The notes under the pieces are model-generated. The model did no database searches, had not been told where the DNA came from, and saw only the letters and a list, made by a program, of their open reading frames with translations. The translations under genes were made by a program, and so were the position numbers. This document shows positions 1-64,000 of a stretch of DNA of 64,000 nucleotides, one piece after another (the first letter of the stretch is position 1; every line of letters starts with the position of its first letter). The stretch is from contig NZ_PVTV01000014.1 of NCBI RefSeq assembly GCF_003003055.1, forward strand, positions 1 through 64,000, read 5' to 3'. Origin of the DNA: Jezberella montanilacus (GTDB lineage Bacteria; Pseudomonadota; Gammaproteobacteria; Burkholderiales; Burkholderiaceae_B).

Positions 1-3
1 GAA

Positions 4-27
4 TAACTGAATGAATTCAATCAGTTA
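4..27. repeat. Near-perfect 24-bp palindrome, possible operator
   Basis: The left edge of the window holds a 24-base dyad: arms TAACTGA and TCAGTTA around a centre containing the perfect palindrome TGAATTCA. Only one symmetric pair (an A facing an A) breaks the symmetry. There is no T-run, so it does not look like an intrinsic terminator. It lies beyond the 3' end of the dioxygenase gene and may belong to a promoter region of a gene outside the window. The remaining bases up to 183 show nothing I can assign. Confidence 0.3.
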
Positions 28-183
28 GTCAGATTCATTTGCTCAAACTGCAAGCTCATACTCATATAACGACGCTAAATCCAGGAACTTAAGGGTGCGG
101 GAGAAAATAATAAAGTTTGTTGAATCGGGTGACCATGTTTGAATCTACATAAAAACTTACGGCCTAGTGAGGTGATGAATCGC

Positions 184-1266
184 TTAAATCCCAAGTTGCA
201 TTCCCATTGCACCGGCTTGACGCTGTTCATATGCAGCATGGACCGCAGCGTACTGGTGCCCGCGGATACCGCCGCGAACAGTATTCCCCTCACAAGAGCG
301 ATATAGATCACGCCAAAATTCCGGCATATCCTGATTATCAGGCGGTGCGATCCAAAGGCGATACAAGAGTCGACGCTTTGCTTCATCATCGTGATCCACA
401 AATTCAGTTCGTGAGTGCAACGTCACGTGGCTACTGACAATTTGCAGGTCACCCGGCTCAAGCCACATCTCGTAGGCAATGTCCGGTCTACGCACGACTT
501 GATCGAATTGCTCAAGGGCTGCGATATGCTCCGCTGACAAGAATGGAGCCCCCTCGATCTGCTGAGCTGAACGAACGCGGTTCCAGTTCCAACGACCAAA
601 CCAATTGCCATTTTTTTCTGAGAAAACGGGCATGACAACAAACGGACCTTCATCGGGTGCAGCTTCTCCCTGGCGACTAAAACCAATCGGCTGATATAGC
701 CAGTCAAGTTGATCGGCATAATCGCTCGCCATAACCTGGTGCCCGCTCAAAGAGCTGCACAGTATTGTTTTACCGCCCGATAAGGCTTTGTTATAACAAC
801 TTAAAAACACTAAGTCAGACGAATCCGTATGAAAATCTAACTCTGCATTTGATGAATAACCTCGGCCGGTGCCGGTTCGATATGTCATCCCCGCATTCTT
901 GACTGCAGAGATATATTGCGTGGCCTTGCCTTGCGGCCGGGCGACACCCGCGCGTAAACCGATAGCCCAACTCAGCAATTCAAACTGTTTGCTATCAAGT
1001 CCTGTGCGCGGCAAGCCTTTAATGAGCGCGACGCCTCGCCCATACTTGACTTCTTTTAATGCTGCTTCAATGTATGACCAACCATCCCCCAGATCAAACT
1101 CTTCGGCCCGATAATCGAGCAAGTCACGATCTGGTTCGTACCTGCTAAGCACCGTGTCGCGCATCTGGCGAGCGCACGCATCTCCAATCATGAAAATCCA
1201 GCTGTGATCCCGAGCAAGATCCTCTGAGCGCCAAGCCGCCGGATGATCTATCGACAACAAAGTCAT
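184..1266 (-). CDS. TauD/TfdA-family Fe(II)/2-oxoglutarate dioxygenase
   Basis: Predicted non-heme iron oxygenase that would hydroxylate or cleave a small organic acid using 2-oxoglutarate and O2. The protein is 360 residues. The facial triad is visible as H146-T-D148 (in LDFHTDSSD) and H284 (in LHSRTEF), and the arginines near residue 298 fit the 2-oxoglutarate carboxylate anchor. It is the last gene of the minus-strand operon that begins with the LivK-like receptor near 8777, 34 bases after the lyase gene. It is somewhat longer than E. coli TauD (about 280 residues). The substrate cannot be read from the sequence; the neighbours suggest a carboxylate imported by the Liv-type transporter. 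Confidence 0.85.
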   Translation of the reverse strand: MTLLSIDHPAAWRSEDLARDHSWIFMIGDACARQMRDTVLSRYEPDRDLLDYRAEEFDLGDGWSYIEAALKEVKYGRGVALIKGLPRTGLDSKQFELLSWAIGLRAGVARPQGKATQYISAVKNAGMTYRTGTGRGYSSNAELDFHTDSSDLVFLSCYNKALSGGKTILCSSLSGHQVMASDYADQLDWLYQPIGFSRQGEAAPDEGPFVVMPVFSEKNGNWFGRWNWNRVRSAQQIEGAPFLSAEHIAALEQFDQVVRRPDIAYEMWLEPGDLQIVSSHVTLHSRTEFVDHDDEAKRRLLYRLWIAPPDNQDMPEFWRDLYRSCEGNTVRGGIRGHQYAAVHAAYEQRQAGAMGMQLGI

Positions 1267-1300
1267 GACGATTCCTTTTCTTACGTGTGACCAATGAACG

Positions 1301-2218
1301 TCACAAGCTATATTTTTTCTGTAATGTAGCGTTGACTAAAAACCGTTGCTCTAGCGCTTGCGATTCTGCGTAGCCGCACAGTTCATTAATCTCTTCAAAC
1401 GATATGGCAAGATCCGGTCGATCCACAACTTGATCTGCACCTAGCGAATCCATCAAAGCCAGTAGTCCGTTCTTCATGCCTTGAACCGCAGAGGCCGTCA
1501 ACAATCTGGGGTAAATGACAGCAGCAACACCGAGATCCTCAAGACGTTTGGCAGAAATCAGAGGCGTCGTAGATCGAGTCCGTATCCCAAAACCCATATT
1601 GACGGACACAGGTTTCACAAGCTCCTTGACTAAGGTTGCAATGTCATCCTCATGCAGGACCGCGTCCGCAAACAGCAAGTCTGCCCCAGCCTCGGCATAC
1701 AAATTCAAGCGACGAATGCTCTCTGACAGCCCGTGCATGGCATAAGCGTCGGTGCGGGCCTTTATTACAAAATCTGGATTGCGCCGAGCCTGGGCAGCCG
1801 ATCGGATTTTCTCAGCATTTTCCTCGGCGGAAATGACTTCTTTGCCTTTCATATGCCCGCAACGCTTAGGCCATAGTTGATCTTCGAGCATGACGCCACC
1901 CACACCGGCCTGCTCGAACGCCCGAACCGTGTGATGAACATTGACAGCATTGCCATAGCCGGTATCGCCGTCGGCAATCATGGGAAGATCGCAACAAGCG
2001 ACCATTGCGCGGCAAGTTTGCAGGTTTTCTTCTAAGCCCATCAACCCGATGTCTAGCTGACCCAAACGTGATTCGCTGATGCCACCACCAGTTAAAAAGC
2101 CCGCCTGAAAGCCATTTTGCTGCACGAGTCTCGCGCTGTATCCATCAAAAATGCCTGGCATCACCAGTATCTCTGGTGCAGAGATGAGTTCACGCAAACG
2201 TTTACCTGGATTTGTCAT
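1301..2218 (-). CDS. Isocitrate lyase/PEP mutase family carbon-carbon lyase
   Basis: A 305-residue TIM-barrel enzyme of the ICL/PEP mutase superfamily. Visible signatures are the metal-binding DGDTGYG at 83-89 and KRCGH at 118-122. The catalytic cysteine C120 of the lyase branch is kept, which favours a lyase of the methylisocitrate or dimethylmalate type over a phosphonomutase, whose loop lacks that cysteine. It would split a 2-hydroxy- or 2-alkyl-substituted dicarboxylate. It sits between the Bug receptor and the dioxygenase in the catabolic operon, about 30 bases from each. The exact substrate is not determinable. It lacks the neighbours of a methylcitrate cycle (no prpC or acnD nearby), so prpB is unlikely. 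Confidence 0.85.
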   Translation of the reverse strand: MTNPGKRLRELISAPEILVMPGIFDGYSARLVQQNGFQAGFLTGGGISESRLGQLDIGLMGLEENLQTCRAMVACCDLPMIADGDTGYGNAVNVHHTVRAFEQAGVGGVMLEDQLWPKRCGHMKGKEVISAEENAEKIRSAAQARRNPDFVIKARTDAYAMHGLSESIRRLNLYAEAGADLLFADAVLHEDDIATLVKELVKPVSVNMGFGIRTRSTTPLISAKRLEDLGVAAVIYPRLLTASAVQGMKNGLLALMDSLGADQVVDRPDLAISFEEINELCGYAESQALEQRFLVNATLQKKYSL

Positions 2219-2248
2219 GGCGTATCAGTCTCTCAGATAATGGTTGAG

Positions 2249-3238
2249 TCAAACCGGCTGGATACCGATTTCTTTGATCAGCTTGCTCCACTTTGCCATA
2301 TCCGTTTGTAAGAGCTTCTGCAGGTCTTCTTGACTGCCACCACCTGTGACCAAACCTTCCTTTGCAAAATGTGATTGAATTTCAGGCATCTTTAAAACGG
2401 TGTTGATTGCAACATTGAGTTTTTCGGTTACCGATTTGGGTGTGCCTTTTGGTGCGAAGATCCCAAACCAACCAACGACTTCGAACCCTGATAATCCTGC
2501 CTCATCAGCCGTAGGGACATCAGGCAACATATCAACGCGCTGCTTTGAACTGACAGCAAGCGCCTTGAGACGACCTGCTTGAATGTTCGGAAAAGCAGCT
2601 GGCACCGTCGAGAAATACATCTGCACTCGTCCAGCAACTGTATCAACAATCGCCGCGCCACCGCCTTTGTAGTTGATGCTCATGATTTGAGCGTCGGCCA
2701 TTTTCTTAAGCAATTCACCAGCAAGGTGCGAGCTGGTGCCGTTACCAGAGTTGGCGTAATTCAGCATCCCTGGATTCTTTTTCGCCAGAGCGATTAGCTC
2801 TTGCAGGTTATTGGCTTTGACGTCAGTGTTCACAACCAGCACCAAGGGTGCAGAGCAGACCTTCACGATAGGCACAAAGTCTTTTTCCGTATCAAAAGGC
2901 AGTTTTAAATACAAAGACGGATTCATGGGGAAGGAGGTAATCGGCATCACCAGCGTGTACCCGTCTGGCTCTGCACGCGCGCCTTGTTCGACCCCGATAT
3001 TGCCCGCGGCACCTGGTCTATTATCGATAATGACAGATTGCCCAAGCAAATCAGATAATTTATTACTGACCGCACGACCCGCGTAATCAGTGCCGCCGCC
3101 AGCGTCAGAAGGCACAATTAAATGAATTGATCGGTTGGGATAGTCGCTTGCCTTTACCAGTGACTGTGCAAGGCTAAGCTTTGGCCTAGCAAGATAGGCA
3201 GTACCCAGGCCACTCAGGACAAATTCTCTTCTGTTCAT
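2249..3238 (-). CDS. Bug/TctC-family periplasmic solute-binding protein
   Basis: Extracytoplasmic receptor of the Bug (TctC) family, which binds carboxylates and related small molecules. I place the start at the ATG at 3238, giving MNRREFVLSGLG, because it has an AGAGAGA ribosome site upstream and opens an export signal with a twin-arginine-like RR and a hydrophobic stretch; a longer reading frame exists upstream. The mature part shows the family motifs YPNRSIHLIVPSDAGGGTD and RPGAAGNIG. It follows livM by 10 bases. No TctA/TctB membrane partners are nearby, so it is an orphan receptor inside a Liv ABC operon and may feed that transporter, act as a sensor, or pair with a distant TctAB. Confidence 0.88.
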   Translation of the reverse strand: MNRREFVLSGLGTAYLARPKLSLAQSLVKASDYPNRSIHLIVPSDAGGGTDYAGRAVSNKLSDLLGQSVIIDNRPGAAGNIGVEQGARAEPDGYTLVMPITSFPMNPSLYLKLPFDTEKDFVPIVKVCSAPLVLVVNTDVKANNLQELIALAKKNPGMLNYANSGNGTSSHLAGELLKKMADAQIMSINYKGGGAAIVDTVAGRVQMYFSTVPAAFPNIQAGRLKALAVSSKQRVDMLPDVPTADEAGLSGFEVVGWFGIFAPKGTPKSVTEKLNVAINTVLKMPEIQSHFAKEGLVTGGGSQEDLQKLLQTDMAKWSKLIKEIGIQPV

Positions 3239-3248
3239 CTGTGTCTCT

Positions 3249-4226
3249 CTATGTCTTGTTATGGCCAGCACTCGTGATGGTGCCAATAATGCCCTTGGGC
3301 ATGAAAAACATACAAGCGATCAAAATCCCGCCGTAAACCGCCCCTGCTAACGCCTCACTGATGTCAGACGCGTAAGAAGGCACAAATTGCAAGAATAATC
3401 CGGCGATCAGCGCGCCCCAGATCGTACCCAACCCACCAACAACGATCGCAGCTAAAAAGCTAACGGACAAGAGAAGCGTAAACGAATCCGGCGCGATGAA
3501 TCCGATTGAAAGGTTGAATAAGGCTCCCCCGACCCCGCCCAGCATCGACCCCAAACCAAAAATCAGCACCTTGTATTGATTGACGTCAACACCCATCGAA
3601 AGAGCAGCAAGAGGTGCTTGTCTGACTGCTGTCAACGCTCGTCCCGTGCTACCTGCAACGAAGTTACGAGCCAAATAAAAGCATAAGAAAGCGAATCCCA
3701 AGACAACGTAATAAACCCAGCCATCTTGCGTCAGCCCAGTCCACTTCGGCGCGATCGGCCGCTCGATGGGCAAGCCTGACATCCCGCCGGTGTACTCCTT
3801 AAAGTGTTTGATAAAGGGTGACACTGACACCGCTAAAACTAAGGTAATTAAAGCAAGATAAAGGCCTCGTAATCGCTGGGCAGGAAAACCCGCCAATAAG
3901 CCCACAGCGAAAGACACAAGCGCAGCGAGTAATATCGACAAGGCGTAATGCAAATGCCAATACCCCATGCTGAGGGCCGCCGTATAGGCACCCAGTGCAA
4001 AAAATGCATTGTGTCCCAGAGATATCTGGCCAGCATAGCCTGTAATCAAATTCAACCCAATCGCTGCGACCGCATAAGCGAGCACACCTGTTAATTGAAA
4101 AGTCAGATAACTCGGTGCAACAAAGGGAGCTGTCAACAGAAATGCGCACAAAGGGATAAGTAGAAACCTGAACGCACTGATTTTGTGCTTTCGCTCAATC
4201 ACGGACGGTCTATTGCCATTGTTCAT
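3249..4226 (-). CDS. livM: Branched-chain-amino-acid-type ABC permease, LivM family
   Basis: Inner-membrane permease of the HAAT (LivHMGF) ABC family, 325 residues with about ten hydrophobic segments and the typical N-terminal pattern LNLITGYAGQISLGHNAFFA near residues 60-80, plus VVGGLGTIWGALIAG near the C-terminus. It would form the translocation pore with LivH. It starts 6 bases after the livH stop codon. The family carries branched-chain amino acids, urea, amides and various aromatic or dicarboxylic acids, so the symbol names the family and not the substrate. The enzymes in the operon argue for an organic acid. Confidence 0.9.
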   Translation of the reverse strand: MNNGNRPSVIERKHKISAFRFLLIPLCAFLLTAPFVAPSYLTFQLTGVLAYAVAAIGLNLITGYAGQISLGHNAFFALGAYTAALSMGYWHLHYALSILLAALVSFAVGLLAGFPAQRLRGLYLALITLVLAVSVSPFIKHFKEYTGGMSGLPIERPIAPKWTGLTQDGWVYYVVLGFAFLCFYLARNFVAGSTGRALTAVRQAPLAALSMGVDVNQYKVLIFGLGSMLGGVGGALFNLSIGFIAPDSFTLLLSVSFLAAIVVGGLGTIWGALIAGLFLQFVPSYASDISEALAGAVYGGILIACMFFMPKGIIGTITSAGHNKT

Positions 4227-4232
4227 GATGGT

Positions 4233-5114
4233 TCAAACCCTTATGGCAACAACTTTGCCGAATAGTCCTTCGGGCTTAATCAACAAGACCCCAACGATCA
4301 GAGCGAGTGGGACAACCATCTGCAGATCAGACCCAAGAAAAAACAAAAACGACGTAGACAAGGATTGCGCAATCCCCACTATCAGCCCCCCCACTACAGA
4401 GCCCACATAACTATTCATTCCACCGACAACGGCGGCTGCAAATGCATAGATGACGACATCTCCCATCATATTGGGGTCAAGTGTGAGTCGCGACGCCACT
4501 AAGGCGCCAGATATCGCGCCCAGACCAGCCGCCATCGCCCACCCTAAAATCATCATCTTCGTATAAGGTATCCCGGACAGCTGGGCAGACTGCGCATTCG
4601 AGGCTGATGCTCTTAAGGCCGTACCTAGCCGAGTCTTTTGAAATAAAAGAAAGAGGCCAGCCGATACACCCATCAACACAGCAATAAAGCTTACTAGTTC
4701 AGCCGCGATGCGGATATTGCTGAACGTCCAGACCACCTTGGAAAAAGGAGTGGGTGACGACTTCTGCAAAAACCCCCAGACAGCACCGGTCGCACTGTTG
4801 AAAGCCAGAAACAAGCCGAGCGTCACAATAATGATCGTCATTTCATCCTTGTACTGGACCGGTCTCACAATTAAAGCGTAGACCACGGCGCCAATCATCA
4901 TTGACAGCAACACAGTCAGCAGAAGCGCCGGGAAAATTGGAACGCCCCAATCAGTCAACTGCCAAGTTAGAAAAGCCGAAAAGGTAGCCATTTCACCCTG
5001 CGCGAAATTAGCAATATTGGTTGTTCGATAGATCAGCACCAGGGCAAGTCCGAGCGATGCATAAATAGCGCCCGAGCCGACGCCATTGAGTAGCTGCTGA
5101 ATGAAGTAGTTCAT
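4233..5114 (-). CDS. livH: Branched-chain-amino-acid-type ABC permease, LivH family
   Basis: Second membrane subunit of the Liv-type importer, 293 residues, mostly hydrophobic, beginning MNYFIQQLLNGVGSGAIYAS, which is the usual LivH opening. The internal segment NIANFAQGEMATF is the family's first conserved cytoplasmic turn, and VVGGMNSYVGSVVGG lies near the C-terminus. Its ATG overlaps the livF stop (TGATG at 5116-5112), which indicates translational coupling. It pairs with LivM in the membrane and with the ATPases LivG and LivF on the cytoplasmic face. Confidence 0.9.
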   Translation of the reverse strand: MNYFIQQLLNGVGSGAIYASLGLALVLIYRTTNIANFAQGEMATFSAFLTWQLTDWGVPIFPALLLTVLLSMMIGAVVYALIVRPVQYKDEMTIIIVTLGLFLAFNSATGAVWGFLQKSSPTPFSKVVWTFSNIRIAAELVSFIAVLMGVSAGLFLLFQKTRLGTALRASASNAQSAQLSGIPYTKMMILGWAMAAGLGAISGALVASRLTLDPNMMGDVVIYAFAAAVVGGMNSYVGSVVGGLIVGIAQSLSTSFLFFLGSDLQMVVPLALIVGVLLIKPEGLFGKVVAIRV

Positions 5115-5827
5115 CAGTAATCCCCTAAATACGCAGCTCTCACCCCATCGTGAGCAGCGACATCCTTTGCGAGGCCGTGCAAAGAAATCGCACCCGACTC
5201 GAGCACATAGGCATAGTCAGCAATTTCTAGGGCTACGTTCGCATTCTGCTCAACAACCAGCATGGAGATCTTGAGCTCTGCCTTGACGCGACCGAGTGCG
5301 TCGTACAAGTCGTTAATGATGACTGGTGCTAAGCCCAGCGACGGCTCATCGAGCAATAGCACTCGTGGGCGCAACATTAACGCGCGGCCGACCGCCAACA
5401 TCTGCTGTTCTCCTCCGCTCAGGTTGCCCGCCTTTTGTTGATATCTTTCGCGTAAGCGCGGAAAAAACTCATACATTTTTTGGATGTCTGCGCTAATCTC
5501 ATCTTTATCATGCCGACGGAAAGCGCCCACCCGCAGGTTTTCTTCGACGGTCAAATCGGTGAAGGTTCCTCGACCCTCGGCAGCGTGAGCGAGGCCTAAC
5601 CTAGCGACACGGTCAGGTCGCAAACCGTTGATATTGACGCCATCGAGCGTCAATGAGCCTTCAGACTTAATCAAGCCACTGATGGCTCTCAACGTTGTTG
5701 TTTTGCCGGCGCCGTTGGCACCTAGCAGCACTGATACCGAGCCTTCCTCCACCGCCATTGATATCCCGTGCAGAACGCGAATACGCCCATAACCTGCAGA
5801 TAGATTATTAATCTCAAGCACATTCAT
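5114..5827 (-). CDS. livF: Liv-type ABC transporter ATPase, LivF family
   Basis: Cytoplasmic ATPase of 237 residues. The Walker A loop is GANGAGKT at 36-43, the signature NLSGGEQQM lies near residue 135, and the Walker B LLLDEPSLGL follows. The LGLA stretch after Walker B is typical of LivF. The gene overlaps livG by 4 bases (ATGA) and livH by 1 base, so all four transporter genes are translationally linked. Unlike the LivG partner encoded next to it, it has an intact signature motif. Confidence 0.92.
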   Translation of the reverse strand: MNVLEINNLSAGYGRIRVLHGISMAVEEGSVSVLLGANGAGKTTTLRAISGLIKSEGSLTLDGVNINGLRPDRVARLGLAHAAEGRGTFTDLTVEENLRVGAFRRHDKDEISADIQKMYEFFPRLRERYQQKAGNLSGGEQQMLAVGRALMLRPRVLLLDEPSLGLAPVIINDLYDALGRVKAELKISMLVVEQNANVALEIADYAYVLESGAISLHGLAKDVAAHDGVRAAYLGDY

Positions 5828-6585
5828 CGGGGTTTACCTAAATACGCTTCGATGACTCGTGGATTAGTTTTGATGTCCTCAGGCTTACCGTCCGCAATTT
5901 TGTGTCCAAAGTCTAGAACAATAATGCTGTCGGATATTTTCATCACCATGCCCATATGATGCTCGACTAATAACAAGGTCAAATTGAATTCTTCACGAAT
6001 TTTCACGAGCGCGTCTGAGAGCTCATGAACTTCTGAATGAGCGAGCCCCCCCGCCGGCTCATCCAACAGCAAGAGAGATGGCCGAGCCGCCAGCGCTCTG
6101 GCTAGCTCAACCTTCTTGAGGGTTGGATAAGGGAGATCGTCTACACGGCGGTGCGCCTCTTTAGCCAGATCAAGCTTTGCCAGCAAAGAATGCGCAAATT
6201 CCTTGAGCGATGATTCTTCGCGTCGGTTCTGCAGAGGCACAAAGGATGCCTTCAACAAGCTGGTTCGTCCGTAATGGTGACCGCCCAGCATCACATTCTC
6301 GAGCACACTCAAAGATGGTAACAACGCAAGGTTCTGAAACGTGCGAGCGATACCTCGCTGCACGACATCATTTGCTTTGAGTCGAGTGATATCCCGTCCA
6401 TCAAACGAAATTTTGCCGGCAGACGGGTTGTACAGACGACTGATACAGTTAAACAGACTGGTCTTGCCAGCCCCATTCGGGCCAATCAATCCACAAATGA
6501 CGCCGGCTTGCAATTCAAACGACAAGTCATTCAGTGCGACGATACCGCCAAACCGCAACGACACGTTAGACACCGCTAATTTCAA
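5824..6585 (-). CDS. livG: Liv-type ABC transporter ATPase, LivG family, altered signature motif
   Basis: Cytoplasmic ATPase of 253 residues, partner of LivF. Walker A is GPNGAGKT at 35-42, the Q-loop lies in ARTFQN at 80-85, and Walker B is LLLLDEPAGGL at 171-181. The signature motif, in this family usually of the form PYGTLKR or AYGQQRR, reads PYPTLKK at 152-158: the key glycine is replaced by proline (P154, codon CCA at 6126-6124). The reading frame is otherwise intact. The gene overlaps both the dehydrogenase upstream and livF downstream by 4 bases. The transporter could still work through the site completed by the LivF signature motif, as in other asymmetric ABC pairs, but this is inference. 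Confidence 0.9.
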   Translation of the reverse strand: MKLAVSNVSLRFGGIVALNDLSFELQAGVICGLIGPNGAGKTSLFNCISRLYNPSAGKISFDGRDITRLKANDVVQRGIARTFQNLALLPSLSVLENVMLGGHHYGRTSLLKASFVPLQNRREESSLKEFAHSLLAKLDLAKEAHRRVDDLPYPTLKKVELARALAARPSLLLLDEPAGGLAHSEVHELSDALVKIREEFNLTLLLVEHHMGMVMKISDSIIVLDFGHKIADGKPEDIKTNPRVIEAYLGKPR

Positions 6586-7487
6586 AGCCCTGCCTTGTGC
6601 TGAATTTGCTGTGCCAGAATAGTCATGTCAGACCCCGGTTTGGCAGCTTTTAAAGCCTCATCCCAAATCTTGGCACTGTCTTGGCATAAGACGGTATCAA
6701 TCCCTGTCGCTTTAATAAGAGACATAGCAACACCAACGTCCTTATGCATCAGTTGCATGGCAAAACCGAAATTCCATGTTTTATCTAACACTGGGCCGGG
6801 CCACATGTGGTTTGACATAAAGCTACCACCGCTGGATGCGTTAACAATTTTGTGCATCACACGGGGATCAAGACCGAATTTCTCACCAACCGAAAATACC
6901 TCTGCAGTCGCGGCAAAGATAGTGGCACCAAGCAGGTTGTTTAAAGCTTTCACTGCATGCCCGGCACCCACAGCACCTGCCAACACAACATTCGAACCCA
7001 TCTTGCTGAGCAAAGGCAAGGCTTGATCAAACTGTGCCTGAGTTCCACCGGCCATAATTGCGAGTTTGCCCGAAGCGGCCCCATTAATGCCACCTGAAAC
7101 GGGGGCATCGATAAACGTTAGTCCTTTATCCTGTGCCAGTTTCGCGTTAGCTACCGTATGTGTTGGATCAGACGAACTCATATCGATGATCATCGAACCA
7201 GCCGACAGAATATCGATCAAGCCTTTTTTGTCTTCAGACCCTTTAAACACTTCATCGACAATCTTGCTGTTTGGCAACATCAAGATCACGACGTGGGCTG
7301 TTGCTAACTCATGCAAGCTACGGGCGGCAATGGCCTCGGACGTGACCACTGCCTCAGCAGCTCGTGCAGGGTCAGCATCTAATGCAATCAGTTTACCCAC
7401 CCCTTTCAGATGAGTAATCATTCTGCTACCCATTGCGCCCAGCCCGATAAAGCCTATCAATTGCTGATGATCAACTGATTGCACCAT
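6582..7487 (-). CDS. 3-hydroxyisobutyrate dehydrogenase family oxidoreductase
   Basis: A 301-residue beta-hydroxyacid dehydrogenase. The N-terminal Rossmann motif is GFIGLGAMG at 12-20, the substrate loop is DAPVSGG at 127-133, and the catalytic lysine is K180 in GHAVKALNN. Members oxidise 3-hydroxyisobutyrate, reduce tartronate semialdehyde or succinic semialdehyde, or act on related beta-hydroxyacids. It lies between the LivK-like receptor and livG and overlaps livG by 4 bases, so it is part of the transport operon. It and the downstream lyase and dioxygenase probably act on the imported compound. Which beta-hydroxyacid it uses cannot be decided from the sequence. Confidence 0.88.
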   Translation of the reverse strand: MVQSVDHQQLIGFIGLGAMGSRMITHLKGVGKLIALDADPARAAEAVVTSEAIAARSLHELATAHVVILMLPNSKIVDEVFKGSEDKKGLIDILSAGSMIIDMSSSDPTHTVANAKLAQDKGLTFIDAPVSGGINGAASGKLAIMAGGTQAQFDQALPLLSKMGSNVVLAGAVGAGHAVKALNNLLGATIFAATAEVFSVGEKFGLDPRVMHKIVNASSGGSFMSNHMWPGPVLDKTWNFGFAMQLMHKDVGVAMSLIKATGIDTVLCQDSAKIWDEALKAAKPGSDMTILAQQIQHKAGL

Positions 7488-7523
7488 GGCGGTCTCTCTT
7501 GATTAGTTAGGAAGTTGACTGGA

Positions 7524-8777
7524 TCAGGGAGCTGGTGTTTTGCCTTCGAAATTAATAATGGCCCCGACTGGAACGAACTTCTCACCGTCGAATTGAGCCA
7601 TCTGAACCGATTCAATGGGGTAGCCATCCATCGATCCATCAGTATTTAAAGTAATGCCATCTAGCAGCAACGCTACTTTTTGACCCTTCATGCTACGCGC
7701 AGCTTGCATAAAGGATTCGCGGGTAGGCTTCTGAGTTCGTTCAAGCACCGACTTGACAGCCTGACACACAAACCAACCCGTAGCTGCGTTTTGATCCGCT
7801 GGATTCAAACCACTTTCATATTTTTTTAATTGTTCTACATAAAGCTTCATATCAGCATCATTTGCAAATGCAGGGTTTGCCTGGTCTTTTAACCAAATAC
7901 CGCTGTAGATCCCTTTGGATACATCTGTACCAGCAGGTTGCAGAGCACCACCGATGCTAGAGCCGACACCCCAAATAATATGGTTTGGCTTCCAATTGAT
8001 CGCCGCCATTCGCTTTAACGCCTGAACGACAAATTTAGGAGTCGTCGCATCGACAAACACGTCGGCTCCAGACGCGGCAATGCGATCGATTTTGGCGTCA
8101 ATCGTCGGTTCGCTGTAGGTGTGCTCTTCGTGAATCACGATATTCAGACCCATATCCTTCGCCGCTTTGACAAAGCCTTTAGCAAAGAAGGGACCACCGC
8201 TATCGTCATTAAACAAGGCGACTTTAGCGTTGGGGAATTTTTCTTTGATGAAGGCGGCGTATAACGCAGCCTCTGTGTTGTACGCCAATAGCGCTGGCAT
8301 CGTCCAAGGGAATTTCTCGACGTTTTCTTTGTCGCCCAACATCGGCCCCCCCGAAAACACAAACACTTGAGGCACTTTTTCTTGATTGTAGTAAGGTCTC
8401 GCGCCTAGGTTGGCACCCGTTCCCGCATTCCCCGAGATTGCAAACACGTGATCTTGACTGATTAACCGGCGTGCATTCTGCAACGCTCGTGCGGGCTCCA
8501 TTGCATCGTCGTACATCAAGTTCTTGATCTTACGGGTTTTACCATCCCCCATCTTGACCCCGCCAAGATCATTATTGATGTATTCAAAACACGCCCTTTG
8601 CGCCCGCCCGATCGGGCCATAGCCAGCGTTAGGGCCAGATAAAGGCACTGAGCTGCCCCAAACAATTTCAGTATCGGTGATGCCGTCTTCCGCCTGACTG
8701 CTTGCGCCAAGAAGCAGCGATGCGCTAGCGAATATTGTTTGTAAAAGACGAGCGAGGGTACGATTGCAAGGCAACAT
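7524..8777 (-). CDS. LivK-like periplasmic substrate-binding protein of the Liv-type transporter
   Basis: Periplasmic receptor of the type-I peripheral-binding fold (417 residues). An N-terminal signal peptide runs to about residue 29 (a hydrophobic stretch, then ASSQAED), followed by the typical opening EIVWGSSVPLSGPNAGYG. It is the first gene of the minus-strand operon and presumably delivers the ligand to LivHMGF. A GGAG ribosome site lies 10-13 bases before the ATG. The 112 bases between it and the hydrolase gene (8778-8889) must hold the operon promoter; I see no strong -35/-10 pair there. This receptor subfamily is often found with aromatic or carboxylate transporters, but ligand prediction is unsafe. 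Confidence 0.88.
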   Translation of the reverse strand: MLPCNRTLARLLQTIFASASLLLGASSQAEDGITDTEIVWGSSVPLSGPNAGYGPIGRAQRACFEYINNDLGGVKMGDGKTRKIKNLMYDDAMEPARALQNARRLISQDHVFAISGNAGTGANLGARPYYNQEKVPQVFVFSGGPMLGDKENVEKFPWTMPALLAYNTEAALYAAFIKEKFPNAKVALFNDDSGGPFFAKGFVKAAKDMGLNIVIHEEHTYSEPTIDAKIDRIAASGADVFVDATTPKFVVQALKRMAAINWKPNHIIWGVGSSIGGALQPAGTDVSKGIYSGIWLKDQANPAFANDADMKLYVEQLKKYESGLNPADQNAATGWFVCQAVKSVLERTQKPTRESFMQAARSMKGQKVALLLDGITLNTDGSMDGYPIESVQMAQFDGEKFVPVGAIINFEGKTPAP

Positions 8778-8889
8778 TGTTTTGTCTCCGTTGATTATCT
8801 TTTCCTGCTAGGATAGGCCGTTGACGCGATTTTGCCACTCGGGTTTTCCATTACAGGAAATGACTTGCCAACAGCCTGCCTTAACAAAA

Positions 8890-10071
8890 TCAGCCGCCAG
8901 GCCCATCCATCTTGGCAGGCAGGATGACCGGTTGAGCTTTGACCGGTTGCGCGGGCTTATATTCGCACCGAGCCGAGACTGTGTTGGCGGCTACCTCGGC
9001 CCCAAAAAGTACTTTCACACCGCAAGTTGATTGAAACATCCCGCTCTGATTGTGCCCGACACCAACCACCTCATACGCATCGTGATTGATAAAGGTAAAG
9101 GGGGTTGCGACGAATCTTTCATAAGCAACATAGCGACGGGCACGTTGAATCCGGGTTGCGCCTTGCGCTTTGGCTGCACACGTCTTGTCGAGATCACTTT
9201 GCGCTGGATTGTTATCTGACGTCCCCATCATATAGGTGACTGGGCGACTCAAATAGCGCTCAAGTAGGACTGAGGCCGACAGCCCTGCGCCAAAATGAAT
9301 GATGTCCCGAGTGCCATAACGATACTGATCATAGTTCGGGCAGGATGCTTGCTCATTGAAAGGCCCAAAGGTCGTATCTGATGTTGGACGATCCTTAGTG
9401 AAATACATATAGGCTGAGGGGTTCGCGACCACGTACTGCAAGTCAATACCGGATTTACGAATGCGAGAATCAATCTGGTTCAACACCGCATAACGATGTA
9501 CCAGCTGCCCACCTGCGGAATGACCGGCAAATACCACTTTGCGCAGCGACGGGTACTTACTTTTGTCAGTAAGCGCCAACAGCAATTCATCTATCGCATC
9601 ATAAGAACTCAGACCGCTTGGGCCATTTGCTGCGTCTAAACCGCTTGCCCAGGCATTGGGCGCCCATGTTGGCAAATCGGTAAATCCCAAGATCCGATCT
9701 TGAGGTGCCACAAACTGAGGGGCAACTAACAAAATATTGGTCTGATCTGGACGCACCTGATTGAGTGATGACTGTGCTGACGCAAAATAGCCATCACCGT
9801 TACGGCTTAAACCGTGCAACACGATGACGATTTCATTGATATTGAAATCTGTTTCAGATAAATCGTGATTGGCATAGACGGCAAAGTCAAACGATTGCGC
9901 GTTGTGCTGCAGTTTGACTCGTTGCCAGGGCGGCGCCGCAAGCTTGGACGCGAGCAATTCAATTGCTTGAGATTGCGCCTGACCAGACAGTCCGATCCAA
10001 GCAATGGTCAGAATAAAAAACTTGATAATCGTTTTAAGCCTGTATTGCCTACTCACCAGCTCTGCTGTCAT
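8890..10071 (-). CDS. Exported alpha/beta hydrolase
   Basis: A 393-residue alpha/beta-hydrolase with a signal peptide (hydrophobic core around 15-30, AQSQA before the mature end). The oxyanion loop is VLHGLSRNG from 84, the nucleophile elbow is GHSAGG at 183-188 with S185, and a candidate catalytic histidine is in GVGHNQSGMF. Several cysteines in the second half fit an oxidised, periplasmic protein. The C-terminus is proline/lysine/alanine rich (residues about 370-393). The gene starts 20 bases after the RibA-like gene with a GAGGCGAGGC ribosome site, so the two are probably co-transcribed. Its substrate is unknown; an ester or peptide in the cell envelope is possible. Confidence 0.75.
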   Translation of the reverse strand: MTAELVSRQYRLKTIIKFFILTIAWIGLSGQAQSQAIELLASKLAAPPWQRVKLQHNAQSFDFAVYANHDLSETDFNINEIVIVLHGLSRNGDGYFASAQSSLNQVRPDQTNILLVAPQFVAPQDRILGFTDLPTWAPNAWASGLDAANGPSGLSSYDAIDELLLALTDKSKYPSLRKVVFAGHSAGGQLVHRYAVLNQIDSRIRKSGIDLQYVVANPSAYMYFTKDRPTSDTTFGPFNEQASCPNYDQYRYGTRDIIHFGAGLSASVLLERYLSRPVTYMMGTSDNNPAQSDLDKTCAAKAQGATRIQRARRYVAYERFVATPFTFINHDAYEVVGVGHNQSGMFQSTCGVKVLFGAEVAANTVSARCEYKPAQPVKAQPVILPAKMDGPGG

Positions 10072-10091
10072 GCCTCGCCTCGTTGTTTTTT

Positions 10092-11189
10092 TTAAATTAA
10101 GTGTCCCGCCTTTACCGCTTTTGTTTGAAGGTAACCGACGTTATGCTCATTCATCGCGAAAACGTGACGCACCCGCTCGGTCACTTCAATCCCATGGTGG
10201 GCCAGCGCGCTCACTTTAATTGGGTTATTGGTCATCAGTTTAACTTGTTTGACGCCCAGCAATTTCAACATTTGTGCTGCCGGTAAATACACTCGTTCGT
10301 CTTCGTCGTAGCCTAGCTGCAAATTCGCATCGATCGTGTCATAACCAGCATCCTGCAATTGGTAGGCTCTCAGCTTATTGACTAAGCCAATCCCTCTACC
10401 CTCTTGCCCTAGATAAAGCATGATCCCGCTTCCCGCCTCTGACATAGCCTCAATTGCACCTCGCAACTGACTGCCACAATCGCACCGCAGCGATCCAAGC
10501 AAATCTCCAGTAAAACACTCTGAGTGCAATCTGACTAATACTGGTTGAGTTAAATCAGGCTCACCGATGAGGATTGCAAAGTGTTCAGATCCACCATCTC
10601 CTGGCCTGAACGCAACCATCCGAGCCTGTTCGGCACCTTCAAGCGGTACCCTTGCCTGACTAACAATCCTTAGCTGCTGCGCACCAAAAGTCTTATAAGA
10701 TTCAATGTCTTTCACATCAACCACCAGCGCACCCGCGGGCTCATGATCAATTGGCATCGTCAACGCAGCCGGCAATAATCTTGCTAGCTTAGTCAGCAGC
10801 AAGCCAGCGCCTTCAATAGAAGCACCTTGAGATACCTTGAGTTGCGTCATGTCGGCAGGCTGTGAGACCGAAGTGGGGTCAGACAGATATTCGACATCGT
10901 CAGCTTGTAACGATCTGCTTCCTCGGATCAGATAGAAATCGTGACCGGCATCAGCTAATCCAAGTGCGCGAGCTCGTTTACCTGTAATCGCGACCGAGAC
11001 ATCCCCCTCGCCGGCTAGGCGAAACTGCTCAAGGCTCTCTGGGCCCACCCCTTCACTGGCAAGCATCAGTATCAGATGATGACCACCTCGAACCACAACT
11101 GCTGCGCCGCGGCGTAAGTCTGCTATTGCTCGGTCAACAGACGTCAATGCGTGATCAATCTCGTTTCTTGTATGCTGAGTAGGCGACAC
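10092..11189 (-). CDS. ribA: GTP cyclohydrolase II-like protein (RibA) with degenerate RibB half
   Basis: The C-terminal 180 residues are a convincing GTP cyclohydrolase II. Numbered from the TTG at 11198, the zinc cysteines are C228, C239 and C241 (HSEC and RCDCG), followed by QEGRGIGL, TIDANLQLGYDEDER and LMTNNPIK. It would open GTP, releasing formate and pyrophosphate, to give the diaminopyrimidinone ribosyl phosphate. The N-terminal half resembles a DHBP synthase (DRAIADLRRGAAVVV) but lacks the acidic DDEDRENEGD metal and substrate motif, so that activity is probably absent. I prefer the GTG at 11189 because an AAGG site lies about 9 bases upstream. It diverges from the RibD-C-like gene with only about 45 bases between. 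No lumazine or riboflavin synthase is nearby, so it is more likely a pathway-specific paralogue than the housekeeping enzyme. Confidence 0.85.
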   Translation of the reverse strand: MSPTQHTRNEIDHALTSVDRAIADLRRGAAVVVRGGHHLILMLASEGVGPESLEQFRLAGEGDVSVAITGKRARALGLADAGHDFYLIRGSRSLQADDVEYLSDPTSVSQPADMTQLKVSQGASIEGAGLLLTKLARLLPAALTMPIDHEPAGALVVDVKDIESYKTFGAQQLRIVSQARVPLEGAEQARMVAFRPGDGGSEHFAILIGEPDLTQPVLVRLHSECFTGDLLGSLRCDCGSQLRGAIEAMSEAGSGIMLYLGQEGRGIGLVNKLRAYQLQDAGYDTIDANLQLGYDEDERVYLPAAQMLKLLGVKQVKLMTNNPIKVSALAHHGIEVTERVRHVFAMNEHNVGYLQTKAVKAGHLI

Positions 11190-11235
11190 GTAACACAACC
11201 TTAGTTTCGGGATTACCCTGTATTATGCCAGTGTG

Positions 11236-11994
11236 ATGAACTTTTTCGCTAAAACCCTACTCGACGCCGAACAATGGCAATCCTTTGTTCACGGGGTCAA
11301 GTGTTCGAAGCTAGACACACAAAATGTCTGGTACCCACTATTCGGCTCTTTCGGCACAGGTGCGCAATCTTTCATGATTGGTCAATTAGGCCAGTCTTTA
11401 GACGGCCGAATTGCTACCCCGACTGGCGACTCTAAATATATTAACGGCGAGGCCGGGCTGACCCATCTACACAGGTTACGTGCCCTGGTCGATGCGGTGA
11501 TTGTGGGTGTCGGGACGGCAGTAGCCGATGATCCTATGCTGACGGTTAGAAAGGTTCCAGGGACACATCCAGCCAGAGTAGTAATCGACCCGACAGGCAA
11601 ACTTTCTCGCGACGCAAAAGTCTGGTGCGCTGATGGGACGAGGCGACTTGTCGTCACCAATGAGGGAGCGAAACCTGACATCCCTGCCGGGGTTGAACAT
11701 GTTGCACTAACCTCAAAACAGGGTCAAATAACACCCGTTGACATCATCTCCGCTTTGGCTAACAGAGGATTGCACCGCATCCTTATCGAGGGGGGCGCTG
11801 ACACCATTGCCCGCTTTATTCATGCTGGCTGCCTGCATCGACTGCACTTAATCGTAGCCCCAGTCATCCTGGGATCGGGCAGAACAGGCTTATGCCTTGC
11901 CGAAATTCAAAAGCTAAGCGAAGCGATCAGACCGGTGGTAAGCGTTCATCCATTGGATGGCGAGGTGCTTTTTGATTGCGATTTTTCAGGCTAA
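11236..11994 (+). CDS. RibD C-terminal-domain reductase (dihydrofolate-reductase fold)
   Basis: About 252 residues with one RibD-C/HTP-reductase domain. Recognisable stretches are GQLGQSLDGRIATPTG near 50-65, YINGEAG, DAVIVGVGTAVADDP near 87-101, ARVVIDP, LIEGGADTIARF near 184-194 and APVILGSGR. RibD-C reduces the ribosyl group of the RibA product to ribityl with NADPH. The N-terminal deaminase domain of full RibD is absent; the first 45 residues are unlike it. The start is ATG 11236 (GTG just before it at 11233), with no clear ribosome site, so a leaderless mRNA is possible. The gene diverges from the RibA-like gene and ends 3 bases from the convergent glycosyltransferase gene. Confidence 0.82.
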   Translation: MNFFAKTLLDAEQWQSFVHGVKCSKLDTQNVWYPLFGSFGTGAQSFMIGQLGQSLDGRIATPTGDSKYINGEAGLTHLHRLRALVDAVIVGVGTAVADDPMLTVRKVPGTHPARVVIDPTGKLSRDAKVWCADGTRRLVVTNEGAKPDIPAGVEHVALTSKQGQITPVDIISALANRGLHRILIEGGADTIARFIHAGCLHRLHLIVAPVILGSGRTGLCLAEIQKLSEAIRPVVSVHPLDGEVLFDCDFSG

Positions 11995-11997
11995 GCG

Positions 11998-13053
11998 TCA
12001 ACGGTCGATGTTAGCGAGAATATCGGCAAACTGAATCCCTGAAGTTTTCCAGGTTGGCAGTAACTGCGCGCTTTGCCAGGCCCCTTGCGCGAATTTTTCT
12101 CGCGCAAGGGGCTCGCGGACCATCAGTGCAATTGCTTGAGCCAACGCATTGACGTCACCTGGGGGGACCAAAACCCCAGCTTGTTCAGGCACCGTATCTG
12201 AGATTGCACCACCGGTAGTACCAATAACCGGCAGGCCTCGCGCCATGGCCTCGGCATAAGCCATGCCATAGCCTTCAAAGCGAGACGCCAGTACGAAAAC
12301 ATCTGACCGATCGTAATAACTAGCAAGCTCGTCTGCAGTCAAAGTCCCCGTCTGGGTGATTCGGTCACCCAGTTGGCAAGCGCTGATTTGTTGTGTCAGC
12401 GCTGCCGCACAGACTGCATCACGTTGATTGTCACCAATGATCGTGAGATGCCAATCCAGATCGGTCAGTTTGGCCAATGCGGACACCAACACGTCAAAGC
12501 CTTTACGAGGGATGAGACTACCAACAGACAATAACTCGACACGTTGTGTACCGCCACCACGCGCCCTGCTCGCCGTCTGAGTACCCGGATAAACGACGCT
12601 TACTCGATCAGGTTGAACACCGAATTCGGGCATCAAGCTGGCGGTTGCCTGACTGGTCACGATGACATGCTTAGCCGAAACGAGCGCCTGTGTCTCGCTT
12701 GCTCGCAAGGTGAATTGAGCTGAGTCTGACAAACCGTTTTCAAGCGCCAGTGGGTGGTGAACCAAGGCAATCAATTGCCGTGTGCGAGAAAGTCCCGAAA
12801 CGATCTCGGGCATGACACCAAAGGCCAGCCCATCAATAACGATCAGTGTGCTTGCGTCGATCGCTTCGAGCCGTAGCTCAGCCTCAGCGAGCGTTGCCTT
12901 ATCTGGCCATGGAAACGCATCACCCAGCAATATGATGTCAACCACCCACCCCAACGCCCGAAGCTCTGCGATGATTCGACGGTCGTAGCCATAACCCCCA
13001 CTTGCAGTCTGCAAGTCGCCTGGGACAGCAAACGCAACGCGTGGCTCACTCAC
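11998..13053 (-). CDS. Family 4 glycosyltransferase (GT-B fold)
   Basis: About 351 residues. The N-terminal half opens with RVAFAVPGDLQTASGGYGYD, a GT-B acceptor domain. The C-terminal half shows SVGSLIPRKGFDVLV and the donor-sugar E-x7-E motif in RFEGYGMAYAEAMARGLP. It should transfer a sugar from a nucleotide-sugar to a small molecule or glycan in the cytoplasm. I place the start at the GTG at 13053, which overlaps the stop of the PTPS-like gene (GTGA), a usual coupling arrangement; a GTG at 13071 would also be in frame. It is the last gene of the dehydrogenase/PTPS/GT set. A strong stem-loop lies within its 3' end (12080-12112). Confidence 0.82.
   Translation of the reverse strand: MSEPRVAFAVPGDLQTASGGYGYDRRIIAELRALGWVVDIILLGDAFPWPDKATLAEAELRLEAIDASTLIVIDGLAFGVMPEIVSGLSRTRQLIALVHHPLALENGLSDSAQFTLRASETQALVSAKHVIVTSQATASLMPEFGVQPDRVSVVYPGTQTASRARGGGTQRVELLSVGSLIPRKGFDVLVSALAKLTDLDWHLTIIGDNQRDAVCAAALTQQISACQLGDRITQTGTLTADELASYYDRSDVFVLASRFEGYGMAYAEAMARGLPVIGTTGGAISDTVPEQAGVLVPPGDVNALAQAIALMVREPLAREKFAQGAWQSAQLLPTWKTSGIQFADILANIDR
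12080..12112. other. Perfect 13-bp stem-loop inside the glycosyltransferase 3' end
   Basis: Arms 12080-12092 (GCCCCTTGCGCGA) and 12100-12112 (TCGCGCAAGGGGC) are exact reverse complements around a 7-base AT-rich loop (ATTTTTC on the plus strand). It lies in the coding frame of the glycosyltransferase (around EPLAREKFAQGAW) and 86-118 bases past the stop codon of the convergent RibD-C-like gene. There is no T-run after it on either strand, so it is not a standard intrinsic terminator. It may stabilise the 3' end of one or both convergent mRNAs. Confidence 0.55.
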
Positions 13054-13448
13054 AAAACAGCTTCGTACCACGCGCGGGCCACGTGAGATTCGGATATCGT
13101 CACACAGATTGCATGCAACTCACTACCGTCCCGCCCTAATTTCCCTGACTTAGCGGCGAGTGAAAGTTCGTCGAAAATATGCTTCGTCAAAAACTCAGTC
13201 GTTGTATTCAGACCTTTAAAAGCAGGCACATCGTCAAGATTCGTGTAGTTGAGCGGTTTAAGCGTCGCTTTCAAAACATCCAGCGCGCAACCAATATCCA
13301 CAACGATCCCATTCGGATCAAGCTCTTTTGATACGAAGGCGGCATCGACGACGAAAGTCGCGCCGTGTAATGCCTGTGCCGGGCCAAAAACTGCCCCACG
13401 AAACGAATGAGCGATCATGATGTGGTCACGGACTTCAACTGTAAACAT
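13050..13448 (-). CDS. 6-pyruvoyl-tetrahydropterin synthase-like protein with altered active site
   Basis: A 132-residue tunnelling-fold protein of the PTPS/QueD family, starting at ATG 13448 (MFTVEVRDH). Compared by eye with E. coli QueD, H14 and H28 fit two zinc ligands, but the third ligand (second H of LHGH) is A30. The catalytic cysteine is A24, and the catalytic Asp-His pair (LDHHYLND) reads LNYTNLDD, giving N67 and Y68. The pterin-anchoring glutamate is kept as E120 in ISESHVARAW. It therefore probably binds a pterin or pyrimidine but should not run the standard PTPS or QueD reaction. It starts 19 bases after the dehydrogenase stop and overlaps the glycosyltransferase start by 4 bases. 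Confidence 0.75.
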   Translation of the reverse strand: MFTVEVRDHIMIAHSFRGAVFGPAQALHGATFVVDAAFVSKELDPNGIVVDIGCALDVLKATLKPLNYTNLDDVPAFKGLNTTTEFLTKHIFDELSLAAKSGKLGRDGSELHAICVTISESHVARAWYEAVL

Positions 13449-13467
13449 TTTGGCTTCCTGAAAAACG

Positions 13468-14433
13468 TCAGTATGAAACAGGCTGGCAAAGCACACCAGC
13501 TTGTGGATCGAAAATTCTGAGTAGATAGCGACAGATATTTTGAAAGGCGATTGGCCGTTCAAGCAAGATATCGAGCGCTGGGTCATCCAACAACTGCATC
13601 GCTGCGTTTAAGCGTCTCGCATAATCCCAGCGCGGCCGATGCGAAGCTGCAACATGCCCAACTTGACTAGCCACCAGCTTCAACTGTTTGCTATGAAAGG
13701 CCCCTCCGAGCGCCACGGGCGTTGTGCCTGCACCAAACCAGCTCAGCTCAAGAATTGTTGCTTCTTCACCCGCCAGATTGATTGAGGTGTTTAGACCCGC
13801 AGCGCTTGCGGAGGCGTGTATGACCAGATCGCAATCTTGGGGAGCCTGTTGAGGCGCGGCAAAAGCCATACCGAGCTTGTTGGCCTCGTATTCGCGCAGA
13901 GGGTTGATGTCGACGAGTGTGACCTCAGCACCGGGCAGCTTGGCACACAAATAGCCAGCCAGTAATCCAACGACACCACCGCCGACAATTGCGATACGGT
14001 CCGCGGGCCCCGGGGATGCGTTCCAGATAGCATTGAGCGCGGTTTCCATATTGGCTGCCAATAAGGCTCTGACTGGCGGGATGTTGCCAACGCCCACCAG
14101 CGCCGTCGCGGGCACTTGCAACACGCTTTGATGCGGATTCAAACTAAAAAAAGTTTTACCAACGAGCTCTGCCGGACCCTCTTCGACGACACCCACATTG
14201 GCATAGCCGTATTTAACCGGAAACGGAAATTCGCCTTCCATGAAAGGCGCGCGCATCCGCTCGTAATCCTCGACGGACACACGACCGGTCGCGACCAATG
14301 ATTCAGTGCCTCGGCTGAACGCGCTATACAGCGTTCTAACCAGACAATACCCGTGCGGAAGGGGTTGCATCTGCTCATGTCGAATTTCGGCTTGATTGGG
14401 CGCCGTGTACCAAAGTGCTTGAACGCTAGTCAT
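13468..14433 (-). CDS. Zinc-less medium-chain dehydrogenase/reductase
   Basis: A 321-residue alcohol-dehydrogenase-like (MDR) protein. The N-terminal GroES-like domain has SAFSRGTES at 37-45, where classical enzymes have the catalytic-zinc cysteine, and KYGYANVGVV at 74-83 in place of the GHE zinc site. The Rossmann loop is VGGGVVGLLAG at 150-160. It probably uses NAD(P)H without zinc on an unknown substrate. It is the first gene of the minus-strand set dehydrogenase/PTPS-like/GT4. It diverges from the OpgH-like gene across a 108-base spacer that must contain promoters for both directions; I could not fix a convincing -35/-10 pair there. Confidence 0.8.
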   Translation of the reverse strand: MTSVQALWYTAPNQAEIRHEQMQPLPHGYCLVRTLYSAFSRGTESLVATGRVSVEDYERMRAPFMEGEFPFPVKYGYANVGVVEEGPAELVGKTFFSLNPHQSVLQVPATALVGVGNIPPVRALLAANMETALNAIWNASPGPADRIAIVGGGVVGLLAGYLCAKLPGAEVTLVDINPLREYEANKLGMAFAAPQQAPQDCDLVIHASASAAGLNTSINLAGEEATILELSWFGAGTTPVALGGAFHSKQLKLVASQVGHVAASHRPRWDYARRLNAAMQLLDDPALDILLERPIAFQNICRYLLRIFDPQAGVLCQPVSY

Positions 14434-14541
14434 ACAAGGTTACGGTCGAATCGCTTCATAAAATCACAGATATTGGATAGCCGCATGACCTATACTGCCA
14501 TCGTGCTATCGCCCCAGTATAAATGACCCCAAGGCAATACC

Positions 14542-16320
14542 TTGCAACTTAGTCGATCCGCAGTCCAGCCATTGCCTCCCGTGCGCAGAAGATTGATATT
14601 CAGTGTTCTGGTCGGGACGACAATGCTGGCGCTTTGGTTGCTCATGTATCGAGCCGTCACGCCGATGGCTCTGACACCAATGGGGCTGATCGTGTTAAGT
14701 CTTTACACTGTCCTGCTCCCTTGGCTCAGTATCGGCACCTGGAACGCCATAATCGGATTCGTCCTCCTGCGGTTCCGTGTCGACCCTCTCGCCAGCTTAT
14801 TGCCCCAAGCAGTGGCTCACGCAGCACACGCTGACCAAGACCAACCCATAACCGCATCCACAGCCCTGTTGGTATGTGTGCGCAATGAGAACCCAACTCA
14901 AGTTATCCGAAATTTATCCCTGACGGTAGACGGGCTCGTGCAGGCTGGTGCGGCAAGTTTCTTCCATTTGTACATCCTGAGCGACACCAATGACCCGCAG
15001 CTCGCCGCCACTGAAGCGCTCAAGTTTGAAGCTTTCAAAGCGACCGCAGCACAAGAAATCGATTTGACCTATCGCCGTCGCGACATCAACGAAGGCTACA
15101 AAGCAGGTAACGTGCACGACTTTTGCGAGCGCTGGGGCGATCAACATGACTTTGCGCTAACCCTTGATGCAGACAGTTTCATGTCCGGTAGCGCCATTTT
15201 GCGACTGGTTAGGATGATGCAAGCGGATCCTCAACTGGGGATATTGCAGGGCTTGGTAGTTGCCATGCCATCACAAAGCGGCTTCACCCGCTTATTTCAG
15301 TTCGGGATGCGCCTGGGAATGAGGTCATGGACGATGGGCAGCGCGTGGTGGCAAGGAGATTGCGGACCTTACTGGGGCCACAATGCCTTGTTCCGGATAA
15401 AGCCTTTCACTGAATTCTGCAAACTGCCATTACTCAAGCCTGACAGGTTCGGGCCCAGACACATTCTGAGTCATGACCAGGTTGAGGCGGTGCTGATGCG
15501 TCGAGCCGGTTATCACGTGCGCGTTATGCCCCTGGAGGACGCCAGTTGGGAGCAAAACCCACCAACCTTGCCAGAGTTCGTTCAGAGAGATTTACGCTGG
15601 TGCGAGGGCAACATGCAATACGGTGAATTAATTCGCCTGCCGAAACTAGCCTTTGTCAGCCGCATCCAATTGGTGCTTGCCATGCTGATGTTTGCAGGCG
15701 CTCCCGCTTGGATTGGTCTTATGCTTTGTGCCGGCGTCAGCGCCACCATGACCAGTCAACTGTCTTCGGCATTTAATATTGATCTCCTCAAGTTGCTGTT
15801 TGTTGCCACCTTGGTCTTGTTTTACTTACCCAAGATTGCCAGTGCGGTCGATGTCATGTGTAGCAAAAAGCAGCGAATGGCATTTGGCGGGCCGGGTAAA
15901 TTTTTACTAGGCGTTTTCATCGAGACACTTTTCTCGTTGATGATCTGCCCCATCATGTGGTTTAACCAAACCGTGTATCTCGGCCGTTTATTTACAGGTC
16001 GTAGCAAAGGCTGGGTGGGGCAAACGCGCGACGATCACTCGGTCGCGTGGCTCTCTGCGGTTCGGCTGTACTGGCTACATACCGTTTTTGGCTGCGCTTG
16101 CCTTATCGCAATTGCTGTCAATCTACCGCATGCTTTTGTGTATTCCCTCTTCTTTTTGCTTGGGCTAGCTGTGCCAATCCCACTTGCTGTGATTCTGTCT
16201 TGGCCCTCGGTAGGCAGATGGATGACGCTAAAAGGGGTTGGTCAGTTACCTGAAGAGACCATGCCACCCAAGGATCTGCTTTTACTTGAACTGCCGGCGC
16301 TGCTGACCAGGCAGGTTTAA
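14542..16320 (+). CDS. Short OpgH/MdoH-like membrane glucosyltransferase
   Basis: A 592-residue GT2 glycosyltransferase resembling the catalytic core of OpgH, which builds the beta-1,2-linked backbone of osmoregulated periplasmic glucans. Two N-terminal membrane segments (about 20-75) precede a cytoplasmic domain with VCVRNENP, LDADSFMSG (D209, D211), GHNALFRI near 279, SHDQVEA at 310-316 and the RDLRWCEGNMQ acceptor motif at 349-359. Several further membrane segments follow. E. coli OpgH is about 850 residues, so this resembles the shorter alphaproteobacterial forms. The start is TTG at 14542 with AAGG 7 bases upstream. No opgG or opgD accompanies it; the next gene, 8 bases on, is an NdvA-like exporter. 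Confidence 0.82.
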   Translation: MQLSRSAVQPLPPVRRRLIFSVLVGTTMLALWLLMYRAVTPMALTPMGLIVLSLYTVLLPWLSIGTWNAIIGFVLLRFRVDPLASLLPQAVAHAAHADQDQPITASTALLVCVRNENPTQVIRNLSLTVDGLVQAGAASFFHLYILSDTNDPQLAATEALKFEAFKATAAQEIDLTYRRRDINEGYKAGNVHDFCERWGDQHDFALTLDADSFMSGSAILRLVRMMQADPQLGILQGLVVAMPSQSGFTRLFQFGMRLGMRSWTMGSAWWQGDCGPYWGHNALFRIKPFTEFCKLPLLKPDRFGPRHILSHDQVEAVLMRRAGYHVRVMPLEDASWEQNPPTLPEFVQRDLRWCEGNMQYGELIRLPKLAFVSRIQLVLAMLMFAGAPAWIGLMLCAGVSATMTSQLSSAFNIDLLKLLFVATLVLFYLPKIASAVDVMCSKKQRMAFGGPGKFLLGVFIETLFSLMICPIMWFNQTVYLGRLFTGRSKGWVGQTRDDHSVAWLSAVRLYWLHTVFGCACLIAIAVNLPHAFVYSLFFLLGLAVPIPLAVILSWPSVGRWMTLKGVGQLPEETMPPKDLLLLELPALLTRQV

Positions 16321-16328
16321 CCCACACC

Positions 16329-18110
16329 ATGAATTTCATCCAGATCTACAAGAGAGTCCTGCAACAACTCGGTGAAGATACTCGACTGGCGTGGTGGTTA
16401 TCGATCGCAAACGTCGCTTTGGTCCTTGCACTTTTTGCAGAGCCGGTTTTGTTCGGACGTATCATCGACTCGCTCTCGCAATTGACCAGTCAGCAACTGG
16501 CGACTGCTTGGGCAACGACTGCCCCCTACCTCACTGCCTGGGTTTGTTTCGGCCTCTTTGAAATCCTGTGCGCAAGCTTTCTTGCGTTGCAAACCGATCG
16601 ACTAGCCCATCGCCGGCGCCATCTTGTTTTGCGACATTTCTTTGAACATGTGCTGCAGCTTCCAGCGTCTCACTACAACCAGATGCATTCTGGCCGACTG
16701 ATGAAGATCATGCTGCAGGGCGTTGACTCGCTGTGGGCCTTATGGCTGGGGTTCTTCAGAGATCATTTCAGCTCGTTCATTGCCCTGATTGTGCTCATCC
16801 CGCTGACCTTCTATATCAACTGGCGGATGGCTTGGTTACTGGTCCTGTTGTGTGCCATATTCGCCTACTTGTCGGTCTATATCGTGCGTAAAACGCAACG
16901 ATTACAACGAGAGGTAGAGCAACATCACTCTGATCTCGCTGAACGGGCTAATGACACCCTGGGTAATATTGCTTTGGTACAGAGCTTTGCGCGAGTCAAA
17001 GACGAGGTCAACGCAATCAAAGGCATCAGTGGTCGGGTGCTGAGTGCGCAGTTTCCGGTGCTGTCCTGGTGGGCGATTGTCAGAGTGCTGACTCGGGTCA
17101 GCACCACACTGACCGTACTCAGCATCATTACGCTTGGCATCTGGTTGTTTGCCCAGGGCTTGACCACCGTTGGTGAAATTGTCACCTTCATCTCAATCGC
17201 CACGCTGGTCATTGGACGACTTGAACAAACCGCACAATTTATCAACCGACTGGCGGGCGATGCACCTCGTTTGCAAGAGTTTTTTGATGTGCTGGATACA
17301 ACACCTCATATTCAAGATTCACCCACCGCCAGAGACGTTAAAAGGTTTCAGGGACGGATTGAATTCGACGCAGTTACGTTTTCTTACGGCAATCAGCGCA
17401 ATGCCTTGGTCAACCTTAGTTTTGTCATCGAACCTGGGCAAACCGTTGCCCTGGTTGGTGAATCAGGCGCAGGCAAGTCAACGGCGTTGGCATTGCTTTA
17501 CCGGACCTTCGACCCAGACTCGGGAACCATAAAAATAGATGGCATCGACATCCGAGAGATTAAGCTGGATTCGTTGCGTGGCAATATTGGAGTGGTTTTT
17601 CAAGAAGCCATGCTGTTCAATCGCAGCATTGCAGAAAATCTGGCCATTGGCGCACCAGACGCAACTAAAGAACAGATGGTGCAAGCGACTCAAGCGGCAG
17701 AGGCCTATGACTTCATTACCCGAAGTGCGAATGGTTTTGACTCAGTGATCGGTGAGCGCGGCAGGTCACTTTCAGGCGGCGAGCGTCAGCGCCTGTCTAT
17801 CGCCCGGGCGATGCTCAAAGACCCACCCATTTTGATCCTGGACGAGGCTACCAGTGCGCTGGATAGTGGCACTGAATCAAAGTTACTGCGCGCCTTGGAC
17901 GTCGTGATCAAGAACCGCACTACCCTTGTCATTGCGCATCGCCTTTCAACGATCCGGGGGGCAGACAAAATCTTGGTCCTCGATCATGGCAAATTAATAG
18001 AAAGCGGCACGTTCGACGAACTGATGGCGCTCAATGGTAACTTCGCTCAACGCGCTAGAGAACAATTTGATTTATCTTCAGAACACACCATAAGGGATGC
18101 AACGCGATGA
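16329..18110 (+). CDS. NdvA/ChvA-like glucan exporter, ABC permease-ATPase fusion
   Basis: A 593-residue half-transporter: six membrane segments in residues 20-300, then an ATPase with Walker A GESGAGKST from 377, signature LSGGERQ at 481-487 and Walker B ILILDEATSALD from 501. The opening ANVALVLALFAEPVLFGRIID closely recalls NdvA/ChvA, the cyclic beta-1,2-glucan exporters of rhizobia. It lies 8 bases after the OpgH-like gene and overlaps the methyltransferase start (ATGA). NdvA normally works with the large cyclic synthase NdvB, which is absent here. It may export the glucan made by the OpgH-like enzyme, or the product of the neighbouring pterin-like gene set. Confidence 0.82.
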   Translation: MNFIQIYKRVLQQLGEDTRLAWWLSIANVALVLALFAEPVLFGRIIDSLSQLTSQQLATAWATTAPYLTAWVCFGLFEILCASFLALQTDRLAHRRRHLVLRHFFEHVLQLPASHYNQMHSGRLMKIMLQGVDSLWALWLGFFRDHFSSFIALIVLIPLTFYINWRMAWLLVLLCAIFAYLSVYIVRKTQRLQREVEQHHSDLAERANDTLGNIALVQSFARVKDEVNAIKGISGRVLSAQFPVLSWWAIVRVLTRVSTTLTVLSIITLGIWLFAQGLTTVGEIVTFISIATLVIGRLEQTAQFINRLAGDAPRLQEFFDVLDTTPHIQDSPTARDVKRFQGRIEFDAVTFSYGNQRNALVNLSFVIEPGQTVALVGESGAGKSTALALLYRTFDPDSGTIKIDGIDIREIKLDSLRGNIGVVFQEAMLFNRSIAENLAIGAPDATKEQMVQATQAAEAYDFITRSANGFDSVIGERGRSLSGGERQRLSIARAMLKDPPILILDEATSALDSGTESKLLRALDVVIKNRTTLVIAHRLSTIRGADKILVLDHGKLIESGTFDELMALNGNFAQRAREQFDLSSEHTIRDATR

Positions 18111-18976
18111 CAGGATTTTCTGCGTACTGGCTATCGCTGCGAGAACCGGTCGATCACCGCTCCAGAGATATCGCGCTACAAAATAAGCTCCGTTCTCATT
18201 TCGAGCATTTGTTTTTTTCAACAGACCGACCGATGCGAATTCTGGATCTGGGTTGCGGTACTGGATCGAATCTCAGAGCAATCGCAGACTCTCTACCGGC
18301 TCATCAGCAATGGACTTTGATCGATTACGATCTCGAATTATTAAAAGCAGCAAAAGCTGAACTGACCAGCTGGTCTGGTGCCGAATCCACCGCTGAGCTA
18401 TCGCCACTGACCATTACTCGTCAGGCCAAACAAATTGAAGTCGCATTTTTACAAGAAGATCTTGCGATCAACATCGAACAGGTACTCGCCAAAGATTGCG
18501 ATCTTGTCACGGCGGCTGCTTTTTTTGATTTGGTTTCAAACAGTTGGTTAACACGTTTTTGCGGAAGTCTGCGTTGCCCCTTCTACACGGTCCTGACCTA
18601 TAACGGAGATGAGCAATGGTCACCCGTTCATGATGCCGACGCAGAGATGCTTCAGGCTTTTCATCGTCATCAACAACACGATAAGGGGTTTGGTGTGGCC
18701 GCCGGTCCCAACGCCACCGAGATACTGATTGAACAGTTGCGCTTAAGAGCGTACGAGACTGAGACAGCCTCAAGCCCTTGGGTTTTAACGGCACCTGAGG
18801 ATCAAATGCTTATTCAAGCGCTTGCACACGGCAGTGCAAAAGCTGTTCAAGAAACTGCGTTGGTCAGTAATGAAACTATTCAATCATGGTTGAACAGACG
18901 CTTAAAGGCCACTCAATGCGTTATCGGTCATTCAGATCTTTGGTCAGCGCCTTTTAAGGAGAAGAATCGTGTTTGA
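18107..18976 (+). CDS. Class I SAM-dependent methyltransferase
   Basis: A 289-residue protein with a clear SAM-binding motif I, ILDLGCGTGSN at 45-55, and the acidic end of strand 2 in WTLIDYD near residue 75. The N-terminal stretch YWLSLREPVDHRSRD is distinctive. It should methylate a small molecule or glycan in the cytoplasm. The ATG overlaps the NdvA stop codon, and its own 3' end overlaps the kinase start by 8 bases, so it is translationally coupled on both sides. From memory, similar methyltransferases occur near RibA-like, RibD-C-like and PTPS-like genes in other proteobacteria; I could not verify this here. The substrate is unknown. Confidence 0.8.
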   Translation: MTGFSAYWLSLREPVDHRSRDIALQNKLRSHFEHLFFSTDRPMRILDLGCGTGSNLRAIADSLPAHQQWTLIDYDLELLKAAKAELTSWSGAESTAELSPLTITRQAKQIEVAFLQEDLAINIEQVLAKDCDLVTAAAFFDLVSNSWLTRFCGSLRCPFYTVLTYNGDEQWSPVHDADAEMLQAFHRHQQHDKGFGVAAGPNATEILIEQLRLRAYETETASSPWVLTAPEDQMLIQALAHGSAKAVQETALVSNETIQSWLNRRLKATQCVIGHSDLWSAPFKEKNRV

Positions 18977-19898
18977 TGTTGTGGCGATCGGTGAGGCAAT
19001 GCTTGAGTTCAACCAGACGACGCCGGGTCAACCAAACTATTTACAAGGCTTTGGCGGGGACACGAGCAACGCAGTGATCGCAGCGGCGCGGGCGGGCGCA
19101 AAGACCGCCTACCTGACTCGTTTGGGTCAAGACACCTTCGGTAAGAGTTTGATGGATCTGTGGCGCAAAGAAGCGGTCAATGTCGACGGCATCGAGATAG
19201 ATAACGAGCGCCCAACCGGTATTTATTTCGTCACACACGGCGCTCGCGGACACGAATTCACCTATCGCCGCGCCGGCTCAGCTGCTAGTAATTTGTCTCA
19301 GGACTGGCTGGAGGTTTTTGCGCAAAAACCAATAGAGTCTAGCAAATGGTTACATGTTTCAGGGATATCGCTGGCTATCTCGGTCAGCGCAGCAGACACC
19401 GTGCTTCGAGCCATGCGCTTAGCGCGTGCCGCGCAGGTCAAAGTGTCGTTTGATTCTAATCTGCGACTCAAGCTCTGGTCGCTTGATCAGGCCAAGCACA
19501 CGATCAGCCAGGCGATCGGACTTTGCGATCTTTTTTTACCCAGCATGGACGATCTCACGACGCTGACAGGTTTGTCCGATGCGGATCAAATACTTGATTG
19601 GTGCCATGCGCAAGGCGCTGTCACCGTCGTCTTGAAGCAAGGTGACCAAGGCTGTATTGTCAGCACGTCTGACAACCGTCAGCACATCGCTGGTCGACGC
19701 GTGACGGCTGTCGACGCGACGGGCGCTGGTGACTGTTTTTGTGGCAACTTGTTAGCCCGACTGGCTTTGGGCGACAGCTTGGCCGATGCCGCTGACTATG
19801 CCAATACCGCAGCCTCGCTTGCTGTGCAAGGTTGGGGGGCTGTCGCTGCCTTACCGGATGCCCGAGCGGTCCAAGCCTGCCGCAGCGCGAGCAAGTAG
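18969..19898 (+). CDS. kdgK: PfkB-family sugar kinase, probable 2-keto-3-deoxygluconate kinase
   Basis: A 309-residue ribokinase-fold kinase. The N-terminal sugar-binding region is VVAIGEAMLEF followed by GFGGDTSNAVIAAARAG, and the anion hole with catalytic base is DATGAGDCF near residue 250. The GEAMLEF and FGGDTSN patterns favour KDG kinase, which makes KDPG from 2-keto-3-deoxygluconate. The start is GTG at 18969, 8 bases inside the methyltransferase gene. Support for KDG as substrate comes from the KDPG aldolase gene directly opposite: the two 3' ends overlap by 48 bases. Together they would feed KDG into pyruvate and glyceraldehyde 3-phosphate. Confidence 0.83.
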   Translation: MFDVVAIGEAMLEFNQTTPGQPNYLQGFGGDTSNAVIAAARAGAKTAYLTRLGQDTFGKSLMDLWRKEAVNVDGIEIDNERPTGIYFVTHGARGHEFTYRRAGSAASNLSQDWLEVFAQKPIESSKWLHVSGISLAISVSAADTVLRAMRLARAAQVKVSFDSNLRLKLWSLDQAKHTISQAIGLCDLFLPSMDDLTTLTGLSDADQILDWCHAQGAVTVVLKQGDQGCIVSTSDNRQHIAGRRVTAVDATGAGDCFCGNLLARLALGDSLADAADYANTAASLAVQGWGAVAALPDARAVQACRSASK

Positions 19899-20498
19899 AC
19901 TGATACGATTAAAATCACGGTTGGCCAACGCCTCAGCGGGACACAGCCATGATCCCCCAACACAAACCACGTTCGGCAGGGCCAGAAACTCACTTGCATT
20001 TTGTGCGGTCACACCGCCGGTTGGGCAGAATTTGACGTGCGAAAACGGGCCATTCAAGGCACGAAGCATGGGTACACCACCCGACTGAATCGCCGGAAAA
20101 AACTTTAACGCCGTGAAGCCCGCATCGCCCGCCATCATGATTTCACTTGCAGTGGATACGCCGGGCAACAAAGCCACGTCAAGATCTCGTGCTGCTTTAC
20201 CCAAAGTGGCCGTGAAACCGGGACTGACCAAAAACTGAGCGCCTGCGTCAACCGCTGCCTGCGCGCTCTGACTGTCGCAGACTGTACCCGCCCCCACCAC
20301 TGCATCGGGTATCTCAGAGGCGATCTGTCGGATACATTGAAGTGCCGCTGTGGTTCTGAGTGTCACTTCGAGCATACGGATCCCGCCTGCGACCAGCGCT
20401 CGGGCGAGCGCGACAGCTTGCTCAGGTTCATTGACGACAATAACAGGGATAACGGGCGCATCCTGCATGACTTCCAGTGCGGTCAATTTAGCGGCCAT
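19851..20498 (-). CDS. eda: 2-keto-3-deoxy-6-phosphogluconate aldolase
   Basis: A 215-residue class I aldolase that splits KDPG into pyruvate and glyceraldehyde 3-phosphate, the last step of the Entner-Doudoroff route. Active-site residues are visible: E44 and R48 in LEVTLRT, GAGTV at 69-73, and the Schiff-base lysine K132 in LKFFPA, with CPTGGV further on. The gene follows ispH by 4 bases on the minus strand, and its last 48 bases lie antisense to the end of kdgK. There is no edd (phosphogluconate dehydratase) here, so in this neighbourhood it serves the kinase product. Confidence 0.93.
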   Translation of the reverse strand: MAAKLTALEVMQDAPVIPVIVVNEPEQAVALARALVAGGIRMLEVTLRTTAALQCIRQIASEIPDAVVGAGTVCDSQSAQAAVDAGAQFLVSPGFTATLGKAARDLDVALLPGVSTASEIMMAGDAGFTALKFFPAIQSGGVPMLRALNGPFSHVKFCPTGGVTAQNASEFLALPNVVCVGGSWLCPAEALANRDFNRISLLARAAAGLDRSGIR

Positions 20499-20502
20499 GC
20501 GT

Positions 20503-21477
20503 TTAAACCTTTACTTCTGGCGCTAGGGCTGACACCGCCGCCTGTTTGCGCGACAATTCTTTAGGCAGTGGGAAGGATACATGCTCTTCTAGACCCGCCA
20601 TGGTTCTCACCGAGACAGCACCGAGCGATTTCAGGCGGTTGATCACCTGCTGCACCAGCAACTCAGGAGCCGAGGCACCCGCTGTGATCCCGATATGTTT
20701 TTTGTCACTGAGCCAAACAGGATCGATAGAATCGGCGCCGTCGATCAGATAAGCTGGCAGGCCTTTGCGCTCGGCTACTTCTCTCAGGCGATTCGAATTC
20801 GAGCTATTCGCGCTACCGACGACCAGAACTAAGTCACACTCAGCCGCAAGAATTTTGACCGCATCTTGTCGATTTTGTGTGGCGTAACAAATGTCACTCT
20901 TTTTGGGCTCAACGATGGTGGGAAACTTCTTGCGGAGTGCCGCAGCAACGGCACTGGCGTCATCCACGGACAAGGTGGTCTGGGTAACGAAGGCCAACTG
21001 ATCGGGCCGCTTCACCAGCAACCCCTCCACATCCTCGACCGTCTCCACCAAATACATACCGTCGGGTGACTGACCCAAGGTGCCTTCGACTTCAGGATGG
21101 CCTTTATGCCCGATCATGACAATCTCACGGCCTGCCTCGCGCATTTTGGCAACCTCGATATGTACTTTAGTCACCAGCGGGCAGGTTGCATCGAACACTT
21201 TCAGGCCGAGCTTATCGGCCTGTTTTCGGATCGCTTGGGATACCCCATGAGCAGAAAAAACAACAATTGCCCCTGACGGAGCCTGCTCAAGTTCGTCGAT
21301 AAAAATAGCTCCTTTCGCGCGCAAGTCTTCAACCACATACAGGTTGTGAACAATTTCGTGACGGACATAAATGGGCGCCCCATGCAACTCAATTGCCCGC
21401 TCAACAATATCAATGGCACGGTCAACGCCGGCACAAAAGCCCCGTGGTTGAGCCAAAACGACTTCAACACTGGTCAT
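20503..21477 (-). CDS. ispH: 4-hydroxy-3-methylbut-2-enyl diphosphate reductase (IspH)
   Basis: The [4Fe-4S] reductase that makes IPP and DMAPP in the last step of the MEP isoprenoid pathway. From ATG 21477 the three cluster cysteines are C15 (PRGFCAGV), C99 (FDATCPLV) and C197 ([11 protein letters not shown]). The conserved SAHGVS and HPEVEGT are also present. The ATG shares one base with the FKBP stop (TGATG); an in-frame TTG at 21480 is less likely. The fkpB-ispH order is the same as in E. coli. The length of 324 residues is normal. Confidence 0.97.
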
Positions 21478-21953
21478 CAAAGGACCCCTAACAAATCAAT
21501 ATCGACTCGCAAAGTTAAACCAGCGAGGGGATGATTGAAGTCGAACAAAGCCGAATCGTCACCCAGCTCTTTCAGAACCCCAGAGTAACGGCCGCCGTTT
21601 GGGGCGGTGAACTCTACCACATCGCCTGGTTCAAACCCTGCGTCGGCACCACCTTGCTCGATCATCATTTTGCGGCTGACGCGCTGAACCAAATCCGGAT
21701 TACGCTCGCCATAGGCATCAGAAGCTGATAGCTCATAACTAAAACAATCCCCCTCGGGACGACCCAGCAGCGGAGTCTCCATGTGGGGCGACCATTGCCC
21801 GGTGCCCAGCTGCAAGGTGGCTGGCCTGCCGCTAAAGGTATCGATGAAATTAGAGCCTGCCGCAGGGCCGCTCGTCATCACGATACGGTAGTGCAAAGTC
21901 AGGTAAGAATCCGGACGGACAACCGGAGGCGTTGCAGAAGACGTTGAGTTCAA
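21477..21953 (-). CDS. fkpB: FKBP-type peptidyl-prolyl cis-trans isomerase, SlpA/FkpB type
   Basis: A 158-residue cytoplasmic FKBP with an inserted chaperone flap, as in SlpA. Visible are YLTLHYRIV at the start, a [15 protein letters not shown] stretch, MSRKM-like flap residues and the terminal [19 protein letters not shown], which is diagnostic. It assists prolyl isomerisation of folding proteins. The only start near the beginning of the frame is TTG at 21953, just after an in-frame stop, because no ATG or GTG occurs before the conserved region. It is coupled to ispH by a one-base overlap and diverges from radC. Confidence 0.93.
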
Positions 21954-22003
21954 AATCTGTCACCGTGGCAAGCTTGTCAAAACCCTATTTTAGAGCCTTG
22001 TCC

Positions 22004-22681
22004 ATGACCTTGCGCGATACCCTTAAAAATGACCAACGTCCCCGCGAACGCCTGCTTAAATTTGGGGCAAGCAACCTGACCGATGCTGAACTGCTGGCGA
22101 TCGTGCTGGGATCCGGTACAAAAAGACTCAACGTGATTGAATTCTCGCATATGTTGCTTAGTCATCACCAAGGCCTTCGACAGCTGCTAGCAACTCCGAC
22201 CATCGACTTGATGCGCCTAGAAGGGATGGGGCAGGCACGGGCGTGTCAGATCAGCGCAATCTCAACAATCGCCAGGCGCGCGATAGAAGAAACGCTTGTC
22301 AACAGCGATACCTTGTCGGACCCGGATCAAGTCAAATTCTTTTGCCAGACGCTTCTGGGACATTTGCAGATCGAACACTGTGTGGCGCTGTTTCTGGACA
22401 ATCAGAACCGGCTGATCGCCACCGAAGAAATATCAAGAGGCACGTTAACCCAGACCTCGATTTACCCTCGTGAACTTGTCAAGGCGGGGCTCAAGCACCA
22501 TGCCCGTTCTCTCATCATCGCGCACAACCACCCCTCTGGACTTGCCCAGGCTAGCGTGGCTGACGTCGAATTGACCCGAGAACTTAAGAAAACCTTATCG
22601 ATGGTCGATATTCAGCTTCTCGACCATCTGATCGTCGCTGGCCATCGCGTGATCTCGATGGCCGAGCGATCATTGATGTAG
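22004..22681 (+). CDS. radC: RadC-family JAMM/MPN+ domain protein
   Basis: A 225-residue protein of the RadC family. The N-terminal helix-hairpin-helix region (RPRERLLKFGASNLTDAELLA) is followed by the JAMM metalloprotease-like motif AHNHPSG...D with H174, H176 and D187. The family was linked to DNA repair, but its biochemical role is unsettled. The start is taken at ATG 22004, where homology begins; a longer frame upstream would overlap the divergent FKBP gene. The stop is 9 bases from the convergent thiolase gene. Confidence 0.92.
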   Translation: MTLRDTLKNDQRPRERLLKFGASNLTDAELLAIVLGSGTKRLNVIEFSHMLLSHHQGLRQLLATPTIDLMRLEGMGQARACQISAISTIARRAIEETLVNSDTLSDPDQVKFFCQTLLGHLQIEHCVALFLDNQNRLIATEEISRGTLTQTSIYPRELVKAGLKHHARSLIIAHNHPSGLAQASVADVELTRELKKTLSMVDIQLLDHLIVAGHRVISMAERSLM

Positions 22682-22690
22682 CAAGACCGT

Positions 22691-23872
22691 TTATACCCGT
22701 TCGAACACCGCGGCAATGCCCTGGCCCCCACCAATACACATCGTGACCAGGGCATAGCGCCCCTTGATCCGATGCAGTTCATAGATAGCTTTGGTTGTAA
22801 TAATTGCGCCTGTGGCACCAACGGGGTGGCCCAGCGAAATACCGCTTCCATTTGGGTTCAGCCGCGCCATGTCGAATTTCAGCTCTTTTGCTACCGCACA
22901 AGCTTGTGCAGCAAAAGCCTCATTGGCCTCGATCACGTCCAACTGATCAACGGTCAAGCCCGCGCGCTTGAGCACAGCCTGCGTGGCAGGTACGGGGCCA
23001 ATACCCATGATTTTAGGATCCACACCCGCATGGGCATAGGCCACTAGGCGCGCCATGGGTTGTTTGCCACTTGCCTTAGCCGCTTCACCGCTCATCATCA
23101 AGACCGCAGCAGCTCCGTCATTAATGCCAGAGGCATTACCGGCCGTGACAGTACCATTCTCTTTAATGAACACCGCACGCAAACCAGCCATGGTTTCAGC
23201 AGAGACATCACGACGAGGATGTTCATCAACTTTAAATTCAACTTCACCTTTGCGAGTTTTGATAACGACAGGCACGATTTGATCGTTGAACCGGCCTTCA
23301 TCCTGAGCGACCACAGCACGCCGGTGCGATTCGAGCGCCAGCGCATCTTGGTCAGCGCGAGTGACATTGAATTGAGCTGCGACGTTTTCTGCAGTCACCC
23401 CCATGTGCATACGGCCAAAAGGATCTGACAACGCGCCTGTCATCATATCAACCAGTGTGGCATCACCCATGCGCGAACCAAAACGCTGCGTTTGCGACAG
23501 ATAACCACCCCGACTCATGGACTCGGCACCGCCCCCAATTGCAGCTTCGGTGTCACCCAACAGAATTGATTGTGCGGCTGAAACGATGGCCTGCAAACCG
23601 GAGCCACAGAGACGGTTAACATTGAATGCAGCACTGCTTTGTGGCAAACCACCATTAATGGCGACCACGCGCGACAGGTACATGTCGCGGGGTTCCGTAT
23701 GGATCACATGACCAAAGGCAAGATGCCCGATCGCTTGAGTGTCGGCACCTGAGCGGTCCAACACGGCCTTAACTACCGTTGCCCCTAAATCACAGGGGGC
23801 CACATCTTTCAGACCACCACCAAAATCACCGATAGCGGTTCTAGCCGCGGCCATGACGAAAACTTCACGCAT
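22691..23872 (-). CDS. bktB: Acetyl-CoA acetyltransferase / 3-ketothiolase (BktB-like)
   Basis: A 393-residue thiolase. The acyl-accepting cysteine is C89 in NRLCGSGLQAI, NEAFAAQA carries the conserved active-site region, GHPVGATGA the catalytic histidine, and C379 (TMCIGGGQG) the second cysteine. The sequence HVIHTEPRDMYLSRVVAINGG is very close to what I recall of Cupriavidus BktB, the 3-ketothiolase used for C4-C5 ketoacyl-CoA and for polyhydroxyalkanoate precursors. An AAGGAG ribosome site precedes the ATG. It stands alone here, with no phaB or phaC beside it, so beta-oxidation use is equally possible. Confidence 0.93.
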   Translation of the reverse strand: MREVFVMAAARTAIGDFGGGLKDVAPCDLGATVVKAVLDRSGADTQAIGHLAFGHVIHTEPRDMYLSRVVAINGGLPQSSAAFNVNRLCGSGLQAIVSAAQSILLGDTEAAIGGGAESMSRGGYLSQTQRFGSRMGDATLVDMMTGALSDPFGRMHMGVTAENVAAQFNVTRADQDALALESHRRAVVAQDEGRFNDQIVPVVIKTRKGEVEFKVDEHPRRDVSAETMAGLRAVFIKENGTVTAGNASGINDGAAAVLMMSGEAAKASGKQPMARLVAYAHAGVDPKIMGIGPVPATQAVLKRAGLTVDQLDVIEANEAFAAQACAVAKELKFDMARLNPNGSGISLGHPVGATGAIITTKAIYELHRIKGRYALVTMCIGGGQGIAAVFERV

Positions 23873-23973
23873 TTTGAGCTCCTTATTGGTTTTGAGACGT
23901 TTTTGCCGTATTCTTTCTTAAACAGATGGTGCAATAGCGCTAGCATAACCCGCAGGGGTGGACGGTAAACAAT

Positions 23974-24999
23974 ATGAGTATCCCTTATTCCATTTTGGAC
24001 ATTTCCCCTATCCCTCAAGGGGGTAGCGCAGCCGATGCGTTAAATAATTCGCGCGATCTGGCGCAACATGCCGAAAAATGGGGCTACACCCGCTACTGGC
24101 TTGCAGAGCACCATAACATGATAGGCAACGCCAGTTCAGCGACGGCAGTCGTGATCGGGCATGTGGCGGCTGGCACTAAAACCATTCGAGTGGGTTCGGG
24201 CGGGATCATGCTGCCTAATCACGCGCCACTGGTCATCGCTGAGCAGTTTGGTACCCTTGCCTCGCTATTTCCCGGCCGGATAGAACTGGGACTTGGACGT
24301 GCCCCAGGGACGGATTATCAGACAGCTCAGGCACTCAGACGCGATATGCAGGGCAGCTCAGATCAGTTTCCTCAAGATGTGCAGGAGCTCAAGCACTACT
24401 TTGGTGACATCCAACCGGGCCAGCATGTCAAAGCAATACCCGGTGCTGGCACACATGTGCCCCTCTGGATTCTCGGCTCGAGCACCTATGGCGCACAAGT
24501 CGCGGCTCATTTTGGCTTGCCCTATGCTTTTGCGTCACACTTCGCACCCGAGCAGTTAATGGATGCGCTGTACGCATACCGTGCCTTGTTCAAACCATCA
24601 GATCAGCTGGCAAAACCTCACGCCACTGTGCTGACCAATGTTGTCGCAGCCGACACGGACGAAGAAGCCTGGCACTTATTCACAACGGTTCAACAACAAT
24701 TCACCCGCATGCGGCGCAACACGCGGGGTCAATTGCCTCCGCCGATTGATGACATCGAAAGTTTCTGGACACCTCAGGAAAAAATCTCAGTCATGCAAAC
24801 CTTGTCTTGCGCAGTCGTCGGCTCTCGTGCAAGCGTCGAACAAGGTCTGCAGGCGCTGGTAGACAAAACCGGGGCGAACGAGCTCATGCTTGCCGGGCAG
24901 ATCTTCGATCACCAGGCGCGACTTCGCTCCTTTGAAATCGCATCGCAGGCGATGCTGAACGTAAAAGCCAACCCAGAGCAAGTATTAGAAACCGTTTAA
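23974..24999 (+). CDS. LLM-class (luciferase-like) flavin-dependent oxidoreductase
   Basis: A 341-residue TIM-barrel flavoprotein of the bacterial luciferase superfamily, resembling E. coli YhbW. Family stretches are [19 protein letters not shown] at the start, [10 protein letters not shown] near residue 43, [38 protein letters not shown] and a C-terminal [12 protein letters not shown]. It would use FMNH2 or F420-like flavin chemistry on an unknown substrate. It is transcribed divergently from the thiolase gene with about 100 bases between and ends close to the convergent cfa gene. Confidence 0.88.
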
Positions 25000-25020
25000 A
25001 TCCTGATAATTTTCAAAGAC

Positions 25021-26322
25021 TTAGCTGTAGATGTAATCACGTCGCCAGGGATAAGCCTGGTCACGTGGCATATCCAGCTCATCAGAACGTCCTGTCGCTA
25101 AATGCTGACCGACGATCTGATGAAGTGAGACCCAACCTTGTTCAAAGGCTAGCGCGCAACCCGCCAAATAAATACGATATGCCTTAATCGCACGTTGCCC
25201 TCGCTCACCGGGCAGCACGATTGCTGCGGCGTCAAGCTGTTGCTCAAGAGAATCGCTCCAGGCCCAAAGTGTTCGAGCATAGTGAGGCCGCAAATTTTCA
25301 ACGTCCAGCGGCTCTATCCCTCCATCAGTCATATGGGCCAGTACATGACCGATGTGACACAGTTCGCCACCGGGAAATATGTAGCGCTCGATAAAGTCGC
25401 CCATGCCGTGCCCAATCATTGGATTATCTGGCGTGGCTGCAGTGATCCCGTGATTCAAAATCAGGCCACCCGGCCTAAGCAAGGCTTTCAGCTGAGCGAA
25501 GTAGCGGGTCATGTTCGCGCGACCAACGTGTTCAAACATGCCAACTGATGAAATCTTGTCAAAAGGCTGGGCCGGATTAAGCTCGCGGTAATCCAACAAG
25601 TGAACCCTGACCCGACCGCTCAGACCCTTTCGTTCGATCAATTTATTCACGTAGGCGTATTGATTTTTGGAGAGAGTGATGCCCGTCGCATCCACCCCAT
25701 AATTTTCTGCTGCCCAAAGTAGCAACGCACCCCATCCGGAACCTACATCCAGATACCGCTCGCCTGGTCTCAACTTTAATTTGCGACAAATCAGATCAAG
25801 CTTAGCCTCTTGGGCTTGAGCCAAGGTCAGATGAGGTGCCCGGTAATAAGCACATGAATAGACGCGCCGCGGATCAAGCCAGAGCTGATAAAACTCGTCA
25901 GACAAATCGTAGTGAAACTGGATCTGCTTGGCATCACGTTCTATCGAATGACGCGCAGCCGAGATAAAACGATCGATGATATGCCCAAACCAAGACGCCT
26001 TCGCATCAAGTGCGGGATTATTTGGTAACAGGGCAATAGCAGCTGCCATCACTTCGCGCATTGAGCCCTCGATATCGCAGCGGCCTTCGACAAAATCAGC
26101 CGCGATGAAGCCCACATCGCCAGCGGCCAAATCCATCAAGACTTTTTTTTCTTTAGCGTGCAACTTAAGGGGAGCACTGAGATCACCAAGTTGCATCCCG
26201 TCGGGCATCACCAGACAGAGTTTGACTGGTAACGATGCGAGTTTTTCAGCAATAGCGTGAACGAACGGATTCAAACCAATGTCTCCCAGAACAGTTCCAG
26301 AGTACGTCAGAAGCAGCTGCAA
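25021..26322 (-). CDS. cfa: Cyclopropane-fatty-acyl-phospholipid synthase family methyltransferase
   Basis: A 433-residue SAM enzyme that adds a methylene group across double bonds of membrane lipid chains. The N-terminal lipid-binding half is followed by the diagnostic HYDLSDEFYQLWLD at 137-150, YSCAYY at 155-160, SAM motif LDVGSGWGALL at 191-201, TGITLSKNQ and VGMFEHVGRANM, which contains the conserved glutamate and histidine. It is diverged from the Bcr-type exporter gene by about 125 bases. Family members are often induced in stationary phase or by acid stress, but no regulatory site is evident here. Confidence 0.92.
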   Translation of the reverse strand: MQLLLTYSGTVLGDIGLNPFVHAIAEKLASLPVKLCLVMPDGMQLGDLSAPLKLHAKEKKVLMDLAAGDVGFIAADFVEGRCDIEGSMREVMAAAIALLPNNPALDAKASWFGHIIDRFISAARHSIERDAKQIQFHYDLSDEFYQLWLDPRRVYSCAYYRAPHLTLAQAQEAKLDLICRKLKLRPGERYLDVGSGWGALLLWAAENYGVDATGITLSKNQYAYVNKLIERKGLSGRVRVHLLDYRELNPAQPFDKISSVGMFEHVGRANMTRYFAQLKALLRPGGLILNHGITAATPDNPMIGHGMGDFIERYIFPGGELCHIGHVLAHMTDGGIEPLDVENLRPHYARTLWAWSDSLEQQLDAAAIVLPGERGQRAIKAYRIYLAGCALAFEQGWVSLHQIVGQHLATGRSDELDMPRDQAYPWRRDYIYS

Positions 26323-26447
26323 AACGACATCTCACTAAATTTATAAGATTTTTCATCAAAAAGAAATATTTACCTTGCAATTCAATGAAATTCGGTGAGA
26401 CGGTTCTGAGCGATAATGCCCACCACCTTACTGATCCCGGACTCGAT

Positions 26448-27638
26448 ATGACTTCAAAGCTGGCGCCTGCATACATGCCAGGCTGGCTGATTTTGATGGG
26501 TGCACTTACTGCCATTGCACCTGTCTCGATTGATATGTATCTGCCGACTTTTCATTTAATCGCGCAGGATTTTCAGGTGTCTTCCGGAGATGTTGAACGC
26601 ACGCTGGCGATCTACCTGTTCGGTATGGCGATCTCGCAATTGTTGTATGGCCCTCTGGCAGACCGTTTCGGACGCAAGCCACCACTGTTGGGGGGGCTCA
26701 CGCTCTACATTCTCGCTTCAATCGGCTGCGCCTTAGCGCCAAACATCCAGGTATTAACGCTTTGTCGGCTGTTTCAGGCAATGGGTGGGGCCGCTGGATT
26801 GGTAATCCCGCGTGCCGTGATCCGGGATCATTACGACACTCAACAGGCTGCACGAGCGCTATCGCTGCTCATGCTCATCATGGGAGTCGCCCCGATTCTG
26901 GCGCCCATCATGGGCGGTCAATTGCTCGACCTCGTGGGATGGCGCGGTATTTTTGGTGCCATGGTGTTGGGTTCTGTGGCTTTGATTTTGACTGTCACCC
27001 GGGTGATGACTGAATCACTTAACCCGAAAAATATTACATCGCTTCACCTTGCTACGATTTTCAGAACTTACATCAACTTGCTGTCATCACCTCGTTTTGT
27101 GGCCTTCGCCGTGTCTGGCGGGATGATTTCGGCCGCTATGTTTAGCTATATCGCCAGTTCACCCAGAATATTTATCCAGCATTTTAATGTGGCACCCCAG
27201 CACTACGGGATGTTGTTCGGTTTGAACGCAGTTTGTCTCATCATTGGCTCACAGATCAGCGCCAGGTTACTGAAAACTCGCTCGCCCATCAGTATTTTGC
27301 CGCTGGCCTTGACCGGTGCGGCCGTGGCGGGTGTGACAGCACTCATATTGACGCTCACTGGCTTAATCACTCTGCCGTTGCTGATGGTTTGTTTGATGAC
27401 CTTTATGTTTTCGATGGGATTCGTTGGCCCTAACTCTGCAGCCATGGCCTTAGCCGATCAAGGGAAACATCTGGGGTCAGCTTCCGCGATGCTCGGTACC
27501 TTACAGATGTTCTGTGGGGCAATCGCGGGCGCCACCGTGAGCTTATTGCCCTGGGAAGGTCCTCTGCCGCTCGTACTGATGTTGGCTACATGCACCAGTT
27601 TAGGGTGGTCAATTGGCCTAATTGCCAGAAGGACTTGA
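26448..27638 (+). CDS. Bcr/CflA-family drug:proton antiporter (MFS)
   Basis: A twelve-span major facilitator protein of about 396 residues. The first span carries the family motif IAPVSIDMYLPTF, motif A is GPLADRFGRKPPLL between spans 2 and 3, and span 4 has CRLFQAMGGAAGLVIPRAVIRD. These match Bcr/CflA exporters, which pump bicyclomycin, chloramphenicol, sulfonamides or dipeptides. I use ATG 26448 because the family begins shortly before the first span; an in-frame ATG at 26385 would add 21 residues. Neither start has a strong ribosome site. The substrate is not predictable. Confidence 0.87.
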   Translation: MTSKLAPAYMPGWLILMGALTAIAPVSIDMYLPTFHLIAQDFQVSSGDVERTLAIYLFGMAISQLLYGPLADRFGRKPPLLGGLTLYILASIGCALAPNIQVLTLCRLFQAMGGAAGLVIPRAVIRDHYDTQQAARALSLLMLIMGVAPILAPIMGGQLLDLVGWRGIFGAMVLGSVALILTVTRVMTESLNPKNITSLHLATIFRTYINLLSSPRFVAFAVSGGMISAAMFSYIASSPRIFIQHFNVAPQHYGMLFGLNAVCLIIGSQISARLLKTRSPISILPLALTGAAVAGVTALILTLTGLITLPLLMVCLMTFMFSMGFVGPNSAAMALADQGKHLGSASAMLGTLQMFCGAIAGATVSLLPWEGPLPLVLMLATCTSLGWSIGLIARRT

Positions 27639-27664
27639 TTATCAGATGGTTTCCGTAATAGAAT
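27635..27664 (+). promoter_or_regulatory. Probable sigma-70 promoter of rpmB-rpmG
   Basis: TTGATT (27635-27640) and TAGAAT (27659-27664) are separated by 18 bases, about 30 bases before the rpmB start codon. The -35 box overlaps the end of the exporter gene. Both hexamers match four or five of six consensus bases. This would give a short leader with the AAAGAGG ribosome site. Confidence 0.45.
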
Positions 27665-27694
27665 ACAAGGCTAACTGTATAAAGAGGTGCAATC

Positions 27695-27931
27695 ATGGCA
27701 CGCGTTTGCCAAGTAACCGGTAAAGCCCCAATGGTGGGCAACAATGTTTCTCACGCTAACAACAAAACAAAGCGTCGTTTTCTGCCTAACCTGCAGTCAC
27801 GTCGTTTCTGGGTTGAGAGCGAAAACCGCTGGGTGCGCCTGCGCGTATCCACTAACGCCCTGCGTACGATTGATAAGCTCGGCATTGATGCCGTGTTGGT
27901 CGATCTGCGTGCCCGTGGCGAAATCGCCTAA
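27695..27931 (+). CDS. rpmB: 50S ribosomal protein L28
   Basis: A 78-residue ribosomal protein, start [21 protein letters not shown], which is the universal L28 opening, with KRRFLPNLQ and [24 protein letters not shown] following. It binds 23S rRNA in the large subunit. An AAAGAGG ribosome site precedes the ATG. It is followed after 11 bases by rpmG, the usual pair, and both are closed by the terminator at 28153. Confidence 0.98.
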
Positions 27932-27942
27932 AGGAGCAGATC

Positions 27943-28110
27943 ATGGCAAAAGGTATCCGCGAAAAAATCAAGCTCGAGTCAACAGCTGGCACGGGTCATT
28001 TCTACACCACGACAAAAAACAAACGCAACATGCCCGAGAAGATGCTGATCAAGAAATTTGATCCGGTCGCTCGCAAGCACGTTGACTACAAAGAGACCAA
28101 ACTGAAGTAA
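27943..28110 (+). CDS. rpmG: 50S ribosomal protein L33
   Basis: A 55-residue ribosomal protein. It begins [20 protein letters not shown] and ends with [19 protein letters not shown], matching proteobacterial L33. No zinc-ribbon cysteines are present, so it is the cysteine-free (C-minus) form. The AAAGGAG ribosome site lies 7 bases before the ATG, in the gap after rpmB. Confidence 0.98.
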
Positions 28111-28152
28111 TTCAGCGCTCTCCAGTTTACAGTTGCTGTATTGCACTGCCTG

Positions 28153-28180
28153 ACAACCCCGCTTGATGCGGGGTTGTTCG
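28153..28180 (+). terminator. Intrinsic terminator of rpmB-rpmG
   Basis: A perfect 10-bp stem, ACAACCCCGC (28153-28162) with GCGGGGTTGT (28168-28177), has a 5-base loop TTGAT and is followed by the short T-rich tail TCGTTTAAT. It lies 43 bases past the rpmG stop and 29 bases before leuS, so it separates the ribosomal protein operon from leuS. Confidence 0.85.
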
Positions 28181-28208
28181 TTTAATCGATTTTTATTGGC
28201 ACATCTCC

Positions 28209-30869
28209 ATGCAGGATCGCTACCAGCCTACCGTTGTTGAAATCGCCGCACACACTAACTGGGATGCCAGAGACGCCTACCGCGTCACTGAGTATGCCAA
28301 GGACGCCGCGGGGCAACTCAAGCCTAAATTCTACGCATGCTCAATGCTGCCCTACCCCAGCGGCAAGCTTCATATGGGTCATGTGCGCAACTACACCATT
28401 AACGACATGATGGCCAGGCAATTGCGCATGCGGGGCTACAACGTACTCATGCCTATGGGTTGGGATGCGTTTGGCATGCCTGCTGAAAACGCTGCGATCA
28501 AATCCAAGACGCCCCCTGCCAAATGGACCTACGAGAACATCGCTTACATGAAAAAGCAGATGAAAGCGATGGGCCTGGCTATTGATTGGTCACGCGAAAT
28601 GGCTGCTTGCGATCCCAGCTATTACAAGTGGAATCAATGGCTCTTTTTAAAGATGCTCGAAAAGGGTATCGCCTATCGTAAAACACAGGTCGTCAACTGG
28701 GATCCCGTCGACAACACGGTTCTCGCTAATGAGCAAGTCATAGACGGTCGGGGCTGGCGCTCAGGTGCTCTGGTTGAGAAGCGGGAGATCCCTGGCTACT
28801 ACCTGCGCATTACCGATTACGCCACCGATCTGCTCGATCAAGTCAAATCTGGCCTGGATGGCTGGCCAGAGCGGGTTCGTGCCATGCAAGAGAACTGGAT
28901 TGGCAAAAGTGAAGGGGTTCGCTTTGCCTTTACACACGAGATTAAACAAGACGGCGGTGGCGAGATTCAGGATGGCAAACTGTTTGTCTTCACGACCCGC
29001 CCGGATACGATTATGGGTGTAACTTTTTGTGCGGTGGCCCCTGAGCACCCGATTGCGCAGCACGCCGCAAAAACACAACCTGCAGTCGCTGATTTCATCG
29101 AACTCTGTAAACAAGGCGGCACGACCGAAGCCGAGCTTGCTACGCGCGAAAAAGAAGGCCTCGATACTGGTTTGTTTGTTACCCACCCGATTACCGGCGC
29201 TGCGATTCCAGTATGGGTCGGTAATTACGTGCTGATGAGTTACGGTGATGGTGCTGTGATGGGCGTGCCTGCTCATGACGAACGCGACTTCGCCTTTGCC
29301 AATAAATATAATTTGCCAATAAAACAAGTCGTTCAAGTTGGCGATCACGCATTTAACGCGAAAGTCTGGTCAGACTGGTATGCCGATAAGCAAACCGGTA
29401 GATTGGTGAACTCTGTCCCCTACGATGGCTTGTCTTCTGCCCAAGCGTTCGATGCCATTGCTCAAAAACTAGCCGAACTGGGTGTCGGTACCCGCCAAAC
29501 TACGTGGCGTTTGCGCGACTGGGGAATCTCTCGCCAACGTTATTGGGGCACCCCAATCCCGATTATTCACTGCGCAGACTGCGGCCCTGTTCCGGTCCCC
29601 GAGGCTGACCTGCCTGTGGTGTTGCCAGACGATCTCATTCCGGATGGCAGTGGCAATCCCTTGACCAAACACGAAGATTTTCTGTCGTGCCACTGCCCAA
29701 GTTGCGGCAAACCGGCCAGGCGTGAAACCGACACAATGGATACCTTTGTCGACTCGTCGTGGTACTTCATGCGTTACACATCCCCCGGCAACGACCAGGC
29801 CATGGTGGATGCTCGCAATGATTACTGGATGCCGATGGATCAGTACATCGGTGGCATCGAGCACGCTGTGTTGCACTTGCTCTACGCGCGATTCTGGACC
29901 AAGGTCATGAAGGATCTCGGTCTGGTCAAGTTTGACGAGCCTTTTACCAAGCTGCTCTGTCAGGGCATGGTGCTTAATCACATTTATTCAGCCAAAACAG
30001 AAAACGGCGGTCTTGAGTATTTCTGGCCTGAAGAAGTCGAAAACACTTACGATTCAAAAGGTGCAATTACCGGTGCCACACTTAAAACCAATGGGCGTAC
30101 CATCACCTATGGCGGTGTGGGCACGATGTCCAAGTCGAAAAACAACGGCGTCGACCCGCAATCTCTTATTGATACCCAAGGTGCGGATACCGCGCGTCTG
30201 TTTGTGATGTTCACCAGCCCGCCTGAGCAAACGCTCGAGTGGTCGGATTCTGGGGTCGAGGGATCAAACAGATTTCTACGTCGTCTGTGGGCGCTTTGCT
30301 TTAAGCTCAAAGACACCGTGGCACGAGGCGCGTCGAGCAAGGCGCCTGAATGGGCTGATGCCCCAGCTGACATCAAAAAGCTGCGTGTCGAGATTTATTC
30401 TTTGCTCAAGCAGGCTGACTACGACTATCAGCGTATTCAGTACAACACTGTTGTTTCTGCCTGCATGAAAATGCTCAATGCACTGGATGACGCCAGCTTC
30501 ACGACGTCAGCCTATGCCGATGCTGCGATGGCCGAGTCCCTGGGTATCCTGATAAGGGTTTTGTACCCAGTGGTTCCTCACGTCACGTGGACGCTCTGGG
30601 CAGAGCTCGGTTATGCAAACCAATACGGTGACCTGCTCGACGCGCCGTGGCCTCAAGTCGACGAGGCCGCGCTGGTCACTGACGAAATAGACATGGTTTT
30701 GCAAGTCAACGGTAAACTACGAGGTACGTTAAATATTGAGCGCAAAGCGACCAAAGAGCAAATCGAGCAAATCGCGCTGGGGCACGAGGCGGTGATTCGT
30801 CATCTTGAAGGTCGAGCGCCCAAACGCGTAATCGTAGTGCCCGGTAAACTTGTCAACGTGGTAGGTTAA
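28209..30869 (+). CDS. leuS: Leucyl-tRNA synthetase
   Basis: An 886-residue class I synthetase that charges tRNA-Leu. The HIGH motif is HMGH at 55-58 ([12 protein letters not shown]), the KMSKS motif is MSKSK near residue 640, and the CP1 editing domain carries [14 protein letters not shown] and [10 protein letters not shown] zinc-like CxxC pair is visible in CADCGPVP and CHCPSCGKP. The length is typical. It is followed after 32 bases by lptE in the order seen in Bordetella-type genomes. Two long open frames on the opposite strand inside this gene are shadows. Confidence 0.98.
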
Positions 30870-30901
30870 GCTACCTCGGTGATACCCCAAAGGACCACCT
30901 G

Positions 30902-31576
30902 ATGTTTGATTTGTCGAAATCAATACCCCTGACAAGACCACTAGGCCTGGCGGCATCGTTGTTGCTTTCGTTAACGTTAACTGCTTGCGGTTTTCGTCTG
31001 GCAGGCGAGAGCCCCCTTCCCTTTGCAAGCCTTTATATCGGCGTTCAAGAAAACAGCAAGTTCGGTTCAGATATGCGCCGGGCTTTCGCTGCAACATCGC
31101 CCAAAACACGGATAGAAGAAAATCCAACGCTTGCAGAGGCACAACTGCAACAAATCGCTTATAGCAAAACCATGAGAGAAGTGTCGCTTAACTCTCTTGG
31201 TCAGGTGCAGGAATACGAATTGACACTGGTCATCGTCATGCAATTGACCGATGGCAAAGGTCAGATCATCATGCCGGCCGAAGAATTTTTGAGTGTGCGC
31301 GACGTTCCTTACGATCCGAATGTGATTCAAGCCAAAGAAGGGGAGATTGCCACCATTTTCAAAGACATGGAAAGAGGGACGATTAGTCGCATCGTGCGTC
31401 GTGTGACCTCTGCCGAAGTCATTGAACGAGCTGAACGATTGGCGGCTACCGATTCGACTGACTTGTCAGGCGAGCCCGCCCAAGTTGCCCGTCCTATCAA
31501 AGGCCCTGCGCAACAGTTGCCCGAGGCTGTTCAGCGGTCGCAAATGATGCCTACCCCTACTGCGATTCAAAAGTAA
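30902..31576 (+). CDS. lptE: LPS-assembly lipoprotein LptE
   Basis: A 224-residue outer-membrane lipoprotein that plugs LptD and helps place lipopolysaccharide in the outer leaflet. The lipobox is LTAC with C29 after a hydrophobic signal, followed by GFRLAGESPLPFASLYI, the typical LptE opening. MREVSLNSLGQVQEYEL and LSVRDVPYDPN are further family stretches. The last 50 residues are proline/alanine/glutamine rich and probably unstructured. Its position between leuS and holA supports the call. Confidence 0.92.
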   Translation: MFDLSKSIPLTRPLGLAASLLLSLTLTACGFRLAGESPLPFASLYIGVQENSKFGSDMRRAFAATSPKTRIEENPTLAEAQLQQIAYSKTMREVSLNSLGQVQEYELTLVIVMQLTDGKGQIIMPAEEFLSVRDVPYDPNVIQAKEGEIATIFKDMERGTISRIVRRVTSAEVIERAERLAATDSTDLSGEPAQVARPIKGPAQQLPEAVQRSQMMPTPTAIQK

Positions 31577-31583
31577 GTAGGCT

Positions 31584-32627
31584 GTGGACGCCGAGCGGAC
31601 TCTCAGAAATCTCGATAAACCTGATGCACGCCTGAGTGCACTGTTTGTAGTGACGGGCGACGATCCTTTGCTGACCATTGAGGCGAGTGACACGATTCGC
31701 CATGCTGCCCGCAAGGCTGGTTACACGGACAGAAAATCGCTTGTCATGGATGCCCGCAGTGATTGGGGGGAAGTTGCGTTAACGACTCAGAGCGGCTCAC
31801 TGTTTGGTGATAAAACCTTGCTCGAGATATCGATCCCGACAGGCAAGCCAGGCAAGACGGGTGCAGAAACGCTGATGAGTTTGGCACAAACTTGCCGCGG
31901 GGTGACCGACTCGGATGTGCTGACCATCGTCGCCCTACCCCGCCTTGACAGAGCCACTCGCGAAACCAAGTGGGCACAGCAGTTATTTACTTCGTCTACC
32001 CTGCTCGATTTACCGAATGTCGAGCGAAATCACTTGCCGCAATGGATAGCTGAGCGCCTAAGCCGACAAAGACAAAGCGTAACGGCAGACGTACTGCAAT
32101 GGCTAGCCGACAAAGTTGAAGGCAATTTGTTGGCGGCCCACCAAGAGATCTTGAAACTTGCTTTGCTGTTCCCTGAGGGTGAACTTGAGGCGAGCGATGT
32201 AGAACAAGCTGTCATGAATGTGGCACGCTACGATGTGTTCGGGCTTCGAGATGCGATGCTCGCCGGCGATGTCGAAAGAATGCTTCGCACGATGGCTGGT
32301 TTAAAAGCTGAAGGTGAGGCCTTGCCCCTAGTCTTATGGGCCATCGGAGAAGAAATCCGGTCGCTGGCCCGTGTTGCACAAGCTGGCGCGCTTGGGCAAG
32401 ACACATCTGGCATACTGAGGTCATTAAGGATCTTTGGTGCCCATGAACGCTTAGCGCGTCAAGCTATCGCGAGAGTATCGCCGAACAGTTGGCCTGCGGC
32501 GGTTCAACATGCGCATGAAGTTGATCGCCTGATCAAAGGAATCCAGGTTGCTGGTCGTCTGCATGACCCGTGGGAAGAAATGACGCGGCTCGCCATGCGA
32601 GTGACAGTGGGCTCAAGTAATAGGTAA
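31584..32627 (+). CDS. holA: DNA polymerase III delta subunit
   Basis: A 347-residue clamp-loader subunit that opens the beta clamp. It has the AAA+-like fold without a Walker A site, with LSALFVVTGDDPLLTIEA near the N-terminus, the GSLFGDKTLLEI stretch that contacts the clamp, and a C-terminal domain including LVLWAIGEEIRSL and VDRLIKGI. The start is GTG at 31584, 7 bases after the lptE stop; no ATG lies nearby. It ends 3 bases before proA. Confidence 0.92.
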   Translation: MDAERTLRNLDKPDARLSALFVVTGDDPLLTIEASDTIRHAARKAGYTDRKSLVMDARSDWGEVALTTQSGSLFGDKTLLEISIPTGKPGKTGAETLMSLAQTCRGVTDSDVLTIVALPRLDRATRETKWAQQLFTSSTLLDLPNVERNHLPQWIAERLSRQRQSVTADVLQWLADKVEGNLLAAHQEILKLALLFPEGELEASDVEQAVMNVARYDVFGLRDAMLAGDVERMLRTMAGLKAEGEALPLVLWAIGEEIRSLARVAQAGALGQDTSGILRSLRIFGAHERLARQAIARVSPNSWPAAVQHAHEVDRLIKGIQVAGRLHDPWEEMTRLAMRVTVGSSNR

Positions 32628-32630
32628 AAC

Positions 32631-33890
32631 ATGATATCCATCAAAGAACACATGCACACAATGGGGCGTCAGGCCAGAGAAGCCTCACGCACGCTACTGA
32701 AAACCAGCAGCCAGCAAAAAAATGATGCGCTGTTGGCTATGGCGGATGGCCTGGAAGACAGCCGACTCGCCCTGAAAGCCGCCAATGAGATCGATCTTGA
32801 AGCTGGCAAAGCCAAGTCATTGCCGGCGCCATTGCTTGACCGACTGACACTATCAGACAAGACGATAGACACCATGAGCGCGGGTCTGCGCCAGATCGCC
32901 GAGTTGCCCGATCCCGTGGGCAGTCTGACCGCAAGCACGATTCGTCCCAACGGCATGCGCGTCGGTCAGATGCGTGTACCGATTGGTGTCATCGGCATCA
33001 TTTACGAATCTCGTCCCAACGTCACGATTGACGCTGCTGCACTCTGCTTAAAATCCGGCAACGCGTCTATTTTGCGTGGCGGTAGCGAGGCGCTGAACTC
33101 TAACCTGGCACTGAGTCTGATCGTTAGAAGAGGCCTGCAGAAGGCCGGTCTGCCCTCCCATACAGTACAAATCGTCGAAACGGCAGATCGAGATGCAGTG
33201 GGCGAACTGATCACGATGACTGAACACATCGATGTGATTATCCCAAGAGGGGGCAAAAGCCTGATCAGCCGACTCGCCGAACAGGCCCGAGTACCAATGA
33301 TCAAGCATCTCGATGGCAACTGCCACGTTTATGTCGATCAGCACGCCGATCTGATCCAGGCCGGTGACATTGCCTTCAATGCCAAAACCTACCGCTACGG
33401 TGTATGCGGCTCGATGGAGACCCTACTGGTTCACGAAGCCGTCGCCGTCGCATTGCTGCCTGTGCTGGGTAAAAGGTTCACGGACCACGGCGTCACCATT
33501 CGTGGATGTGACCGGACCAGACAACTTATTACCCAGGCAGAAGTGGCAACAACCGAAGACTGGGGCACTGAGTACTTGGGCCCTATTCTGGCGGTTAAAG
33601 TCGTCGATAGCCTTGGGGCTGCTATCTCTCATATTGCAACGTATGGCTCTGGCCATACAGATTCAATCGTGACAAAGAATATTTCAGCGGCTGAACAGTT
33701 TCAACGCGAAGTTGACTCCAGTTCAGTCTATGTGAATTTGCCGACCTGTTTCGCCGATGGCTTTGAATATGGTCTTGGTGCCGAGATCGGCATCTCTACC
33801 AACCGCTTGCATGCTCGTGGGCCTGTCGGTCTGGAAGGACTCACCACCTTGAAATGGGTGCTTGAAGGTCATGGTCAACTGAGACTGTGA
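32631..33890 (+). CDS. proA: Glutamate-5-semialdehyde (gamma-glutamyl phosphate) reductase
   Basis: A 419-residue aldehyde-dehydrogenase-fold enzyme of proline synthesis. It reduces gamma-glutamyl phosphate with NADPH to glutamate semialdehyde. The catalytic cysteine is C259 in [31 protein letters not shown] and [12 protein letters not shown] are family signatures. ATG 32631 lies 3 bases after holA. The partner proB is not in the window. Confidence 0.96.
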
Positions 33891-33920
33891 TCCGTTATCT
33901 TATTGAGGATTGAACAAATC

Positions 33921-34346
33921 ATGGCCTGGGTCAAAACGTTTCATATTGTCTTTGTTGCATCCTGGTTCGCCGGCTTGTTTTATCTGCCCAGGATATACGT
34001 CAACCTTGCGCAAGCGCAGGACGAGGCCTGCCTCCAAACGCTCGTCGGGATGGCTCGTAGGCTCTACCGCTTTATGACTATTCTAGCTATCCCCGCGCTA
34101 GTGCTGGGTCTATGGCTATTTCTGGAGCATTACGGTGTAGGCACGGGGCCAGGTAACTACTGGATGCACGCCAAACTGCTTTTTGTCTTGTTAGTGCTCG
34201 GCTATCACCACGCCTGCGGGATCCTGTTGCGTAAATTCGAAGCAGGGATGAACAAACGTTCGCATGTCTTCTACAGGTGGTTTAACGAAGTGCCAGTCAT
34301 TCTTTTAATCGTGGTGACCGCGCTAGTCGTGGTCAAGCCATTTTGA
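33921..34346 (+). CDS. hemJ: HemJ-type protoporphyrinogen oxidase / CopD-like membrane protein
   Basis: A 141-residue membrane protein with four predicted spans. MAWVKTFHIVFVASWFAGLFYLPRIYV at the start is the HemJ signature, with H8 as the conserved heme-ligating histidine, and GYHHACGILLRKFE follows later. HemJ oxidises protoporphyrinogen IX to protoporphyrin IX in many proteobacteria that lack HemG and HemY. I use ATG 33921 because homology begins there; an in-frame TTG lies at 33903. It is monocistronic or part of the proA transcript. Confidence 0.87.
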   Translation: MAWVKTFHIVFVASWFAGLFYLPRIYVNLAQAQDEACLQTLVGMARRLYRFMTILAIPALVLGLWLFLEHYGVGTGPGNYWMHAKLLFVLLVLGYHHACGILLRKFEAGMNKRSHVFYRWFNEVPVILLIVVTALVVVKPF

Positions 34347-34362
34347 AGACGACAAAACAACC

Positions 34363-35856
34363 ATGACATCCCAGGGCAAAACGCTGACGCTTAAAGCAAA
34401 ACCAAAAGCGAGCGATTCAAAGTCGGATTCAAAAGCTGATTCGCGCACAAAACCTAAAACCCGCCTTGGCGCTCGTGCCAGGCAGGTAGCGCAATTAACC
34501 CTCGAAAAAGAGAAGCAAAATCGTTTTAAGCAAGTCAACCAGCCGGTTGAAACCTTCGCACAAACGCCTATTGAGCGACCTGACGATCGTAACAAACGTG
34601 GCAACCCGAGACGTGATCAAGCTGATCGACCAACCGATCGAATCGCTCGGACAGATCGAATTCAACTAATCGAAAGAGCACCGATTTTGCAAACCGCAGA
34701 AACCTTTGCTGCCTTCGCGCCCTGCCCGGTGGGTTTAGAAACGGTGCTCGCTGACGAACTCGACGCGCTAGGTTTCAATCATGTGCAGCCCACTCGCGCA
34801 GGCTGTCATTTCGAATGTGATTGGCTGGGCGTACAGAGAGCCAATCTTTACTCTCGGCTCGCCACACGCATCTTAGTCAGGGTCGGACAAGCACCGGTTA
34901 CTCATGAAGACGACATTCTCGAATTAGCGCAGTCAGTGCCTTGGGAACGCTGGCTCGGGGCCGAACACACGCTGCGTGTAGATACCTCTGCCGTCAGAAG
35001 CCCAATGCAAAGCCTGCAATACTGTAATTTACGCGCCAAAGACGGGATTTGCGACCGGCTGCGAGAGCTCGAAGGCGAGCGCCCGTCTATTGATACCGTC
35101 AGACCTGACGCACGGGTACATCTTTTCTTGTCTGAAGATACTGCAACGCTCTATCTTGATACCTCTGGTGAGTCCTTATTTAAGCGCGGGTGGCGCTTTG
35201 ATAAAGGCGAAGCTCCCTTGCGCGAAAATTTAGCAGCTGGCATTCTGGCGTTGTCAGGCTGGGATCCTGCCGCAGCGCTACTGGATCCCTTCTGCGGGAG
35301 CGGCACGGTGCTGATTGAAGCAGCCTGGATTGCGCTGGGTGTGCCGCCAGGCATTTCGCGCCCTTTTGGCTTTGAACGACTTCGTGATCACGACACCCGT
35401 CAATGGGATGATCTGAAAGCAGACGCTCAAGCAAATATATTGCCAGAGCTTGATGCACCGCTCATCGGTATAGATGTTGATCCTGAAGCGATTGAAGCGG
35501 CAGAGCGCAACGCCGAACGCGCTTACCTGACACCTGACACCATTCGATTTGAAGTCGGTGACGCTCGGGATGCAGTGGCCCCGGCGCCATCCGGATGGCT
35601 CGTGACCAATCCCCCCTATGGCGATAGACTGGACGAACAGGACCTCGAATTTTGGCGCGAATGGTCTGCCAACCTCAAAAGCGAGTTCACTGATTGGCAG
35701 GTTAGCGTCATTACCTCTGATCACGAGCTTCCTAAACATATGCGTCTGAAACCGTTACGTCGCTATCCCCTCTTTAACGGAGCACTGGATTGTCGTTTAT
35801 TCAGCTTTGAACTGGTCGCACACAGCTATAGAAAGGACCTTGAAGCGAGCGAATAA
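34363..35856 (+). CDS. rlmL: RlmL-type 23S rRNA methyltransferase with a charged N-terminal tail
   Basis: A 497-residue THUMP-domain methyltransferase. After a 105-residue lysine/serine/aspartate/arginine-rich tail, the THUMP domain begins at FAAFAPCPVGLETVLADEL. The SAM motif is DPFCGSGTVLIEA near 308, DVDPEAIEAAERNAERA follows, and the catalytic NPPYGDRL lies near 416. RlmL makes m2G2445 in 23S rRNA in E. coli, where it is fused to RlmK; here the RlmK half is absent, as in many betaproteobacteria. The tail contains near-repeats of DSKSDSKADS and is probably disordered and RNA-contacting. Confidence 0.88.
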   Translation: MTSQGKTLTLKAKPKASDSKSDSKADSRTKPKTRLGARARQVAQLTLEKEKQNRFKQVNQPVETFAQTPIERPDDRNKRGNPRRDQADRPTDRIARTDRIQLIERAPILQTAETFAAFAPCPVGLETVLADELDALGFNHVQPTRAGCHFECDWLGVQRANLYSRLATRILVRVGQAPVTHEDDILELAQSVPWERWLGAEHTLRVDTSAVRSPMQSLQYCNLRAKDGICDRLRELEGERPSIDTVRPDARVHLFLSEDTATLYLDTSGESLFKRGWRFDKGEAPLRENLAAGILALSGWDPAAALLDPFCGSGTVLIEAAWIALGVPPGISRPFGFERLRDHDTRQWDDLKADAQANILPELDAPLIGIDVDPEAIEAAERNAERAYLTPDTIRFEVGDARDAVAPAPSGWLVTNPPYGDRLDEQDLEFWREWSANLKSEFTDWQVSVITSDHELPKHMRLKPLRRYPLFNGALDCRLFSFELVAHSYRKDLEASE

Positions 35857-35899
35857 GTTGCTGCGTCGCAACACAAGATTAGTTACTGCTCGATAGGGC

Positions 35900-35944
35900 T
35901 TGTTATTGTCTAGGGTTTTCCCTATAATAGGGTTAACCCTAGAC
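35900..35944 (+). promoter_or_regulatory. Promoter with two tandem dyad operators
   Basis: A near-ideal promoter, TTGTTA (35900-35905), 17-base spacer and TATAAT (35923-35928), precedes the 61-residue protein. Two copies of a TAGGGTTNNCCCTA box flank and overlap the -10: TAGGGTTTTCCCTA at 35911-35924 and the perfect palindrome TAGGGTTAACCCTA at 35928-35941, with centres 17 bases apart. The outer ends also form a 10-bp inverted repeat (GTCTAGGGTT at 35908 with AACCCTAGAC at 35935). Binding of a dimeric repressor here would block the polymerase. I do not recognise the regulator. Confidence 0.7.
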
Positions 35945-35960
35945 AACTAAGGAAGCCATC

Positions 35961-36146
35961 ATGACTTTTAATTCAGATACCCGTTTAACCGACACCCTCG
36001 AGCGCGAAATCCTGGCTCAGGCTCTGGATAACCAATACAACTACAGCCCAATGCGCTCAATCCAAAAACTGGTCAGCAAAATGATCAAGTTAAGAGAGAA
36101 AGGCCTGATTGCACGTGGCAATGCGTCAATTAGCCAGATGTTGTAA
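35961..36146 (+). CDS. Small 61-residue protein of unknown function
   Basis: A short charged protein, mostly helical by composition, with no signal, cysteine or membrane segment: it begins MTFNSDTRLTDTLEREI and ends GNASISQML, with a central SPMRSIQKLVSKMIKLREKG stretch. I do not recognise it. That it is real is supported by a strong AAGGAAG ribosome site 5-6 bases before the ATG, the near-consensus promoter with two dyad operators just upstream, and a stem-loop directly after the stop. The likely transcript is monocistronic and about 240 bases long. It could be a small stress-regulated or nucleic-acid-binding protein, but this is a guess. Confidence 0.7.
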   Translation: MTFNSDTRLTDTLEREILAQALDNQYNYSPMRSIQKLVSKMIKLREKGLIARGNASISQML

Positions 36147-36147
36147 A

Positions 36148-36169
36148 ACATCGCTCTAAAGAGCGATGT
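36148..36169. terminator. Stem-loop after the 61-residue gene
   Basis: A 9-bp perfect stem, ACATCGCTC with GAGCGATGT, around a TAAA loop, begins one base after the stop codon. It has no U-run on the plus strand (AACAAAC follows) but would have a short TTTTAC on the minus strand. It is probably a weak terminator or an mRNA end stabiliser for the small gene. Confidence 0.45.
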
Positions 36170-36207
36170 AACAAACTTGGGGTTGAAAGTGCGGGATAAT
36201 ACCCGTG

Positions 36208-36726
36208 ATGAACGCTACTTCTAAAGATTTTTCTGCGCTTGTGCCTCAGGCACCGCCTCGATCCAGACGCTTCGCGGCAATGATGTACGAAGGCGTTTTG
36301 CTTTTTGGTCCCGTATTCGTTGCTGATTACGCGTTTGACAGCCTGACGCAAAGTCGCAATGGTCTCACCTTATTGTCTGTGAGACAAATTTTTCTCTTTA
36401 TTGTTATTGGGCTTTACTTCTTGACCTGTTGGAAACGCAGCGGTCAGACCTTGCCCATGAAAGCCTGGAATATCAGGCTGGTGACCAGCGCTAGCGGGCG
36501 ACCGAGCACAGCACAAATGCTGCTGCGTTACGCTTTAATGTGGATTCTTCCCCTCATTACGTTTCTAACGATCAAAGGCTTGTTCTACCTCACAGGTTGG
36601 CCAGGAACGCTAATTTTATTTGTGTCGGCGCCTTTTACTAACCTGATCCCGACTTGGTTTACCCAAGGACAGCAATTTTTGCACGATAGGCTGGCAGGCA
36701 CCGCCTTAATTGAAGTAAATCGCTGA
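36208..36726 (+). CDS. RDD-family integral membrane protein
   Basis: A protein of about 172 residues with several membrane segments. The RDD domain starts at PPRSRRFAAMMYEGVLLFGPVF, where family members have the RxxA..D pattern, and the later WKRSGQTLPMKAWNIRLVT stretch is characteristic (GQTLGMK in most relatives). The C-terminal part has HDRLAGTALI, matching the HDxxAGT family motif. The function is not established; some members are linked to ion or membrane homeostasis. Start ATG 36208 (GTG at 36205 also in frame). Confidence 0.85.
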   Translation: MNATSKDFSALVPQAPPRSRRFAAMMYEGVLLFGPVFVADYAFDSLTQSRNGLTLLSVRQIFLFIVIGLYFLTCWKRSGQTLPMKAWNIRLVTSASGRPSTAQMLLRYALMWILPLITFLTIKGLFYLTGWPGTLILFVSAPFTNLIPTWFTQGQQFLHDRLAGTALIEVNR

Positions 36727-36833
36727 AAACGAATAAGTAAAAACCCTATATTTGGGGATCCTCAGCTAGGCGGTGGTTGCATCAAAACCATCCCTGAGCC
36801 ATGCTATGGGGATTATGTCTTTGCACCAGCAGA

Positions 36834-38522
36834 ATGTCTGATCAATACGCCCATTTTTACGACTCCTTCCGTTGGCTAGTCCCGGCTAACCTGAATATTG
36901 CAGTCGAATGTTGCCATCGTTGGGCTCAAAGCACAGCGCATGCTCGGCAGATCGCCATTTTTTTCGAGGATGAGGCCAGCCAGAGAGAAATCTGGACTTA
37001 CGAGCGTCTATCCCAGACTGCCAATCAGCTATCCAATGGTTTGACCCGAATGGGTGTTAAACGGGGAGATCGGGTTGCTGTCGTGTTAGGGCAGCGACCA
37101 GAGAATGTGGTTGCTCACATGGCGATCTATAGCCTGGGCGCTATTGCCTTGCCTCTGTCCAACCTGTTCGGCCCAGAAGCCCTCGAACAAAGGATCAAGG
37201 ATGCTGAGGCACGGGTTGCAATTTTTGATGACACGTCCAGTGTGAACGTACTGGCAGCGCTACCTCGATGCACCGCGCTGAAGCAACTAATTGGTATAAA
37301 CGTACAGGATGAGCGGGTGTTGCATTGGCGCAGTTTGCTGATTCGACAACCAACTGAGTTCAAACCGGTTCAAACGAAATCTAGCGATCCAGCGATTCTG
37401 CTCTACACCTCGGGTACAACAGGGGCTCCCAAGGGTGCGCTCTTGCCACATAGCGTTCTAATCGGCAATTTACCTGGCTTCGTTGCCTCGCAAAACTGGT
37501 TCCCACAACCAGGCGACGTTTTTTGGTCGCCCGCCGATTGGGCTTGGACAGGTGGCCTGATGGATGCGCTCTTGCCAACGCTCTATTTTGGTCAGTCTAT
37601 CGTGGGAACGCGAGGTCGCTTCAGCGCAGAGCGTGCTTTTGAAATCATGGAACGCTACCGGGTCACCAACACCTTTCTGTTTCCTACCGCTCTAAAAATG
37701 ATGATGAAAGCAGTACCAGAGCCTCACAATCGTTATCGTTTGGTCCTCAGAGCCATCATGAGCGCTGGCGAAAGTGTCGGCGAGACCGTGTTTTCATGGT
37801 GCCAGCAGGCGCTGAACATTACACCAAACGAGATGTTTGGTCAGACCGAGATGAATTATCTTGTTGGGAATAGCCACGAGAAATGGCCTGCAAAGCCAGG
37901 CAGTATGGGACGACCTTACCCTGGGCATCGAGTTGCGGTGATTGATGAATCTGGTCAAGTCTGTGCCGTCGGTGAAATAGGCGACGTCGCACTTAACCGT
38001 GCAGATATTCACGGCCACCCAGACCCTATCCTGTTTCTGGGTTATTGGCGCAATGAAGTCGCCACGACCGAGAAATTTACTGGCGACTGGTGTCGCACCG
38101 GGGATCTGGCAAAAATGGATGCGGAGGGCTACCTCTGGTACGCTGGACGGGCTGATGATGTATTTAAGTCCTCAGGCTATCGTATCGGACCTGGTGAAAT
38201 TGAAAACTGCCTGCTAGAGCACCCTGCCGTCGCCAACGTTGCCGTGGTGCCCAAGCCCGACGAAGAACGTGGTGCGGTCGTGAAAGCATTTGTGGTTCTG
38301 ACGGGTGAATATCAAAATCAAGCGAAACAAGCGATCACTGAAGCGCTGCAACAACATGTCAGCACTCGCTTGGCGCCCTACGAATATCCAAAAGAAATCG
38401 AATACATTGCTGAGCTTCCGATGACAACCACGGGCAAAATCCAGCGCCGTGTGTTGAGGCAACTCGAAGAAGGCCGTGTCAACCCCCAGAAAGCCGGCAG
38501 TCGAAAAGCCAAGTTCACTTGA
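36834..38522 (+). CDS. Acyl-CoA synthetase (AMP-forming)
   Basis: About 562 residues of the ANL adenylate-forming superfamily. It activates a carboxylic acid to acyl-AMP and then the CoA thioester. The P-loop LLYTSGTTGAPKGALLPH lies near residue 190, MFGQTEMNYLVGN is the A5 motif, WCRTGDLAKMD is A7, GRADDVFKSSGYRIGPGEIE is A8, and the catalytic lysine lies in TTTGKIQRRVLRQ near the C-terminus. These resemble medium-chain or acetate-like synthetases of the AcsM type. The start is ATG 36834 (MSDQYAHFYD), where homology begins. The substrate is uncertain. Confidence 0.88.
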   Translation: MSDQYAHFYDSFRWLVPANLNIAVECCHRWAQSTAHARQIAIFFEDEASQREIWTYERLSQTANQLSNGLTRMGVKRGDRVAVVLGQRPENVVAHMAIYSLGAIALPLSNLFGPEALEQRIKDAEARVAIFDDTSSVNVLAALPRCTALKQLIGINVQDERVLHWRSLLIRQPTEFKPVQTKSSDPAILLYTSGTTGAPKGALLPHSVLIGNLPGFVASQNWFPQPGDVFWSPADWAWTGGLMDALLPTLYFGQSIVGTRGRFSAERAFEIMERYRVTNTFLFPTALKMMMKAVPEPHNRYRLVLRAIMSAGESVGETVFSWCQQALNITPNEMFGQTEMNYLVGNSHEKWPAKPGSMGRPYPGHRVAVIDESGQVCAVGEIGDVALNRADIHGHPDPILFLGYWRNEVATTEKFTGDWCRTGDLAKMDAEGYLWYAGRADDVFKSSGYRIGPGEIENCLLEHPAVANVAVVPKPDEERGAVVKAFVVLTGEYQNQAKQAITEALQQHVSTRLAPYEYPKEIEYIAELPMTTTGKIQRRVLRQLEEGRVNPQKAGSRKAKFT

Positions 38523-38609
38523 TCCTTTTAATGACTGTTGTTGCCTTGTCCGCAGAGCGCAGTCGAGCGAGTAAAATCGGTCAACTAGTTAACTGGCAGG
38601 TATGATTCG

Positions 38610-39131
38610 ATGGCACTTTATCAATTGGGCGACCTCGCTCCACAAATTCATCCCACCGCTTTGGTGTTTGACTCGGCTGACCTGATCGGCGATGTGGTGA
38701 TTGAAGAGGGTGCCAGTATCTGGCCCAATGTCAGTATCCGTGGTGACAATACGCGAATTCTGGTCGGAGCCCAAAGTAACGTACAAGAAGGTAGCGTCTT
38801 ACATTCTGATGCAGGTGTGCCGCTGACCATTGCTCCGCGTGTCACGATTGGTCATCAAGCCATGTTGCATGGCTGCGTCATTGAAACTGGGACGCTGATC
38901 GGCATGCAAGCCATCATTCTGAATCATGCCAAAATTGGTAAAAATTGTTTGATCGGTGCTGGGGCGATTGTGCCCGAAGGTCGTGAAATCCCCGATGGCA
39001 GTTTGGTGATTGGTGTCGGCAAAATTGTCCGCACTATCTCTGCCGAAGAGATTGAAGGCATTCAGAAAAACATCATGAACTACGCTCAACGCGCGCAGAT
39101 GTATCTCAAACAACTCAAGCGTATCGGTTGA
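38610..39131 (+). CDS. Gamma-carbonic-anhydrase-family left-handed beta-helix protein
   Basis: A 173-residue hexapeptide-repeat protein of the YrdA/CaiE type. The repeats run from about residue 20 to 130, and the metal-binding histidines are H65 (LHSDAG), H82 (IGHQ) and H87 (LHGC). Homologues form trimers with a zinc or iron ion between subunits, but carbonic anhydrase activity is often undetectable. The last bases overlap an in-frame TTG upstream of hslO; the hslO ATG follows 8 bases after the stop. Confidence 0.9.
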   Translation: MALYQLGDLAPQIHPTALVFDSADLIGDVVIEEGASIWPNVSIRGDNTRILVGAQSNVQEGSVLHSDAGVPLTIAPRVTIGHQAMLHGCVIETGTLIGMQAIILNHAKIGKNCLIGAGAIVPEGREIPDGSLVIGVGKIVRTISAEEIEGIQKNIMNYAQRAQMYLKQLKRIG

Positions 39132-39139
39132 GCCGTTTT

Positions 39140-40051
39140 ATGACAGACGTAATCAAAAAATACTTGTTCGAAGACAGAAGTGTGCGTATCGAAAGTGTGC
39201 ATCTCACCGATACATGGCTGGCAGCTCAAGCTCACCACGACTACCCGCGAGCGGTAGCCAGTTTGCTCGGTGAGTTAGTCGCTGCAGCGGTGTTACTGGC
39301 TACGAACCTAAAATTTGACGGATCGCTCTTGCTGCAAATACAAGGTGATGGTGCGATCGCGTTGATGGTAGCAGAGTGCCGTGCAGATCTGAGTGTGCGC
39401 GCGACGGTCAAACTGCGCGATCAACCGTTACCCGATTCAGGTGACCTGCAGACACTGCTCAATCCCCACGGAGGCGCTCGATTTATTGTGGTGCTCGACC
39501 CACCAAGAAACACGCCCGGCAGACAAGCTTATCAGGGTATTGTCCCGCTTGAAGGCGACCGCATCAGTGAGGCGCTCGAGCAATATATGATTCGCTCAGA
39601 ACAATTGCACACCAAAATCTGGTTGTCGGCTGATCGGCAAAAATGTGCTGGGCTATTGTTACAAAAAATGCCGATTACCGGTGGTAACGCGCTAACCAGT
39701 GAAGCGGCCGCTGAGCAATCATGGGAACGCGCCACGGCACTTAGCAACACATTAACCAGCCAAGAGCTGCTTGAAACTCAGCAAGATACGATGATTCATC
39801 GCTTGTTCTGGGAAGAGACCTTGCTCGGTTTCGAGGCACAGCCCATTACCTGGAAGTGCTCATGCACCCGCGAGCGCGTCATTGATATGCTGAAAATGCT
39901 GGGACAAACAGAGGTTGACGACATCCTGACTGAGCAGGGCAAAATTGAAGTTGCCTGCGAGTTTTGTGGCAAACCTTATCTCTTCGATGCAATTGATGCG
40001 ACGAGTCTGTTTCAAGCCGTAACCGTTGCGGATAATAAAACACTGCACTGA
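39140..40051 (+). CDS. hslO: Hsp33 redox-regulated chaperone
   Basis: About 303 residues. Hsp33 is activated by oxidation: zinc is released from four cysteines and the chaperone unfolds its linker to bind aggregating proteins. The zinc motif is visible near the C-terminus as CSC and, about 30 residues later, CEFC (WKCSCTRERV and ACEFCGKPYLF). The N-terminal part begins MTDVIKKYLFEDRSVRIESV, which is typical. The start is ATG 39140; an upstream in-frame TTG at 39128 overlaps the preceding gene and is less likely. Confidence 0.95.
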   Translation: MTDVIKKYLFEDRSVRIESVHLTDTWLAAQAHHDYPRAVASLLGELVAAAVLLATNLKFDGSLLLQIQGDGAIALMVAECRADLSVRATVKLRDQPLPDSGDLQTLLNPHGGARFIVVLDPPRNTPGRQAYQGIVPLEGDRISEALEQYMIRSEQLHTKIWLSADRQKCAGLLLQKMPITGGNALTSEAAAEQSWERATALSNTLTSQELLETQQDTMIHRLFWEETLLGFEAQPITWKCSCTRERVIDMLKMLGQTEVDDILTEQGKIEVACEFCGKPYLFDAIDATSLFQAVTVADNKTLH

Positions 40052-40116
40052 AATCGCTGGTCGTCTGAGCCTGAAAAGTAAGCTCATCCTATTGAATTCA
40101 AGCCTTGAGGGGTGCC

Positions 40117-41088
40117 ATGCCTAGTAAATCCGGTTTCAAATCGACCCTTATCGGGTTTGCGATATTTCTGAGTTCGATCGTCCACGCAGCATATCCGGAT
40201 AAACCCATTAAAGTCATTGTCCCATCCGCTGCGGGGGGTGCTGCAGATGTATTGGTTCGTACACTCACGAATCAAATGTCAGTCGACTTAGGCGTGCCTT
40301 TTATCGTTGAGAACAAACCGGGTGGGTCTTATGTCATTGGCACAATGGAGGCCGTGCGTGCTGCGCCCGACGGTTACACCTTACTTTACGCAAACGCTGT
40401 TTCGCTTGCGACCAATAGCTCGCTGATCAAAAACATCCCTTACCGCATCGATACCGATCTCACCATGATAGGTAATGCGCTGAGGGTGGTGAATTTATTG
40501 GTGGTCAATAACGATGTGCCTGTCAAAAATGTACAAGAGCTGATTGCTTATGCAAAGCAATACCCAGGTAAATTAGCTTATGGTTCAGAGGGTAATGGCA
40601 CGACTTCTCATCTGGGCATGGAGCTCTTTAAATCCATGGCGGGTATCGACATGGTTCACGTGCCATACAAGGCCGCAACGAACGCAGTCACAGATTTGCT
40701 TGGTGGCAATATCCAAGTACTGATGATCAACGCTCCGAGCACAGCCAGTCATGTTGAAGCAGGCAGGATGCGAGCCTTGGGCGTATCAAGCAAAGTTAGA
40801 TCAGCGAGTTTCGCGGATATTCCTACTATCGCGGAGCAAGGAGTCACAGGCTTCGAGTTCACGGCTTGGGGTGGTCTCGTGGGCCCAGCGAATTTGCCGA
40901 AAGATATTGTTGACAAGCTCAACACTGCCATGAGAAAAGCGCTCACCAACCCAGAACTCCTGGCGAAATTCAAAGCAACTGGATCCGAGGCGGAACCGAG
41001 CTCACCTGAAGCGTTTCGCCAGATGTCGATCAGTGAAACCGCAAAGTGGGCTGCGGTTGTCAAACAGTCAGGCGCTAAGGTCGATTAG
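40117..41088 (+). CDS. Bug/TctC-family periplasmic solute-binding protein
   Basis: Extracytoplasmic receptor of the Bug family, about 323 residues. A signal peptide runs to the alanine before AYPDKPIKVIVPSAAGGAAD, the family's usual first motif. NKPGGSYVIGTMEAVRAAPDGYT and GNGTTSHLGMELFKSMAG follow. I prefer the ATG at 40117, with a GAGGGG ribosome site, over the in-frame TTG at 40105. No TctAB genes are nearby. Its stop lies directly beside the stop of the convergent D-aminoacylase gene, which may hint that the ligand is an N-acyl-amino acid or similar carboxylate. Confidence 0.88.
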   Translation: MPSKSGFKSTLIGFAIFLSSIVHAAYPDKPIKVIVPSAAGGAADVLVRTLTNQMSVDLGVPFIVENKPGGSYVIGTMEAVRAAPDGYTLLYANAVSLATNSSLIKNIPYRIDTDLTMIGNALRVVNLLVVNNDVPVKNVQELIAYAKQYPGKLAYGSEGNGTTSHLGMELFKSMAGIDMVHVPYKAATNAVTDLLGGNIQVLMINAPSTASHVEAGRMRALGVSSKVRSASFADIPTIAEQGVTGFEFTAWGGLVGPANLPKDIVDKLNTAMRKALTNPELLAKFKATGSEAEPSSPEAFRQMSISETAKWAAVVKQSGAKVD

Positions 41089-42540
41089 TTAACGCTCGTA
41101 ACGCAGTACTCGGCCTGGTCGCTTACCAGTTGGGGAGCCATCCTGCCAGACGATCGAGCCGTTAACCATCACGGTATCAATCCCGATAGCGGGCGCAATT
41201 GGTTTCGCAAAGGTTGCGCCCTCATCGATCGTCTCGGGATCAAGCAAGGTCAAATCCGCATACCCACCCTCGCGTATCAAGCCGCGGTCTTTTAAACCAA
41301 AATTCTTGGCCGTTAAGCCAGTCATCTTATGGATCGCTGTTTCGAGAGAAAACAAACCCAGCTTACGCCCATAATGCCCAAGCACACGAGGAAAACTGCC
41401 CCATAGCCTGGGATGCGGTGCCGCATCGTGCGGTAATCCGTCGGACCCGATCATGGTCTCATCAAACTTAAGAATGCGCTGTACATCATTGTCATCCATC
41501 ATGTAATAGATTGCGCCGGCAGGAAGCAAGCGCGCCACGACTTCGTCAACTGTCCCCCCCATCTTTTCCACGATGTCGGCTAAATCCATACCCGCGTACT
41601 CAGGTAAGGTTTCAGACCACGTGACGGTGACACGAGTCGCGTTCTTAACGCGATGCGCCGACAGAATAGTGGACGAAGCCGGGTAGGGATAGCAATCCAG
41701 ACAGATCTTCTGACTCTTCATGTGTTGTGAGATGAAATCAAGCGTCTCGGCTGAGCGTCCGTAGTTTTTGACACCAACAACCTTGTGGTGGGAAATCACA
41801 ACCGGTACATCTAGCTCGCGCCCAATCCTGAAAGTCTCCGTCAACGACTGAATGATGTTGTCCGCCTCGTCACGCATGTGAGTACAGTAAACACCGCCCA
41901 GTTCACGCATGGGCTCACAAATCGCAATCACTTCCTCAGTCGGCGCAGCGATTGCAGGCTCGTAATAGAGCCCCGTCGACACACCAATTGCACCCGCCTC
42001 TAAAGCCTCTTGAACCAGATCACGCATCGCTTTGATCTCGGTCGCGCTCGCTGGTGCTTCTAAATCAGTCATCGTCGCGACCCGTAACGTGGTGTGACCA
42101 ACCAACATCGCGCAATTAGTGGCGGCAGGTTGATCACTCAAGGCTTTGACGTAGCTGGCAAAATCTTTGAATCGAAACCATTCACCATCACCATCCAACA
42201 AATTCAACGGTGGGGTGACGGGGTCTGGTATGGTTCGAGGCATAGGCGCCAACGAGATGCCGCAATTGCCACCTACGATGGTTGTAATGCCCTGACTGAC
42301 TTTGGGCGCCATGTCGCCACCAGAAAGCATCAAACGATCGTCATGGGTATGAGCGTCAATAAACCCCGGTGCAATCACTTTATTGTCTGCATCAATCTCG
42401 GTTTTGCCCGTTGCCTGTGACAAATCACCCACTTTGACAATGCGCTCACCGTTGACCCCCACATCAGCTCGAAACCTGGGGGCACCGCTACCATCCACCA
42501 CCCAACCATTGCGGATTAATAAGTCAAATTGTTCAGCCAT
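41089..42540 (-). CDS. N-acyl-D-amino-acid deacylase (amidohydrolase superfamily)
   Basis: A 483-residue amidohydrolase of the D-aminoacylase type. It begins with a small beta-sandwich (LLIRNGWVVDGSG), then APGFIDAHTHDD with H64 and H66, the bridging cysteine C93 in GGNCGISLAP, CTHMRDE and VISHHKV for further metal ligands, and a C-terminal return to the sandwich (GGYADLTLLDPE). It hydrolyses N-acylated D-amino acids to the free D-amino acid. The gene has no operon partner; the Bug receptor converges with it without any spacing. Confidence 0.88.
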   Translation of the reverse strand: MAEQFDLLIRNGWVVDGSGAPRFRADVGVNGERIVKVGDLSQATGKTEIDADNKVIAPGFIDAHTHDDRLMLSGGDMAPKVSQGITTIVGGNCGISLAPMPRTIPDPVTPPLNLLDGDGEWFRFKDFASYVKALSDQPAATNCAMLVGHTTLRVATMTDLEAPASATEIKAMRDLVQEALEAGAIGVSTGLYYEPAIAAPTEEVIAICEPMRELGGVYCTHMRDEADNIIQSLTETFRIGRELDVPVVISHHKVVGVKNYGRSAETLDFISQHMKSQKICLDCYPYPASSTILSAHRVKNATRVTVTWSETLPEYAGMDLADIVEKMGGTVDEVVARLLPAGAIYYMMDDNDVQRILKFDETMIGSDGLPHDAAPHPRLWGSFPRVLGHYGRKLGLFSLETAIHKMTGLTAKNFGLKDRGLIREGGYADLTLLDPETIDEGATFAKPIAPAIGIDTVMVNGSIVWQDGSPTGKRPGRVLRYER

Positions 42541-42667
42541 GTTGGTGTCCCCCGGTTAATTGTTTAAGCGTCGATTATTGCGTATTTTTGCTAATCGATC
42601 ACGACATTCAAAACAAGCACACTGGCAAACCTATCGACTTATGCAGCATTGCTCAGCAGGTTAAAAC

Positions 42668-43384
42668 ATGACTTCAGGATCGCAACGACAAAGATATTGG
42701 CTCGGGCTCAACCGTCGCGCTTTTCGGCAACGCGGGGCAAGTTTTGTAGAGTTCACGATTGTTGCCATCCCGCTATTCTTTTTGGGTGCTCTGGGGATAG
42801 AGCTAATTCGTTTTAACCAGACTCGGCTGATGATCATGGTTGCGTTAAGCGAGGCGATGCGTACTTGCATCACTCGCCATAACAATCCAGCGCTGACACT
42901 CGCCACGTTCGAGCAAGCTCTGCTGCCACTTTTTGCTCCCGCAGGCAGGCATGCCACGATTAAAGACAGGCAACGTGACGTGATGCGGTCGCTTCAGCTC
43001 CAAACAGGTTTAGCGCCTTGGCGTATGGTTCATCTTTCGCCCAACCCAAAGGACTTTGCTGATTTTGCGCACCCGATTTTGACTCGGCGCAACGGTCGCG
43101 CCACGATCCGAAATAGCTATCTTCTCGAACAGCATCAAGACAAGATTCGAGCGGGATGGCAAAACGGCCAAGGGCCGCACTCAGGTCACGACGCCTTTGA
43201 GGCGAATACAGTCTGGTTGCAAGTCACGTATCTGCATAAACCTCTGACGCCGGGCGTCGGCTTAGTCATGAAAACGCTCATGAAGTCAAACGACACGTAC
43301 ATCGCAAACGGCTACAAAAACGGGTTAGTTGCTATTCAGGTCGAGCAACGCGGCATGATGCAAAGTGACCCAATGCTTTGGTGA
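42668..43384 (+). CDS. TadE-like pilus/secretion protein (orphan)
   Basis: A 238-residue protein with one N-terminal membrane span. RQRGASFVEFTIVAIPLFFLG near residues 20-40 matches the TadE consensus, in which a glutamate follows a glycine-serine-phenylalanine-valine stretch. The rest is soluble and probably periplasmic. TadE proteins are minor pseudopilins of Flp/Tad pili, normally encoded beside tadF, tadG and an assembly ATPase; none of these is in the window, so this copy is isolated. It is convergent with ftsB. Confidence 0.7.
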   Translation: MTSGSQRQRYWLGLNRRAFRQRGASFVEFTIVAIPLFFLGALGIELIRFNQTRLMIMVALSEAMRTCITRHNNPALTLATFEQALLPLFAPAGRHATIKDRQRDVMRSLQLQTGLAPWRMVHLSPNPKDFADFAHPILTRRNGRATIRNSYLLEQHQDKIRAGWQNGQGPHSGHDAFEANTVWLQVTYLHKPLTPGVGLVMKTLMKSNDTYIANGYKNGLVAIQVEQRGMMQSDPMLW

Positions 43385-43407
43385 CCTCAGCTTGTAAGCG
43401 TGGGATA

Positions 43408-43752
43408 TTAACGATTGGGCTTTGCCGTACCGACATTGCTTGTCGCCGTATCAACAGGCTTGGTCATCGGTGGTTTGACGTTGGGTGGCAGTACTTGCAC
43501 GAAAATTTCATCGCGTTTCATCATGCCAAGCTCACCTCGAGCCCTCTCTTCGGCAGCTTCCGTACCAGATTCCAAATCGCTAATCTCAGCTCTGAGAGCC
43601 TGATTTCGCAGCAATAAACCTTCATTGATGCTTTTTTGGCCTGCCAACTGCGCCTGCAGTTCTCTGACTTCGAACCAGCCGCCTCGACCCTTCCAGAGAG
43701 GATATTGAATCAAGGCGACCAGTGCCAGCAGAATAATGAAAAGCAAACGCAT
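43408..43752 (-). CDS. ftsB: Cell division protein FtsB
   Basis: A 114-residue bitopic membrane protein of the divisome FtsQLB complex. One N-terminal span (LLFIILLALVALIQYPLW) is followed by a coiled coil rich in E, L and Q (VRELQAQLAGQKSINEGLL) and ERARGELGMMKRDEIFVQV, the usual FtsB end. The C-terminal tail is proline and threonine rich. It follows eno by about 20 bases, the same order as in many betaproteobacteria. Confidence 0.92.
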   Translation of the reverse strand: MRLLFIILLALVALIQYPLWKGRGGWFEVRELQAQLAGQKSINEGLLLRNQALRAEISDLESGTEAAEERARGELGMMKRDEIFVQVLPPNVKPPMTKPVDTATSNVGTAKPNR

Positions 43753-43772
43753 GTCGCTTAACCTGTCAGCAA

Positions 43773-47652
<3,880 letters not shown>

Positions 47653-47697
47653 CTACAAAACTATGCGCGGCTGTCAAATGCCCAAATACCAAAAAAT

Positions 47698-49494
47698 TTA
47701 TACGACAAGTGGTGTTGTTCGTAACAGCAACCAATCCAAAGCTGCGTCGGTTAGTCGAGGCGCGAGGCGATCCCGGACGGTTGCATGGTAACTGTTGAGC
47801 CAATCCACCTCTGCGACATCCAACTGATCCACCAAAATCGGCCGGGTATCAATCGGGCAGAGGGTTAACGTCTCAAAACGCAAAAACTCGCCAAACTCGG
47901 ATTCGCCAGCAGATTGATTGCAGACCAGATTCTCGATCCGGATCCCCCACCGCCCTGGTTTGTATAAACCGGGCTCATTAGATGTAATCATGCCAACGCG
48001 CATAGCCGTGTGGGGCGCTGGGGCCGCGCGGTAAGAAATGACCTGCGGCCCTTCGTGCACATTCAGAAAGTAACCTACACCGTGTCCAGTGCCATGTCCA
48101 TATTCGGCCATCTTTGCCCATAAGGGAGCCCGGGCGATCACATCCAGCATGGGGGCAGCCACACCTTCGGGGAAGGTAAGTCTTGATAGCGCAATCATCG
48201 CCTTCAAGACTGCCGTGTAATCCTCTTTTTGCTCTTGACTAGGTTGCCCGACTGGCACCACACGAGTGATGTCTGTCGTACCGCCTAAGTACTGTCCGCC
48301 AGAATCAATGAGAAGCAGACCATCGCCTTCAATGATCGCAAAGGATTCTGGTGTCGCGCGATAATGAGGCATGGCACCATTTGCATTGAAGGCCGCAATG
48401 GTCGAAAAGCTAGGCGAGACAAACCCAAATTTCGCGGCACGAAACTCAATCAGCTTTTCATCGACCTGCAATTCATCAATTGCTGGTTGTCCTGCTTGAT
48501 TCACGTTTGCCTCAAACCAGGCAAAAAACTCGCATAACGCAGCGCCGTCGAGCTCCATGACACGCCGGACGTGTTTCAGCTCATGGCGAGTTTTTTGCGA
48601 TTTCATGAAGGTGCTTGGATTGATCTGACGCACCGTTTTGATCTTGATCTGATCGATCAAACCGCAGGTGGTTCGCGCAGGATCAAACAACAAGGTGTCA
48701 GGCGCGGGCAAACCAGTCAGGGTGTTTGCTGCGTCTTCGTATGGCAGCACCGCAACCCTTTCTTCTTTGAGCTCGTCAACAAGCGATGGCGGGATTTTGC
48801 CCTTGCCGACGAATAATCTGGTCAAGCCTTCGCTGATCAATAAATGTGACATAAATATCGGGTTGTAATCAACGTCGCTACCACGCAAGTTCAAAATCCA
48901 GGCGATATCGTCCGAAGTCGAAATCAAGTGCCACTGCGCGCCTGCCTCTCGCATTTTCTCGCGCACTCGGGCAATCTTCTCAACACGACTGAGGCCCGCG
49001 TACTCTAGCGAAAAATCCAGAATGGGCGCTTTAGGTAAGGTCGGTCGATCAAGCCAGACCTGGCCAGGGATATCAAGATCCAGCCTGAGCGTGATGTCAC
49101 GCTTTTGGGTCGCCGTGACCAGTGCGTCACGGGCGCTGAGACTTAACGCCCGACCATCAATCGCGATTGCTTGACCTGCGTTTACGTGCTCTGCCAACCA
49201 CTCAACATGACCTGGATCAGCAGCTGTCCCAATTTTCATCATGACGAAGCCGGTGTCTGCCAGTTCAGTCTCAGCTTGCACCCAATAACGGCTATCCACC
49301 CAGACCCCAGCAAAATCCTGAGTGACAACGACCGTGCCAACCGAGCCAGTAAAGCCTGTCAGCCATAAACGAATCTGCCAGTATTCGGGTAAGTATTCTG
49401 ATAAGTGCGGATCCGCAGAGGGGATCAAGCAAGCCTGGACATCAGCGCGCGACATCGCGTCGCGCATGGCCGCAAGTTTGGCAGTTTGGTTCAT
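47698..49494 (-). CDS. pepP: Aminopeptidase P (Xaa-Pro aminopeptidase, XPNPEP1-like)
   Basis: A 598-residue metallopeptidase that removes an N-terminal residue next to proline. Two creatinase-like N-terminal domains precede the pita-bread catalytic domain with metal ligands in LIDSGGQYLGGTTDITR, GHGTGHGVGYFLNVHEGP and SNEPGLYKPGRWGIRIENL. The three-domain length matches the eukaryotic-type XPNPEP1 group rather than short E. coli PepP (about 440 residues). It follows the DedA gene by 13 bases. Confidence 0.93.
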   Translation of the reverse strand: MNQTAKLAAMRDAMSRADVQACLIPSADPHLSEYLPEYWQIRLWLTGFTGSVGTVVVTQDFAGVWVDSRYWVQAETELADTGFVMMKIGTAADPGHVEWLAEHVNAGQAIAIDGRALSLSARDALVTATQKRDITLRLDLDIPGQVWLDRPTLPKAPILDFSLEYAGLSRVEKIARVREKMREAGAQWHLISTSDDIAWILNLRGSDVDYNPIFMSHLLISEGLTRLFVGKGKIPPSLVDELKEERVAVLPYEDAANTLTGLPAPDTLLFDPARTTCGLIDQIKIKTVRQINPSTFMKSQKTRHELKHVRRVMELDGAALCEFFAWFEANVNQAGQPAIDELQVDEKLIEFRAAKFGFVSPSFSTIAAFNANGAMPHYRATPESFAIIEGDGLLLIDSGGQYLGGTTDITRVVPVGQPSQEQKEDYTAVLKAMIALSRLTFPEGVAAPMLDVIARAPLWAKMAEYGHGTGHGVGYFLNVHEGPQVISYRAAPAPHTAMRVGMITSNEPGLYKPGRWGIRIENLVCNQSAGESEFGEFLRFETLTLCPIDTRPILVDQLDVAEVDWLNSYHATVRDRLAPRLTDAALDWLLLRTTPLVV

Positions 49495-49507
49495 GTTGAT
49501 TCGCTGT

Positions 49508-50143
49508 TTAGTGTGAACGACTGCGTTCGCGCAAGTAAGCGACGATGCCGGGAATGAAGGACACGATAATGATGCCGATAATCACCAGCGTCAGGTTGTT
49601 GCTGATAAAGGGCATATTACCGAACAGGTAGCCAGCAAGGGTAAGTGAGATCACCCACAACAAACCGCCACTGACGTTGAACATAAAAAACTTACCGGAT
49701 TCCATTCGGCCAAACCCTGCCGCAAAGGGCGCCATCGTCCGCACAATGGGTAAAAACCGGGCAATAACAATTGTCTTGCCGCCGTGCTGATCGAAGAAAC
49801 CTTGCGTGTAAGTTAATCTTTCTTGGCTAATCAACTTGGTTTTTGTAATCAAGGTCTGACCAAACCAGCGACCTACCGCGTAATTCAATGCGTCTCCCAA
49901 GATCGCCGCCACGCTGAGCAAAGCCATCAGCACGAGTGGATCCATCTTGCCAATCGCGCAAATTGCGCCGGCAACAAACAGCAGCGAATCACCGGGTAAG
50001 AACGGGGCAAAAACAAGTCCTGTTTCAGCAAAAATAATGATGAATAACAAGGCGTATATCCAATTGCCGTGTTGCGCGATAAAGTCGAGCATCGTTTTAT
50101 CGATGTGCAACAGAAGATTGAGTAGGCCTGTGACGATTTCCAT
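49508..50143 (-). CDS. DedA-family membrane protein
   Basis: A 211-residue inner-membrane protein with about five hydrophobic segments. The family motif ETGLVFAPFLPGDSLLFVAGA is near residue 40, and FLPIVRTMAPFAAGFGRM with the conserved R and G lies near 130. DedA proteins act in membrane lipid and undecaprenyl-phosphate recycling or flipping and in proton homeostasis. It is upstream of and probably co-transcribed with the aminopeptidase gene. Confidence 0.88.
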   Translation of the reverse strand: MEIVTGLLNLLLHIDKTMLDFIAQHGNWIYALLFIIIFAETGLVFAPFLPGDSLLFVAGAICAIGKMDPLVLMALLSVAAILGDALNYAVGRWFGQTLITKTKLISQERLTYTQGFFDQHGGKTIVIARFLPIVRTMAPFAAGFGRMESGKFFMFNVSGGLLWVISLTLAGYLFGNMPFISNNLTLVIIGIIIVSFIPGIVAYLRERSRSH

Positions 50144-50228
50144 TTAATTACCGTATGTATGATGCTCGACGCACTTCAACTTGTGCAAGAAGTCGCATTG
50201 TAGCCATCCTTGAAGAACGGCCTTTGGC

Positions 50229-52145
50229 TTAGAACACGCCACCGATCTGATGACGGGCAACGTAATGATCGGGGCCGACTTGAACCAATGGAGCAACAAG
50301 TGGGTCATCATTCAAACCGCGAATGGGGCTAGGTAACTCATCGACATCCAGCACTCTTTTTTGATGACGGCGGGTTGGATCAGCAATCGGCACAGCAGAC
50401 ATCAGTTTGCGGGTGTAGGGATGTTGCGGGTTCTGAAAAATCTCTCTTCTCGGACCAATCTCAACGATCTGTCCGAGGTACATGACAGCGACACGGTGGC
50501 TGATCCGCTCAACTACAGCCATATCATGAGAGATAAAGAGAAACGCGACGCCTAGCTCTTTTTGCAGGTCAATCAGCAAATTGATGATCTGAGCTTGAAT
50601 GGATACGTCGAGCGCGGAGACTGACTCATCCGCAATCACCACTTTTGGATTCAATGCCAGGGCTCTGGCAATACACACACGCTGGCGCTGACCCCCTGAA
50701 AATTCGTGCGGATAACGACGTGCCATCTCGCGTGATAAACCCACCCGGTCAAGTAATTGACCGACACGCTCACGGGCTTCGGCCGGACTGCAAACCTTGT
50801 GGATTAATAGTGGCTCCATGATTGAGTAGCCAACGGTGAGGCGTGGATCCAGCGAGGCAAAGGGATCTTGAAATACAAACTGAATGTCGCGGCGAAGCGA
50901 CTGCAATTGCTGATGTTTTAGCGCTAATACGTCTTGCCCATCAAACGTGATCTGTCCGCCCTGAATATCAACTAATCTCAGCAACGACCGCCCGGTTGTA
51001 GACTTACCGCAGCCAGACTCGCCCACCAGCGCCAAGGTCTCCCCGGGGAACAAATCAAAGCTGACTTTTTCAACCGCGTGCACGCGTCGTTGCACACGGT
51101 TAAGAATCCCTCCGCGCAAATCGAAACGTGTAATGAGGTTACGAACGCTCAGAATGGGTGCTTGATCCCGGTAGGGCAGGATCAGGGATCCCCCATCTGT
51201 GCTTGGATGATTCTCGATTTTCACACCAGCTTTTTCGCTGGTTTGTGCAGCGTTTTGCTCTGGTGACACCAGCGCAAAACGGGCAGGCAGGTCTGTGTCA
51301 TGCATCGACCCCAGACGCGGTACGGCAGCCAGCAAAGCTTGCGTATAAGGATGCTGGGGAGTTGCAAATATCTTGGTTGATTCGCCTTCTTCTACCTTTT
51401 CACCCTTGTACATCACCAACACGCGATCAGCGACCTCGGCCACCACCCCCATGTCGTGGGTAATGAAGATCACGCCCATCTGCATCTCTTGTTGCAGTTG
51501 ACTGATCAATTGCAGGATTTGAGCCTGCACGGTGACATCCAGTGCAGTTGTAGGCTCATCGGCGATCAATAGAGCTGGCTTGCAAGCGAGGGCCATCGCG
51601 ATCATCACGCGTTGGCGCATCCCCCCAGACAACTGGTGTGGATAGCGATCCATAACAGACTTCGCCTCGGGGATACGCACTTGCTCAAGCAATCTTAACG
51701 TCTCAGCGCGGGCTTGCGCTGCACTGGCCTGTTGATGCAACCGTATAGACTCTGCAATCTGGTCACCTGCAGTAAAAACAGGATTGAGTGAGGTCATTGG
51801 CTCTTGAAAAATCATGGCCATGTCTGCGCCACGTACCGAGCGCATGATTTTGGAATCTGCTTTGGATAAATCCACCAGAGAACTATCCCGTCTTCGTAAC
51901 GTCATCGATCCATTGATAATGCGCCCACCCCCGTATTCAACCAAGCGCATCAAAGCAAGTGAGGTCACAGATTTACCCGAGCCAGACTCACCCACAATGG
52001 CCAGGGTCTCGCCTCGCCCAACGTGAAATGACAGGTTTTTAACCGCATCGACGGTGCGCTCGGCACCTGCAAAGCGCACACTCAGATTATCAACGTGAAT
52101 CACGTCGTTATCGGCTAGCTGGGTAGGGATGGCAGACTCGGTCAT
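50229..52145 (-). CDS. Peptide/glutathione-type ABC transporter double ATPase (GsiA/DppDF fusion)
   Basis: A 638-residue fusion of two oligopeptide-type ATPases. The first has Walker A GESGSGKS at 52-59 and [11 protein letters not shown], the second has GESGCGKST near 378 and [11 protein letters not shown]. Each carries the C-terminal oligopeptide-transport signature with HPYT. It would power a Dpp, Opp or Gsi-type importer for dipeptides, glutathione or nickel complexes. No matching permeases or binding protein lie within 10 kb, so it must work with components encoded elsewhere. It ends beyond the DedA gene. Confidence 0.92.
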
Positions 52146-52186
52146 GGCTTAGTAAATCCCGGTGGAGGACGAAGGTCAAGCGGCGA

Positions 52187-52837
52187 TCAGACGCCAGATA
52201 CATCCAGCTTGGCCGCAGTTTTGGATTTGATTTCTTCAACGGACACGCCAGGGGCAAGTTCAAGCAGTTTTAGCCCAGCCGGGGTGACTTCCATCACACC
52301 CAGATCAGTAATGATCATGTCAATAACCCCTACGCCAGTTAGTGGCAAGGTGCACTTAGGCAACAGTTTTAAATCGGTCGTGCCATCTTTTTTGGTTGCG
52401 ACGTGTTCCATCAACACCAACACACGACCCACACCTGCGACTAAATCCATGGCGCCGCCCATACCCTTGACCATCTTGCCCGGGATCATCCAGTTTGCCA
52501 AATCACCCGTCTCGGAGACTTGCATCGCGCCCAGAATCGCCAGATTGATCTTGCCTCCGCGAATCATCGCAAACGAATCCGCCGATGAAAAAATTGACGA
52601 ACCGGGGATCGTGGTGACCGTCTGCTTACCCGCGTTGATCATATCGGGATCGACTTCATCTTCAGTTGGAAACTGACCAATCCCCAGCAAGCCATTTTCA
52701 GATTGCAGCCAAACCTCAATCCCCTCAGGGACATGATTGGCAACCAGCGTGGGTAAACCAATACCAAGATTGACATAAAAACCATCTTGCAATTCGCGCG
52801 CCGCGCGGGCGGCCATTTCGTCACGAGTCCATGCCAT
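52187..52837 (-). CDS. scoB: 3-oxoacid CoA-transferase, subunit B
   Basis: A 216-residue subunit of a heteromeric CoA transferase. The catalytic glutamate lies in [10 protein letters not shown], and [16 protein letters not shown] and [31 protein letters not shown] are family stretches. It moves CoA between succinyl-CoA and acetoacetate or 3-oxoadipate. I set the start at ATG 52837 with a GGAG site, because a longer frame would overlap subunit A. It follows subunit A by 13 bases. It could be ScoB, AtoA or PcaJ; the context does not separate these. Confidence 0.92.
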
Positions 52838-52850
52838 TTTCGTTTGCTCC

Positions 52851-53552
52851 TTAATTTGCCGCACGAACGGTGCGCTGCTCAATACGTTTTTCCGGGTTGG
52901 CGTTGATCACGATGCGGTGCACATAAATGCCAGGCAAATGAATCTGATCGGGATCAAGCTCGCCGTTTTCAACAATTTTTTCGACTTCAACGACGGTTAC
53001 TTTGCCAGCCATGGCAACGGGAGGATTAAAGTTGCGCGCCGTTTTGTGGAACACCAGATTGCCACTGCGATCGGCAATATAGGCTTTAACCAAGGACACG
53101 TCAGATACGAGACCGCGCTCCATGACGTAGTGATCGCCGTCGAATTCGCGTACTTCTTTTCCGTCAGCAACGATGGTGCCTACACCCGTGCGAGTAAAAA
53201 ATGCGGGGATCCCTGCGCCCCCAGCACGCAAACGTTCAGCCAGGGTACCTTGAGGGGTGAATTCGAGCTCAAGTTCACCAGCCAAATATTGCCGCTCAAA
53301 CTCTTTGTTTTCGCCAACATATGAGGCAATCATTTTCTTGACTTGACGCGTATGCAACAAAATACCAAGTCCAAACCCGTCAACGCCTGCGTTGTTGCTG
53401 ATACAAGTCAGATTTTGAACCCCCAGTTCTTTCACTGCGTCGATTAAAGCCTCGGGGATGCCGCAGAGCCCAAAACCGCCCACGGCGAGTGTCTGCCCAT
53501 CTTGCACCAGACCAGTCAACGCTTCGAGTGCGCTTCCGTATAACTTATTCAT
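52851..53552 (-). CDS. scoA: 3-oxoacid CoA-transferase, subunit A
   Basis: A 233-residue partner subunit. [59 protein letters not shown] and [14 protein letters not shown] are diagnostic for the A chain (AtoD/ScoA/PcaI type). An AAAGGAG ribosome site precedes the ATG. It is the first gene of the pair and has its own short upstream region shared with the thioesterase gene end. Together with the BktB-like thiolase encoded 30 kb away, it could serve ketone-body use, but no physical link exists. Confidence 0.92.
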
Positions 53553-53643
53553 GCTTCGTGCTCCTTTCTAGGTTTCTGCGTATATTGTGCATCGTATTCT
53601 CGATCCAGTTCGCTGCACTTGGGTTATCTGAGCTTAGATTAAC

Positions 53644-54102
53644 TCACTCTGCTGTGACGCGGTAAGGGGCGATGGCGGTCGCCATGAACCGCAGCATATC
53701 CTCAGACCACGGCACTGCCTTGTTCGTGTGGTTGCTTGTGTAGACCAGTACCCACTTACCCTTTGCATAGGGACCAGCAGCGATATCAGCCAGCACGTAA
53801 AGATCAGCCTCAGCTTCAAGGCTGCTGCGTCCCAATCGAATGATTTTATTTCTCACGCTAATGCGAGCGGGATACATCACGGGTTTTATGAAATCGCAGC
53901 TGGTTGATACCACCACAGAAGAATAATGCTCAGAAAACTTCTGCCCATCAACGTATAGCATCTGCATCCGCGCCTCTTCAAAATAACGAAAATACATGGC
54001 GTTATTAAGATGGTTCTGGCTGTCAGCGTCGGCCCAGCGCATCGGGATTTCAAAGTCGTATTGATGACCTACACTCAATAAGTTGGTCGAAATTGTGGTC
54101 AA
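53644..54102 (-). CDS. Acyl-CoA thioesterase, hotdog fold (4HBT family)
   Basis: A 152-residue hotdog protein of the YbgC/4HBT family. The catalytic aspartate lies in WADADSQNHLNNAMYFRYFEEAR near residue 25, where members have the D-x-x-G/N-H-x-N pattern. It hydrolyses a thioester such as a short-chain or hydroxyacyl-CoA. The gene is transcribed divergently from ETF-QO with 140 bases between. The substrate is unknown. Confidence 0.85.
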   Translation of the reverse strand: MTTISTNLLSVGHQYDFEIPMRWADADSQNHLNNAMYFRYFEEARMQMLYVDGQKFSEHYSSVVVSTSCDFIKPVMYPARISVRNKIIRLGRSSLEAEADLYVLADIAAGPYAKGKWVLVYTSNHTNKAVPWSEDMLRFMATAIAPYRVTAE

Positions 54103-54242
54103 GCGTCTCCCCTCATGTCTGCAAAAGTGTCAGTTTGTTGATTCGCAAGGCAAAAGCTATCGCGACTGCCTTTCACTGCAATACAATCCTAGGCGAAATC
54201 ATACCTATTTACCTAGCTGTAGATAAAAACTTGGAGTCAGGC

Positions 54243-55889
54243 ATGTCAGAACGCGAATCGATGGAATATGACGTTGTCGTCGTCGGCGGAGGCCCCGCCG
54301 GCTTGGCCACTGCCATCAGGCTCAAACAATTGGCAGCGACTGAAGGCCAAGAGATATCAGTTTGCGTACTGGAAAAAGGCAGCGAGATTGGCGCCCATAT
54401 CCTGTCTGGCGCAGTGATGGATCCGCAGGCCTTGACTGAATTATTACCCGACTGGAAGAACATGGGTGCCCCGCTCGACACCCCCGTCGCTGAGGATGAG
54501 TTTCTGTTTTTGACGGAAACCGGCGCACGCAAGACCCCGAACTGGCTGCTGCCTGAGTGCTTTCAAAATCACGGTAATTATGTAATCAGTCTGGGTAAAG
54601 TTGCCCGCTGGCTAGGTGAGCAGGCTGAAACCCTTGGCGTCGAGATCTTCCCTGGCTTCTCCGCTGCAGAAGTTTTGTACAACGATCAAGGCGCTGTGCG
54701 CGGCGTTGCAACGGGTGATATGGGTGTTGGTCGCGATGGTCAGCCTACCGATCACTACCAGCAGGGGATGGAATTACACGCCAAGTACACCATCTTCGCT
54801 GAGGGTGCACGAGGCCAGCTGGGTCGTCAATTGATCGACAAATTTAAACTGGGAGACGGACGCGATCCCCAGGCTTATGGCATCGGTATTAAAGAGTTAT
54901 GGGAGATCGATCCCGCTAAATCACGCCCAGGTCTTGTTGTACATACCGCCGGTTGGCCCTTGGATTCGGACACTTATGGCGGATCATTTCTATACCACTT
55001 GAACGACAATCAGGTCGCGGTCGGTATGGTCGTTGGATTGGATTATGCCAATCCCTGGCTCTCGCCGTTTGAAGAGTTTCAGCGTTACAAGACTCACCCC
55101 GCTATTCGCAAGCACTTTGAGGGTGGCAAGCGGATTGCCTATGGTGCTCGCGCAATCACTGCTGGCGGTTTGTTGTCTTTACCTAAGCTAGTGTTCCCGG
55201 GCGGTGCCCTGGTTGGTTGTGAAGCGGGCTTTTTGAATGCGTCGCGCATCAAAGGGAGCCACGCTGCAATCAAGTCGGGCATGATGGCTGCTGAAGCTGC
55301 TTTTGCTGCCCTGGCAACTGAGCGTAGCCATGACGAGTTGTCAGCTTACCCTGCTGCGTTTGAAACTTCATGGTTGCATGTTGAGCTCAACAAAGCTCGC
55401 AACTTCAAGCAATGGTTTAAAAAAGGCCGGGGCGTCGGCACGCTGATGACAGGAATCGAGCAATGGCTGCTGAAAGGCAACATGCCCTGGACCATCCATC
55501 GCACCAAGCCCGATTACGCGTGCCTGCAACCTGCCGATCAGTGTCCCAAAATCGAATATCCCAAGCCCGATGGTGTCCTGACATTTGATCGCTTGAGTTC
55601 AGTGTTTATTTCGAACACCAATCACGAAGAGAACCAGCCTATCCACCTCACACTGAAAGACGCCTCGGTGCCTGTTTCGATCAACTTGGCGAAATTTGCG
55701 GGTCCTGAAGCACGGTACTGCCCCGCAGGCGTGTATGAGTATGTGAAAAACGATGACAATACCGATCGCTTGCAGATCAATGCTCAGAACTGTGTTCACT
55801 GTAAAACCTGTGACATCAAGGATCCGACACAGAATATTGTGTGGGTGACGCCACAGGGTGGTGAAGGGCCTGTTTACAGCGGGATGTGA
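54243..55889 (+). CDS. Electron transfer flavoprotein-ubiquinone oxidoreductase
   Basis: A 548-residue membrane-bound flavoprotein that passes electrons from ETF (beta-oxidation, amino acid breakdown) to ubiquinone. FAD-binding GGGPAG lies at 15-20, and GSEIGAHILSGAVMDP follows. The [4Fe-4S] cysteines are in the C-terminal RYCPAGVYEYV and NCVHCKTCDIKDPTQNIVW. The start is ATG 54243 with homology from there; a longer frame upstream is spurious. It fits the thioesterase and CoA-transferase neighbours in acyl-CoA metabolism. etfAB are not in the window. Confidence 0.95.
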   Translation: MSERESMEYDVVVVGGGPAGLATAIRLKQLAATEGQEISVCVLEKGSEIGAHILSGAVMDPQALTELLPDWKNMGAPLDTPVAEDEFLFLTETGARKTPNWLLPECFQNHGNYVISLGKVARWLGEQAETLGVEIFPGFSAAEVLYNDQGAVRGVATGDMGVGRDGQPTDHYQQGMELHAKYTIFAEGARGQLGRQLIDKFKLGDGRDPQAYGIGIKELWEIDPAKSRPGLVVHTAGWPLDSDTYGGSFLYHLNDNQVAVGMVVGLDYANPWLSPFEEFQRYKTHPAIRKHFEGGKRIAYGARAITAGGLLSLPKLVFPGGALVGCEAGFLNASRIKGSHAAIKSGMMAAEAAFAALATERSHDELSAYPAAFETSWLHVELNKARNFKQWFKKGRGVGTLMTGIEQWLLKGNMPWTIHRTKPDYACLQPADQCPKIEYPKPDGVLTFDRLSSVFISNTNHEENQPIHLTLKDASVPVSINLAKFAGPEARYCPAGVYEYVKNDDNTDRLQINAQNCVHCKTCDIKDPTQNIVWVTPQGGEGPVYSGM

Positions 55890-55921
55890 TACACCTCTAG
55901 AAATTGCCGAACCGACAGCGT

Positions 55922-56455
55922 TTAGCCGCGCAAGGTTTCGGCGACTTTCGCAATCCGTTCACCATAGGTTTTTGCCGTGTCCAGATCCCCTTGCGGAATA
56001 TCCGCTGCAGGGCTGGTGGGGCCGACTTGCGCCATCAGCCCTGAATTTGAACCAAGCCGGTTAAGCGTGCCATCGTTCAGCAGAGGCTGACCAACCCAGA
56101 TCATGCCTTGCTGCATCGCTAAGGTGATGAAATACTGAACCGTGGACAACTTATCGCCACTTGGGCTGGCAGAGATGGTGAAACCGCCCGCGACTTTATC
56201 TTTCCAGGCACTAGTGAACCAGCGCTTAGAGGTTGCATCTGCAAACTTCTTAAACTGCCAGCTAACCGATCCCATATAGGTTGGCGAACCAAAGATGATT
56301 GCGTCTGCGGCATCGAGAGTAGCCCAGTCTGCTTCGCTAATGTCGCCCTCGGGACTGATGACGATCGTTTGTGCCTTGGCGCCTTGCGCAACGAATTCAG
56401 CAACGCGTGCGGTGTGGCCGTACCCTGAGTGATAGATGACAACTGTTTTAGCCAT
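55922..56455 (-). CDS. Flavodoxin-like NAD(P)H:quinone oxidoreductase-type protein
   Basis: A 177-residue flavodoxin-fold protein. The FMN-binding loop is YHSGYGHTARVAE near residues 8-20, and IIFGSPTYMGSVSWQFKKF is the second FMN loop, as in WrbA. PTSPAADIPQGDLDTAKTYGERIA is a typical C-terminal stretch of this group. It is shorter than WrbA (about 198). It probably reduces quinones with two electrons. The gene ends 32 bases from the ETF-QO stop and lies downstream of the efflux operon. Confidence 0.85.
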   Translation of the reverse strand: MAKTVVIYHSGYGHTARVAEFVAQGAKAQTIVISPEGDISEADWATLDAADAIIFGSPTYMGSVSWQFKKFADATSKRWFTSAWKDKVAGGFTISASPSGDKLSTVQYFITLAMQQGMIWVGQPLLNDGTLNRLGSNSGLMAQVGPTSPAADIPQGDLDTAKTYGERIAKVAETLRG

Positions 56456-56504
56456 GGTGTTCTCCTGACGTGATTGAAAGATAGTGCTGATCGAGCTACT
56501 TTGC

Positions 56505-57968
56505 TCAGTTTTTACCGGTGACGGGGGGGATCAGCTGAGGTCCTGCCCAACCGCCCCCCAAGCTTCGGTAAACGGCAACCAGAGCAGTCGCAGTCAAAAC
56601 CTGTGCTTGTATAAGTTGATCTTGTTGCGCAAGCAACTGACGCTCTGCATCCAGCACAGAGAGGAAATCAATAACCCCAGTTTCGTAGCGCAGACGTGCA
56701 AGCTGGGCAGTCTTAGACGCACTACGAGCCGCCAGATCCAGTTTTTGAGTCCTTTCGGCATTGCGAGTAAAACTGCTGAACGCACCTTCAGTCTCTTCCA
56801 GTGCCGCAGTGATCGTATTTTCATAAACGACCACACTTTGTAGCGTCCGGGCTTCATTGCCGCGGATTCGAGCTCGAACAGCACCCAAATCAAAAGGTGT
56901 CCAGGCCAGCGTCACACCCAGGGAGAACAGCCTTGAATCAGCGCTACTCAAGTCGCTCACGTTCGCTGAGTTGAGACCCAGCAATCCCGCCACAGAGAGT
57001 TTGGGAAACAGCTCACTCGTTGCAATACCAATCCCTGCGTTGGCCGCCACGATTTGCTGCTCTGCCGCCATAATGTCCGGTCGGCGTTGTAACCACTGCT
57101 CAGTGGTACCTGCCGGTAACGCTGACAAATCGGTCACAGGCAAAGCCGGAAGCGGTGCCGCTGCAGACAGCTCAGCCAGAAGCAGACGAGGTTGCTGGGC
57201 AGTTAAGGTAGCAAGCCGGAAAATCGTACGCTCGATGGCTGTCTGTAAAGCAGGTACATTTGCTTCAGTCGAGGCTACCAATCCCTGCGCGCGAGACACA
57301 TCAAGCTGATTGCCGCGACCATTGTCGAAGCGTACCTCGGTGAGTTTGAGCGTGTCGCGCTGAAAGGTCAGACTGGATTGAGTGAATTCGAGCCGTTGCT
57401 GTAAGCCACGGAGTTCAAGATAATTGCGAGCAACCTCCCCCGCAACGGAAGTCCTTGCCGCTTCGAGCGTCGCCAACCCTGCCTCTGCTCGAGCTGTGGC
57501 GGCTTCACTATTTCTTCGCAACCGACCAAAGAGATCGATTTCCCAGGCCGCGAAAAAATTGGCATCGTAGACGTTACTGGTACGATCTGAAACTGAAGTG
57601 CCGGGTAGTGAAGTGATAGGGGTCACTTCGCGATTCCCATCGGTTTGCGCGCCAAATCTCGGCCTGAAGGCGGCATTGGCCTCATCCTGACTTGCGCGTA
57701 CTTCTTGCAATCTGGCGCTGGCGAGCTTCACGTCGCCATTGGCTAGCAGTGCTTTATCAATCAGCGAATTCAGTTTTTCGTCGCCAAAGCCTTGCCAGAA
57801 AGTTCGGATATCCACCACAGCTTCGGTATTGCGCGCCCCGACGAACGCTGGATCCATTGGTACGACAGGTTTCTGATAATCGGGCCCCACCGCGCAACCA
57901 GCCAAGCTCAGCGCGACAACCACCAGGCTCAAACGATGAAGGGTTGCATCCAACACTATTGATCTCAT
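56505..57968 (-). CDS. Outer-membrane efflux lipoprotein (OprM/NodT family)
   Basis: A 487-residue TolC-type channel lipoprotein. The lipobox is SLAGC with C25, followed by VGPDYQKPVVP, the usual NodT opening. Two pseudo-repeats with coiled-coil helices follow (QLDVSRAQGLVASTEANVPALQ and ETEGAFSSFTRNAERTQ), and near the end AERQLLAQQDQLIQAQVLTATALVAVYRSLGGGW is diagnostic. It would form the exit duct for the RND pump. It overlaps the pump gene by 4 bases (ATGA). Confidence 0.93.
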   Translation of the reverse strand: MRSIVLDATLHRLSLVVVALSLAGCAVGPDYQKPVVPMDPAFVGARNTEAVVDIRTFWQGFGDEKLNSLIDKALLANGDVKLASARLQEVRASQDEANAAFRPRFGAQTDGNREVTPITSLPGTSVSDRTSNVYDANFFAAWEIDLFGRLRRNSEAATARAEAGLATLEAARTSVAGEVARNYLELRGLQQRLEFTQSSLTFQRDTLKLTEVRFDNGRGNQLDVSRAQGLVASTEANVPALQTAIERTIFRLATLTAQQPRLLLAELSAAAPLPALPVTDLSALPAGTTEQWLQRRPDIMAAEQQIVAANAGIGIATSELFPKLSVAGLLGLNSANVSDLSSADSRLFSLGVTLAWTPFDLGAVRARIRGNEARTLQSVVVYENTITAALEETEGAFSSFTRNAERTQKLDLAARSASKTAQLARLRYETGVIDFLSVLDAERQLLAQQDQLIQAQVLTATALVAVYRSLGGGWAGPQLIPPVTGKN

Positions 57969-60900
57969 CGCGAGTCTCCTTCACTAGTTGGCTGAGCATG
58001 ACCTGACGGTCCATCTGCATTTCTTAGTGAACGATCTCTGCGCATGAGCACGTAAAACACAGGGGTAAGAAAAATACCGAACAAGGTGACACCAACCATG
58101 CCGGAGAAAACAGCTATACCCATTGCCCGTCGCATTTCGCTACCGGCACCGCCACCCAGGATCAAGGGGACAACGCCTGCGCAGAACGCAATCGACGTCA
58201 TGAGAATCGGACGCAAGCGCATTTTGCAGGCATGGGTGATGGCATCGAATAACCGCTCGCCTTGCTCTTCGAGATCTTTGGCAAATTCAACGATCAAGAT
58301 AGCGTTTTTACAAGCAAGACCCACCAGCACGACGAGCGCGACTTGCGTAAAAATATTCAGATCAGCTGGTTGCGAAAAAGGAGGCAGACTCGACAGCCAC
58401 ACACCGAAAAGGGCCGATAGAATGCCCATGGGGACGATGAGCACGATGACCAGCGGAAGGGTAAAGCTCTCGTATTGTGCAGCTAACACGAGAACGACAA
58501 GCAGCACTGAAATCGCCAGCACCGCCGCTAAGGTCGGCAAGCTGAGATTCACACCCGGGATTTTGAAATCGCGGGTGAGACGATCTTGGTAACTAAGCTC
58601 TGTCCATTCGTAGGTCAAACCTCTGGGCAATGTTCGCTGCAACAAAGTCTCTATCTCAAGTTCTGCCTCGCTGCTCGAAAACCCGATATTAGGCGCACCG
58701 TTCACATCAGCCGATGGGTAGCCGTTGTAACGCGTGACACGAGTTGGACCGAAAGTCGGTTCGACCTTCATGAGTGCGCCGAGCGGGACCATTTCGCCAG
58801 CAGCATTGCGTGTTTTCAAAGCCATAATCGAACTGGCATCGGCTCTGAAAGACGCATCGGCTTGAACCACCACTTGGTAAGTCTTACCAAATTTGGTGAA
58901 ATCGTTGACGTAAAGTGAGCCAAGATTAACCTGCATCGTGTCGTAAACGTCAGAGAGGCGCACACCCATTTGCTTGACGCGTGTTCGATCGATGTCAGCG
59001 AAAAGCTGAGGCACATTGATGTCGTAGGTGGAATAAGGCGTACCGATGCTGGACTTTGGATTGCCGTAAATTTGACCAAGCGCGCCCCAAACCCCACCGA
59101 ACAACGCCTGCTCGCCGAGACTAGACCGATCCTGCACTTGAATCTTGAAGCCGCCAGCATTGCCCAAGCCATCGACAGCGGGCGGGGGCACCACGAACAT
59201 TCGGGCGCCCTGAATTTGTTGGATTGCTCCATTCACGCGTCCCAGGATTGCGCCTTTGCTCAGTGCAGGCGAGGTACGGTTTTCGAATTCGTCCAGTCCG
59301 AAAAAAACGATCCCCTCATTAGGTGCCGCTGAAAAGCCGGCAATTGACAATCCCGGAAACGCCACAGAGTTGACAATGCCCGGGACCTTGAGCGCGATAT
59401 CACTCATCTCGCGGATGACTGCTTCCGTGCGGTCGATCGTGGCACCTGCGGGCAGTTGGGCAATACCGATCAGATATTGTTTATCAGGTGCGGGGACGAA
59501 ACCGCCGGGTATTCGAGCGAATAACAGTCCGGCAAATCCCAATAGCACCACGTAAACAGCGATAGACAGCGTTTTGCGCCCGATCACACTTGAGACGCGA
59601 TGACTATAGGCGGTGCTGGCTCGGCCAAAGTAACGATTGAACAACTTAAAAAATCCGCCGAATACCTTATCAATGACCCGTGTGAGCCTATCTTTAGGTG
59701 CACCATGCGGTTGCAATAGCAACGCACTCATCGCAGGGCTGAGGGTCAGTGAATTGAAAGCTGAGATGACAGTGCTGATAGCGATCGTGACCGCAAACTG
59801 TTTATAAAACTGACCTGTCAGGCCAGGTACAAAGGCCAGCGGAACAAACACGGCGCATAAGACGAGCGCAATGGCAACGATCGGCCCAGAGACCTCTCGC
59901 ATCGCCTTCACCGTGGCATCATGCGAGTTCAGACCGGCTTCAATATTGCGTTCAACGTTCTCTACCACCACAATGGCATCATCGACAACAATACCAATGG
60001 CAAGCACGAGGCCAAAAAGAGTGAGCGTATTGATTGAGTAGCCAAGCAATAACAAAAAGGCAAACGTCCCGACGATCGAGATCGGCACTGCGAGTAACGG
60101 AATGATAGATGCCCGCCACGTTTGCAGAAAGATGATGACGACGAGGACCACGAGCAAAACCGCTTCCAACAGTGTTCCGACCACTTTCTCAATCGACGTC
60201 TGCACAAAGCGTGTGGGATCGTAAACGATGCTGTAGTCCATGCCCGGCGGGAAATTACGCTTCAGCGTTTCCATTTTTTCCCGCACCTTGTCAGATAAAG
60301 CCAAGGCGTTCGCGTCTGGCGACTGAAAGATGGCGATTGCAGCCGCTTCTTTGTTATTGAGCAAGCTTCGCAGAGAGTACGACCCTGATGACAGTTCGAC
60401 ACGGCCGACGTCACGAAGTCTGATCACTGCCCCGGTGGACGGTTCAGCACGCACAATGATGTTGGCAAACTCTTCCTCCGTACTCAGTCGTCCCTTTGCA
60501 TTGACGGCAAGTTGAAACTCAGTTCCCTTGGGTGCAGGCGGTGCGCCAACGGTACCCGCCGCCACCTGAGCATTTTGCTCACGGATAGCGGCAACCACAT
60601 CAGCGCTGGTCAGGTCGCGTGCGGCGAGCTTTTCAGTGTCGAGCCAGATCCGCATGGCATAGTCGCCAGCGCCGAACAAGATAACTGAACCAGCTCCAGG
60701 AATGCGAAGCACCTCGTCCCGCACGTTCAGTTGCGCGTAGTTGCGCAGGTAAAGCGCGTCGCGACTGTTATCAGGGCTGACCAAATGCACAACCATCGTG
60801 AGGTTAGGACTGGATTTTTCAGTCGTCACGCCAATCTGTCGAACAATTTCCGGTAGCCTGGGCAAGGCTCGGTTGATCCGATTTTGAACGGCTGTTTCCG

Positions 60901-61213
60901 CCGCTTCGGGACTGGTACCTATCCTGAAGGTGACGGTCAGGGTCAGACTGCCGTCCGCAGTCGCTTGCGAGCTGTAGTACAACATGTTCTCGACACCATT
61001 GATCTGTTCCTCAAGAGGTGTCGCAACGGTCTCGCTTATTACACGCGGATTAGCACCCGGGAACTGGGCGCGGACAACCACTTGCGGCGGAGCAACCTCA
61101 GGGTATTCAGAAATCGGCAGCCGAAATATTGCCAACGCCCCGATGAGAAAAATAAAAATCGACAGGACGGCGGCAAAGCGAGGGCGATCAATAAAAAATC
61201 GGGAGATATCCAT
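57965..61213 (-). CDS. RND multidrug efflux pump, HAE1 family (MexF-like)
   Basis: A 1082-residue inner-membrane proton-drug antiporter with twelve spans and two periplasmic loops. MDISRFFIDRPRFAAVLS, LPISEYPEVAPPQVVVRAQFPGANP and the proton-relay span GIVVDDAIVVVENVERNIEAG are close to MexF as I recall it. The second half includes LVVLVLAAQYESFTLPLVIVLIVPMG and the K residue in GLACKNAILIVEFAKD. It pumps hydrophobic or amphiphilic drugs such as chloramphenicol or fluoroquinolones in relatives. It follows the adaptor gene by 10 bases. Confidence 0.94.
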   Translation of the reverse strand: MDISRFFIDRPRFAAVLSIFIFLIGALAIFRLPISEYPEVAPPQVVVRAQFPGANPRVISETVATPLEEQINGVENMLYYSSQATADGSLTLTVTFRIGTSPEAAETAVQNRINRALPRLPEIVRQIGVTTEKSSPNLTMVVHLVSPDNSRDALYLRNYAQLNVRDEVLRIPGAGSVILFGAGDYAMRIWLDTEKLAARDLTSADVVAAIREQNAQVAAGTVGAPPAPKGTEFQLAVNAKGRLSTEEEFANIIVRAEPSTGAVIRLRDVGRVELSSGSYSLRSLLNNKEAAAIAIFQSPDANALALSDKVREKMETLKRNFPPGMDYSIVYDPTRFVQTSIEKVVGTLLEAVLLVVLVVIIFLQTWRASIIPLLAVPISIVGTFAFLLLLGYSINTLTLFGLVLAIGIVVDDAIVVVENVERNIEAGLNSHDATVKAMREVSGPIVAIALVLCAVFVPLAFVPGLTGQFYKQFAVTIAISTVISAFNSLTLSPAMSALLLQPHGAPKDRLTRVIDKVFGGFFKLFNRYFGRASTAYSHRVSSVIGRKTLSIAVYVVLLGFAGLLFARIPGGFVPAPDKQYLIGIAQLPAGATIDRTEAVIREMSDIALKVPGIVNSVAFPGLSIAGFSAAPNEGIVFFGLDEFENRTSPALSKGAILGRVNGAIQQIQGARMFVVPPPAVDGLGNAGGFKIQVQDRSSLGEQALFGGVWGALGQIYGNPKSSIGTPYSTYDINVPQLFADIDRTRVKQMGVRLSDVYDTMQVNLGSLYVNDFTKFGKTYQVVVQADASFRADASSIMALKTRNAAGEMVPLGALMKVEPTFGPTRVTRYNGYPSADVNGAPNIGFSSSEAELEIETLLQRTLPRGLTYEWTELSYQDRLTRDFKIPGVNLSLPTLAAVLAISVLLVVLVLAAQYESFTLPLVIVLIVPMGILSALFGVWLSSLPPFSQPADLNIFTQVALVVLVGLACKNAILIVEFAKDLEEQGERLFDAITHACKMRLRPILMTSIAFCAGVVPLILGGGAGSEMRRAMGIAVFSGMVGVTLFGIFLTPVFYVLMRRDRSLRNADGPSGHAQPTSEGDSR

Positions 61214-61223
61214 TTAAGCAGCC

Positions 61224-62384
61224 TTAGTTTTTCTTCGGTTCGGTGGTCGGTTGTGCCTTGGGTAATGGCATACCTTTATCATCGACCTTCAAGACCTCAG
61301 CCGTCACAGGAACGCCGGGAATAATACGTTGCAGACCTTCAACGACAATGTGTTCACCTGACTTGAGGGGACCGCTCGCGATAACTCTCATTTCGCCGTC
61401 CAGCGGCCCAAGCTGCACCGGTCTGAACTCAGGCTGACCGTTATCACCGACAACGACGACAAATTTACGCGTTTGATCCGTGCCTATCGCACGCTCAGGC
61501 ACCAACAGCGCCTCACGAGAGTCTGTTGTGTTCATGACGATATGCACAGCAAGTCCAGGTAAGAACTGTCCTTTAGTGTTGTCAAACGTAGCGCGCATAC
61601 GGACGGCGCCAGTCTGGGGACTCATCCGGTTATCAATAAAATCCAGCTTACCGACGTGCGGGTAACCCTCTTCATTCGCCAATCCCATGCGCACCGAAGG
61701 GGTCTTGTCACCGGCTGCGCGCATCCTGAGGAAGACTTGTTCATTGCAGTCGAAGTAAGCGTAGACGCGAGCGACCCCCGCAATCGTTGTGAGGACAACT
61801 TGCTCATTAACCAGATTGCCTGCGGTCACCGTTGCTCTCGAGACCCGACCGGCAACAGGCGCCCGCACGCTTGAAAACTCGAGGTTTAACTTTGCCGTGC
61901 GCAGCGCTGCTTCAGTTGACTGCACATCGCTGGCGCTCGTGTTTGAAGTGGACTTGATCTGATCAAACTCTTGCTTCGAGATACCACCTGCTTCTCTCAG
62001 TTTTAGTGCCCGGGCAAGTTCTGTGTTTGCCAGTTCTGCACGAGACTTCGCTGCTGACCATTGCCCTTCAAGTCGGGCAACCTCTGCAGCGAAAGGTCGC
62101 TGGTCGATCGTAAACAGGGGCTGGTCTTTTGCGACCATGCTGCCATCAGTAAAGTGAACTTTATCGATGGTGCCGCTCACACGCGGGCGTAATTCGACAT
62201 ATTCGGTTGCTTCAAGTCGTCCGCTAAATTTTTCACTATCCGTGAAGCTTCGCGACACGACAGGCACAACGCTCACCGGCGCAGGCCCACGAGCCCCGCC
62301 AGCGCCCGCCCCATCCTTACAACCAGATAACGCCGACAAAATGATTAAAAGCAAGCTTGCTGCACTAAGTGTTTTCGCATTCAT
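61224..62384 (-). CDS. RND periplasmic adaptor lipoprotein (MexE-like membrane fusion protein)
   Basis: A 386-residue membrane fusion protein that links the RND pump to the outer-membrane channel. The lipobox SALSGC with C22 follows a short hydrophobic signal. A barrel-sandwich domain (LRPRVSGTIDKVHFTDGSMVAKDQPLFTID) and a hairpin with coiled coil (RAELANTELARALKLREAGGISKQEFDQ) follow, then the beta-barrel. First gene of the efflux operon, transcribed from the region containing the TetR operator. Confidence 0.93.
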   Translation of the reverse strand: MNAKTLSAASLLLIILSALSGCKDGAGAGGARGPAPVSVVPVVSRSFTDSEKFSGRLEATEYVELRPRVSGTIDKVHFTDGSMVAKDQPLFTIDQRPFAAEVARLEGQWSAAKSRAELANTELARALKLREAGGISKQEFDQIKSTSNTSASDVQSTEAALRTAKLNLEFSSVRAPVAGRVSRATVTAGNLVNEQVVLTTIAGVARVYAYFDCNEQVFLRMRAAGDKTPSVRMGLANEEGYPHVGKLDFIDNRMSPQTGAVRMRATFDNTKGQFLPGLAVHIVMNTTDSREALLVPERAIGTDQTRKFVVVVGDNGQPEFRPVQLGPLDGEMRVIASGPLKSGEHIVVEGLQRIIPGVPVTAEVLKVDDKGMPLPKAQPTTEPKKN

Positions 62385-62455
62385 GGGATACAGTCTTAAC
62401 CAGATGTGGCGATCATGACGATCGGGATTTGCTATGGTGGTCTATCGCACTGCGC

Positions 62456-62490
62456 ATATTTATTGATCGATCACTCAATAAATATATGAT
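62456..62490 (+). promoter_or_regulatory. TetR operator overlapping the tetR promoter
   Basis: An 11-bp perfect inverted repeat, ATATTTATTGA (62456-62466) and TCAATAAATAT (62475-62485), with an 8-base centre TCGATCAC, lies in the 150-base gap between the efflux operon and the regulator. A plus-strand promoter, TTGATC (62463-62468), 16-base spacer and TATGAT (62485-62490), overlaps it, so the regulator likely represses its own gene and probably the efflux operon. Confidence 0.65.
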
Positions 62491-62534
62491 AACCTTGAAC
62501 GATAAGGTGTCAAGTGACTTAATCGTCGATCGCA

Positions 62535-63155
62535 ATGAAAATAGAACTCCTGTCGATTGCAAGATGTCGAGGCCGGCCACGGCAATTTGATCGCAATGAA
62601 GCATTGAACATTGCAGTACGCCTGTTTTGGGAGCATGGTTACGAAGCGACCTCCATCCATAAACTTGCGTGCGCGATGGGTATTCGGCCAGCCAGCCTGT
62701 ACGCAGCTTTCAACGACAAAGCCGACCTCTTTCGCGAAGCGCTCGGTCGCTATCAAGCCAGCGTGTCGTTTGTTGAGAATTGCCTCAAACTCACTCCTAC
62801 CAAAAAAGCGATCTCCTCACTTCTTCTTGAAGCTGCGAATCATTTCACAGATAAAGAGACACCGAGCGGATGCCTGATCGTCCTCTCTGGCATTTCCTTT
62901 GATCGACAAAGTTCCCCCGAAATTGAGAAAATTCTGACAGAGAAGCGCGCGGGTTTTGAAAAGCTTTTGTTTAACCGCCTCGAGCGTGGTCTTTCAGAGG
63001 GGGATCTTGATGTCAACACCGATCTGCATGCACTCGCGCGTTATCTGGTGATGATTTTTCAAGGTCTTGCCGTTGCAGCGCGAGAAGGAAAAACCAAGTT
63101 AGAACTCGAGCAGAGTGCCGTTTTGGCGCTCAGGGGTTGGTCTGGAGTCAACTGA
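62535..63155 (+). CDS. TetR-family repressor of the efflux operon
   Basis: A 206-residue regulator. The N-terminal helix-turn-helix is visible in GRPRQFDRNEALNIAVRLFWEHGYEATSIHKLACAMGI and the recognition helix RPASLYAAFNDKADLF. The C-terminal ligand domain is less conserved. It is divergent from the efflux operon with 150 bases between, which hold a strong palindromic operator at 62456. It resembles AcrR/TtgR-type regulators in role, where an efflux substrate or other ligand releases the repressor. Confidence 0.88.
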   Translation: MKIELLSIARCRGRPRQFDRNEALNIAVRLFWEHGYEATSIHKLACAMGIRPASLYAAFNDKADLFREALGRYQASVSFVENCLKLTPTKKAISSLLLEAANHFTDKETPSGCLIVLSGISFDRQSSPEIEKILTEKRAGFEKLLFNRLERGLSEGDLDVNTDLHALARYLVMIFQGLAVAAREGKTKLELEQSAVLALRGWSGVN

Positions 63156-63199
63156 AGTGACTGTTTTAGCTTTGAATAAAAGGACCCAATAGTCTGCCG

Positions 63200-64000
63200 T
63201 CACGCTAGCAGCATGTTGAGTATCCCCAGGCCTGTCACGACTGCTAGCGCTACCCCAAGCAGTACGCGTTGAATCCAGCGCCGGTGCTGGGCTGCATCAG
63301 CGTGGGTCAACTGAATCGCCATTTCGATTTTACCGGGTGAAGCCATCATCAAAAAGGCCGCTGCAACGTTATGAGTCGCCATGAACCACAGCACACTGAT
63401 CCCCAGGGAACGAGCAATCGCAGCTTGAGTGGTGGCAAACATTGAGTTTGCCCCGACATTGGAACCTGTAATCAAACCACCCGTCGCGCCGACGAATGGA
63501 GCGATTGGCAAGTAGGCATAGCCGATAGCCGAAATCGCTTGTGCCAGATATGCAGCCATGCCTGATATGGCCATCACCATGCCTAAGATAATAAACAAAC
63601 CAGTTACCGGTGCGACCTGCAACCACGAAACCCAGCTGCGGTTGGTGGGCAGTTTGGCTGGCAACCCGCGAGTAAAAAGGAAAGTAGCAACAAACAACCA
63701 TAGCGCGGGCGAGCCGAGAAAACGCCACGCTTCAGACAAGCCATTCGCCCTGACGTACCACCCGCCTGCCAAAACACCAACAAGCAAGACGAAGTAGCTG
63801 AGCAAGCCCTTGCGGGCAATTGCTGGCAAGGGTTGTCGACCCGTTTTGGGTCCTCTCAAAAAATGCAGCAGAATGATCACCAGACTGCCGAGCGCGCCTG
63901 CCGGGCTGGTACCAAATAACATGTTGAAGCAGGTAATTGCGACCGTCAGCATCACCCCAGACAAAGCCCCAAGCAGCACAGCCTTGACTCTTTCTCCTGA
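63200..64000 (-). CDS. L-lactate permease family transporter (partial, C-terminal)
   Basis: The C-terminal part (about 266 residues) of a lactate-permease-family membrane transporter; the frame stays open to the window edge with no start codon required at 63979. Several membrane spans are visible, with APFVGATGGLITGSNVGANSMFATTQAAIA, the LldP/GlcA family motif where the usual SNT/SSN pattern reads SNVGANSMF. A full protein would be about 540 residues. It would import lactate or glycolate with protons. It is convergent with the TetR gene, 44 bases apart. Confidence 0.83.
   Translation of the reverse strand, partial: SGERVKAVLLGALSGVMLTVAITCFNMLFGTSPAGALGSLVIILLHFLRGPKTGRQPLPAIARKGLLSYFVLLVGVLAGGWYVRANGLSEAWRFLGSPALWLFVATFLFTRGLPAKLPTNRSWVSWLQVAPVTGLFIILGMVMAISGMAAYLAQAISAIGYAYLPIAPFVGATGGLITGSNVGANSMFATTQAAIARSLGISVLWFMATHNVAAAFLMMASPGKIEMAIQLTHADAAQHRRWIQRVLLGVALAVVTGLGILNMLLA

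Follow-up and report, generated by a model that had tools for sequence, protein, structure and literature searches.

The first 64,000 nucleotides of contig NZ_PVTV01000014.1 of Jezberella montanilacus (positions 1-64,000; here called the window) carry a RibA-like gene beside genes for a RibD-C type reductase, a PTPS-like protein, an MDR-fold oxidoreductase and a glycosyltransferase. Do these genes form a pathway of their own, or are they a chance grouping next to riboflavin genes? A preliminary description had singled out these five, and all of them were confirmed as open frames with the domains ascribed to them (ORF list and Pfam search). The unit extends beyond 14433: the five-gene set at 10092-14433 is part of a larger unit of eight adjoining genes spanning 10092-18976 (Table 1), since an MdoH-like glycosyltransferase and an ABC exporter, both overlooked at first, and a methyltransferase travel along with it.

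Table 1. Genes of the unit in the window
Product	Coordinates	Strand	Basis of assignment
RibA-like GTP cyclohydrolase II, 368 aa	10092..11198	-	PF00925, 5e-59
RibD-C type reductase, no deaminase domain	11233..11994 (start GTG 11233 or ATG 11236)	+	PF01872, 7.5e-40
GT4 glycosyltransferase	11998..13053 (ORF listed from 13071)	-	Glyco_trans_1_4, 4e-31
PTPS-IV (FGPAQ) subfamily protein, 132 aa	13050..13448	-	PF01242, 2.7e-19
MDR-fold oxidoreductase, 321 aa	13468..14433	-	ADH_zinc_N, 3e-4 (below Pfam cut-off), and AlphaFold fold
MdoH-like membrane GT2 glycosyltransferase, 592 aa	14542..16320	+	NF003958, over cut-off
ChvA/NdvA-like ABC exporter, 593 aa	16329..18110	+	NF010178, over cut-off
Class I SAM-dependent methyltransferase, 289 aa	18107..18976	+	Methyltransf_25, 1e-7

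The translational linkage of the MDR, PTPS and GT4 genes held, with 19 bases between the MDR stop and the PTPS start and a 4-base overlap (GTGA) of the PTPS stop with the most likely GT4 start, the GTG at 13053. The PTPS coding region is shorter than the frame originally given, starting with MFTVEVRDH, and the spacer between the divergent RibA and RibD-C genes, put at 45 bases before, is 34 or 37 bases long when counted from the starts in the ORF list. The methyltransferase gene overlaps the exporter gene by 4 bases, and all eight genes stood together in 18 of the 19 same-genus loci fetched. Over 1-40 kb, the G+C content of successive 2-kb steps stayed between 0.49 and 0.55, without any island and thus, by this measure, without a sign of recent import. 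Eight stretches of related viral contigs matched a pattern, and a relative was encoded in none. A KDG-kinase-like gene overlapping the methyltransferase end (18969-19898) was considered as a further member and discarded, as no tblastn match (E<=1e-5) was found in 20 loci.

To what extent do the genes recur together? In a phylum sample of 398 genomes, matches to MDR (E<=1e-40) and to PTPS-IV (E<=1e-20), with at most 5 or 10 candidates scored per genome, occurred in the identical 27 genomes, and in each of these the two genes are neighbours on the same strand. This co-occurrence exceeds chance (C(398,27)=5.9e41, a figure to be read with the relatedness of the 27 genomes, which represent 20 genera and 12 family codes). 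Within 9 kb of MDR (matches of >=45 bits), the 26 phylum-sample loci other than that of the window contained MDR and PTPS in every case, GT4 in 25, the methyltransferase in 24, RibD-C in 22, a CDP-alcohol phosphotransferase in 12, RibA and a flippase-like protein in 11 each, and MdoH in 10. Membership of the methyltransferase, suggested earlier, was thus borne out. The CDP-alcohol phosphotransferase tends to replace MdoH; both were present in two loci (L181 and L187), and two with the CDP-alcohol enzyme (L198 and L201) showed an MdoH-like stretch at the extreme edge, ~9.4 kb away.

Counts from 80 named loci, biased because these were picked by similarity and include the genus of the window, were 80 for MDR, 74 for PTPS, 72 for GT4, 68 for the methyltransferase, 64 for MdoH, 62 for RibD-C, 46 for RibA and 25 for the ABC exporter, six of the latter being weak (44-71 bits). 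RibA was linked in 19/19 same-genus loci and in 30/42 long named loci. The predicted recurrence of the five families was found across alpha-, beta- and gammaproteobacteria, and the cluster is widespread: among named genomes, related stretches number at least 581. Its hosts include freshwater betaproteobacteria, Halomonas, Bradyrhizobium and, among plasmid hosts, Streptomyces. The 14 plasmid loci were left out of the statistics, since queries came from them. A plasmid locus of Streptomyces fungicidicus combines MDR-PTPS-GT4-methyltransferase with a creatininase and RibA, and has the CDP-alcohol enzyme instead of MdoH. A cytochrome b561 gene was seen in 25 of 81 loci (the 80 named ones plus G059); the FkbM, cytochrome b561 and creatininase labels were given to ORF clusters by eye and are consistent with how matching plasmid genes are annotated. 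In an MDR tree of 93 rows (quick method, SH-aLRT only), the window was placed in an 18-row set (91% support), of which 16 rows are betaproteobacterial and one is titled gammaproteobacterium. The class labels require 6 changes on this tree where 2 would be the fewest possible, which leaves room for some transfer, mislabelling or paralogy.

The identical distribution over 20 genera and the recurrent neighbours refute a chance or housekeeping riboflavin grouping, to which we attach next to no probability, although no other PF00925 protein of the genome has the zinc cysteines present in the cluster RibA. The deaminase RibD, RibE and RibH are absent from the locus, as had been noted, whereas full RibD and RibE (on contig C6), RibH (on C3) and DHBP synthase are encoded elsewhere in the genome. 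A separate riboflavin set, which the preliminary description had proposed to look for, exists, except perhaps for its first enzyme: the other PF00925 protein (C3:70626) has no zinc cysteines, yet scores over the cut-off for the bifunctional enzyme model NF010626 (NCBIfam). The grouping was to be regarded as fortuitous if these were the only ribA and RibD reductase and did not co-occur elsewhere; this proved false for the reductase and for co-occurrence, and true for RibA if judged by the zinc cysteines, so that recurrence and methyltransferase membership stood, whereas a dedicated RibA is no more than a possibility. The cysteine test may not decide the matter, because in 13/13 further genomes that lie outside the genus and have one match to PF00925, this is likewise of the cysteine-less type. 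Given that a same-genus genome without an MDR match (G023) retained the RibA ortholog alone, the cluster RibA may be shared with riboflavin synthesis.

For its part, the cluster RibA scored over the cut-off for NF001591 and TIGR00505; PF00925 covers residues 181-343, the ~170 N-terminal residues are covered by no Pfam family, and similarity to NF006456 is full length (315.7 bits, below the cut-off of 464). Residues Cys228, Cys239, Cys241, Tyr279 and Arg302 were kept in all 46 covering rows of a 47-row alignment, Tyr279 aligning with Tyr105 and Arg302 with Arg128 of the E. coli enzyme. By analogy with E. coli, we take the cysteines to be zinc ligands and the other two to be catalytic, which makes up the residue set of a GTP cyclohydrolase II.

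The only Pfam family found in the reductase was RibD_C. At position 51, Gln was present in 58 of 59 covering rows and His in one; the RibD of the same genome and two solved bacterial RibD proteins (2b3z and 2hxv) have Lys at the aligned position, and three solved reductases (6p8c, 2azn and 5xv0) have Asn. The cluster enzyme thus has neither the Lys (B. subtilis RibG position 151) nor the N-terminal deaminase of the deaminase-coupled type, and its Gln also differs from the Asn/Thr of archaeal and fungal pre-deaminase reductases. The residues that in B. subtilis RibG line the phosphoribosyl site were kept (Ser67 53/60, Arg83 59/60, Asp99 59/60, Arg106 60/60 and Glu186 61/61 covering rows). According to passages of PMC3631187, the site residue is Thr in fungi and Asn in archaea, and a Lys at this place promotes use of the deaminated substrate, as with T35K in yeast RIB7. 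With Gln where deaminase-coupled RibD has Lys, the cluster reductase probably reduces a non-deaminated 2,5-diamino compound, in agreement with the reduced diaminopyrimidine suggested beforehand. In one genome (G127) it is the only PF01872 match, and it could therefore serve riboflavin there.

The PTPS of the window, whose departure from ordinary PTPS/QueD chemistry had been missed, is assigned by its residues to the published PTPS-IV (FGPAQ) subfamily of COG0720. With numbering that begins one residue ahead of the start Met, Phe22 to Ala25 were found in 75/75 rows and Gln26 in 73/75. Ala25 and Ala31 (75/75 rows each) take the places of the Cys and of the second HGH histidine of human PTPS, the Asp-His pair of PTPS is represented by Asn (61/73) and Tyr (62/73), and Glu121 and Thr84-Thr85-Glu86 were kept in 73/73 covering rows. 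Judged from this alignment, PTPS-IV lacks the catalytic cysteine and one zinc histidine and retains the pterin-anchoring glutamate. Passages of PMC5041015 and PMC5445326 give CxxxHGH, CxxxxxHGH or ExxHGH as motifs of PTPS-I, II and III. The window protein is 50-88% identical to 14 aligned relatives, and its closest solved relative by sequence is S. coelicolor SCO6650 (3d7j; 1.6e-55). This structure reportedly lacks zinc and the catalytic triad, with binding of a pterin-like ligand possible. To our knowledge no function has been assigned to SCO6650, and its locus number is near that of SCO6655, which we take to be a GTP cyclohydrolase II homolog.

PTPS-fold proteins bind pterins, normally made by FolE, and RibD-C enzymes have the DHFR fold. 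The MDR-PTPS-GT4-methyltransferase core might thus act on a FolE-pathway pterin, with RibD-C as a pterin reductase and RibA as merely a nearby riboflavin gene. We consider this unlikely, though the most serious alternative: the anchoring Glu and the TTE motif are kept, and RibA was not seen nearby in 15/26 phylum-sample loci and stands alone in G023, but the reductase keeps its phosphoribosyl-site residues and RibA is linked in all same-genus and most long named loci. It is also countered by 2 of 5 haloarchaeal plasmid loci, in which GTP cyclohydrolase IIa, a non-homologous GTP-opening enzyme, occupies the place of RibA directly before the MDR relative (26-33% identical in haloarchaea). As carriers of PTPS-IV the haloarchaeal loci were rejected, since FGPAQ was absent in 3/3 sequences checked (that of Haloarcula marismortui was left out).

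Coenzyme F420 likewise starts from a ribitylaminopyrimidine, and PTPS-IV and its neighbours could be assigned to its synthesis. This is highly improbable, as CofH had no match in the genome of the window and was over the cut-off in 0/27 cluster-bearing genomes; below-cut-off matches occurred in 11/27, mostly at ~19-36 bits, although one genome (G277) had two incomplete matches that scored 208 and 106 bits. The search itself works, the model being over the cut-off in 3/14 control genomes. The F420 role is stated in a passage of PMC5041015 (2016) as unpublished, without data.

In the GT4 enzyme, two glutamates with a spacing of 8 residues are conserved (Glu266 in 73/73 rows, Glu274 in 69/73). 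The AlphaFold model of MDR (pLDDT 83) retrieved only MDR enzymes among the best 50 solved folds, several of them polyol dehydrogenases (13-18% identity), and the AlphaFold model of the methyltransferase (pLDDT 94.5) had methyltransferase folds among its relatives. Relatives among the best 50 for each were generic, at 10-18% identity, and no substrate was assigned to either. The MdoH-like GT2 scored 488 bits with NF003958 (cut-off, 419), only NF003962 of seven other MdoH models also being over its cut-off, and the exporter scored 835 bits with NF010178 (cut-off, 733). These matches would fit a locus for periplasmic or cyclic glucan, made up of MdoH and NdvA/ChvA, to which the redox and riboflavin genes alongside are unrelated. 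That reading is improbable, however: a profile search with PF04349, which matches 1/14 controls (E. coli), found the genome to lack MdoG, the partner in MdoGH periplasmic glucan synthesis; MdoH and the exporter (2/26, both weak) are far less constant in the phylum sample than MDR and PTPS, and the CDP-alcohol phosphotransferase tends to stand in for MdoH. The GT2 was present in 19/19 same-genus loci and the exporter in 18/19, the 19th being cut by a contig end; the exporter is lineage-specific.

Setting out from the observed conservation, linkage and residue patterns, we infer the substrates, step order and nature of the product as follows. RibA or a housekeeping ring-opening enzyme would convert GTP to 2,5-diamino-6-ribosylamino-4(3H)-pyrimidinone 5'-phosphate, and the stand-alone reductase would yield the 2,5-diamino-6-ribitylamino form without deamination. 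The MDR dehydrogenase and PTPS-IV would work together, either on the side chain or on a newly formed ring of the 2-amino-pyrimidinone (pteridine-like) intermediate, PTPS-IV using its pterin-anchoring pocket rather than the Cys/zinc chemistry of PTPS or QueD. GT4 would then add a sugar and the SAM enzyme a methyl group, the final membrane step falling here to the MdoH-like GT2 and the exporter, and in other lineages to the CDP-alcohol phosphotransferase and flippase-like protein. We give even chances to the unit being such a conserved biosynthetic cluster for a GTP-derived, glycosylated and methylated 2-amino-pyrimidinone or pteridine that is exported or membrane-bound. Against the pathway count the scarcity of RibA near the core (11/26 loci) and its solitary retention in G023, so that it may be present for riboflavin; the origin from FolE of the pterins that PTPS proteins normally bind; the lack of any step after the reductase assigned by homology; a Gln unlike the Asn/Thr of known 2-amino-specific enzymes; haloarchaeal PTPS proteins without FGPAQ and the 26-33% identity of the haloarchaeal MDR; the possible riboflavin role of RibD-C in G127; and the lineage-specific exporter.

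Compared with riboflavin biosynthesis, the cluster shares the first two enzyme families (RibA and RibD) and the RibA active-site residues, but has no deaminase, lumazine synthase or riboflavin synthase, and Gln replaces Lys in the reductase. Toxoflavin-type clusters, with RibA-like, RibD-like and methyltransferase genes, similarly reuse these families for a secondary product; they are not known to include PTPS, MDR, GT4 or MdoH. The pterin glycosides of cyanobacteria and Chlorobium derive from GTP cyclohydrolase I and the zinc enzyme PTPS-II, whereas the cluster has PTPS-IV without that chemistry, and RibA and RibD-C. The abstract of PMC5683033 describes a glycosyltransferase that acts on a pterin, as is proposed for the cluster. 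PTPS-IV with the FGPAQ signature and PF00925 and PF01872 genome neighbours, as in the window, was already in print in 2017 in passages of PMC5445326, which name PF00925 GTP cyclohydrolase I/FolE2 and give no pathway; these passages leave MDR, methyltransferase, MdoH, exporter and CDP-alcohol enzyme unnamed, and no word starting with "glycosyltransferase" occurs in the main text of the paper. The main text of PMC13259868, according to which no pterin efflux system has been identified so far, mentions neither RibA, PTPS nor GTP cyclohydrolase II. The full gene set and its product were not described in the literature searched (titles and abstracts, with few subscription papers covered).

A bolder and doubtful reading is that the product would be a redox cofactor of a new kind, anchored in the membrane or located in the periplasm: a 2-amino-pteridine in reduced form that bears sugar and methyl groups, is served by cytochrome b561 and is carried on a lipid (through the CDP-alcohol enzyme and flippase) or a glucan (through MdoH and the exporter). 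If so, versions of it would exist in proteobacteria, actinobacteria and haloarchaea, the latter with a different PTPS and a substitute for the enzyme that opens GTP. Annotation as 6-carboxytetrahydropterin synthase, a chemistry for which PTPS-IV lacks the residues, was found in 14 of the 20 plasmid records matching the window PTPS. Linking PTPS-IV with a constant group of partners, and with a reductase that probably retains the 2-amino group, would make a pathway open to experiment out of an orphan family that has been wrongly annotated.

The genes at this locus belong to a real, widely conserved pathway branching off GTP ring opening, one that is undescribed in the papers searched. All five genes placed at 10092-14433 by the preliminary description, which had read them as a candidate GTP-derived glycoside pathway, were recovered as open frames with the expected domains in a domain search. 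The translational linkage proposed for MDR, PTPS and GT4 was also borne out: the three genes form a minus-strand run in which the MDR stop lies 19 bases before the PTPS start, and PTPS and GT4 overlap by the bases GTGA. RibA shares their strand, with the oppositely oriented RibD-C in between. On the plus strand, divergent from MDR, lie genes for an MdoH-like GT2, an ABC exporter resembling ChvA/NdvA and a methyltransferase (MT), the last two overlapping by 4 bases. The assembly around the window amounts to 3.16 Mb in 19 contigs. The end of the MT gene shares 8 bases with a KDG-kinase-like PfkB gene, which faces a KDPG-aldolase-like gene; neither of these two had a match in any of the 20 fetched loci.

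Coordinates of the cluster genes and of related features in this and other genomes
Feature	Location	Strand
RibA	window 10092-11198	-
RibD-C	window 11233-11994	+
GT4	window 11998-13053	-
PTPS-IV	window 13050-13448	-
MDR	window 13468-14433	-
MdoH-like GT2	window 14542-16320	+
ABC exporter	window 16329-18110	+
MT	window 18107-18976	+
KDG-kinase-like PfkB	window 18969-19898	
RibA ortholog of G023	L240:10005-11084	
RibD-C of G127	C6:281526-282041	
Three-PTPS-domain frame of the window's genome (G000)	C9:53864-54973 (L209:4865-5974)	

The unit comprises eight genes. In a search of 81 genomes, MDR was found at E below 1e-40 in 31 of the 32 same-genus genomes, the window's own included (the match in G020 was partial only), and was absent from G023, a member of the genus. 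Outside the genus, none of 17 genomes in the family and one of 32 others in the order (G059) reached this level, and a few others gave weak matches near 1e-4. Loci were retrieved for 19 of the 30 other same-genus genomes and for G059. The complete unit was present in 18 of these 19, the contig of the remaining one (L058) stopping after MdoH, while the G059 stretch carried six of the eight genes, RibA and the ABC gene being absent there.

A less biased sample was provided by 398 genomes drawn evenly over the phylum. MDR (E<=1e-40) occurred in 27 of them and PTPS-IV, the COG0720 subfamily with the FGPAQ signature (E<=1e-20), in the identical 27, adjacent and on one strand every time. The window's own locus aside, each of the 26 loci was scored for neighbouring genes that lay no farther than 9 kb from MDR and reached 45 bits; a contig end truncates at least one of them, L189. 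The grouping of five families that had been tentatively suggested for other proteobacteria recurs (PTPS 26, GT4 25, RibD-C 22, RibA 11), and MT, earlier suggested as a pathway member, was present in 24. The same loci contained a CDP-alcohol phosphotransferase (12), a flippase-like protein (11), MdoH (10), an FkbM methyltransferase (8), cytochrome b561 (7), a creatininase family protein (6), a sulfatase-like protein (2), weak ABC matches (2) and an inositol-phosphatase-like protein (1). MdoH and the CDP-alcohol enzyme were mutually exclusive except in L181 and L187, where both were present, and in L198 and L201, where an MdoH-like stretch lay ∼9.4 kb from MDR, at the stretch edge; this suggests that they are alternative membrane steps. 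That the core genes function together is close to certain, with lower confidence for RibA and the lineage-specific exporter.

A scan of named genomes yielded at least 581 related stretches, in Bradyrhizobium, Polynucleobacter, Reyranella, Rhodobacter, Halomonas, Salinisphaera, Thiorhodococcus and others. Methylosinus trichosporium OB3b also has such a locus. The best 80 of these, selected by similarity and including the window's genus, were retained, and tblastn (E<=1e-4) detected MDR in 80, PTPS in 74, GT4 in 72, MT in 68, MdoH in 64, RibD-C in 62, RibA in 46 and ABC in 25. When only the 42 of these loci spanning 20 kb or more were considered, with a threshold of 60 bits, the counts were 42 each for MDR, PTPS and GT4, 41 for MT, 36 for RibD-C, 33 for MdoH, 30 for RibA and 9 for ABC. 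An FkbM-type methyltransferase was encoded near the unit in 28 of 81 loci, and a large membrane-type protein of ∼770-790 aa (cluster c12) in 8 of 81, among them L060, L080 and L101. L076, a MAG contig that bears the title Bordetella parapertussis, grouped with other Alcaligenaceae in the MDR tree, and its title is probably wrong.

Beyond the phylum, a Streptomyces fungicidicus plasmid carries MDR-PTPS-GT4-MT with creatininase, RibA and the CDP-alcohol enzyme, and a Microbacterium plasmid carries the same four genes with RibD-C and the CDP-alcohol enzyme. Two other Streptomyces plasmids (L176 and L177) have a PTPS-IV-like gene but no MDR, GT4 or MT of the cluster types nearby, so the pairing of MDR with PTPS-IV is not absolute there; one of these two genes encodes FGSAQ in place of FGPAQ. 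Among five haloarchaeal plasmid loci, three showed the order MDR, PTPS or PTPS-like stretch, GT4, MT. In the Haloarcula GH36 locus, MDR, PTPS and MT are accompanied by the CDP-alcohol enzyme and GTP cyclohydrolase IIa, and the Natrarchaeobaculum locus has GTP cyclohydrolase IIa and MDR; in both (L168 and L178) the cyclohydrolase IIa gene immediately precedes the MDR relative. The L178 PTPS is of another subfamily, with HSH instead of HGA. Since FGPAQ was absent from all three haloarchaeal PTPS proteins checked, the haloarchaeal set is, to judge from sequence, only a distant analogue, different from the cluster set.

No title or abstract in the literature searched, with subscription papers mostly outside its scope, describes the full gene set. 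A passage of a 2017 paper gives PF00925, there labelled GTP cyclohydrolase I/FolE2, and PF01872 as PTPS-IV neighbours (PMC5445326), and one from 2016 assigns PTPS-IV to F420 on unpublished data (PMC5041015). An F420 role is disfavoured for this cluster, given that CofH exceeded the cut-off in none of the 27 cluster genomes; matches below it occurred in 11 of 27, the sizeable ones being two partial pieces, both in G277.

Aligned to human PTPS, PTPS-IV has Ala for the catalytic Cys, Ala for the second His of HGH, and Asn-Tyr for Asp-His. Both Ala residues are invariant (75/75), Asn and Tyr occur in 61 and 62 of 73 rows, and Glu121 and Thr84-Thr85-Glu86 are conserved in all 73 covering rows. RibA retains the zinc Cys and the equivalents of Tyr105 and Arg128 (46/46 covering rows). 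RibD-C has Gln51 in 58 of 59 covering rows, at a site occupied by Lys in the genome's own RibD and in those of B. subtilis and T. maritima, and by Asn in 6p8c, 2azn and 5xv0. According to the relevant part of PMC3631187, this site is Thr in fungi and Asn in archaea, and Lys favours the deaminated substrate, as tested by T35K in yeast RIB7. With that Lys replaced by Gln, a residue outside those tested there, the cluster reductase should act on a 2-amino compound, which is consistent with the lack of a deaminase and with the PTPS fold, which recognises 2-amino-4-oxo rings. The chances are about even that the product is an exported 2-amino-pyrimidinone or pteridine that has been reduced, glycosylated and methylated but not deaminated.

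The proposed check for a separate riboflavin set elsewhere in the genome gave a mixed result: RibD, RibE, RibH and a RibBX-like protein are present, but the cyclohydrolase part of the last lacks the zinc cysteines. This protein scored over the cut-off of the NCBIfam model for bifunctional DHBP synthase/GTP cyclohydrolase II, and it and the cluster RibA are the only two PF00925 proteins of the genome. The MDR-free G023 retains a RibA ortholog in a different gene context, the other seven genes being absent from the surrounding 20 kb, and represents either natural cluster loss or a pre-gain state. In all 13 non-genus genomes where PF00925 matched just once (115-152 bits; L241-L253; Burkholderiales of the same family or order), the match is of the Cys-less RibBX type, and the PF00925 search of two further genomes, G063 and G066, gave no match. 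RibA may be common to both routes, that of the cluster and that of riboflavin. In the genome G127, the cluster RibD-C is the sole PF01872 match and may be used for riboflavin, a further sign that cluster and riboflavin synthesis are not sharply separated in every genome. Elsewhere in the window's genome, a frame of 369 aa that matches the PTPS domain three times is flanked by QueC-like and QueE-like genes (named by eye); it is a multi-domain QueD for queuosine, distinct from the cluster PTPS.
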